IMG/VR virus record: IMGVR_UViG_3300042301_000626 | Coordinates: 1-29,174 of that record | Strand: one strand, 5' to 3' | Source of the DNA: a virus | DNA length: 29,174 bases | Shown: positions 1 through 29,174 of the stretch, one piece after another | Layout of the letters: each line of letters opens with the position of its first letter | Numbering within the stretch: position 1 is the stretch's first letter | Made by a program: the position numbers and the translations under genes | Notes under the pieces: generated by a model | Told to the model about the DNA's origin: nothing | Databases searched by the model: none | Seen by the model: only the letters and a program-made list of their open reading frames with translations

Positions 1-127
1 GACTTTGGATGAATCAATTTTGGTTGTAACTGATTTGAAGGTTAATCTTGAAGTTTGTAAAACTGAATTTGCAAAAGATTGGGAAGCCGCTCAAACTGGT
101 CGCGGATTTATCAACGATGTTGTTCCT
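1..127. repeat. 127-bp terminal direct repeat, first copy
   Basis: These 127 bases are identical to 29048-29174. The repeat falls in the middle of the capsid coding sequence and joining the ends restores one open frame, so this is overlap from linearising a circular or circularly permuted molecule rather than a biological repeat. Confidence 0.95.
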
Positions 128-718
128 GCTAACTTTGCTGACTTTTTGATTGGTTATGCTGCTGCAAACGTTGCTCAAAACATTGAGTTCACAATTTGGC
201 AGGGTAACACCGCTTCAGGTTCTTACCAAGCGTTTGATGGATTCGAAAAGAAGATTAACGCTACTGCTGGAACTTACGCTAACTTCACTTGGACTGTAGG
301 TGCAATGGCAGTTGGTACTGTTATCGCTAACTTGAATCAAGTAATTAACAACTTGCCACCTGCATTGGTTGGAAGTCCGACTGTTAAGTTGTATATGAAC
401 CGTCAAACTGCACAGTTCTACCGTCAAGCTGCAGCCGCTGCAGGTTACTTGCAACAGTTTGAAGCGTCAAGCGACTTCAATTTGATGTTTAACGGATATG
501 ACATTTATGTATGTCCAGGTATGTCAAATGGAACTGTAATTGCTGCAGAGCCTTCTAACTTGTTTGTTGGTGTAGATGCCAATTCTGACTTCTCTGAAGT
601 TAAGGTTGTTGATATGACTTTAACTGATGCGTCTGATATGGTTCGTATGGCTATGAGATTCCGCGTTGGAGTTCAAGTTGGAGTATACCAAGACGTTGTT
701 TTTGGTTCAAACTCTTAA
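1..718 (+). CDS. Major capsid protein, C-terminal part (starts at 28845)
   Basis: This is the rest of the capsid gene cut by linearisation. Base 1 is the third base of a Leu codon and reading continues in frame from base 2. A TTG at base 5 could be taken for a start but is simply internal, because the same codon lies in frame inside the gene at 29052. This part contributes about 238 of the 306 residues. It is rich in Ala, Val and Asn, has no membrane segments, and carries a repeated hydrophobic/Ala pattern (for example AAAAAGYL) typical of shell proteins. A strong hairpin with a T-rich tail follows the stop (734-764) and may set the high transcript level of this gene apart from those downstream. 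Confidence 0.85.
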   Translation, partial: TLDESILVVTDLKVNLEVCKTEFAKDWEAAQTGRGFINDVVPANFADFLIGYAAANVAQNIEFTIWQGNTASGSYQAFDGFEKKINATAGTYANFTWTVGAMAVGTVIANLNQVINNLPPALVGSPTVKLYMNRQTAQFYRQAAAAAGYLQQFEASSDFNLMFNGYDIYVCPGMSNGTVIAAEPSNLFVGVDANSDFSEVKVVDMTLTDASDMVRMAMRFRVGVQVGVYQDVVFGSNS

Positions 719-733
719 TAATTCACTATGATA

Positions 734-768
734 AAAAGGTGGGAGGGTTAGCCTCCTGCCTTTTATTG
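734..768 (+). terminator. Hairpin terminator after the capsid gene
   Basis: A 13-bp stem (734-746 with 752-764, two G-T wobbles) closes a five-base loop GTTAG. The stem is GC-rich next to the loop, has an A4 foot on the left, and is followed by TTTTATTG. This is a good intrinsic terminator shape 15 bases after the capsid stop. The next gene at 797 has no clear promoter of its own, so partial read-through is likely. The hairpin may also protect the 3' end of the abundant capsid mRNA. Confidence 0.75.
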
Positions 769-796
769 TAAATAATAACAACTTAAAAATAATATT

Positions 797-1342
797 ATGG
801 CTTGTGAATTAACCGCAGGATTTACACTTGATTGTAAAGAGGGCGTAGGTGGTATTAAGGCTATCTACCTTCAACAACTTGCTGACTTCCAAACTGGAGT
901 CGTAGTAGATGCTACAAGTGAAGAAATTAACTCTTTACCTACTGCTACTATTTGGCAATATTTACTTCCAAAACACACAGGAAGTTTCACTGAAGAAGTG
1001 GCTTCAAGTGTTGAGAATGGAACTATTTACTATACACAAACTGTTACTGCTACTTTCTTTCAACTTTCTGCAGCACGTAGAAAGCAATTAGAAATCATTG
1101 CAAAGAATCGTCTTGTTGTATTTGTATTGGATAACAACAACAATATTTGGATGGTTGGTAAAGTAGACGGTGCAGAAGTTACCGCTATGTCAACCGCTAC
1201 AGGTGTTGCCAAAGGTGATTTGAATGGTTATACCATTACATTCACCGCAGAGGAAAAGAACAAGGCTTACCGTTTGGTGTCTTATAGTTCAATTCCATTC
1301 GATAACTTTGGTGGTATTGATGTAGAAGCTGGAACTATTTAA
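797..1342 (+). CDS. Virion structural protein, probably tail tube-like
   Basis: A 181-residue protein with no signal peptide or membrane segment. It has an N-terminal MACELTAGFTLDCKEGVGGI stretch with two cysteines (C3, C13) and a beta-rich body, including an NNNNIWMVGK strand pair and a GDLNGYTITFTAEE strand near the C-terminus. I recognise this N-terminal pattern and the C-terminal GYTxTFTxxE motif from a family that sits just after the capsid in Bacteroidota siphophages. A tube-like beta-sandwich is plausible for it, but the sequence alone does not prove the role. A head decoration or neck protein is the alternative. Its start ATG follows an AT-rich leader after the 734-764 hairpin. Confidence 0.6.
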   Translation: MACELTAGFTLDCKEGVGGIKAIYLQQLADFQTGVVVDATSEEINSLPTATIWQYLLPKHTGSFTEEVASSVENGTIYYTQTVTATFFQLSAARRKQLEIIAKNRLVVFVLDNNNNIWMVGKVDGAEVTAMSTATGVAKGDLNGYTITFTAEEKNKAYRLVSYSSIPFDNFGGIDVEAGTI

Positions 1343-1344
1343 CT

Positions 1345-1352
1345 TATATTTG
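1345..1352 (+). promoter_or_regulatory. TAnnTTTG -7 box candidate before 1360
   Basis: TATATTTG matches the Bacteroidota -7 consensus TAnnTTTG and lies directly after the stop of the preceding gene, seven bases before the next ATG. No well-spaced TTG -33 element is visible (nearest is about 25 bases upstream), and a transcript would have almost no leader, so this is weak. Confidence 0.25.
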
Positions 1353-1359
1353 TTTAGCA

Positions 1360-1767
1360 ATGAATTACTTGCAAACGAATACCGCATCTCAAACTCTCCT
1401 CCTTTCTCTTAAAGAGGGGAGTTTGTTATTTGCGACAACTTACACGAATTACTTGGTAGTAATTCAAAACGAAATAACTTTAGAAACATTCTATGTTATC
1501 CCTTCTACAATCAGCGAAAACGATAGGATTACGACTTTGGCAATTAGTACAAATGACGATGATCCAGTTAATGGTTCTATTCTTGTTGTTAATGGTGGAA
1601 GGTATAACTTTATTGTATACGGTCAAAACTCGGATACAAACCTTGACCCTACGGATGGGGATGTGGTGGGAGAAATTAAGAGTGGTTTTATACAATTCGA
1701 AACGGTTGTAAATTATTACAACCAACCTAATATAGTCATTCCAAGTGATATCGAATATAATGGATAA
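1360..1767 (+). CDS. Structural protein of unknown function between tube-like gene and portal
   Basis: A 135-residue protein of predicted mainly beta structure: short hydrophobic strands separated by Asp/Asn/Gly turns, ending in a tyrosine-rich tail. There is no signal peptide or membrane helix and no catalytic motif. Similar short proteins starting MNYLQxNT lie near capsid and portal genes in Bacteroidota phages as far as I recall, so a virion or head-completion role is likely but not shown. Its stop overlaps the portal start by eight bases (ATGGATAA, 1760-1767), which implies translational coupling. Confidence 0.6.
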   Translation: MNYLQTNTASQTLLLSLKEGSLLFATTYTNYLVVIQNEITLETFYVIPSTISENDRITTLAISTNDDDPVNGSILVVNGGRYNFIVYGQNSDTNLDPTDGDVVGEIKSGFIQFETVVNYYNQPNIVIPSDIEYNG

Positions 1768-3787
1768 AAAAGAATCAATCGTTAACCGCTTTAGCGCTAC
1801 GCAAGTAGAGTTAGCAAAGTACGTTAAAATCGAGCCTATCGAATTTGAAGATAGGAAAGGTTGGGTGGGTTATGGAGAAGGCAATGCCTTCCCTCAATAC
1901 CTTATTGAACTATATAACACCTCACCCGTACACGGTGCATTGGTTAACTCCATTGCGTTTATGATTGCAGGAAAAGAATTTACTGCATCAACTACGTTAG
2001 CGGTTAGAGAGATTCAAAGATTGAAACTTGACAAGATATTAAAAGCAACCGCTTTAGATTTGAAGTTGCAAGGTGGGTTCTATTGGGAAGTTATTTGGTC
2101 AATGGATAGAAGCACCATTGCACAAATCAATCACTTGCCATATGAAAACTGTCGTTTGGCTTGTTCTGATGATAACGATGATGTTACAGGTGTGTGGTAT
2201 TCACGCGATTGGAACGATATGCGTAAAAAGAAAAATGCACCTCACTACATTCCGATGTTTGACATAAATACCAAAGATGAGAATCCTAAACAAGTGTTAT
2301 TTCAACATTCGATGATGATTGGTAGTGAGTATTATCCAAAGCCTGACTACATTGGATCAGTAAATGAGATTGAAAAACTACGTCAATATAGTGAGTACCA
2401 AGTTAATCTTATTTTAAACGGATTCTTTCCTTCGTTAATTGCATCATTTAACAACGGAATACCTACACTTGAAGAGCAACGAATGATTAAGAATCAGTTG
2501 CAACAATCAATTCAAGGTGCGGAAAATGCAGGTAAGGTATTGACATTCTTCAATGAAGAAAGAGATAGAGGGGTTGAGTTCACACCGTTTCCAGTTGGTG
2601 ACTTGGACAAGCAATTTGAGAGCCTTGTTAACCCATCTATTGAGCAGATTTTAATTAGTCATCGTGTAACTTCACCACTACTTTTTGGTGTTCGTGATGG
2701 TGGTGGTTTGGGTTCGAATACTGATGAAATGAAAACTGCATTTCGTTTGTTTTCAAAGCAAGTTATTAACCCATTTCAACGTATTATTTGTGATGGTATA
2801 GATATACTATTTAATGCTATGGGGATTCCATCCGATGTTTCGATAGTTGAGAATGATTTGTTCGAAGAAGATGTTGTTGTAGATTCAACTGGAACACCTA
2901 CACCAACTACGGATGTGGCAAGTCAAGCAATGAATGGCGCGCAGATTTCATCTTTGTTGGAAATTATAACACAAGCAACCGCTAATGTATTGACTATTGA
3001 ATCAGCAAAAGCGGTTTGTCGAACTGCATTCCCAACAATGTCGGACGAGCAAATTAACAATATATTTGACAACTTAAGTAGCGTTAACTTACAACCAACG
3101 GATGTAGTTCAATCATCCGAAAAAAAAAAAGTTAAGCACGAACACAAAGAAGTTTCTAAAATCTGTTGTTCTTCGGGAGAAGATTTTACAGATGAGGAAG
3201 GAAAAGTATTTATCAAACGATTAGCCGAATGTGGTGAATTGATTGATAAAGAAGAATGGGAACTTGTCGAAGAAGAAGAAGTTACCGATTACGATGGTGA
3301 AGAAAAGTTTGCGAAAGTTCATCAAGGTCTTGAAAGTTACGAAGATGCAGACGCTAAAAGTAAATTAGATGCAGGTGTTTACAAGGTTCGTTATCGTTAC
3401 TCAACTTGGATAGGTGAAAATTCACGCGAGTTTTGTCGCGAAATGGTACGACTTTCGAAGGGTGGAATTGTTTGGAGATACGAAGATATCATTGAGATGG
3501 GTGATGCTGGTGTGAATGGTCAATTCGCAAGACAAGGAACAACTACATATAACCTATTTAGGTTTAAAGGTGGAGTTAATTGTCACCATTTTTGGATGAG
3601 GGCAATCTATAAGAGAAAGAAAGAGAAAGGTCGTTATTTGCCTAATGATGGAATGGATAACGATATGAAAATCGCAGTACGTAAAGCGGAAGCGGAAGGC
3701 TTTTCACCAATGGACACAACGGTTGGTTATCGCGATGCGAAAACACCAATGAAGGACTTTCCAAACGGAGGTAGATTAACTAAATAA
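1760..3787 (+). CDS. Portal protein with extra C-terminal Cys/His domain
   Basis: A 675-residue product. ATG 1760 is preferred over GTG 1745 because it forms an 8-nt stop/start overlap with the previous gene. Residues 1 to about 450 are a portal core: an N-terminal region ending in a VNSIAFMIAG helix, a long central part, and the stretch from NPSIEQIL through SPLLFG to NTDEMKTAFRLF, the conserved wing/stem region of portals. The portal forms the dodecameric channel at one capsid vertex. After it comes an A11 run (3120-3130), an acidic linker, and a separate domain of about 120 residues. That domain has SREFC (555-559) and GGVNCHHFW (ending 612), a possible metal-binding pair. Portals are commonly around 450-500 residues, so this is a fusion. 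The C-terminal domain recalls domains fused to head proteins in other Bacteroidota phages, function unknown to me. Confidence 0.82.
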   Translation: MDKKESIVNRFSATQVELAKYVKIEPIEFEDRKGWVGYGEGNAFPQYLIELYNTSPVHGALVNSIAFMIAGKEFTASTTLAVREIQRLKLDKILKATALDLKLQGGFYWEVIWSMDRSTIAQINHLPYENCRLACSDDNDDVTGVWYSRDWNDMRKKKNAPHYIPMFDINTKDENPKQVLFQHSMMIGSEYYPKPDYIGSVNEIEKLRQYSEYQVNLILNGFFPSLIASFNNGIPTLEEQRMIKNQLQQSIQGAENAGKVLTFFNEERDRGVEFTPFPVGDLDKQFESLVNPSIEQILISHRVTSPLLFGVRDGGGLGSNTDEMKTAFRLFSKQVINPFQRIICDGIDILFNAMGIPSDVSIVENDLFEEDVVVDSTGTPTPTTDVASQAMNGAQISSLLEIITQATANVLTIESAKAVCRTAFPTMSDEQINNIFDNLSSVNLQPTDVVQSSEKKKVKHEHKEVSKICCSSGEDFTDEEGKVFIKRLAECGELIDKEEWELVEEEEVTDYDGEEKFAKVHQGLESYEDADAKSKLDAGVYKVRYRYSTWIGENSREFCREMVRLSKGGIVWRYEDIIEMGDAGVNGQFARQGTTTYNLFRFKGGVNCHHFWMRAIYKRKKEKGRYLPNDGMDNDMKIAVRKAEAEGFSPMDTTVGYRDAKTPMKDFPNGGRLTK

Positions 3788-3792
3788 ATTTG
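3785..3792 (+). promoter_or_regulatory. TAnnTTTG -7 box candidate before 3799
   Basis: TAAATTTG overlaps the portal stop codon and lies six bases before the next ATG. It fits the -7 consensus, but no TTG is present about 19 bases upstream, so it may be chance in AT-rich DNA. Confidence 0.2.
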
Positions 3793-3798
3793 TAATAA

Positions 3799-4374
3799 AT
3801 GGCAATCCCACAAGAAATACTTTTGATAAATGAAGATGTGTTAAAGAAATACACACCTCTAACCGATGCAGTTGATCCGAATCTTATTCGTCCTTGCATT
3901 TACGTTGCACAAGATATGTACTTGCAGAACTTTTTGGGTACTAATCTAACCAACAAAATAAAAGACGATGTAGCGAATAACACATTGTCAGGTGACTACG
4001 AAACACTATTGAATGAGTACATTTTAAAGTTGCTCATTTGGTGGACAATGGTAGAGTTATATCCGTCTTTGTTGTATAAGCACGATAACGGAAACTTGGT
4101 AAGTAGACAAAGCGAAGATACAACACCAGTTACTAAAGGTGAAATGGAATCTTTGAAGGAGAAAGCGAGAGAGAATGCACGATTCTACACCAAAAGAATG
4201 GTTGACTATTTGCGTTTTAACACAAGTTTATTCCCCGAATACACTAACAATACGGATAATAATATCTTCCCTGACCGTAACCCATACGGCAAGAGTAGTT
4301 TTTTGATTTCGGATAGTTATAAAACCCAAAGATTAAGATGGTCAATAAACCAATTCCTACCACCTACGTACTAA
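3799..4374 (+). CDS. Head-tail connector-like protein (DUF6712-type)
   Basis: A 191-residue, mainly helical protein that follows the portal directly, where head-completion (gp6-like) adaptors are usually encoded. The VDPNLIRPCIYVAQDMYLQN helix pair near residues 23-43 and the following LLIWWTMVELYPSLL helix resemble a small Bacteroidota phage family I know as DUF6712. That identification is from memory. The adaptor would bind under the portal ring to connect head and tail. A 35-codon ORF starts inside its 3' end in another frame (4338). Adaptor function is inferred from position and helical content only. Confidence 0.6.
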   Translation: MAIPQEILLINEDVLKKYTPLTDAVDPNLIRPCIYVAQDMYLQNFLGTNLTNKIKDDVANNTLSGDYETLLNEYILKLLIWWTMVELYPSLLYKHDNGNLVSRQSEDTTPVTKGEMESLKEKARENARFYTKRMVDYLRFNTSLFPEYTNNTDNNIFPDRNPYGKSSFLISDSYKTQRLRWSINQFLPPTY

Positions 4375-4445
4375 AGCGCGAGCAGTACGAAAAGATGTTA
4401 AAAGTTTATCTTAAAAAACAACAATCTAAAATTAAAAAAAGTTGA
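4338..4445 (+). CDS. Small basic protein (35 aa), between connector and holin
   Basis: A 35-codon ATG frame fills the gap between the connector and the holin. It overlaps the connector's last 37 bases in another frame and its TGA abuts the holin. The peptide is lysine-rich with an amphipathic helix (LKREQYEKMLKVYLKKQQ) and no membrane segment. Filling the only gap in a tightly packed operon favours a real gene, but at this length chance cannot be excluded. No function is assigned. Confidence 0.4.
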   Translation: MVNKPIPTTYVLKREQYEKMLKVYLKKQQSKIKKS

Positions 4446-4453
4446 AAGAGTTT

Positions 4454-4867
4454 ATGTTTTTGAAAGGTAAAGTTTGGTTGTTCGCTTCGCTTGCTGTATT
4501 CCTACCAATCAAAGAGCTGATGTTAACAATCGGCTTTTTGGTTAGTGCTGATTTGGTTGTAGGTCTATGGAAAGCAATTAAGACAGGACAACGCATAAGG
4601 TCGCGTAGGATGTCGGACACGGTTACTAAATTGCTTTTGTATCAATTAGCAATAATGAGTGGATTCTTAATTGAAACATTCATCATTAGCGAATTGATCC
4701 CCATTACTAAATTGATTGCTACTGTAGTTGCCATTATCGAGTTCAAATCAATTATTGAATCCATTGAATCGGTAACTGGTAAGGATTTATGGAGTAAGAT
4801 AAAGACGATTATAGGGCGCAAAAGTGAGGACATAACCGATGCTATGACCGATGGAAAAGATAAGTAA
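4454..4867 (+). CDS. Phage holin
   Basis: A 137-residue membrane protein placed directly before the endolysin, overlapping it by 17 bases. Hydrophobic segments lie near residues 6-20, 22-40, 62-80 and 85-100, and the tail is charged and hydrophilic (GKDLWSKIKTIIGRKSEDI and on). This layout, with three to four membrane spans and a polar C-terminus, matches the Bacteroidota phage_holin_4-type family. It would make lesions in the inner membrane that release or activate the endolysin. The start chosen is ATG 4454. A TTG at 4442 would add four residues and create a 4-nt overlap with the small ORF before it, so the start is not certain. Confidence 0.72.
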   Translation: MFLKGKVWLFASLAVFLPIKELMLTIGFLVSADLVVGLWKAIKTGQRIRSRRMSDTVTKLLLYQLAIMSGFLIETFIISELIPITKLIATVVAIIEFKSIIESIESVTGKDLWSKIKTIIGRKSEDITDAMTDGKDK

Positions 4868-5312
4868 ATACGTAACCTATGCAGAGGTCACAAAGAGCAA
4901 CCAAGCGACTGCTTTAAAGTTGGCTAACATTCCAAACGCTACGCAACTAAAGAACTTGCGGTTAGTTTGTACTAACATTTTCGACAAGGTGCGTGAGCAT
5001 TTCGGAAAGCCTATTGGAATCAGTAGTGGCTTTCGTTCCGTTGAATTAAATAGCAAAATTGGTGGTAGTAAAACATCACAACATTGCGAAGGCAAAGCGT
5101 TGGATATTGATGGTGATATTTTCGGTGGCATAAATAACAAACTATTGTTTTTATATATAAAAGAAAATTGTATATTTGACCAACTCATATGGGAGTTTGG
5201 TAGCGAAAATTCTCCCGACTGGGTTCACGTAAGTTTTAACGAGGGCAAGAATAGGGGGCAGGTTTTACGTGCGTTAAAGGTAGGCGGTAAAACAATATAC
5301 AAACCTTTCTAA
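4851..5312 (+). CDS. M15-family D,D-peptidase endolysin
   Basis: A 153-residue peptidase M15 (VanY/M15_3-like) protein. The zinc-binding signature SxHxxGxAxD is at residues 76-85 (H78, D85) and the third ligand is H126 in DWVHVSF. The ISSGFRS motif at 58-63 precedes the active site, as in the family. It should cleave D-Ala cross-links or stem peptides of peptidoglycan. There is no signal peptide, so export depends on the holin encoded just upstream. It is of normal length for a single catalytic domain and carries no separate wall-binding domain, as usual for Gram-negative hosts. The stop is one base before the next gene's ATG. Confidence 0.9.
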   Translation: MEKISKYVTYAEVTKSNQATALKLANIPNATQLKNLRLVCTNIFDKVREHFGKPIGISSGFRSVELNSKIGGSKTSQHCEGKALDIDGDIFGGINNKLLFLYIKENCIFDQLIWEFGSENSPDWVHVSFNEGKNRGQVLRALKVGGKTIYKPF

Positions 5313-5313
5313 T

Positions 5314-6300
5314 ATGGCTGAAAAAGCAAAGACAAAGTTAGCACGTGAAGTGCGCGAGAAATTCCCTAACACACCTACGCTAACACTTGCAAAGAAATTA
5401 TCTAAAGAACATTTTGAAACTTTCCTTGGAGTTGAAGATGCAAGACAAGCATTGCGTAGAATCGAAGGTAAAGTAGGTAATTACAAACCAACTGATAAAT
5501 CTTTGATGGTCGATAAAGAAAGACCACGTAACCCATTTAAACTTCCAAAGTCATACGCAAAAGGTAGACATCACGTTGACATTAAAGGCAAAAAAGTATT
5601 AGTATTGTCTGACATTCACATCCCCTACCACGATATCGATGCTATATCGGTTGCGATTCAAACTGGATTGGATGAGCAAGTTGATACTATCATTTTGAAT
5701 GGTGACGCACTCGATTGTCATATGGTGAGCGACTTTGTGAAAGATCCAAAGAAAAGACGATTCAAGGACGAGTTGTATGCAATGCGTACTTTCGTGTATG
5801 AACTTCGTCAAACGTTCCCCAATGCAGAGATAATTTACAAAGAAGGTAACCACGAAGAAAGGTATTGGCGTTATATGAGAGTTAAAGCACCTGAACTTTT
5901 CGACATTGATGCGTTTGATTTCAGTTCGCTTTGTCACTTGGACAAGAACAACATTAAGTTCGTGGAAGGAAAAAACAAAATTAACATCGGTGGCTTGTCA
6001 CTATTTCACGGTCACGAATTTGGAAAGCAGTTTATACCATCGGTTAACGTGGCGCGTGGGTTGTTTTTAAAGACAAAGGCAAATGCTATGTGTGGACATC
6101 ATCACCAAACGGCTGAACACACTGAACGCGATGTTAACGGCAAAGTGATTACTTGTTGGGGTGTGGGTTGCTTAAGTGAGTTAAGTCCTGACTATAACCC
6201 ATATTCAAAATACAATCACGGATTCGCAATAATAACAAGGGGCAATGGAAAAGAATTTCACGTCAAGAACTATCGTATTAGTAATGGTCGTATCTATTAG
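5314..6300 (+). CDS. Calcineurin-like metallophosphoesterase with N-terminal helical domain
   Basis: A 328-residue protein. Residues 94-270 carry the full metallophosphoesterase motif set: SDIH (99-102), NGD (129-131), GNHE (178-181), HGH (232-234) and GHHH (261-264), enough for a two-metal site. The first 90 residues are basic and helical, with a possible winged-helix or HTH arrangement around 10-55, which suggests nucleic-acid binding. Relatives include nucleases and cyclic-nucleotide or phosphoprotein phosphatases, and the substrate cannot be read from sequence. It lies within the lysis cassette, between endolysin and the spanin-like genes, an odd place for a DNA enzyme. Its last 56 bases overlap the next gene. 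Confidence 0.85.
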   Translation: MAEKAKTKLAREVREKFPNTPTLTLAKKLSKEHFETFLGVEDARQALRRIEGKVGNYKPTDKSLMVDKERPRNPFKLPKSYAKGRHHVDIKGKKVLVLSDIHIPYHDIDAISVAIQTGLDEQVDTIILNGDALDCHMVSDFVKDPKKRRFKDELYAMRTFVYELRQTFPNAEIIYKEGNHEERYWRYMRVKAPELFDIDAFDFSSLCHLDKNNIKFVEGKNKINIGGLSLFHGHEFGKQFIPSVNVARGLFLKTKANAMCGHHHQTAEHTERDVNGKVITCWGVGCLSELSPDYNPYSKYNHGFAIITRGNGKEFHVKNYRISNGRIY

Positions 6301-6556
6301 TATAGGCTTTGCTTTAGGTGTTCTTTTATTACAACCTAAACCAAGTAGGGTACAAATTGTAACCCACTTGGATAGCGTTGTTGTATTAAAGGCATATGTA
6401 GATACGTTGGAAGTTGAACGGATCAAAACCAAGACCATATATGAGAAACAAATTGATACTATTTATTTGCTTGATAGCGTTGCCATTGATAGCGCATACA
6501 CAAAAGCAATACAACGGCTTCAGCAATTCGAGAACGCTGGATTCTTTAAGCGTTGA
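6245..6556 (+). CDS. Small inner-membrane protein, possible i-spanin
   Basis: A 103-residue protein with a single N-terminal membrane helix (about residues 9-30) followed by a charged helical domain. The topology is N-in with the C-terminus in the periplasm, as in Rz-type i-spanins. It overlaps the phosphoesterase by 56 bases and the following gene by 116 bases in a different frame. Together with its place after holin and endolysin, this nested layout suggests a spanin component for disrupting the outer membrane. There is no sequence-level identification. An unrelated membrane protein is possible. Confidence 0.5.
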   Translation: MEKNFTSRTIVLVMVVSISIGFALGVLLLQPKPSRVQIVTHLDSVVVLKAYVDTLEVERIKTKTIYEKQIDTIYLLDSVAIDSAYTKAIQRLQQFENAGFFKR

Positions 6557-6818
6557 ACGTAGGCTTGTTGTTCTTGGTGTTAAGTCGCTTGAGTATTACG
6601 TGTCATTAAACGGACTAAATCAGCGCATTTTATCCTCTCAAAGGGACATTATATTGCACAACGAAAAAGAAATTGCACAATTAAAAGTGCAAAATGAGGG
6701 ATTAAGTGAGGGGTTAAATGAGGGATTAAGAGCAAAAAAAAGGTGGCAAAAAGCCACCCTTTATTCAGTAGGTTTAAACGTTATTTTTTTAGGTTCATTA
6801 TACGTTTTAAGTAGATAG
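6441..6818 (+). CDS. Exported coiled-coil protein, possible spanin partner
   Basis: A 125-residue protein. The start at ATG 6441 is chosen because it places an n-region MRNK directly before a hydrophobic signal-like segment (residues 5-18), whereas an upstream in-frame start adds a polar extension. There is one Cys in the hydrophobic segment but no proper lipobox. A coiled coil follows (about 60-100) with a repeated EGL unit, then a C-terminal hydrophobic helix (about 105-122). It is nested with the preceding gene (116-bp overlap), which recalls Rz/Rz1 pairs, but a C-terminal membrane anchor is not typical of Rz1. Its last 38 bases overlap the convergent gene, and it contains that operon's terminator. 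Confidence 0.5.
   Translation: MRNKLILFICLIALPLIAHTQKQYNGFSNSRTLDSLSVERRLVVLGVKSLEYYVSLNGLNQRILSSQRDIILHNEKEIAQLKVQNEGLSEGLNEGLRAKKRWQKATLYSVGLNVIFLGSLYVLSR
6695..6730 (+). repeat. Three 12-bp tandem repeats in the coiled-coil gene
   Basis: Units TGAGGGATTAAG, TGAGGGGTTAAA and TGAGGGATTAAG lie head to tail and encode repeated N/S-E-G-L units. Because the unit is a multiple of three, copy-number change would keep the frame. Confidence 0.8.
6734..6758 (-). terminator. Intrinsic terminator of the leftward operon
   Basis: Read on the minus strand, GGTGGC (6758-6753), a five-base T loop and GCCACC (6747-6742) are followed by eight T's (6741-6734). This is a textbook intrinsic terminator 22 bases past the last leftward stop at 6781. 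On the plus strand the same hairpin is followed by CTTTATT, so it could also weaken rightward transcription. It lies within the coding sequence of the convergent gene 6441-6818. Confidence 0.85.
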
Positions 6819-6993
6819 CGAAGTCCAACGCTTCTTCGTAAGCGTGGTGCATCCATTCCTTTTCGGATAGATTCGCCTTGTCAACAGTTACTCCGTACTT
6901 CATACGCCCCATTTTCTCACGTGCTATAAGGTCGCTTATTACTTCTTTGTAAACGTCACTTTGGCAGTTGTCGAAATCGTGTGTTATATTCAT
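6781..6993 (-). CDS. Small MazG-like helical protein
   Basis: A 70-residue protein, the last gene of the leftward operon. A REKMGRMKYG segment (25-34) is followed by WMHHAYEEALDFAIYLKR (47-64). The HAxEExxD arrangement with YG upstream is common in small phage proteins related to all-alpha NTP pyrophosphohydrolases, where the Glu/Asp residues bind magnesium. At this length it probably works as a multimer or is non-catalytic. It shares one base with the stop/start of the larger MazG-like gene before it (TAATG), so both are probably co-translated and act on nucleotide pools. Confidence 0.6.
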   Translation of the reverse strand: MNITHDFDNCQSDVYKEVISDLIAREKMGRMKYGVTVDKANLSEKEWMHHAYEEALDFAIYLKRIMNLKK

Positions 6994-7409
6994 TATCTTT
7001 CGTTTTCTTGGTTAATCATTTGCTGAAATATGCTTGGATAGGTTGGTAGGTTAATGATGTCCTTTAGGTTTGGCTTAAAATACAAATCACTTTTAAGTAC
7101 CTTTCCATCTTCGCGGTAAATTGGGTTGCCGTCAATGTCCAACTTACTCATATTAGACGCGTGAACTTCGTCAAACATTGCCTCTAATTTGTCGCTAATT
7201 CCAAGGTCAATGGCATAACCAAATAGTAAATACATTTGGTCTATTATTGCGTCAGAAATGTCGACTACATTTGTACTCATCTTCATTTCATCCAGTTCCT
7301 CTTGGATTAACCTTTCGTGTAGTACGCAGTTTTCCAAGTTGTACCCACGATTCAACGGCAAGTTAAAAGCCTTTCTAAATTCCGTTACTTGTTCTATTTG
7401 TTTTTTCAT
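6993..7409 (-). CDS. MazG-like / phosphoribosyl-ATP pyrophosphohydrolase-like protein
   Basis: A 138-residue protein of the all-alpha NTP-pyrophosphohydrolase superfamily. RLIQEELDE (33-41) and DISDAIIDQMY (50-60) give the ExxE and DxxD metal-binding helices. FDEVHASNMSKL (79-90) and a following GxPxYREDGKVxK segment are typical of the subgroup often annotated as PRA-PH-like in phages. It should hydrolyse an NTP or dNTP to NMP and PPi, perhaps cleaning modified or alarmone nucleotides during infection. It overlaps the previous gene by four bases (ATGA). Confidence 0.8.
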   Translation of the reverse strand: MKKQIEQVTEFRKAFNLPLNRGYNLENCVLHERLIQEELDEMKMSTNVVDISDAIIDQMYLLFGYAIDLGISDKLEAMFDEVHASNMSKLDIDGNPIYREDGKVLKSDLYFKPNLKDIINLPTYPSIFQQMINQENER

Positions 7410-7759
7410 ATTACATCAATTTTTTCTGCTGTTGTACGTGCTTCTTGAATCAATTTAATTAGTTCCGGTAACATCCAATATCCAAAGGATGCCATTTCAT
7501 AGGTGAATTCGTCAAGGTGTTCTGTGATACTTGGCATTGTCACACCGTCCACGTTCCAAAGTGCGCTAATTGTCTTGCCGTGTTCACGTTGTATGGATTC
7601 GTTTAATCGTTTCATTAACATCTTTGTCTGATGATTATAGAACCATTTAATCGTTTCGCATTCATCACTCGCGTACAATGTCGCTTGTGTCCACATTAGC
7701 AGATTCAATACCTTTAGTTTATCCGCTTCATCCTTTGTTAATTCCAATTTAGGCTTCAT
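7406..7759 (-). CDS. Hypothetical helical protein
   Basis: A 117-residue protein with no family that I recognise. It is helical with a lysine-rich N-terminus and an aromatic-rich middle (GYWMLP near residue 93). There is no signal peptide, membrane helix or metal motif. The start overlaps the previous small gene by 11 bases (7749-7759) and its stop overlaps the MazG-like gene by four, so it is translated as part of a coupled group downstream of the 7917-7947 promoter. A role in nucleotide metabolism is only guilt by association. Confidence 0.6.
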   Translation of the reverse strand: MKPKLELTKDEADKLKVLNLLMWTQATLYASDECETIKWFYNHQTKMLMKRLNESIQREHGKTISALWNVDGVTMPSITEHLDEFTYEMASFGYWMLPELIKLIQEARTTAEKIDVI

Positions 7760-7898
7760 CTTTAAGTTGTTTTGAGATTAGTTCCATTGCGTACTTCGCG
7801 CCTTCCATAAATGAAAAGTAAGCGGTGTTGTCCATATGTTCACCATTGTACTGCGCGTGGATTTCCGCTTTCATTTTAATCAATTTGTGTAGTTCCAT
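7749..7898 (-). CDS. Small protein (49 aa), first gene after internal promoter
   Basis: A 49-codon frame, ATG 7898 to TAA 7749, fills the space between TerL and the next gene. It starts 19 bases downstream of a good TATATTTG promoter element and overlaps the next start by 11 bases (ATGAAGCCTAA), the same spacing used elsewhere in this operon. The peptide is mixed-charge and helical, with FMEGAKYAMEL near the C-terminus. No function is known. Confidence 0.6.
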   Translation of the reverse strand: MELHKLIKMKAEIHAQYNGEHMDNTAYFSFMEGAKYAMELISKQLKDEA

Positions 7899-7916
7899 AA
7901 TTGTTTTTAGTTTGGG

Positions 7917-7947
7917 CAAATATATTACTGAAATGCATATTTACCAA
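7917..7947 (-). promoter_or_regulatory. Bacteroidota-type promoter downstream of TerL
   Basis: On the minus strand, TTG (7947-7945) is followed after 20 bases by TATATTTG (7924-7917), matching the Flavobacterium-type consensus TTG-N(17-23)-TAnnTTTG. The -7 element begins within the TerL stop, and the first ATG is 18 bases beyond it, giving a short leader. It would drive the small-protein and MazG-like genes independently of the long leftward transcript. Confidence 0.6.
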
Positions 7948-9214
7948 AGTTTCTTTTTAATTCATAAAATGCCCTCATCATAATGGCATCAGCAAAGTCA
8001 GGACTTAAGCCGTGTCGCTTCTTTAAATCTTCTTTGTTCGTTACTCTTAACTTACCATCACTATCCAGTTTCTCGCGCCTTACCATTTCTAACTCTTTTA
8101 CGATTGTATCTTTGTGAGTAGGTTCAAATGTGATAAGGTTGTTGGTGATTAGTTCGCCAAGTTTAAAATAACAATCCGCTTTCAAGTTCATATAGTTATC
8201 GCGTACCGCTTTTGATCCGTTCAAGAATCCCTTGCAACGGATATAATCCACCGCACCACCACCAATACCATCTTCATCGACAAGCACGTTGGACAACTTC
8301 ACGTTATGCGTTCTTATCAACTCGTTACAAATTGTCACGGTTTCGTTAATCGGTTTGTGTTTTAGAACAATAAACTTTTCAGCGTGTAATCCATCCCAAA
8401 GTACAATCACCGTTCTATCGTCACCCATACGCGCAATATCGGCTGTGATGTATTTATCCCCTTTCGTTTGTTGTTCTCTAAAGCAACGCAATAAATCATC
8501 GTATTCGTATAAGCGGTCTTTGGTTTCATCGTAATCCCAATCACCCTCTAACAACCTTTTGCGGTCAATGTCGGGAAGTAGTTGTAACGATTCAAGATAC
8601 ACTGGAGAAATGTGTGGGTTATCCGTTGGTAATGCCTGTATAAAGTCGCGGTCTTTTCTAATTGTGTTATTTCTTTTGGCATCAAAGAACTCACTATATA
8701 GCCAACCTTTGTGAGGGTTGCAAGTAAGTAGAATTTTAGGCTTATCATCCACCAACTTATATCGCATACGTGAACTTAATATGTCAATACACTTTTGCGA
8801 TACTTCACCTGCCTCGTCTACGAATGCGTCAGTAATTTCAATCGAACCAAATCTTTGAAACTCGGTATCGGATGGCATATCTGCCAAGTCCATTAGTATC
8901 GTTTCGCTACCATTGTACCATTTAATTATGTGGTCTTGTCCGTTATAAGTGTAATGTTTGCCAGGTGCAAGTCCATACGATGCACAAAGTTCAAAGAACG
9001 TAGCCATTGTAGACAATCGCAACTTCTTTAATTCTGCACGACCAATCAAACCGCGTGTACCTGCGTACTTTAATCGTCTTTTTATTTGCCAATCGCAGCC
9101 AAGAAATGACTTCCCGCTTCCAGCAGATCCGCCATATAATAGCTGACGGATTCCACTATCTACTGAAAGCGCGTGTAAGGCTTCAATTTGTTTATCGTGG
9201 TATTGTATTTCCAT
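7925..9214 (-). CDS. terL: Terminase large subunit
   Basis: A 429-residue packaging motor. The ATPase domain has Walker A GGSAGSGKS (28-36), Walker B AFVDEAGEV (130-138) with catalytic Glu, and the coupling motif TCNP (164-167). The C-terminal RNase H-like nuclease domain has Asp in ITADIARMGDD (259), DEDGIGGG (313-320) and SPDFADA (404-410), giving the acidic metal-binding set. It cuts concatemers and pumps DNA through the portal. Unusually it lies in the leftward replication block, overlapping the methyltransferase gene by 23 bases, while the TerS-like gene, portal and all virion genes are on the other strand. This means it is probably transcribed with the replication genes. Confidence 0.95.
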   Translation of the reverse strand: MEIQYHDKQIEALHALSVDSGIRQLLYGGSAGSGKSFLGCDWQIKRRLKYAGTRGLIGRAELKKLRLSTMATFFELCASYGLAPGKHYTYNGQDHIIKWYNGSETILMDLADMPSDTEFQRFGSIEITDAFVDEAGEVSQKCIDILSSRMRYKLVDDKPKILLTCNPHKGWLYSEFFDAKRNNTIRKDRDFIQALPTDNPHISPVYLESLQLLPDIDRKRLLEGDWDYDETKDRLYEYDDLLRCFREQQTKGDKYITADIARMGDDRTVIVLWDGLHAEKFIVLKHKPINETVTICNELIRTHNVKLSNVLVDEDGIGGGAVDYIRCKGFLNGSKAVRDNYMNLKADCYFKLGELITNNLITFEPTHKDTIVKELEMVRREKLDSDGKLRVTNKEDLKKRHGLSPDFADAIMMRAFYELKRNFGKYAFQ

Positions 9215-10100
9215 CTAGTTCTTGAATTACTTTGAATATTTGATAAGCTACTTGTGGTACGATTGCATTTCCATAACCTTTTATAGATTCTTGTCGCCAC
9301 TTTGAAAAGGTAATTCCGTCCAATTCGGTGGGAAGCCCATCATCTCCGCTACAAATCGGGGATTGAGTTGGGAAATTTTGCCACTTATTGGAGATAAATC
9401 TGCCGCCATTTGTTTCAATGGGTATTGAAGATTCACTCCTTTTTTCAAATGCCTTTTCTTTCTGTTTTCGTATGTTTCTTGTTTCACTCCCGATTTGAAA
9501 TCGAATGCGCTCGGTGTTGGTAATAATCCCCTGCGTGCTAATATACTCAATTCGTTTATCTTGTGAAATTGACTTGGACTGTTCTCTTTGCATTTCGCAT
9601 CTTGACAAGTCGGTGTTGGTAGCAATGAACCAAACACGATCTCTTCGGTGTGGCGCACCGACACTTGCTGCTGCAAGTAATATCGGTTGTACTTCGTACC
9701 CACAATTTTCCAAGTCAGCGCACACTTCTTCGAAGACCACTCCCCCGTTCCAATTAGTGAGTCCACGAACATTTTCGCCCACAACGTAGGTTGGGTTAAT
9801 CTCTTGAATTGCTCGGAGCATATGCGGCCAGAGGTGGCGCTCGTCCTCTTTCCCAAGTCGCTTTCCTGCGGATGAGTATGGTTGGCAAGGGAATCCCCCT
9901 GTAAGGATGTCAATGTTTCCTCGGTGAATAGTGAAATCTGTTTTTGTGATGTCTTCATAACTTATTGAATTTGGAAAATGATAATGTAATACTTGTCGGG
10001 GAAAAGGCATCCATTCGCAATGAAACACGTTCTCCCACCCCATCCATTCGGCTGCTAAATCAAAGCCACCGATTCCGCTAAAGAGTGATCCGTGCCTCAT
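9192..10100 (-). CDS. DNA (cytosine-5) methyltransferase
   Basis: A 302-residue C5 methyltransferase with the motifs in canonical order: SAM-binding LFSGIGGFDLA (6-16), catalytic GGFPCQP with C72 (68-74), ENV (109-111), APHRRDRVWFIA (149-160), and GYGNAIVPQVA near the C-terminus. The target-recognition region between 160 and 270 is short, so specificity cannot be predicted. No restriction enzyme partner is seen, so this is an orphan phage methylase, probably shielding phage DNA from host restriction. It overlaps the upstream replication gene by four bases and TerL by 23. Remarkably, codons 48-273 are overlaid by another long same-strand frame (9281-9958). Confidence 0.93.
   Translation of the reverse strand: MRHGSLFSGIGGFDLAAEWMGWENVFHCEWMPFPRQVLHYHFPNSISYEDITKTDFTIHRGNIDILTGGFPCQPYSSAGKRLGKEDERHLWPHMLRAIQEINPTYVVGENVRGLTNWNGGVVFEEVCADLENCGYEVQPILLAAASVGAPHRRDRVWFIATNTDLSRCEMQREQSKSISQDKRIEYISTQGIITNTERIRFQIGSETRNIRKQKEKAFEKRSESSIPIETNGGRFISNKWQNFPTQSPICSGDDGLPTELDGITFSKWRQESIKGYGNAIVPQVAYQIFKVIQELDGNTIPR
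9281..9958 (-). CDS. Overlapping-frame protein inside the methyltransferase gene
   Basis: A 225-codon ATG frame, shifted by one base, lies entirely inside the methyltransferase gene. The other unexplained open frames I see in this window are about half as long or less. The product has an N-terminal Ser/Thr-rich stretch, SGRICSEQF (43-51), LWAKMF, CALTWKIVGTKYNR, LLPTPTCQDAK, a second LLPTPS motif, and a C-terminal LNPRFVAEMMGFPPNWTELPF-like ending. From memory, these elements in this order occur in proteins annotated near phage C5 methyltransferases in Bacteroidota, so I think it is a real dual-coded gene. There is no catalytic motif and no signal peptide. Its function is unknown; modulation of methylation or anti-restriction is speculation. 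Confidence 0.65.
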   Translation of the reverse strand: MKTSQKQISLFTEETLTSLQGDSLANHTHPQESDLGKRTSATSGRICSEQFKRLTQPTLWAKMFVDSLIGTGEWSSKKCALTWKIVGTKYNRYYLQQQVSVRHTEEIVFGSLLPTPTCQDAKCKENSPSQFHKINELSILARRGLLPTPSAFDFKSGVKQETYENRKKRHLKKGVNLQYPLKQMAADLSPISGKISQLNPRFVAEMMGFPPNWTELPFQSGDKNL

Positions 10101-10867
10101 AGTTTTTCTTTGATTCTTTGTTGCAATATATGACTATCCATAATATCAGCGTAAAGCAAACGCATTATCCCTTGTCTAACTTCCAAATCGAAATTCTCCT
10201 TTTCAATACGTTTCATATTCGTTACCGCGTAGTTGGACAATCCCTTTTCACTGCATAGGTTTTGGAACGACATAAATTTAAATTTCTTCCATTCGTCATC
10301 ACTCCAACAGTCGGGATGAATCGCGCCAAGTTCCTCGAACTTTCGCATCATTGATGGGGCTAACAACATAACCGCAACACGGTGTCCTTCCTTCCATCTT
10401 TTCAAATCACTTTCAAACATTGCTTTGAAATCAACTGGCGTATCGTCTATGGTTGTTGTACCAATGGACAACTTGGCTTTCTTTCTGTCAATGTCTAAAT
10501 TCATTTGCATCTTGTGGATTTTGTACGCGTTCAATACATCGGACAAAAACTGAATAGACATTAAGCCGTAATGTTCCACACGTTTCCAAGCCATTCCAAC
10601 TGCGTTAAGTTGGAACGCTAAACCTATTTCACCAATGGTAAAGAATCGGTAAAACTGTTGTGCGGTATCGTATAGCATCTGCGTTTCCTCTGGTGACGGA
10701 AGTTGTTTGATACCACTAATAACGATTCCCTTTGCGATTAGTGACTTAAACATAGGTAAGGTGGATTCGCATACCTTCGTTTGATTTAGTGCCTCTAAAT
10801 AGGCTCTTTCATCATTGGTCAAGCCACTGCTGTAATGCTGACCTTTGTACTCTACCAAGTTGCTCAT
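10097..10867 (-). CDS. Replication-block protein of unknown function
   Basis: A 256-residue, largely helical soluble protein. A central segment around AFQLNAVGMAWKRVEHYG (83-100), continuing into FLSDVLNAYKIHKMQMNLD, is typical of a phage/mobile-element family found next to GWKYGK-domain replication proteins, as I recall. There is no Walker or nuclease motif. It overlaps the gene before it by 56 bases and the methyltransferase start by four. Linking it to DNA replication (for example helicase loading) is an inference from position only. Confidence 0.6.
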   Translation of the reverse strand: MSNLVEYKGQHYSSGLTNDERAYLEALNQTKVCESTLPMFKSLIAKGIVISGIKQLPSPEETQMLYDTAQQFYRFFTIGEIGLAFQLNAVGMAWKRVEHYGLMSIQFLSDVLNAYKIHKMQMNLDIDRKKAKLSIGTTTIDDTPVDFKAMFESDLKRWKEGHRVAVMLLAPSMMRKFEELGAIHPDCWSDDEWKKFKFMSFQNLCSEKGLSNYAVTNMKRIEKENFDLEVRQGIMRLLYADIMDSHILQQRIKEKL

Positions 10868-11192
10868 TGTTGTTGTTTTTTATTGTTACAAATTTATTTA
10901 AATCCCAAGCGGATCTCATTGCCGCTTTCCAATCTTTCATCTTGTTCTTGCCGTATTTCCAACCTGTGTTAGTGTAATGGCTAATAAATACATCTGCAAA
11001 ATTAAGCGCATCTTCAGAAGACGCAAACGGAATTCTCTCCAAAAAATACTCCGCCACTTGTTCCGCTGTCGGGGGTTGAAATGTCGTCCGTGTTGTCTTT
11101 AAATTCAACGTGTGGGATTTCAAGAGGTCTTCGAGATACGCTACCCTTAAGGTGAGTAAGTATAGTTCGTCCTTTAGTTTTTCGTTTTCCAT
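10812..11192 (-). CDS. Replication-associated protein with C-terminal GWKYGK/MKDWKAA domain
   Basis: A 126-residue protein. An N-terminal coiled coil (1-35) is followed by a PPTAEQVAEYFLERI helix, FADVFISHYTNTGWKYGK and MKDWKAAMRSAWDL (about residues 40-97). This C-terminal module recurs at the end of phage and mobile-element replication initiators, where it probably binds DNA or a helicase. Here it stands alone, next to a DnaA-domain protein, as if a usual two-part initiator were split. A TAA lies immediately before ATG 11192 in this frame, so the start is firm, and the first 179 bases overlap the 3' end of the DnaA-like gene in another frame. The 3' end overlaps the next gene by 56 bases. 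Confidence 0.72.
   Translation of the reverse strand: MENEKLKDELYLLTLRVAYLEDLLKSHTLNLKTTRTTFQPPTAEQVAEYFLERIPFASSEDALNFADVFISHYTNTGWKYGKNKMKDWKAAMRSAWDLNKFVTIKNNNNEQLGRVQRSALQQWLDQ
10889..10896 (-). promoter_or_regulatory. TAnnTTTG -7 box candidate before 10867
   Basis: TAAATTTG on the minus strand lies 21 bases before the ATG of the 256-residue gene and inside the preceding one. No TTG at the right spacing is evident, so it is a weak candidate. Confidence 0.25.
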
Positions 11193-11637
11193 TTAGTTTA
11201 GTTTTTAATTCGTTGCAATTATAACCCATTTGCGCCATATACAAAAAAGAATCGTCAATAAATACTTGCGTTGACATATCGAACTGGTATAAATCAACCA
11301 TCTTCTTTAGCGAATGCAGAACCGTTGCGTGGTCTTGGTTTCTTATCGTCTTACCTATTTGAGATAAGGTCATTTTAGTTCCTGCATACAATAATAGATA
11401 TGCGTTTGCCCTTGCATCAACTATATGCCTTTCGCGTGAACGTGCGCATAGTTCCATATTTGTAATATCGTGCGATTTGCAAACTGCGCTAATTACATCT
11501 TTTTCGTATCCATCGAACTCGTCACCATTCTCAATTAACTCAATCAATTCGGTTTGGTATTCATTGGTGTATAGTTCAAGTAGTTCGTTTAAATTCCTAA
11601 CGCGGTACTTAATTATAAAGTCGTTTAATTTACTCAT
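11014..11637 (-). CDS. DnaA domain IV-like replication initiator
   Basis: A 207-residue protein. Residues 45-118 match the DNA-binding domain IV of DnaA: an RxRHIVDARANAY helix, an LSQIGKTIRNQ turn, and the signature DHATVLHSLKK (102-112). The AAA+ domain of cellular DnaA is absent, so it binds DNA but cannot assemble or melt DNA by ATP itself. It is probably the phage initiator or an origin-binding protein, or it could compete with host DnaA. The N-terminal 45 residues are acidic helices. The last 60 residues are low-complexity, ending in a Gly/Phe stretch, and are dual-coded with the next gene. The start overlaps the upstream stop by eight bases (ATGAGTAA). Confidence 0.8.
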   Translation of the reverse strand: MSKLNDFIIKYRVRNLNELLELYTNEYQTELIELIENGDEFDGYEKDVISAVCKSHDITNMELCARSRERHIVDARANAYLLLYAGTKMTLSQIGKTIRNQDHATVLHSLKKMVDLYQFDMSTQVFIDDSFLYMAQMGYNCNELKTKLNGKRKTKGRTILTHLKGSVSRRPLEIPHVEFKDNTDDISTPDSGTSGGVFFGENSVCVF

Positions 11638-11860
11638 TATCTTGTCCTCCTTTTATTTTATCTCTCATCCAAATAGCACCATTTTGAAAGTCCCAACTTT
11701 CAGTATCTGTTGAATATTCGAATGACTTTCTTTCTATCTCCTCATAAGTTGGTAGTTGGATTGATTCAGAAGTTAAAATAAGATACTCGGCAGTCAATCC
11801 CGTTTCTCTACTTTTCTCAATCATTTGTTTTACTTGTTCCTCTGTGTATATCTTACTCAT
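11630..11860 (-). CDS. Small hypothetical phage protein
   Basis: A 76-residue acidic protein beginning MSKIYTEEQVKQMIEKSRETG and ending GAIWMRDKIKGGQ. The combination of this N-terminal helix and a C-terminal A/G-x-W-M-R-D-K helix is frequent in small Bacteroidota phage proteins as I recall, with no known function. It overlaps both neighbours by eight bases (ATGAGTAA each time), so it is part of the coupled leftward operon. Confidence 0.65.
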   Translation of the reverse strand: MSKIYTEEQVKQMIEKSRETGLTAEYLILTSESIQLPTYEEIERKSFEYSTDTESWDFQNGAIWMRDKIKGGQDNE

Positions 11861-12230
11861 TGTCTATTTGTTTTAGTTCAAACCATTCTCCAGTCGAATT
11901 AGGGTTTATTGTTAGTATTAAGGTTGTGTATGGCATTTTAAATACTTGTTCAAAATTGTTTCTTAAGTTCTTTGAAGCGAAAGATAAAGTATCGTTGTTC
12001 GGTCTATTCAGTACAAAAGCGGATGGATCGTTGCTCTTTGAGCAGTAACACTTTTTGGTTTTAAAGTCAAATCCAAAAATGATTCTATCCCCTTTGTCTA
12101 CCTGAAGAATCTTCGCCACTTGGTCACTAATCATAATTCGATTGTTTGCCATATACATAAACACAACAGGTGACGTTTTGAAGATAGTTTTATAGTTCAA
12201 CTTATTCTTGACAATCGTTAATTCATTCAT
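11853..12230 (-). CDS. Hypothetical protein, possibly AbrB-like segment
   Basis: A 125-residue protein starting at ATG 12230. An upstream in-frame start would overlap the previous gene by 74 bases and add a hydrophobic extension, so it is rejected. The middle, NRIMISDQVAKILQVDKGDR (about 34-53) and then IIFGF, resembles the swapped-hairpin (AbrB/SpoVT-like) pattern in which a short helix is followed by LxVxxGDxI. This is only a motif impression and I would not name it a transcription factor. It is basic in the first half. It overlaps the next gene by eight bases. Confidence 0.55.
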   Translation of the reverse strand: MNELTIVKNKLNYKTIFKTSPVVFMYMANNRIMISDQVAKILQVDKGDRIIFGFDFKTKKCYCSKSNDPSAFVLNRPNNDTLSFASKNLRNNFEQVFKMPYTTLILTINPNSTGEWFELKQIDNE

Positions 12231-12240
12231 TGCCTTGTCC

Positions 12241-12453
12241 TCAAAATTTTTCGTTGTAGTATTTTTCTGCATTTGTATTCTCCCCCCAAGTGCTATGACC
12301 ATCAATGTAAGCATCTGTTATCTCCTCTTTGTGCATTGCTATTGCTTCTTCAAAAATCTTTGCCCATTCGAACATAGTCAAATCTCTTTGTAATTGATTT
12401 TCTGCAATTTTTTCAATTAAGAAAATCACGCTATTTTGCTTTTTGTTATTCAT
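12241..12453 (-). CDS. Small helical phage protein
   Basis: A 70-residue protein with an N-terminal helix and FEEAIAMHKEEITDAYIDGH near residues 34-53, a pattern seen in many short Bacteroidota phage ORFs of unknown role. There is no membrane segment or metal site. The start overlaps the HTH gene by eight bases (ATGAATAA). Function unknown. Confidence 0.6.
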   Translation of the reverse strand: MNNKKQNSVIFLIEKIAENQLQRDLTMFEWAKIFEEAIAMHKEEITDAYIDGHSTWGENTNAEKYYNEKF

Positions 12454-12679
12454 CTCCTTCGTGTTTAATTGTTCGTTGTTCTGATTCTAAAATTATGTTT
12501 ACAACCTCTTTTATATTGACTTTGGTAAACGTTGCAACTTTTGATATGTCGCAAACGTGCATCGTCATCGGTTGCTCGTGCCATCGTTTCGCTTGGCTAA
12601 AACTGATGTTCATTGCTTTCGCAAGGTTCGAGGTATTCCCGAACCAAGCGAAAACAAACTGTTCCCATTTACTTTTCAT
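12446..12679 (-). CDS. Small helix-turn-helix protein
   Basis: A 77-residue protein. NTSNLAKAMNISFSQAKRWHEQP (15-37) fits a Cro/CI-like helix-turn-helix: a small residue in the first helix, a turn, and a recognition helix with polar residues. The rest has two short helices typical of the XRE fold (DISKVATFTKVNIKEVV). It may regulate the divergent promoters at 14040-14190, but no operator is identified. A non-regulatory DNA-binding role is also possible. Its ATG overlaps the preceding 43-codon ORF by 11 bases. Confidence 0.6.
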   Translation of the reverse strand: MKSKWEQFVFAWFGNTSNLAKAMNISFSQAKRWHEQPMTMHVCDISKVATFTKVNIKEVVNIILESEQRTIKHEGDE

Positions 12680-12800
12680 TTAACTGCTCGTTAATGGTGT
12701 CAATAATTGGGGTGAATAACTTGGCAATGTGCGGATCGTAAGAATGTTTTTCTTGCTGTTTAATTGCCACTTCTAATACTGCTTTTAATTGTGTTTTCAT
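12669..12800 (-). CDS. Small protein (43 aa)
   Basis: A 43-codon frame, ATG 12800 to TAA 12669, lies in the gap between the SSB-like and HTH genes. Its stop overlaps the HTH start by 11 bases (ATGAAAAGTAA), the same coupling geometry as other genes in this block. The peptide is a mixed-charge helix with a KLFTPIIDTINEQL tail. There is no identifiable family. Confidence 0.55.
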   Translation of the reverse strand: MKTQLKAVLEVAIKQQEKHSYDPHIAKLFTPIIDTINEQLNEK

Positions 12801-12835
12801 AATAATGGTTTTAAAATTTTAATTGTTTCGTGCAT

Positions 12836-13288
12836 TCAAAATGGAAGGTCATCGTTATCCATCTTCGCGTTTGAGTTCGCATTGTCTTTGGCATCATCGG
12901 TTAAGCCAACACCAGTTAATAGATACTTTTCGAACAACTGCGCCACCTCAATAACTCTCGCAGGGTTTTCGCTATGGTTCATATCTACGGAGGCTTTAAG
13001 AGCTACTGCACGTGCTATGCTTTCTTCTTTGTCTTTTGAGTTGTTGTTCGAATAGTTCCCACCTGTGGAAGTTGGCGTGAATGCGCGTTGTTCTTGAATC
13101 CATTTAATCTTGTGACCGCGTCCACTTGGGGTAATCTCATAGGACTTCTCATCACCAACCGAGAAGGGTGGGGTTTGTGATTTACTGAACACCGTTCCTG
13201 TGTCGTTGTTGTCCATTGTCACCTCGAATTTAAAGAGGTCGTTCCAAGTTCCGTTGCCTTGGATGTGCGTAATTTTCGCTTTTTTCAT
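12836..13288 (-). CDS. Single-stranded DNA-binding-like protein
   Basis: A 150-residue protein with the architecture of phage SSBs. It has an N-terminal beta-rich region (residues 1-70, including FKFEVTMDN and YEIT strands compatible with an OB fold), a flexible Asn/Ser linker, a helical stretch with an ARVIEVAQLFEKYL helix, and an acidic C-terminal tail ending DNDDLPF. That tail is the usual SSB partner-binding tip (cf. DDIPF). It would coat single strands during replication and recruit the DnaA-like and other replication proteins encoded downstream. OB-fold membership is inferred, not proven by alignment. Confidence 0.7.
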   Translation of the reverse strand: MKKAKITHIQGNGTWNDLFKFEVTMDNNDTGTVFSKSQTPPFSVGDEKSYEITPSGRGHKIKWIQEQRAFTPTSTGGNYSNNNSKDKEESIARAVALKASVDMNHSENPARVIEVAQLFEKYLLTGVGLTDDAKDNANSNAKMDNDDLPF

Positions 13289-13297
13289 TTTGATTAT

Positions 13298-13528
13298 TTA
13301 TTTAATTGTTAAATTGTTTTCTGTATCTGTTGATCCAATAGCCCAAAATTCGGGGTATAGTATCGGATGAATTGTTGCGTGGTTATCCGTGCAGGTCTTA
13401 CACCAGTCCTCGGAATCTTCAATACTTAACCAAACTTGATGCAGTTCGTACTCTACAACCTTTGATCCGCAGTTTTGACATTTACACCAATCAATAGGAG
13501 TATCGGGTGGGTTAACTCTATCTAACAT
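13298..13528 (-). CDS. Small zinc-ribbon-like protein
   Basis: A 76-residue protein with two cysteine clusters: WCKCQNC (C15, C17, C20) and WCKTC (C43, C46), separated by a short beta/helix segment. Five cysteines plus H50 could bind one zinc. Such proteins are common small phage regulators or replication accessories, but this one cannot be named. The start overlaps the previous ORF by 11 bases. Confidence 0.6.
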   Translation of the reverse strand: MLDRVNPPDTPIDWCKCQNCGSKVVEYELHQVWLSIEDSEDWCKTCTDNHATIHPILYPEFWAIGSTDTENNLTIK

Positions 13529-13682
13529 AAGTTCGTTCCGTTAAAAGGTCTTCCATTCTTTCAAGTGGGCTACGTGGTACCGAGTTCGCAATGTGCTGCG
13601 CGAGTTGGTTGTAGTCCAGTTTCTCCGTTGGATAACTTGCGGATTGAACGCAGATATATTTTCTTGGATAATTACTTTGCAT
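13518..13682 (-). CDS. Small protein (54 aa)
   Basis: A 54-codon frame, ATG 13682 to TAG 13518, overlapped by 11 bases at both ends (ATGCAAAGTAA at 13672-13682 and ATGTTAGATAG at 13518-13528). The peptide starts with a basic YPRKYICVQS segment and continues with an amphipathic helix (DYNQLAQHIANSV). It has no family that I know. The double 11-nt coupling makes it likely to be translated. Confidence 0.55.
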   Translation of the reverse strand: MQSNYPRKYICVQSASYPTEKLDYNQLAQHIANSVPRSPLERMEDLLTERTYVR

Positions 13683-13824
13683 TGTTAATGGCTTTTAAAG
13701 TTGTGTCTTTGTCTTGTTCGGTTAAAAAGATTCCGCTTGGGTTGTAGTTCTCAACTGCGGTCTTCAAAAAGATTAGTTCAGTATAACTCAACTCAACTAT
13801 CCATTTGTCTTGATTCTTTGCCAT
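13672..13824 (-). CDS. Small protein (50 aa)
   Basis: A 50-codon frame, ATG 13824 to TAA 13672, second in the leftward operon. The peptide has an ELSYTELIFLKTAVE helix and an acidic tail. It begins two bases after the stop of the first gene and overlaps the next by 11 bases. No function is known. Confidence 0.55.
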   Translation of the reverse strand: MAKNQDKWIVELSYTELIFLKTAVENYNPSGIFLTEQDKDTTLKAINNAK

Positions 13825-13826
13825 AG

Positions 13827-14039
13827 TTAGATAACTTGAAAGATGTATATTTCGCTTTGGGCTGGGGATGTCAATGGAATGTTGCCATCGAAAGCAAAGG
13901 CAAAGCCTTCTTTGTCGTAGTCGTGTTCCAAACCCATTTCGGATGCGTGGCGCAATACTGAATCGTTTGCGAGTGATTGTGTTGGAAATTCAAATACTTT
14001 CGCTTGATTTCCCGATTCGTGAATGATTACTTGATACAT
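13827..14039 (-). CDS. First leftward gene, hypothetical 70-aa protein
   Basis: A 70-residue acidic alpha/beta protein. A longer in-frame ATG at 14093 is rejected because it would lie upstream of the expected transcription start, within the -7/-33 promoter (14072-14101). From ATG 14039 the leader is about 25 bases and A-rich. The C-terminal end is hydrophobic (EIYIFQVI). It has no recognised motif. As the most promoter-proximal leftward gene it is probably made early, and early host-takeover proteins often look like this, but that is only inference. Confidence 0.6.
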   Translation of the reverse strand: MYQVIIHESGNQAKVFEFPTQSLANDSVLRHASEMGLEHDYDKEGFAFAFDGNIPLTSPAQSEIYIFQVI

Positions 14040-14071
14040 AATTGTGTTTTTTAAATTGTTCGTTTGTTTGG

Positions 14072-14101
14072 CAAAGTTAAACACAAATTCCATAATGTCA
14101 A
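14072..14101 (-). promoter_or_regulatory. Main leftward promoter
   Basis: On the minus strand TTGACA (14101-14096) and TAACTTTG (14079-14072) are separated so that TTG and TA lie 19 bases apart. This is an exact TTG-N19-TAnnTTTG Bacteroidota housekeeping promoter. It sits 33 bases before the first leftward ATG (14039) and faces away from the rightward gene at 14191. Confidence 0.75.
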
Positions 14102-14190
14102 GAAAAACTTTGAAAAAAATAAAACTATTTTGTGTTTTGTAGGATTTGCAAGGGTTTTAGACGCAAGATTTTTTTAGATTTACTTAAAAT
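14102..14190. promoter_or_regulatory. Divergent intergenic region, rightward promoter unresolved
   Basis: This AT-rich interval separates the two transcription blocks. A rightward promoter is expected, but only imperfect boxes are seen: TATTTTG (14126-14132, one T short) and TAGGATTTG (14140-14148, one base too long). No operator-like palindrome was clear by eye. Confidence 0.35.
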
Positions 14191-14586
14191 ATGAAGCAAA
14201 AGATAGTTAATTCAATGAAGCCACGTGCCAAAAAACCGTTTAGCGGTGAGGCTGGATTACAAGTTGCGGTTATTCAGTATCTAAAGATGGCTTATCCAAC
14301 CGCTTTATACTGCGCTTCTGCAGGTGGAATGTTCACATCAATGAAACAAGCTATCAAAATGAAGGCGACTGGATACGTTAAAGGATTCCCCGACTTGCAA
14401 ATCTGCGAACCCAATGAAAAATACCACGGCTTATTCATTGAATTGAAGGTGGATAAAGGCGTAGCGAGTAAGGAACAAAAGGAATGGATCAAACAACTAA
14501 ACAAAAAGGGTTATTACGCGTCTATATGTAAAGGATTTGACGATGCTCAAAAAGTAATTGATGGATATTTCAACGGCACAATATAA
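14191..14586 (+). CDS. VRR-NUC domain nuclease
   Basis: A 131-residue stand-alone VRR-NUC protein of the PD-(D/E)xK superfamily. Residues that fit the active site are E20, D68 in GFPDL (65-69) and ELK (84-86), followed by a conserved Q/W helix (QKEWIKQL) and a C-terminal GYYASICKGFDDA segment. Such small phage enzymes resemble Holliday-junction resolvases and could debranch replication intermediates before packaging. It is the first rightward gene, and an ATG at 14215 is an alternative start. Its last 26 bases overlap the sigma-like gene. Confidence 0.82.
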   Translation: MKQKIVNSMKPRAKKPFSGEAGLQVAVIQYLKMAYPTALYCASAGGMFTSMKQAIKMKATGYVKGFPDLQICEPNEKYHGLFIELKVDKGVASKEQKEWIKQLNKKGYYASICKGFDDAQKVIDGYFNGTI

Positions 14587-15055
14587 TAAGTACCGCAAAT
14601 TTGCGGAGGTAATCGCAGGTGGTAGATACGATGGCGATGAACTTCTGCATTCTACTTTATTGAATATACTTGAATCCCCATCTTTAAATATTCGTGACCT
14701 TGACAATTATGTGATGTGCTCACTCAAATGGGAGTTCACACGACCACGTACACGTTTTAAAAAGTTAGTAGGTGAGTTCCAATCGAACTGGAAAGATTTA
14801 GAGCCATTTCAATTTGAGATTGCGATAAATGCCAACGGAGAAACGTGGGTAGGTAGTAGGTTAACCAACGAACAACTTGACATCCTTATAAGTCGCCTTC
14901 CATCATTTGAACGCGATGTTTTCCAACTCTATGTAATGAGTGATTTTTCATATCGCGAACTATCCGAGGAAACTGGAATCCCTGTATCGTATCTATATGA
15001 CACGGTTAAACGCGCAAAAGACGAAATAAAGAAATCTATTAAATATGACGAATAA
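14561..15055 (+). CDS. Sigma-70-like (ECF-type) DNA-binding protein
   Basis: A 164-residue protein. The C-terminal part (108-160) reads as sigma region 4: LPSFERDVFQLYVMSDFSYR, then ELSEETGIPVSYLYDTVKRAKDEI, a clear helix-turn-helix. The N-terminal half (DGDELLHSTLLNILE and following) resembles a diverged region 2. Phage proteins of this type may redirect host RNA polymerase or act as simple DNA-binding regulators. It sits upstream of the whole late block, so late-gene activation is an attractive inference. ATG 14561 is used; the TTG at 14558 is ignored. The stop overlaps the next start by 11 bases (ATGACGAATAA). Confidence 0.72.
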   Translation: MDISTAQYNKYRKFAEVIAGGRYDGDELLHSTLLNILESPSLNIRDLDNYVMCSLKWEFTRPRTRFKKLVGEFQSNWKDLEPFQFEIAINANGETWVGSRLTNEQLDILISRLPSFERDVFQLYVMSDFSYRELSEETGIPVSYLYDTVKRAKDEIKKSIKYDE

Positions 15056-15551
15056 AGAAATGTTCACCCAACGGATGGAGATATGCAATGCTTGTCCGAT
15101 ATTCAATAAGACAACGCGAACTTGTGGCACTCCATTAAATAAACTTAACCCATTTGCTGAATGGCAAGAAATGAATGGCGTTCGATTTAAGCCTTGCGGC
15201 TGCTTTATGGATGTCAAAGGACGAATGGCATTGCAAGAATGTCCTGCAGGGTTATGGGGTGCGGTTGTGGATAGTAACGTAATAGACGAAGCAAAGGAAC
15301 TTATTAAGGTCATTAAAGAAAGCGGAAAGGTAACTGGCGAACAACGAAAGGTATTAGGTCAACTCAAAGGAATCATCCAAGGGGGTAAAGCGGTAAGCCT
15401 ACGTCATTGCGTTGGATGCGTGAATAAGATTGTGGACGAGTTAGGTCACCAACTCAAAAGAGAGGAATCGGAGTTAATCACCGAACCCATCACCGAACAA
15501 ATCACCGAACCACAACCCAAAAAACGTGGAAGAAGAAAACGAGCACAATGA
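15045..15551 (+). CDS. Cys-rich protein with AT-hook-like C-terminus
   Basis: A 168-residue protein. Cysteines at 14, 17, 27, 51, 53 and 66 form one or two zinc sites in the first 70 residues (CNAC, CGC, ECPAGLW). A second CVGC pair lies near 120. A helical middle is followed by a Thr/Glu/Pro repeat and a basic KKRGRRKR end like an AT-hook. This is a DNA-binding look, but the family is unknown to me. It follows the sigma-like gene with an 11-nt overlap, so the two may act together on transcription. It overlaps the next gene by four bases. Confidence 0.6.
   Translation: MTNKEMFTQRMEICNACPIFNKTTRTCGTPLNKLNPFAEWQEMNGVRFKPCGCFMDVKGRMALQECPAGLWGAVVDSNVIDEAKELIKVIKESGKVTGEQRKVLGQLKGIIQGGKAVSLRHCVGCVNKIVDELGHQLKREESELITEPITEQITEPQPKKRGRRKRAQ
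15477..15512 (+). repeat. Three 12-bp tandem repeats in the Cys-rich gene
   Basis: ATCACCGAACCC, ATCACCGAACAA and ATCACCGAACCA lie head to tail, encoding ITEP/ITEQ/ITEP as a linker before the basic tail. Length variation here would not change the frame. Confidence 0.8.
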
Positions 15552-15733
15552 TGAACCTGCTACATTTTTGTTTTATGTCGTATTTGACGACCGTATTACT
15601 ACATATTGGATTCTTCCTGACGCTAATGCGTTATCACTCCATACGTTTCACAACTGAAAATATAGTAGGTATGCTATTTACAGCCATAACCTTTCCTTTA
15701 TGGTGGTTTAATTTGTTTACTAAAAGTGAATAA
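15548..15733 (+). CDS. Small membrane protein (61 aa)
   Basis: A 61-residue protein with two hydrophobic segments (about 3-28 and 38-54), the second rich in aromatics (FPLWWFNLF), and a short charged tail. It overlaps the previous gene by four bases (ATGA). The start may be the first or second of two adjacent ATGs. It may affect the envelope or superinfection, but nothing in the sequence shows this. It is the last gene before the long non-coding region. Confidence 0.55.
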   Translation: MMNLLHFCFMSYLTTVLLHIGFFLTLMRYHSIRFTTENIVGMLFTAITFPLWWFNLFTKSE

Positions 15734-15783
15734 ATAGTATTTGCTTTTTAAGGCAACCATTGTTTTTTATTGCATCTTTGTAG

Positions 15784-15958
15784 TGTTGAGATGATGAAGT
15801 ACTGCCCCTTTGGTTTTTCGAATCTCAACAATTCATAAAATCATTGGGGCATTTTCTTTATGTATAATTACAATCTACTCTCCATTGCCAAAGGGAGATG
15901 CAAACGGCAAACTTGCGATACATCAACGCTTGGTTCAGGTAACTACCCCTTTGCGGGT
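15784..15958 (+). ncRNA. Candidate structured RNA with pseudoknot-like pairing
   Basis: The only gene-free stretch above 300 bases is 15734-16096. Within it, a 9-bp perfect inverted repeat (15784-15792 with 15822-15830) is interleaved with TGCCCC/GGGGCA (15803-15808 with 15846-15851), which would make a pseudoknot. CCCTTTGG (15806-15813) can instead pair with CCAAAGGG (15888-15895), which in turn can pair with CCCCTTTG further on. TTGCC/GGCAA (15885-15889 with 15906-15910) and ACCC/GGGT (from 15945) add hairpins. Short open frames cross it but look non-coding. The set suggests a folded RNA or alternative structures, either strand-specific or operator-like. No Rfam family is assigned. Confidence 0.4.
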
Positions 15959-15990
15959 GATTGTTTGTTTTTCGTGGGGGGAGCTTTTTC
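15943..15990 (+). terminator. Possible terminator of the early rightward genes
   Basis: CTACCCC (15943-15949) can pair with GGGG-x-AG within 15976-15983, and the stem is followed by CTTTTTCTTTTC. The stem is short with a large loop, so this is a weak candidate to end early rightward transcription before the late promoter. Confidence 0.3.
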
Positions 15991-16041
15991 TTTTCTTTCT
16001 TTTTCTTTTTTAAACTTTTTTCTTTTTCTTTCTTTTCTTTT
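15984..16041 (+). other. Polypyrimidine (homopurine-homopyrimidine) stretch
   Basis: Two pure C/T runs of 28 and 27 bases (15984-16011 and 16015-16041), separated by AAA, consist of T3-T6 blocks punctuated by single Cs. The lower strand is nearly all purine. Such strand-asymmetric tracts are unusual in phage DNA. They can adopt triplex forms, aid unwinding or pause polymerase. The adjoining late promoter is an AT-rich region, so an origin or transcription switch is possible. Confidence 0.7.
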
Positions 16042-16069
16042 GGAATTAGTTTATTAAATACATATAACT

Positions 16070-16077
16070 TATATTTG
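16070..16077 (+). promoter_or_regulatory. Late rightward promoter candidate (-7 box)
   Basis: TATATTTG matches TAnnTTTG and lies 20 bases before ATG 16097 in non-coding DNA. The upstream region is AT-rich, but the nearest TTG (16040-16042) is 27 bases away, further than the usual 17-23. A -33-less promoter or one read with the phage sigma-like protein would fit. Confidence 0.45.
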
Positions 16078-16096
16078 TAATAGATAACAAAGTCAA

Positions 16097-16453
16097 ATGA
16101 TAATACTTCCTGCACAAATCGAATCAATCAAAAGTCGTAAAGATAGAACTACGGCTATTGTAATAGGCACAAACGAACTGACACCAGATAAGGCAGGTCA
16201 AATATTCAGCCTTCAAAATTCGTTTGTTTACGTGGCTCTAAAAGAGGAGGAGTTTGCGTCTAAAGAGAGAGAGATTATAGATGACCTTAAAGCGGACTTT
16301 GAAATAGAAAGGAAGTCCAATGGTCAACGATTGAGGAACGTGCTGTATAAGTTATGGGAACAAGACAAAGAAGGGTTCTTGACCTTTGCCAAGTATTACG
16401 ACCATAAGATGGAGCAGTTAATCAATCACTTTAAAAGTAAATTGGAGTTATAA
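16097..16453 (+). CDS. Hypothetical protein upstream of TerS
   Basis: A 118-residue soluble protein. It has an N-terminal beta region, FVYVALKEEEF (43-53), a charged helix, and a QRLRNVLYKLWEQDKEGF then YYDHKMEQLINHFKSKL C-terminal half. I recall this family just ahead of the small terminase gene in Bacteroidota phages, so a packaging-related or late regulatory role is possible but unproven. It is first in the late block, 20 bases from a promoter-like box. Confidence 0.65.
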   Translation: MIILPAQIESIKSRKDRTTAIVIGTNELTPDKAGQIFSLQNSFVYVALKEEEFASKEREIIDDLKADFEIERKSNGQRLRNVLYKLWEQDKEGFLTFAKYYDHKMEQLINHFKSKLEL

Positions 16454-16483
16454 GATTGTTAATATCAATTAGAAACAAGCGTT

Positions 16484-16774
16484 ATGGCATTTGAAAAAGG
16501 TAAATCAGGAAACCCAAACGGAAGACCTCACGGCGCAAAGTCAGAGAAAACTTTACAATGGGAACAACTTGGCGAATCCATCACTGGACAACAGGCGGAG
16601 AAGTTCAATGCGTTCTTGGATAAGTTGTGGAGTTCACGCGATGACCAAGACAAGATGATAGCATCCGAGTTGTACTTAAAGACACTTGAATACTTCAAGC
16701 CTAAACAAGCAAGACAGACGATTGTAGGCGAAGGTGACGCGCCAGTGCAAATTGTAATAAGTGACAAACTATGA
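16484..16774 (+). CDS. Putative terminase small subunit (KGxSGNPxGRP-type)
   Basis: A 96-residue protein. The N-terminal KGKSGNPNGRPHGAKS segment is the DUF5681-like motif common in TerS-like proteins, and the remainder is helical with a YLKTLEYFKPKQAR segment. TerS binds phage DNA at pac/cos and hands it to TerL. It is shorter than classical TerS (about 150-180), and TerL is not adjacent but lies 7 kb away on the other strand, so the assignment is tentative. Another DNA-binding role is possible. It overlaps the next gene by four bases (ATGA). Confidence 0.55.
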   Translation: MAFEKGKSGNPNGRPHGAKSEKTLQWEQLGESITGQQAEKFNAFLDKLWSSRDDQDKMIASELYLKTLEYFKPKQARQTIVGEGDAPVQIVISDKL

Positions 16775-16995
16775 AAGTTATTTACGAGTTCAATGATGAT
16801 GACCGAGAAGAGTTAGAGATATTTCAGCAATCTCGAAAGATATGGGTTACTATGTGGGAGATGAATAATGAGTTTCGTAAATGGATTAAGTACAATGAAA
16901 AGGAATTGAATGGTGACCAATTAGATGCGCTTGATAAGTTCCGACAAAGATTCTTGGATATTGTAAAAGAAAACAACGTAAATTTAGACCTATGA
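16771..16995 (+). CDS. Small hypothetical protein
   Basis: A 74-residue, charged helical protein (acidic N-terminus, EFRKWIKYNEKEL middle, then LDKFRQRFLDIVKE). There is no membrane segment or known motif. It is tied to both neighbours by 4-nt ATGA overlaps. In this position of a late operon it could be a head or packaging accessory, but that is guesswork. Confidence 0.6.
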   Translation: MKVIYEFNDDDREELEIFQQSRKIWVTMWEMNNEFRKWIKYNEKELNGDQLDALDKFRQRFLDIVKENNVNLDL

Positions 16996-17165
16996 CAGAA
17001 GCAAGAAATGAGAATATGCACCACACCTACAGGTTGTGCCTAATGTTTGGAATGTGGTTACAGCAACCAACCCAACGCAAGAGATTAAAGGCAACAGAGA
17101 TGACCGTTCTTTTTCAAGAATGGATTGAGTTATTAAGTCAGCAACTTGACAATGGCGAAGATTAA
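16992..17165 (+). CDS. Small protein (57 aa)
   Basis: A 57-codon frame, ATG 16992 to TAA 17165, fills the gap before the tail chaperone. Its start overlaps the previous gene by four bases (ATGA) and its end overlaps the next start by 14 bases. The peptide has an aromatic and Met-rich helix (LMFGMWLQQP) and an EMTVLFQEWIELL helix. It has no known family. Confidence 0.55.
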   Translation: MTEARNENMHHTYRLCLMFGMWLQQPTQRKRLKATEMTVLFQEWIELLSQQLDNGED

Positions 17166-17733
17166 ATTAGAGAAGGACTATTCCAAAGTAACGGTCAAGC
17201 AGTACGTTGACTTTATTACCAATGAAGGAAACGACATTGGGCAGGTATCTGCTATCTTAAAAATAAACAAAGATGATGCGCGTAACTTATCACCCGAAAC
17301 CATTGGAGAGGTTATAGCCTTTTTCAAAGAAACCATAGACGAACCCAAAGCGGAACACCAACACAAATGGAAAACGTACGGATTTGTTCCGGATGTAAAC
17401 AAGATTTCGTTTGGCGAATGGTTGGATTTAGAAAGTAATTGCAAGGACTTCCCAAAGAATCTAAATAAGATACTATCTATTCTTTACCGCCCAATTAGTT
17501 CCGAGATTGGTACAAAGTACAAAATTGAGCCGTACACCGCAGAGCATTTAACCAATGCGGATCACTTCAACGATATGCCGTTATCAGTTGCAAATGGTGC
17601 GTTGGTTTTTTTTTCGAATATCGAAAACGAATTACTGAATCGTTCCCTAGAGTTTTTAGATACAACGATGACCTCGGAGATGATGAAAGCGATAACGATG
17701 ATGGAGGAGGCGCTCAAGCAACAAGCGACTTAA
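17152..17733 (+). CDS. Tail assembly chaperone, short form (G-like)
   Basis: A 193-residue, mainly helical and acidic protein. ATG 17152 is preferred over an upstream TTG. It sits in the tail region before the tape measure, has no membrane or catalytic motif, and near codon 152 contains a run of nine T's (17606-17614). From there the -1 frame stays open to 17891, giving a longer form. This arrangement is the hallmark of G/GT-type chaperones of siphophages, which coat the tape measure during assembly. The usual adjacency to the tape measure is broken here by 7.6 kb of tail genes. Family similarity alone is weak, so the call rests on the slippery site plus position. Confidence 0.65.
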   Translation: MAKIKLEKDYSKVTVKQYVDFITNEGNDIGQVSAILKINKDDARNLSPETIGEVIAFFKETIDEPKAEHQHKWKTYGFVPDVNKISFGEWLDLESNCKDFPKNLNKILSILYRPISSEIGTKYKIEPYTAEHLTNADHFNDMPLSVANGALVFFSNIENELLNRSLEFLDTTMTSEMMKAITMMEEALKQQAT

Positions 17734-17891
17734 GTGAACGATACGGATGGTTCCACGTCATCGAAGAGTTAGCGGATAGGGATGTGACCAAGTTCGACCA
17801 AGTAACCGAAACACAAGCGAGTACAATCTTTGCTCACTTATCATATCGAATTGATTATTTTTCTTTTCAAAAGCAACTCCTAAAAAAGTAA
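17152..17891 (+). CDS. Tail assembly chaperone, frameshifted long form (GT-like)
   Basis: Slipping back one base on TTTTTTTTT (17606-17614) joins about 154 codons of the short form to about 92 codons of the -1 frame, for a total near 246 residues. The -1 frame has no stop from the run to TAA at 17889-17891. After a strongly acidic Asp/Gly linker, it encodes a conserved-looking domain starting SERYGWFHVIEELADRD and continuing VTKFDQVTE. That domain has no own start codon near its beginning, so without frameshifting it would be untranslated. In other phages the T part binds tape measure and tube protein. Confidence 0.65.
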
Positions 17892-17912
17892 CCATTTGCG
17901 TCTTTGATATAT

Positions 17913-18386
17913 ATGGCAACAGCATCTTCCCTTTATACTTATAATGTCGTGGTAAGTAAGTTTCAGCAATTCGCTGAACAACACGCTTTAATAAGACGAT
18001 TCACACACGGACAAATAGCCCAAGCGGATTTGGAAAAGGAAACGGAGTATCCGTGGATGCACGTTACACCAACTGGGGTTAGTTTCGATAAAGGACAACT
18101 TTCGTACACCTTTGATGTGTTCTTTGCTGATTTGCCACGTGATAAGGACGAAAAGACGGAGTACCAAAAACAAGCAATCAGTGATTGCATTCTTTTGGCT
18201 TCTGACTTTGTAAATATGTTGGAACTTGGGCATATCTTCGATGAATCGGTAGTTCTTACAACACCTATAAGCGGTTCGCCATTTGTAGAAGAATTTAGCC
18301 ACGTGTTAACTGGAGTTCAACTATCTATTGAGTTGGCAGTTGACTACACTTGGAACGCTTGCGAAATACCATACATTGGGGACTAA
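17913..18386 (+). CDS. Tail completion/terminator-like protein
   Basis: A 157-residue protein with the start set at ATG 17913 (an upstream TTG would add three residues). It has an alpha/beta look, with a FAEQHALIRRFTHG helix, strands around WMHVTPTGVSF and YTFDVFFADLP, and a QKQAISDCILLASDFVNML helix. This resembles the fold pattern of tail terminator (gpU-like) proteins, and it lies between chaperone and fibre genes. The identification is from pattern and context. The next gene starts on its stop (TAATG). Confidence 0.5.
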   Translation: MATASSLYTYNVVVSKFQQFAEQHALIRRFTHGQIAQADLEKETEYPWMHVTPTGVSFDKGQLSYTFDVFFADLPRDKDEKTEYQKQAISDCILLASDFVNMLELGHIFDESVVLTTPISGSPFVEEFSHVLTGVQLSIELAVDYTWNACEIPYIGD

Positions 18387-19834
18387 TGGCAAAGAAGGTA
18401 CAATATACAACCAACGAACCAAGCGCATCCACTGATTACTTGGCGGCGGATAACACTTGGAAACCTTATTCAGGTGGTTCGGGTGGTAGTGGTATTCCGC
18501 ACGGATCAACAAGTGGAACGGATACCTACACAACTACTATAAGCGGAGTAACTGCTTATAACGATGCAGACGCGTTTCTAATTCGTTTTAATATAGGCAA
18601 TACGACAAGCGCGACTTTGAATATCAATTCACTTGGTGCGATTCCGTTGTATAGAAATAATGATGGGGCTTTAATAGGTGGTGACATTATAGACGGTGCG
18701 GAAATGCTTTGCGTTTATAACTCAACTACTAACCGATTCCAAGTTATAGGTACTGCCCCTAATACTTTGTTGGCTTATGTGACAAATGCAGAAAGCACCA
18801 CTATAACCAAAGGACAGCCAGTTTACGCATTTGGTGGACAAGGTGACCGATTGAAAGTTAAGTTGGCATATAATACATTAGATTCTACATCTGCTCAAAC
18901 AGTTGGTATGGTATTGTCAACTTCAATAGGTGCAAATCAAAAGGGGTTAATTATAGTTAATGGTCAGTTAGACGGCTTAAGTTTGTTTCCAACTTCAACT
19001 TGGGCAGATGGTGACGCGGTGTATTTAGGTGCAACGGCAGGAACGGTAACTAATATCAAACCATCAGCACCAAATCACCTTGTATATCTTGGCTTCGTCA
19101 CGACTGCAAGTAATGGTAGTGCGGGGAGAATGTATGTTAGAGTGCAAAATGGTTACGAATTAAATGAGATACACGATGTATCAATAACATCTGTTGCTAA
19201 CGATGATGTCTTAAAGTACAACTCAACTACTTCGCTTTGGGAGAATAGCAACGTATTATCTACCAAACAAGATACAATCACAGGCGCTGCAACTACTATT
19301 ACAAGTTCAAATCTTACTAACTATCGCGCTCTTGTAAGTGATGGTGGTGGTAAGGTAGCGGTTGCGGCTACAACATCAAATGAGATAGGCTATTTGAGTG
19401 GTGTTACAAGTAGTATTCAAACGCAGTTAAATGCTAAAGTAACTTCTACTTTATTCAGTTTCAATTTGGGTAATGTCATAGTTGGAAGTGCGACTTCTTG
19501 GATTGCTGTAGGTGTTGTGAATGGCGGTAATGAATCTTCTGCAACTGTTATAATTCCTTACGCTTGTATATTAAGTGATATGTACACTATGCACTATACT
19601 ACAACACAACCAGCAACTGGCGCGCAAGTATTTACAGTGCGTAAAAATGGTGTAGATACAGCGTTGACTATTACCATTGCAGCAGGTAGCGCACCAACAA
19701 CAACTCCATATTCAAATACATCTAATTCGGTAACATTCGCTGCAGGTGATAAATTGAGTATAAGAAGGCAAAATTTCGCTACAACAAACGGCGGCGCAGT
19801 AAATGGCTTGTCATTTAAACTAATCGCAATATAA
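18386..19834 (+). CDS. Tail fibre / virion appendage protein
   Basis: A 482-residue protein from ATG 18386 (a longer frame is open upstream but would overlap the previous gene). It is rich in Thr, Ser, Asn and Gly, with a repeated beta-strand/turn pattern, low charge and no Cys. A segment around TKGQPVYAFGGQGDRLKVK, GLIIVNGQLDGL and GDAVYLGATAG (residues about 145-230) is a typical fibre/spike beta-domain found in many Bacteroidota phages. The C-terminal third has jelly-roll-like strands and may bind the receptor. Host range is therefore likely set in part here. Confidence 0.6.
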   Translation: MAKKVQYTTNEPSASTDYLAADNTWKPYSGGSGGSGIPHGSTSGTDTYTTTISGVTAYNDADAFLIRFNIGNTTSATLNINSLGAIPLYRNNDGALIGGDIIDGAEMLCVYNSTTNRFQVIGTAPNTLLAYVTNAESTTITKGQPVYAFGGQGDRLKVKLAYNTLDSTSAQTVGMVLSTSIGANQKGLIIVNGQLDGLSLFPTSTWADGDAVYLGATAGTVTNIKPSAPNHLVYLGFVTTASNGSAGRMYVRVQNGYELNEIHDVSITSVANDDVLKYNSTTSLWENSNVLSTKQDTITGAATTITSSNLTNYRALVSDGGGKVAVAATTSNEIGYLSGVTSSIQTQLNAKVTSTLFSFNLGNVIVGSATSWIAVGVVNGGNESSATVIIPYACILSDMYTMHYTTTQPATGAQVFTVRKNGVDTALTITIAAGSAPTTTPYSNTSNSVTFAAGDKLSIRRQNFATTNGGAVNGLSFKLIAI

Positions 19835-20028
19835 TGAGATACGAGATAATAAATGAAGGTGAATATATTGTAATCAATGTAATAGGTCACAATATATTTT
19901 TTGGGTACGATACTTCTCCCGATTACGATGGATTTAGAGTTGCATTAGATACCAAAGGAATCGATGCCTTTGTTGATCTATTGATACAAGATAGTAATAC
20001 CGCGTTTAACACTTTCGTGAATGGCTAA
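19834..20028 (+). CDS. Small hypothetical protein after the fibre
   Basis: A 64-residue acidic protein with N-terminal beta strands (EYIVINVIGHNIFFGYDT) and a C-terminal helix. It overlaps the fibre stop by one base (TAATG) and the next gene by eight (ATGGCTAA). It could be a fibre chaperone or minor tail component. No family is known to me. Confidence 0.55.
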   Translation: MRYEIINEGEYIVINVIGHNIFFGYDTSPDYDGFRVALDTKGIDAFVDLLIQDSNTAFNTFVNG

Positions 20029-20554
20029 TAGTCCGCTTAACGATTTAATAAACAAGTTTGGTACTGACGTTGTCGAAAAGGCAATGCAGAATCTTGGCGC
20101 GTATCGTACCGTTAAAGGAAAGAAACGCAGAGCGGTGGCGAGTGATAACTTAAGAAAGTCACTTGCATTTTATTACAACGCTAAACGTAGTAAGTTAGAG
20201 TTCTTCGCTAAAGGTAAAGCGAGTAACTACGCTGATGTAGTTGAACAAGGTAGAAGACCAAACTCAAAACAACCACCAGTTGAAGCAATCATTCAATGGA
20301 TGAAAATAAAGCCTATTAAGGTTCGTGCATTAGATGGAAAAATAGTAAAGCAAACTCCTTCTAAAATTCGTTCTACTGCGTTTAACATTGCAAGGGCAAT
20401 AGGTCGTAGGGGTATTCCACCGCTTTTCTATTGGCGCGATGCGGTTGATGAAATGATTGATATTTACGAGCCACAATTTGCAGAGGCTTTAGCAAATGAA
20501 TTAGGTATTCTAATCGAAGACCAAACACAAAGAATAATAAAGATTAAAGTATGA
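20021..20554 (+). CDS. HK97 gp10-like tail completion protein
   Basis: A 177-residue basic protein. The YADVVEQGRRPNSKQPPVEA stretch (66-85), IQWMKIKPIK, and IARAIGRRGIPPLFYWRDAVDE (124-145) form the pattern of gp10-like minor tail or neck proteins: a YAxxxExG core and a C-terminal helical G-P-F stretch. These join the tail tube to the connector. The basic N-terminus (RTVKGKKRRAV) is normal for the family. It overlaps the next start by four bases (ATGA). Confidence 0.7.
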   Translation: MANSPLNDLINKFGTDVVEKAMQNLGAYRTVKGKKRRAVASDNLRKSLAFYYNAKRSKLEFFAKGKASNYADVVEQGRRPNSKQPPVEAIIQWMKIKPIKVRALDGKIVKQTPSKIRSTAFNIARAIGRRGIPPLFYWRDAVDEMIDIYEPQFAEALANELGILIEDQTQRIIKIKV

Positions 20555-22377
20555 TAACGACAAAGATAACGGGACTTTCAGCGCAAGGTAATGATGAGTT
20601 TACAGGTCTTGCGTTTAGTAACAACGATGTGGCGGTTACTATGTATAGCGACAATGTGACCGAACCTGGATTTAAATATGTTTTTAATGTAGGTGATGTA
20701 AATACAGGCAATGAGTATAAGTTCTACGTCGCACCAAATGCCGCTTTAAATGGTGTATTCAATGTTAAGACGTTGTTTAATCAGTTGACGTTAACACCAA
20801 TGGTATATAATACAACGGATGTATTGATGCATATTAGCGATACGATAAACTCTGTTGAATTAAATGTCAATACGTTTATGATTCAATGTTTTGAAGGTTG
20901 GGAAATAGGCGGTGTATTTACCGAGGATGAAACGGATTTGGTTCAATACGATTTAATGTGCGTATATGGTAGCGGTAAACAGAACTTTATCGTTATGGGT
21001 ACGAATGATACCAAGCCTTTGGCATTGTCGCAAATGTACGATAATACATTAGGCTTTAACGCTGAATCGGTAGCAACTGAATTAAACTTACCATTGACAC
21101 TTCAAAATGAGGTAATAAATTGGCGTAAGATTTCACGTTCAAATGTGACAGGCGAAGAGGATAGCGCGTATTCAATACTTTCGTTTATAGCGGATGACGG
21201 CACTTTTATAAATACCAATTATCCATACTTTAATATTTCTGATTTTTATTTTGAGTTTTACGATGAATCAAATAGCGTTTTAGATTCAATAAAGATAAGA
21301 TTTTCAAGGGTATTGGGTGCGTTGTATCATTTGCCAACTGGATTAAAGAATCTTGTTAATGGTGGTTATATAGATCAATCGACTGCTGATAATACAAAGT
21401 TCTACACCGTTGTAGGGGTTGATGCTGATGATAACGAAATAACGGCAAAATATGGATATTGGGTAGACCAAGATTGCAAATACAACCCAGTGCATTTGTA
21501 TTGGCTTAATCAGTTAGGTGGTTGGGATAGTTTCTCATTCATCAAAAAGAACGAAAGAAGTATTGATGTAGAACGCAAACGATACAAGACCTATTTAGGT
21601 GACTACAATAATGCGACAACTGACAATCCATTTAGCACACAAGCCTATTCACGTTCATTGACTGAAAGAGAACCAATCGTTAAAACATTCTTGAACCTTA
21701 CAAGTGATTGGTTAACGGAGAGTGAGTTTAGATATTTAAGAGATTTGTTTCGTTCTAAATCAGTGTGGATGGTAGACGATAATACCGATGGATATTCGGT
21801 TGTGCCTGTTGTAGTTGAGGATAATAACTATTTGATGCGTAGAGAACGTAACTCTCACAAGTACAACCAAAACATTAGATTGCAAATTGCCAACGATAAT
21901 GAAACGTTAAATATTACAGAAACACAATACCCAATTCCTGCGCCTGTGGCTTGTGAATACTACAATGTATTCGCTAAATATGGCGGTTCATCAGCGTTAA
22001 CTATAGGTGCAAATGTAGGTAATGCGTGTAATATTGTCGCTACTGCATCGGGTTCGGGAAGATATATAAGAGTCACTGTTGAAAATAGTTTAGGGGATAT
22101 GCCTATACCAGGTCAAACATATTATGTAAGTTTGTCTTATACTTCAAACGTGCCAACACCAATTAAAAACGGATATATTGATTTAGGTGATGTTGTTACA
22201 GGTGGTGGAACAAGAACTTCGTTCAATATGCAAAGCGCAGGAACTCCAATTATTGCTACAGGTGTATGGGGTACAGGTGTAAACACTTTTTGGTTTAACC
22301 TTCCCGCGTGGAGTTCTGGTTTGGGAACGTGGACAGGAAACATTTATGTAACGATTGGTTTTGGTAATTGTCCTTAA
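20551..22377 (+). CDS. Large tail structural protein (distal tail / baseplate-like)
   Basis: A 608-residue protein, beta-rich with many aromatics and no signal peptide. A segment near residues 345-450 (KTYLGDYNNATTDNPFSTQ, SDWLTESEFRYLRDLFRSKSVW, LMRRERNSHKYNQNIRLQIAND) is conserved in Bacteroidota siphophage tail genes as I recall. The C-terminus adds a Ser/Gly/Thr beta-domain that may be carbohydrate-binding. Its place before an even larger tail-tip gene suggests a distal tail (Dit-like) or baseplate role. The exact role is not shown. Confidence 0.6.
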   Translation: MITTKITGLSAQGNDEFTGLAFSNNDVAVTMYSDNVTEPGFKYVFNVGDVNTGNEYKFYVAPNAALNGVFNVKTLFNQLTLTPMVYNTTDVLMHISDTINSVELNVNTFMIQCFEGWEIGGVFTEDETDLVQYDLMCVYGSGKQNFIVMGTNDTKPLALSQMYDNTLGFNAESVATELNLPLTLQNEVINWRKISRSNVTGEEDSAYSILSFIADDGTFINTNYPYFNISDFYFEFYDESNSVLDSIKIRFSRVLGALYHLPTGLKNLVNGGYIDQSTADNTKFYTVVGVDADDNEITAKYGYWVDQDCKYNPVHLYWLNQLGGWDSFSFIKKNERSIDVERKRYKTYLGDYNNATTDNPFSTQAYSRSLTEREPIVKTFLNLTSDWLTESEFRYLRDLFRSKSVWMVDDNTDGYSVVPVVVEDNNYLMRRERNSHKYNQNIRLQIANDNETLNITETQYPIPAPVACEYYNVFAKYGGSSALTIGANVGNACNIVATASGSGRYIRVTVENSLGDMPIPGQTYYVSLSYTSNVPTPIKNGYIDLGDVVTGGGTRTSFNMQSAGTPIIATGVWGTGVNTFWFNLPAWSSGLGTWTGNIYVTIGFGNCP

Positions 22378-22386
22378 TAACAAAGA

Positions 22387-25359
22387 ATGGAAACTGCTTT
22401 AATAATATACAACCAAGGCGACAACGTACCTACGTTGGTTGACCTTTACGAGAATGAGAGTATCTCTCTGCAATACAACTTTACGGACATAAAGGATTTG
22501 CGCCCACGCGGATCTTATTCGCGTACATTTCGCATTCCTGCAACGACAACCAATTCAAAGATATTTGGATTCATTCAAGAAAACACTTATCAGTTCGCCA
22601 ACTTCAATCCAAAGAGAAAACTCAACGCGATTATAACTGTTGATACGATTCCAACTTTGGAAGGTAGCGTTCAATTCAAAGCGGTTTATACTCAAGATGG
22701 ACAAGTTCACGAATACGAAATTGTATTCTTTGGCAACGTAATCGACTTCTTTAAAAATATTGGGGATGCTGACTTTAAGAACTTCATTGGTGCACAACTT
22801 CAAACTGATTATCCAGTTGTTATTGAATATGACAACATAGCAACCATCAATGCTGAAACTGATATTTATCTTGGCTTAACGGATCGCGGTCAAAATTGGG
22901 TTAACAATATTGCGGGTGGTAGGTCTATAAATACTTTGAATGTAGACCGCGTTTGTAAGGCAGGAGAACTAACACCATTCGTATCTGCTCGATACATCTT
23001 CAACAAAATTATGTCTTTGAGTGGATTCAGTTTAGGTACTGATTCCGACACGCTAACAAGCGAACTTGACTTTATGTATATTCCTTGGGTTAGCGAAAGC
23101 CAAACCATTCAGCAAATAGGAGGAAATCCCGAAACTGCTAAATTTTTACTCAATGGATATTCCACAACCACTACAATAAATAGTAGTGACTTTGTTAATG
23201 AAATTGTAAATAACTTTACTTATCGAATCGCACATTTTCCAACTTTAAACGAAGCGCAAGACCCAGGTGGTAATGTAGTTGGAAACGTGTACACAGTTCC
23301 TTTCAATGGTTCATATAAAATCACCGCTTCCATCAATTTACAAGTAGAACCTGCTTTTCTTGGTGGTGACTTTTATGGCATTTTTGGTTTTAAATTTATC
23401 CGAACAAATGCATTAGGACAAAAGACATTTTTAAATAATAGCGGATCAATAGCAACCTACGCATTTGATGATAGCGGAACGCAAAGCGCAATAGTCAGTA
23501 GTCCGATATTTGGTGAAACTGGTAATGAGTATCAATTCTTAAATGAAGGTGATACAATCGAGGTTGTATTATATACCATAAATACTACTGAATTAAATTT
23601 GTTTACAGGAGATTTTCAAATAAATGAAATCGTATTTGAAGCGCAAGAGATTAGTAAGCCATTATTTGGTAACGAAATCGACTGGGTGGCTAACGCGCCT
23701 GTAATGAAATGCAGTGAGTTCATTGATTCACTTTTTAAGATGTACAACTTGGTGGTTGTTCCAAATAAGTTCAATCAAAAGTTAATCGACTTTATACCGT
23801 TCCAAGAATACATTTCGCAAGGGGTAGCAAAAGATTGGACGCCATTACTTGACATTAGCAAAGACATCACATTGATGTCAACAAATGATTATCAAGCACG
23901 TAAAAACACGTGGACTTATAAGGCAAGTAGCGACCTATTCAATAACATTTACAACACGCAAGGAAACCGCGTATATGGTAGGCTTGAATTGATTGATCCA
24001 GAAAACGACTTTGCAACGGATGAAAACAAGGTAGAGTTGTATTTTGGTTCAACTCCTATTGTTCCCATAAATGGAACTACTTATGCAATACCAAAATTTG
24101 TAAGTGATGATTACGCGTATAGCGCACCTAACCCACGAATCTTGTATAAGGTTGGCGACACTATGAAGTTCAATGTTTACAACGATACAACGACGGGTAT
24201 AAACCAAGTTGAAACGTTTATGTTCAGCCACTATTCGGACTTTGTTCCCGATATTCAAAGTAGAGATTTGAACTTTGGACAAGAAACGCCTTTGTGTTCA
24301 GTTAGTTCGATTCCATATAAGACACTTTACGCAAGATATTGGAACGAATACATACAAAACATTTACGCACCCGATGCGCGTATTTTAGAGGCTTTCTTTT
24401 CGCTTGAATTTGCGGACATTTACAACTTTAATTTTAACGATAAGATATTTATTAAAGATTCTTATTGGAGAATCTTGTCAATTAGTGATTACGTTGTTGG
24501 TACACAAGACACGGTTAAGGTGACATTGATTAAACAAGTAACGGCAGAACCCGATTGTCTACTAACTCCCGACTCAATAACCGCACTTGGTGCTGTTGCT
24601 TTCGTTGATGCGAATGGTGATCCTGCAAGTGCAACACAAACTTGTTGTGAGGTGTATAACTACAACTGGATAGATGGCGGATGTTATGCGTTTAGTCGCG
24701 ATTCCGATGGAACAGGCAAACCAAAGAGCGCACAACTTACGACTGATAGGGTTTCAAGTGTTGAATCAAATACTAAATCCGCTTTGGTTGTATCAGATAA
24801 CAACTTTATCGGTGAAGGTAATATTAACTCGATTGTGTTGGGTAGCGGTAACCGATTGGATAGCGGTTTAGATTCCGTTTTTGTTATGGGTTACAATGCA
24901 AACGTTATAAATGGTGGTGCAACCATAGGTAGCGCAGGAACTTACCAAGGTGAAATGCAGAATGGTTTAATACCTATGTGGGGTAAAGGTGACTTTACGA
25001 ACAACACAACCGCGATAACTTTGTTGGCATACGGAACAACTTACATAAATATGCCAGATGATTCCGTTTGGCTTGGTAAATTGCGTTTAATGGTAGGTCA
25101 AGTAGGGGCTGTAATTGATGCAAGTGTAAGCGGTGAATATAACTTACACATTGTACAAAGCGGTGGTACTTTAAGCCTAAAGAATGTCACTACAATAGAC
25201 GAAACGGCAATCGATATAGATGGCAAATTCGTAATCGACTTGGATATAGTTGGTAGTACATTCGCAATTACGGTTGTATTGGACGATGCAACGGCTTATC
25301 CATACAACACAATCAATATTTCAGCGCAGTTTAACTATACTCAATATACTTATGCATAA
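22387..25359 (+). CDS. Tail tip / baseplate protein with C-terminal beta-helix-like region
   Basis: A 990-residue protein, the largest in the genome. The N-terminal 100 residues (YENESISLQYNFTDIKDLRP, SRTFRIPAT) are a conserved start of tail-tip proteins in Bacteroidota phages as I recall. The middle region (about 430-720) is mixed alpha/beta and Tyr/Asn-rich. From about 750 on, Cys pairs (TCCEVYNYNW, GGCYAF) precede GxGNxNSIVLGSGN-type repeats, suggesting a beta-roll or trimeric head-like receptor-binding section, then a beta-sandwich. It probably forms the tail hub with an attached host-binding module. It overlaps the next gene by eight bases (ATGCATAA). Confidence 0.6.
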   Translation: METALIIYNQGDNVPTLVDLYENESISLQYNFTDIKDLRPRGSYSRTFRIPATTTNSKIFGFIQENTYQFANFNPKRKLNAIITVDTIPTLEGSVQFKAVYTQDGQVHEYEIVFFGNVIDFFKNIGDADFKNFIGAQLQTDYPVVIEYDNIATINAETDIYLGLTDRGQNWVNNIAGGRSINTLNVDRVCKAGELTPFVSARYIFNKIMSLSGFSLGTDSDTLTSELDFMYIPWVSESQTIQQIGGNPETAKFLLNGYSTTTTINSSDFVNEIVNNFTYRIAHFPTLNEAQDPGGNVVGNVYTVPFNGSYKITASINLQVEPAFLGGDFYGIFGFKFIRTNALGQKTFLNNSGSIATYAFDDSGTQSAIVSSPIFGETGNEYQFLNEGDTIEVVLYTINTTELNLFTGDFQINEIVFEAQEISKPLFGNEIDWVANAPVMKCSEFIDSLFKMYNLVVVPNKFNQKLIDFIPFQEYISQGVAKDWTPLLDISKDITLMSTNDYQARKNTWTYKASSDLFNNIYNTQGNRVYGRLELIDPENDFATDENKVELYFGSTPIVPINGTTYAIPKFVSDDYAYSAPNPRILYKVGDTMKFNVYNDTTTGINQVETFMFSHYSDFVPDIQSRDLNFGQETPLCSVSSIPYKTLYARYWNEYIQNIYAPDARILEAFFSLEFADIYNFNFNDKIFIKDSYWRILSISDYVVGTQDTVKVTLIKQVTAEPDCLLTPDSITALGAVAFVDANGDPASATQTCCEVYNYNWIDGGCYAFSRDSDGTGKPKSAQLTTDRVSSVESNTKSALVVSDNNFIGEGNINSIVLGSGNRLDSGLDSVFVMGYNANVINGGATIGSAGTYQGEMQNGLIPMWGKGDFTNNTTAITLLAYGTTYINMPDDSVWLGKLRLMVGQVGAVIDASVSGEYNLHIVQSGGTLSLKNVTTIDETAIDIDGKFVIDLDIVGSTFAITVVLDDATAYPYNTINISAQFNYTQYTYA

Positions 25360-25528
25360 TCCAAAAGACACCTTCAAAAATGTTAGACATTTATTACAAC
25401 ACGGAATGGGTAAAGACCTTCCAAGTAATGAAAATAAATTGTCAAATAGAACCACAAAGTTCTTAAATTTTGTAGTTTTTGCGTCATTAGTAATAGGCAC
25501 TATTTACCTAATTAAATTGATATTCTAA
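25352..25528 (+). CDS. Small membrane-anchored protein before the tape measure
   Basis: A 58-residue protein starting at ATG 25352. A longer frame is open upstream but overlaps the tail-tip gene much more. A basic, polar N-terminal half is followed by one C-terminal hydrophobic helix (about 38-57, LNFVVFASLVIGTIYLIKLIF). It overlaps the tail-tip stop by eight bases and the tape-measure start by one (TAATG). A membrane-tethered assembly helper or a peptide associated with DNA injection is possible; nothing more can be said. Confidence 0.55.
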   Translation: MHNPKDTFKNVRHLLQHGMGKDLPSNENKLSNRTTKFLNFVVFASLVIGTIYLIKLIF

Positions 25529-27462
25529 TGGCAACGAAAAGAATTACGATAGAAGTAGACATAGATTTAAACGACTTAAGCGATGGTGCTGATGATGCTT
25601 CGGGTAAAATCAAAAAGATAGGTGATAACGCCAAGAAAAGTGCCGAAAAAGGCGAAAAAAGTTTTAAGTCCTTTGCGTCAAATCTTGCAAAATCTTTAGG
25701 GGTTATTACACTTGTTTCAAGTGCGTTAAACGTAGTTAAGGATGCATTAGGTGGTAACCAAAAAATGGTAGATTTCTTTTCTACCGCTATGGGTACACTT
25801 GCCGATATGGTTCGCGATTTATTTAATTACGTTAGCGAGAATGCAGGAGTTGTAGTTGATTATTTCAAAGCAATATTTGAAGATCCAGTTGGTGCGTTAA
25901 AGGATTTCGGTAATGCAATTAAAGAGAACTTAATAGAACGATTAAACTCCGTTATTGATACTTGGGGTTTACTTGGTAAAGCAGTTTCTGAATTTTTTAG
26001 TGGTGACTTTGAAAAATCTTGGGAAACTTTAAAGGATGCAGGAAAAGAAGCGGTTGATATTGTTACTGGTGTAGATGATTCAGTAGATAAAATTGCTGAA
26101 ACTGCAACCAAGGCAGCAGAGGCTTTTGGTAACTATGCTAAAGGAGTTTGGGATTCAAATGAACAACTTGTTAAACTTCAAAACAATTCAAAATTAGCAG
26201 CAGCACAACAGGCACGACTTGCTGAACAATACGACAGAGATGCTGAATTATTAAGGCAAATACGAGACGATGAACGCAAATCTATTGCGGATAGAATTAA
26301 AGCCAACAATGATTTAAATGATGTACTTGATAAGCAAGAAAAAGCGGAATTAGCAGCAGCAAATGCACAAGTACAAGCAGCAGAAGCAACCTTTAATCAT
26401 ACAAAAAAATTAGATGACCAAGTTGCACTTACACAAGCATTAGCGGCAGCCGATGGGGTACGTGCAAAGATTGCAGGGTTAAGGTCGGAACAACAAATGA
26501 ATGACCTTGCATTGAACAAGGAAATGAACGACTTGTTAAAAACACAAGCCGAAGCCACTGCCGCTCTTGGTATAGAAGCCAAAAAATTCGATGCTGAAAA
26601 AATTAAAGATGAACGTACTAAATTAAAACTACAACGTGAAGTATTAGAGCAAGAAAGAGCCATTGAATTAGAACGATTACAAAATGAAATTGATAGGCAC
26701 AACGAAGGAACGCAATTAAGGTTAGATGCGGAAATTGCCTACAACCAAAAGAAGCAAGAATTAGACCAAGCATTAGAATTAAACTCCATTGCTCAAGCAG
26801 ATGCTGAATTAACTCGCATTAACGAAATGAACGCGATGAGGGTTGGTTTAATTCGTGGTGGTACTGCTCAACAAATTGCTGCATTAAATCTTGAATATGC
26901 GGAGAAGGCACGGTTACATAAAGATGATGCAGATTATTTAATTGTATTAGAAGAAGAAAAGCAAAAGAAGTTAGAGCAAATTAAAAACGAAGCAAGGCAA
27001 AAGGACTTGCAAATGGCATCCGATGGGTTGGGTGCATTGATGGCTTTAAATGATGCTTTCCCTGCCAATAGTAAAAAGAATGCAGAGAAGTCATTTAAGA
27101 TAAATAAATCTCTCCAACTTGCACAAGCGAGTATTAATGGTGTTCAAAGTGTGATGTCGGTATTGGCTGATCCTACACTTGTTGGGCCTACTCGTTACGT
27201 TGCTGCTGCTATTGCTGGTGTAACTGCTGCGGCTAACATAGCACGTATAGCCAAGACCACTTTCGATAGTAGTAAGTTCTCAACCGAAACTCCAAAGACA
27301 AGTAGCGGTGGAGGTGGTGGAGCACCTGCGGTTGATTTATCGTTCTTAAATCAAGGTGGTAATAAACCACAACCTTTGCAAACTTATGTCTTGGCAACTA
27401 ATGTAAGTTCAGCTCAAGAAGCGGAGCAAAAAATTAAAGACCAATCACGAATAATAAAATAA
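25528..27462 (+). CDS. Tape measure protein
   Basis: A 644-residue protein. It has a charged N-terminal region (EVDIDLNDLSDGADDASGKIKKIG), a hydrophobic helical patch near 50-140, a long Ala/Glu/Lys coiled coil (about 210-500), and a C-terminal hydrophobic region near 555-590 (AAIAGVTAAANIARIAK) before a Gly-rich tail. This matches siphophage tape measures, which fix tail length and exit into the host on DNA entry. At about 0.15 nm per residue it would suggest a tail near 95-100 nm. Coiled-coil length and position are strong; family sequence identity cannot be tested here. Confidence 0.85.
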   Translation: MATKRITIEVDIDLNDLSDGADDASGKIKKIGDNAKKSAEKGEKSFKSFASNLAKSLGVITLVSSALNVVKDALGGNQKMVDFFSTAMGTLADMVRDLFNYVSENAGVVVDYFKAIFEDPVGALKDFGNAIKENLIERLNSVIDTWGLLGKAVSEFFSGDFEKSWETLKDAGKEAVDIVTGVDDSVDKIAETATKAAEAFGNYAKGVWDSNEQLVKLQNNSKLAAAQQARLAEQYDRDAELLRQIRDDERKSIADRIKANNDLNDVLDKQEKAELAAANAQVQAAEATFNHTKKLDDQVALTQALAAADGVRAKIAGLRSEQQMNDLALNKEMNDLLKTQAEATAALGIEAKKFDAEKIKDERTKLKLQREVLEQERAIELERLQNEIDRHNEGTQLRLDAEIAYNQKKQELDQALELNSIAQADAELTRINEMNAMRVGLIRGGTAQQIAALNLEYAEKARLHKDDADYLIVLEEEKQKKLEQIKNEARQKDLQMASDGLGALMALNDAFPANSKKNAEKSFKINKSLQLAQASINGVQSVMSVLADPTLVGPTRYVAAAIAGVTAAANIARIAKTTFDSSKFSTETPKTSSGGGGGAPAVDLSFLNQGGNKPQPLQTYVLATNVSSAQEAEQKIKDQSRIIK

Positions 27463-27464
27463 AA

Positions 27465-28052
27465 ATGGAAGAAGTAAAAGTTATTGAATACACTATTGAT
27501 GATAGTGGATATTTAGGAGTAAATGCAATCTCATTAGTTGAGAATCCTGCTATTGAAGTTGACTTTGTAGCATTGTCAAAACAACACGTAAAACAAGCGG
27601 CTATCGAAGATGGTGAGCGTAAGATGTTGTACGGTGCGGTAATGATTCCCGACCAACTCATTTACCGCGTTAATGGAATGGGCGAAGCCTACTATTGTAA
27701 GTATTCAAAGGAAACGATTAACAAGATTGCGCAAGAATACCTCAAACGCAATATGCACCACAATAGCAACCTTGAACATCAAATCCCTGTAGCAGGTTGT
27801 GTGGTTGTTGAATCGTGGATCAAAGAAGGAGCACACGATAAGTCAATGAACTTTGGTTTCTCCTTTCCAGATGGTACTTGGTGCATTGGTATGAAAGTAG
27901 ATAATGACGAAGTTTGGCAAGATATAAAACAAGGTAGTGTTAAAGGCTTTTCTTTGGAAGGATTCTTTACCGAAATGAGCGAAGAATATTTAGCCGAGCA
28001 AGAGATTGAGAAGATAATGAAGGAACTTGAAGGAGAGTTGAAAGGGTTGTAA
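27465..28052 (+). CDS. Prohead protease, XkdF-like (Peptidase_S78_2)
   Basis: A 195-residue protein resembling PBSX XkdF. It starts with a region ending in LVENPAIEVDF, then GAVMIPDQLIYR (51-62), a HHNSNLEH segment that can supply the catalytic His, and a VKGFSLEGFF segment carrying the likely catalytic Ser. The order protease, scaffold, capsid is the same as in other HK97-like phages. It should process the scaffold and capsid N-terminus during maturation. The length and an absent extra domain fit the short XkdF family. Confidence 0.82.
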   Translation: MEEVKVIEYTIDDSGYLGVNAISLVENPAIEVDFVALSKQHVKQAAIEDGERKMLYGAVMIPDQLIYRVNGMGEAYYCKYSKETINKIAQEYLKRNMHHNSNLEHQIPVAGCVVVESWIKEGAHDKSMNFGFSFPDGTWCIGMKVDNDEVWQDIKQGSVKGFSLEGFFTEMSEEYLAEQEIEKIMKELEGELKGL

Positions 28053-28240
28053 TGTATTACACCGCGTGCAGGTGTATGTTTACCCGACAAACAAAGAACC
28101 CCCTACGTTTAGGGGGTTTCTTCGTTGAACTAAAACACAACAAACAAAACTAAAAACACAAATCAAGGACTGATTGATATTCAAAAGTAAAAACAAAAAT
28201 GAAATTTTGCGTCTTAATACAAAATCATTTATTAACAATT
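28053..28240 (+). promoter_or_regulatory. Leader before the scaffold gene, with two hairpins
   Basis: After the protease stop, TACACC/GGTGTA (28058-28063 with 28071-28076) forms a short hairpin, and AACCCCCTA/TAGGGGGTT (28097-28105 with 28110-28118) forms a strong 9-bp hairpin with a CGTT loop. The T-tract behind it is poor (TCTTCG), so it may be an attenuator or mRNA processing/stability element rather than a full terminator. The rest is an A-rich leader. A 33-codon frame from 28052 crosses it. No TAnnTTTG box is seen. Confidence 0.6.
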
Positions 28241-28840
28241 ATGAGTAAAGTAAACGATATCGTTTCCAAGTACGCAGATAAACTAAAATCTTTTGGTATT
28301 AGTTTGTCAGCTGTTGAGGAAGCGGTAGAACAAAAGCAAATGGCTATGGCTGTGCTTGCCGATGGTACTGAAGTTTACTCACCCGATGCTGAATTTGGTA
28401 TTGGTTCTGAAATCTTTGTAATGGATGCGGAAGGTAATCCAACCCCTGCACCCGACGGAGAACACGAAACCGCCGAAGGAAAGATGTTGGTTGTAGTAGA
28501 AGGCAAAATCACGGAAGTAAAAGACAAGCCTATGGAGGAAGAACCCAAAGTAGAAATCGAAATCGAAGAGGTTGAGCAATCATCTTTCGATGGAGTTTCT
28601 CGCGAGGAGTTCGAAACAACTATCAGCAAATTGATTGAAGGCTTTGAAGCTAAAATCAATGCGTTGAATGCTGAAAAGCAAACACTATCTGCAACAATCG
28701 AGAAGATGTCTAAAGCACCTGCAACAGACAGCGTGAAGAAGTCAACTCCAGTTGCACAAAAACAAAGCGTAAACGAAGTTCCATTTAAATCAATGGATGC
28801 ACGTTCACGCGCATATCAAATTATTAATTCTAAAAAGTAA
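28241..28840 (+). CDS. Capsid scaffold protein
   Basis: A 199-residue, strongly acidic protein starting at ATG 28241. An upstream in-frame ATG at 28199 would add a hydrophobic, atypical extension. It has an N-terminal helix, an acidic middle (EEEPKVEIEIEEVE), a coiled coil around 125-165 (FEAKINALNAEKQTLSATIE) and a basic C-terminal helix suited to capsid contact. It lies between the protease and capsid, the usual place for scaffolds, which fill the prohead and are then cleaved. Assigned by position and composition. Confidence 0.75.
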   Translation: MSKVNDIVSKYADKLKSFGISLSAVEEAVEQKQMAMAVLADGTEVYSPDAEFGIGSEIFVMDAEGNPTPAPDGEHETAEGKMLVVVEGKITEVKDKPMEEEPKVEIEIEEVEQSSFDGVSREEFETTISKLIEGFEAKINALNAEKQTLSATIEKMSKAPATDSVKKSTPVAQKQSVNEVPFKSMDARSRAYQIINSKK

Positions 28841-28844
28841 AAAA

Positions 28845-29174
28845 ATGCCAAATCCTACTATTAATACTACATATGCAGGTGAATTAGCGTTGCCATATAT
28901 TCACGCTGCATTATTGAGTGGTGACACTCTTGCTAAAGGTTATGTAACACTTAAAGAAGGTGTTAAATACAAAGCAGTTCTTAAGAAATTATCAAACGTA
29001 AACTTGGTTCAAGATTTCACTTGTGAGTTCTCTGATCCTACCGAGTTGACTTTGGATGAATCAATTTTGGTTGTAACTGATTTGAAGGTTAATCTTGAAG
29101 TTTGTAAAACTGAATTTGCAAAAGATTGGGAAGCCGCTCAAACTGGTCGCGGATTTATCAACGATGTTGTTCCT
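28845..29174 (+). CDS. Major capsid protein, N-terminal part (continues at base 1)
   Basis: This is the first 110 codons of the major capsid protein. The reading frame is open to the last base, and the final 127 bases equal the first 127 of the window, so the gene continues at base 1 and ends at 718, giving 306 residues. The start ATG sits four bases after the scaffold stop, behind an A-rich leader with no Shine-Dalgarno. The order protease, scaffold, capsid is classical. The sequence resembles capsid proteins I associate with Bacteroidota siphophages, with a conserved N-terminal stretch leading into FCxxD-like acidic/aromatic patches. That recognition is from memory, and an HK97-type fold is inferred from the neighbouring S78-type protease and scaffold. 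The product would form the icosahedral shell. Confidence 0.85.
   Translation, partial: MPNPTINTTYAGELALPYIHAALLSGDTLAKGYVTLKEGVKYKAVLKKLSNVNLVQDFTCEFSDPTELTLDESILVVTDLKVNLEVCKTEFAKDWEAAQTGRGFINDVVP
29048..29174. repeat. 127-bp terminal direct repeat, second copy
   Basis: Exact copy of 1-127. The length equals a k-mer size often used by short-read assemblers, which suggests an assembly-graph circle. Confidence 0.95.

Follow-up and report, generated by a model that had tools for sequence, protein, structure and literature searches.

Organisation of the locus

The window, by which we mean the whole 29,174-nucleotide stretch analysed, is a 29-kb virus record; among bacterial genomes, the nearest relatives belong mainly to Bacteroidota. 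Its minus strand carries a C5 cytosine methyltransferase ORF, here termed alpha, and, lying entirely within it in the +1 frame, a second ORF, beta, that covers alpha codons 48–273 including motifs IV, VI and VIII. The original prediction had the coordinates, frame and length of this 225-codon ATG frame right; all five peptide motifs that it quoted are found in the beta product, and the other unassigned long frames of the window are, as it claimed, about half the length of beta. In the window the beta ATG is offset from the alpha start by 142 bases, and in relatives the offset is identical or close to this. The features are as follows, where A2 is an alignment of nested beta proteins and A3 an alignment of 58 alpha sequences.

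9192..10100, minus strand: alpha, C5 cytosine methyltransferase ORF, 302 aa, motifs I–VIII and X (ORF call, PF00145, phrog_363, AF2)
9281..9958, minus strand: beta, nested +1 ORF, 225 aa, putative target-recognition/motif IX subunit (ORF call, phrog_1008 at 1.4e-23, in-register conservation, dN/dS)
9879..9899, minus strand: alpha motif IV, GGFPCQP, including the catalytic Cys (sequence; invariant in A3)
9768..9776, minus strand: alpha motif VI, ENV (sequence; invariant in A3)
9633..9656, minus strand: alpha motif VIII, APHRRDRV (sequence; A149, H151, R153 and R155 invariant in A3)
9252..9278, minus strand: alpha motif X, GYGNAIVPQ, directly past the beta stop codon (sequence; near-invariant in A3)
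9281..9614, minus strand: near-neutral spacer of alpha, equivalent to the beta-constrained region (close-pair dN/dS; low-confidence AF2 of alpha)
9656..9724, minus strand: hairpin of the beta N-half, CALTWKIVGTKYNRYYLQQQVSV, with conserved C, L, W, K and R (invariant or near-invariant columns of A2; AF2 strands 79–87 and 93–101)
9608..9625, minus strand: beta LLPTPT segment 1, candidate target-recognition region (A2 conservation; in frame in actinophage single-chain enzymes)
9509..9526, minus strand: beta LLPTPS segment 2 (near-invariant L146, P147, T148 and P149 in A2)
9305..9382, minus strand: beta motif IX, GKISQLNPRFVAEMMGFPPNWTELPF (near-identical segment of the natural variant L363 aligned to M.HhaI 266–293; PF00145 covers the L363 segment)

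Alpha is a member of the PF00145 C5 cytosine methyltransferase family (E 1.4e-48, profile positions 1–216 of 324), the match ending near 216, and it is assigned to phrog_363. Motifs I, IV (PCQ), VI (ENV), VIII and X are invariant or near-invariant across the 58 sequences. The AF2 model of alpha matches only the large domain of M.HhaI and M.HaeIII over about 168 alignment columns, and its middle is of low confidence. Alpha also overlaps the next ORF (7925–9214, which looks like a terminase large subunit) by 23 bases (9192–9214) and the upstream gene by 4 bases (10097–10100). Elsewhere in the window two minus-strand ORFs, 10812–11192, which matches phrog_15768, and 11014–11637, which has a DnaA C-terminal helix-turn-helix domain, overlap by 179 bases.

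Recurrence of the nested frame

Synonymous-codon permutation of alpha (20,000 permutations, keeping the encoded methyltransferase and its codon usage constant) gave a longest +1 ORF of 76.6 ± 24.1 codons, placing the 225 codons of beta at a P of about 1e-4. Viral loci were then chosen by the alpha frame alone, which removes ascertainment by beta: beta with METHYLTRANSFERASE of the window type recurs in the +1 frame in 299 of these 301 loci, and the two exceptions are contigs cut within the gene. The +1 register was found in 86/86 loci of another locus set. The beta core is open in 415 of 418 non-redundant loci, a count in which redundancy was removed inside each set and two of the sets have contigs in common, and the remaining overlapping frame is open in about 0–2%. 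At four loci (L033, L046, L054 and L060) beta is open and the alpha frame is broken, reflecting either assembly error or real loss.

A tblastn search with beta returned 75 phage records at E ≤ 1e-3, with matches in Paenibacillus, Lacticaseibacillus, Bacteroides, Porphyromonas, Mycobacterium and Klebsiella phage records; at a looser threshold the matches were still nearly all methyltransferase genes. Motif and profile searching of 84,980 species genomes gave a best 80 beta loci of which 79 are nested in the +1 frame of a methyltransferase and one (L248) is frame-shifted, and no standalone beta was found among these best 80. Tracing homologues to their loci, as the original prediction had proposed, puts them inside methyltransferase genes in 79/80 of these genome loci. 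Its statement that proteins with these motifs are deposited beside phage C5 methyltransferases needs one correction, since the deposited relatives lie inside the methyltransferase gene. Paenibacillus phage Shelly g56, for example, is annotated 'g55 internal gene', and in Escherichia phage K1ind1 ORF28 lies within ORF29. Searching the literature for nested phage methyltransferase genes, we found no description.

Ordinary C5 methyltransferases served as a control. In 28 Bacteroidota genomes, 15 such enzymes had 3–26 stops per 200 +1 codons compared with 0–2 in 15 alphas, and the full beta was absent from those 15 ordinary enzymes. When compared with the beta profile, two ordinary methyltransferases matched weakly and in part, scoring 9.9 and 19.9 bits.

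Selection along the overlap

Across 91 independent sequence pairs, the proportion of alpha fourfold-degenerate sites that had changed was 0.278 before the overlap and 0.272 after it, compared with 0.155 in the motif IV–VIII part of the overlap and 0.108 in its later part. Alpha-synonymous change within the overlap is thus about half of the outside level or less, which bears out the expectation of synonymous-site constraint. Since the third position of an alpha codon is the second position of a beta codon, selection on a second frame should leave just such suppression.

Values of dN/dS were obtained from close pairs (90–98.5% identity) after sorting all possible changes according to what they do in each of the two frames. 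Over the motif IV–VIII part dN/dS was 0.15–0.18 for alpha and 0.33–0.38 for beta. Over the later part it was 0.12–0.19 for beta and 0.54–0.88 for alpha, where one of the two alpha estimates, 0.88, has an interval of 0.65–1.09 that spans 1. Beta is therefore under purifying selection of its own (0.12–0.38 by part). The opposite constraint profiles of the two frames amount to a swap of roles along the gene. The alpha frame is constrained over motifs I–VIII and X and is nearly neutral between them, where beta is strongly constrained, and the alpha spacer needs only to stay open as far as motif X.

Initiation signals

In Paenibacillus-type loci, SD-like leaders (≤ −4 kcal/mol) precede 62% of beta starts and 60% of alpha starts, compared with 27% of random positions. 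In window-like (Bacteroidota-type) loci they precede 1% of beta starts versus 26% of random positions; here the beta leaders are AT-rich (0.69 vs 0.55), and alpha starts are likewise AT-rich and without SD. The start codon at the head of beta is conserved and is mostly ATG. These signals probably fit independent initiation of beta in each host group. Taken together, the recurrence in 299/301 loci, the two-frame dN/dS, the suppressed synonymous change, the control with ordinary methyltransferases and the start signals uphold the view of an old, selected dual-coding pair, and we regard dual coding at this locus as secure.

Content of the nested protein

Beta had no family match in Pfam, NCBIfam or PADLOC, and its profile matched no PDB sequence. 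It is assigned to phrog_1008, which all 64 aligned nested proteins match; that family is labelled 'DNA methyltransferase', a label that gives neither subunit role nor overlap, whereas the nested proteins have no catalytic motifs. An AF2 model of beta alone reached a pLDDT of 59.9 and a pTM of 0.26, with strands at 79–87 and 93–101, and a structure search with this low-confidence model found no related fold.

The C-terminus of beta is more readily placed through natural variants in which the frames are joined. L363 carries alpha motifs I–VIII and the beta C-terminus in a single frame, and on this fusion PF00145 covers 1–294 of 324. In a phmmer comparison LTTGKTSQLNPRFVAEMMGFPPNWTELP of L363 was aligned to M.HhaI 266–293, LVNGKTRKLHPRECARVMGYPDSYKVHP, a segment that we take to be motif IX; the score of 7.5 bits is weak alone. 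The tail of the window beta is almost identical to the aligned L363 string; what makes the alignment persuasive is its order and context. L363 and two further loci, L300 and L362, have alpha motifs I–VIII, LLPTP and motif IX in frame without an in-frame motif X, and are either indel variants or cases of recoding.

A second line of comparison comes from actinophages. In 24/30 loci related to mycobacteriophage WillSterrel, a single frame holds motifs I–VIII together with LLPTP, motif IX and motif X. The profile built from these single-chain forms matches beta across LLPTP and motif IX (97.5%, E 5.8e-12) and alpha across motifs I–VIII (E 8.8e-49). In Arthrobacter phage Andrew (L092) and in L278 and L281, by comparison, all parts past motif VIII are located in the +1 gene. 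Leaving aside the actinophage group and the frame-fused L300, L362 and L363, no alpha in the viral or genome sets showed an in-frame motif IX signature. Judged by these motif arrangements, nested, partly overlapping and fused forms of one enzyme coexist, and the LLPTP segments of beta are a putative target-recognition region.

The N-half of beta consists of two helices and a hairpin in the low-confidence AF2 model and is conserved in nearly all forms. In actinophage loci L089 and L257–L286 it is kept as a +1 ORF of 130–190 aa, with target recognition, motif IX and motif X in the alpha frame. Given this persistence, a role for beta purely in target recognition and motif IX leaves the N-half unexplained.

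Beta is extended in several loci. In Klebsiella phage BUCT541 (L090:1180–2565) it has no stop past motif IX and continues into an apparent HNH/endonuclease VII-like domain, a part that is separately annotated as a hypothetical protein (2110–2568). On a Rhodoplanes plasmid (L093:1471–3039) the beta frame continues stop-free into the gene that follows, which encodes a site-specific DNA methyltransferase. In Bacteroides phage BS-TP4 (L001:1841–3163) beta is enlarged by several repeated LLPTP-type segments, and alpha has matching extra length in its non-conserved stretch.

A proposed two-chain enzyme and its alternatives

We propose that alpha (catalytic; motifs I–VIII and X) and the nested beta (target recognition; motif IX) would together form one heterodimeric C5 methyltransferase, a reading to which we give a probability of about 0.86. 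Alpha, read in the 0 frame, would contribute the catalytic large domain with motifs I–VIII, then a long unconstrained spacer and then motif X. Beta, read in the +1 frame from its own ATG, would contribute the small domain that has no counterpart in alpha, namely the LLPTP target-recognition region plus motif IX. The beta stop codon falls just ahead of motif X, where the alpha frame takes over again. One mRNA would thus yield two chains via independent initiation, and these would bind one another and assemble into an active enzyme that methylates its target site. For the phage, the likely role would be orphan methylation that shields its DNA from host restriction. Among the roles first suggested for the partner, modification of methyltransferase action came nearest, and the evidence favours a narrower reading, in which beta is the target-recognition/motif IX half that this enzyme is missing; counter-restriction or a role elsewhere found no support in this analysis.

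The nested frame might be thought an echo of methyltransferase conservation and not a gene at all, in that the alpha motifs beneath the beta N-half are strongly conserved and the beta profile is weakly and partially matched by two ordinary methyltransferases. However, beta conservation is highest where alpha is near-neutral, alpha-synonymous change is suppressed inside the overlap only, the cores are open in 415/418 loci when ordinary enzymes have 3–26 stops, and actinophages have beta segments in frame as part of the enzyme. We give this reading next to no credence; a chance ORF or echo was rejected on the fourfold-site suppression, the two-frame dN/dS, the ordinary-methyltransferase control and the open cores.

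The remaining alternatives accept a real gene product. Beta could have a separate function, as an inhibitor or regulator of the methyltransferase, an anti-restriction factor or something unrelated, and both the lack of a Pfam, NCBIfam or PADLOC match and the persistence of its N-half as an independent +1 ORF, in actinophages whose alpha frame holds target recognition and motif IX, would be in keeping with this. Yet none of the best 80 genome loci lies outside a methyltransferase gene, the beta C-terminus is the motif IX that alpha lacks, and beta segments are covalently joined to the enzyme in other phages, so that we consider a separate function unlikely. Less likely again is that only one chain is produced, by programmed frameshifting out of alpha into beta and a later return, in place of two separately initiated chains. 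Natural frame-fused versions exist (L300, L362, L363 and the actinophages), but the nested start codon is conserved (mostly ATG) and accompanied by initiation signals that fit the host group. Moreover, a shift past motif VIII would leave the conserved beta N-half over motifs IV–VIII untranslated, and reaching motif X requires a second shift back.

Beyond the two-chain enzyme itself, we tentatively suggest, at somewhat less than even odds, that it may be an ancient dual-coding enzyme, kept by selection and common to phages of several bacterial phyla, with catalysis in one frame and recognition in the other over the same DNA. The recognition half would have moved between frames, giving nested, partly overlapping and fused forms, and the beta N-half would be a distinct domain with its own role.

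Relation to known methyltransferases

In M.EcoHK31I, as in M.EaeI, the large-chain gene contains the small-chain gene in a different reading frame. This nested layout matches that of the window and of the 415/418 loci. When M.EcoHK31I and M.EaeI were searched for, the E. coli, Citrobacter and Klebsiella loci examined proved to be phage-like regions, and none of them had a restriction endonuclease beside the gene. In the outline given in PMC3404938, M.EcoHK31I (Lee, Kam and Shaw 1995) is a two-polypeptide C5 methyltransferase for the site YGGCCR, with motifs I–VIII and X on its alpha chain and motif IX on its beta chain, so that the original statement that no function had been described does not hold for this kind of protein. 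The likeness, as far as the motif layout described there goes, is that the window alpha has motifs I–VIII and X without IX and the window beta has IX. The same source (PMC3404938) places the predicted target-recognition domain of M.EcoHK31I on the large chain; in contrast, constraint in the window suggests the small chain.

M.AquI is likewise outlined as a two-polypeptide C5 methyltransferase, naturally divided at a point between motif VIII and the enzyme's end (PMC3404938). Its small chain carries motifs IX and X, whereas in the window motif X (9252–9278) is on alpha past the beta stop and the small gene lies wholly within the large one. Loci that do resemble the M.AquI type are those of Arthrobacter phage Andrew (L092) and L278/L281. 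M.HhaI and M.HaeIII, with which alpha shares the large-domain fold and, in the case of M.HhaI, the beta tail aligns at motif IX, are single chains. When M.MpeI and M.SssI were artificially divided into the same two domains, no activity resulted (PMC5944983); pairs that occur in nature must therefore have become adapted to assembly.

Significance

The kind of enzyme is already known, being M.EcoHK31I-like; what is new is how widely it occurs in phages, along with the role swap measured here. The nested-beta arrangement is common in phages and is mostly without annotation, gene callers having missed beta in most of the records examined. Long nested same-strand genes are rare, and few have a clear partner function together with hundreds of natural replicates; here the role swap between frames along the overlap is directly measurable. 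For many 'DNA cytosine methyltransferase' genes of phages and prophages, the annotation gives a single protein that is probably unable to methylate alone, and cloning a recoded, codon-optimised version of the alpha frame only would destroy the enzyme. Moreover, identifying beta in such genes would aid the prediction of target sites for orphan phage methyltransferases.
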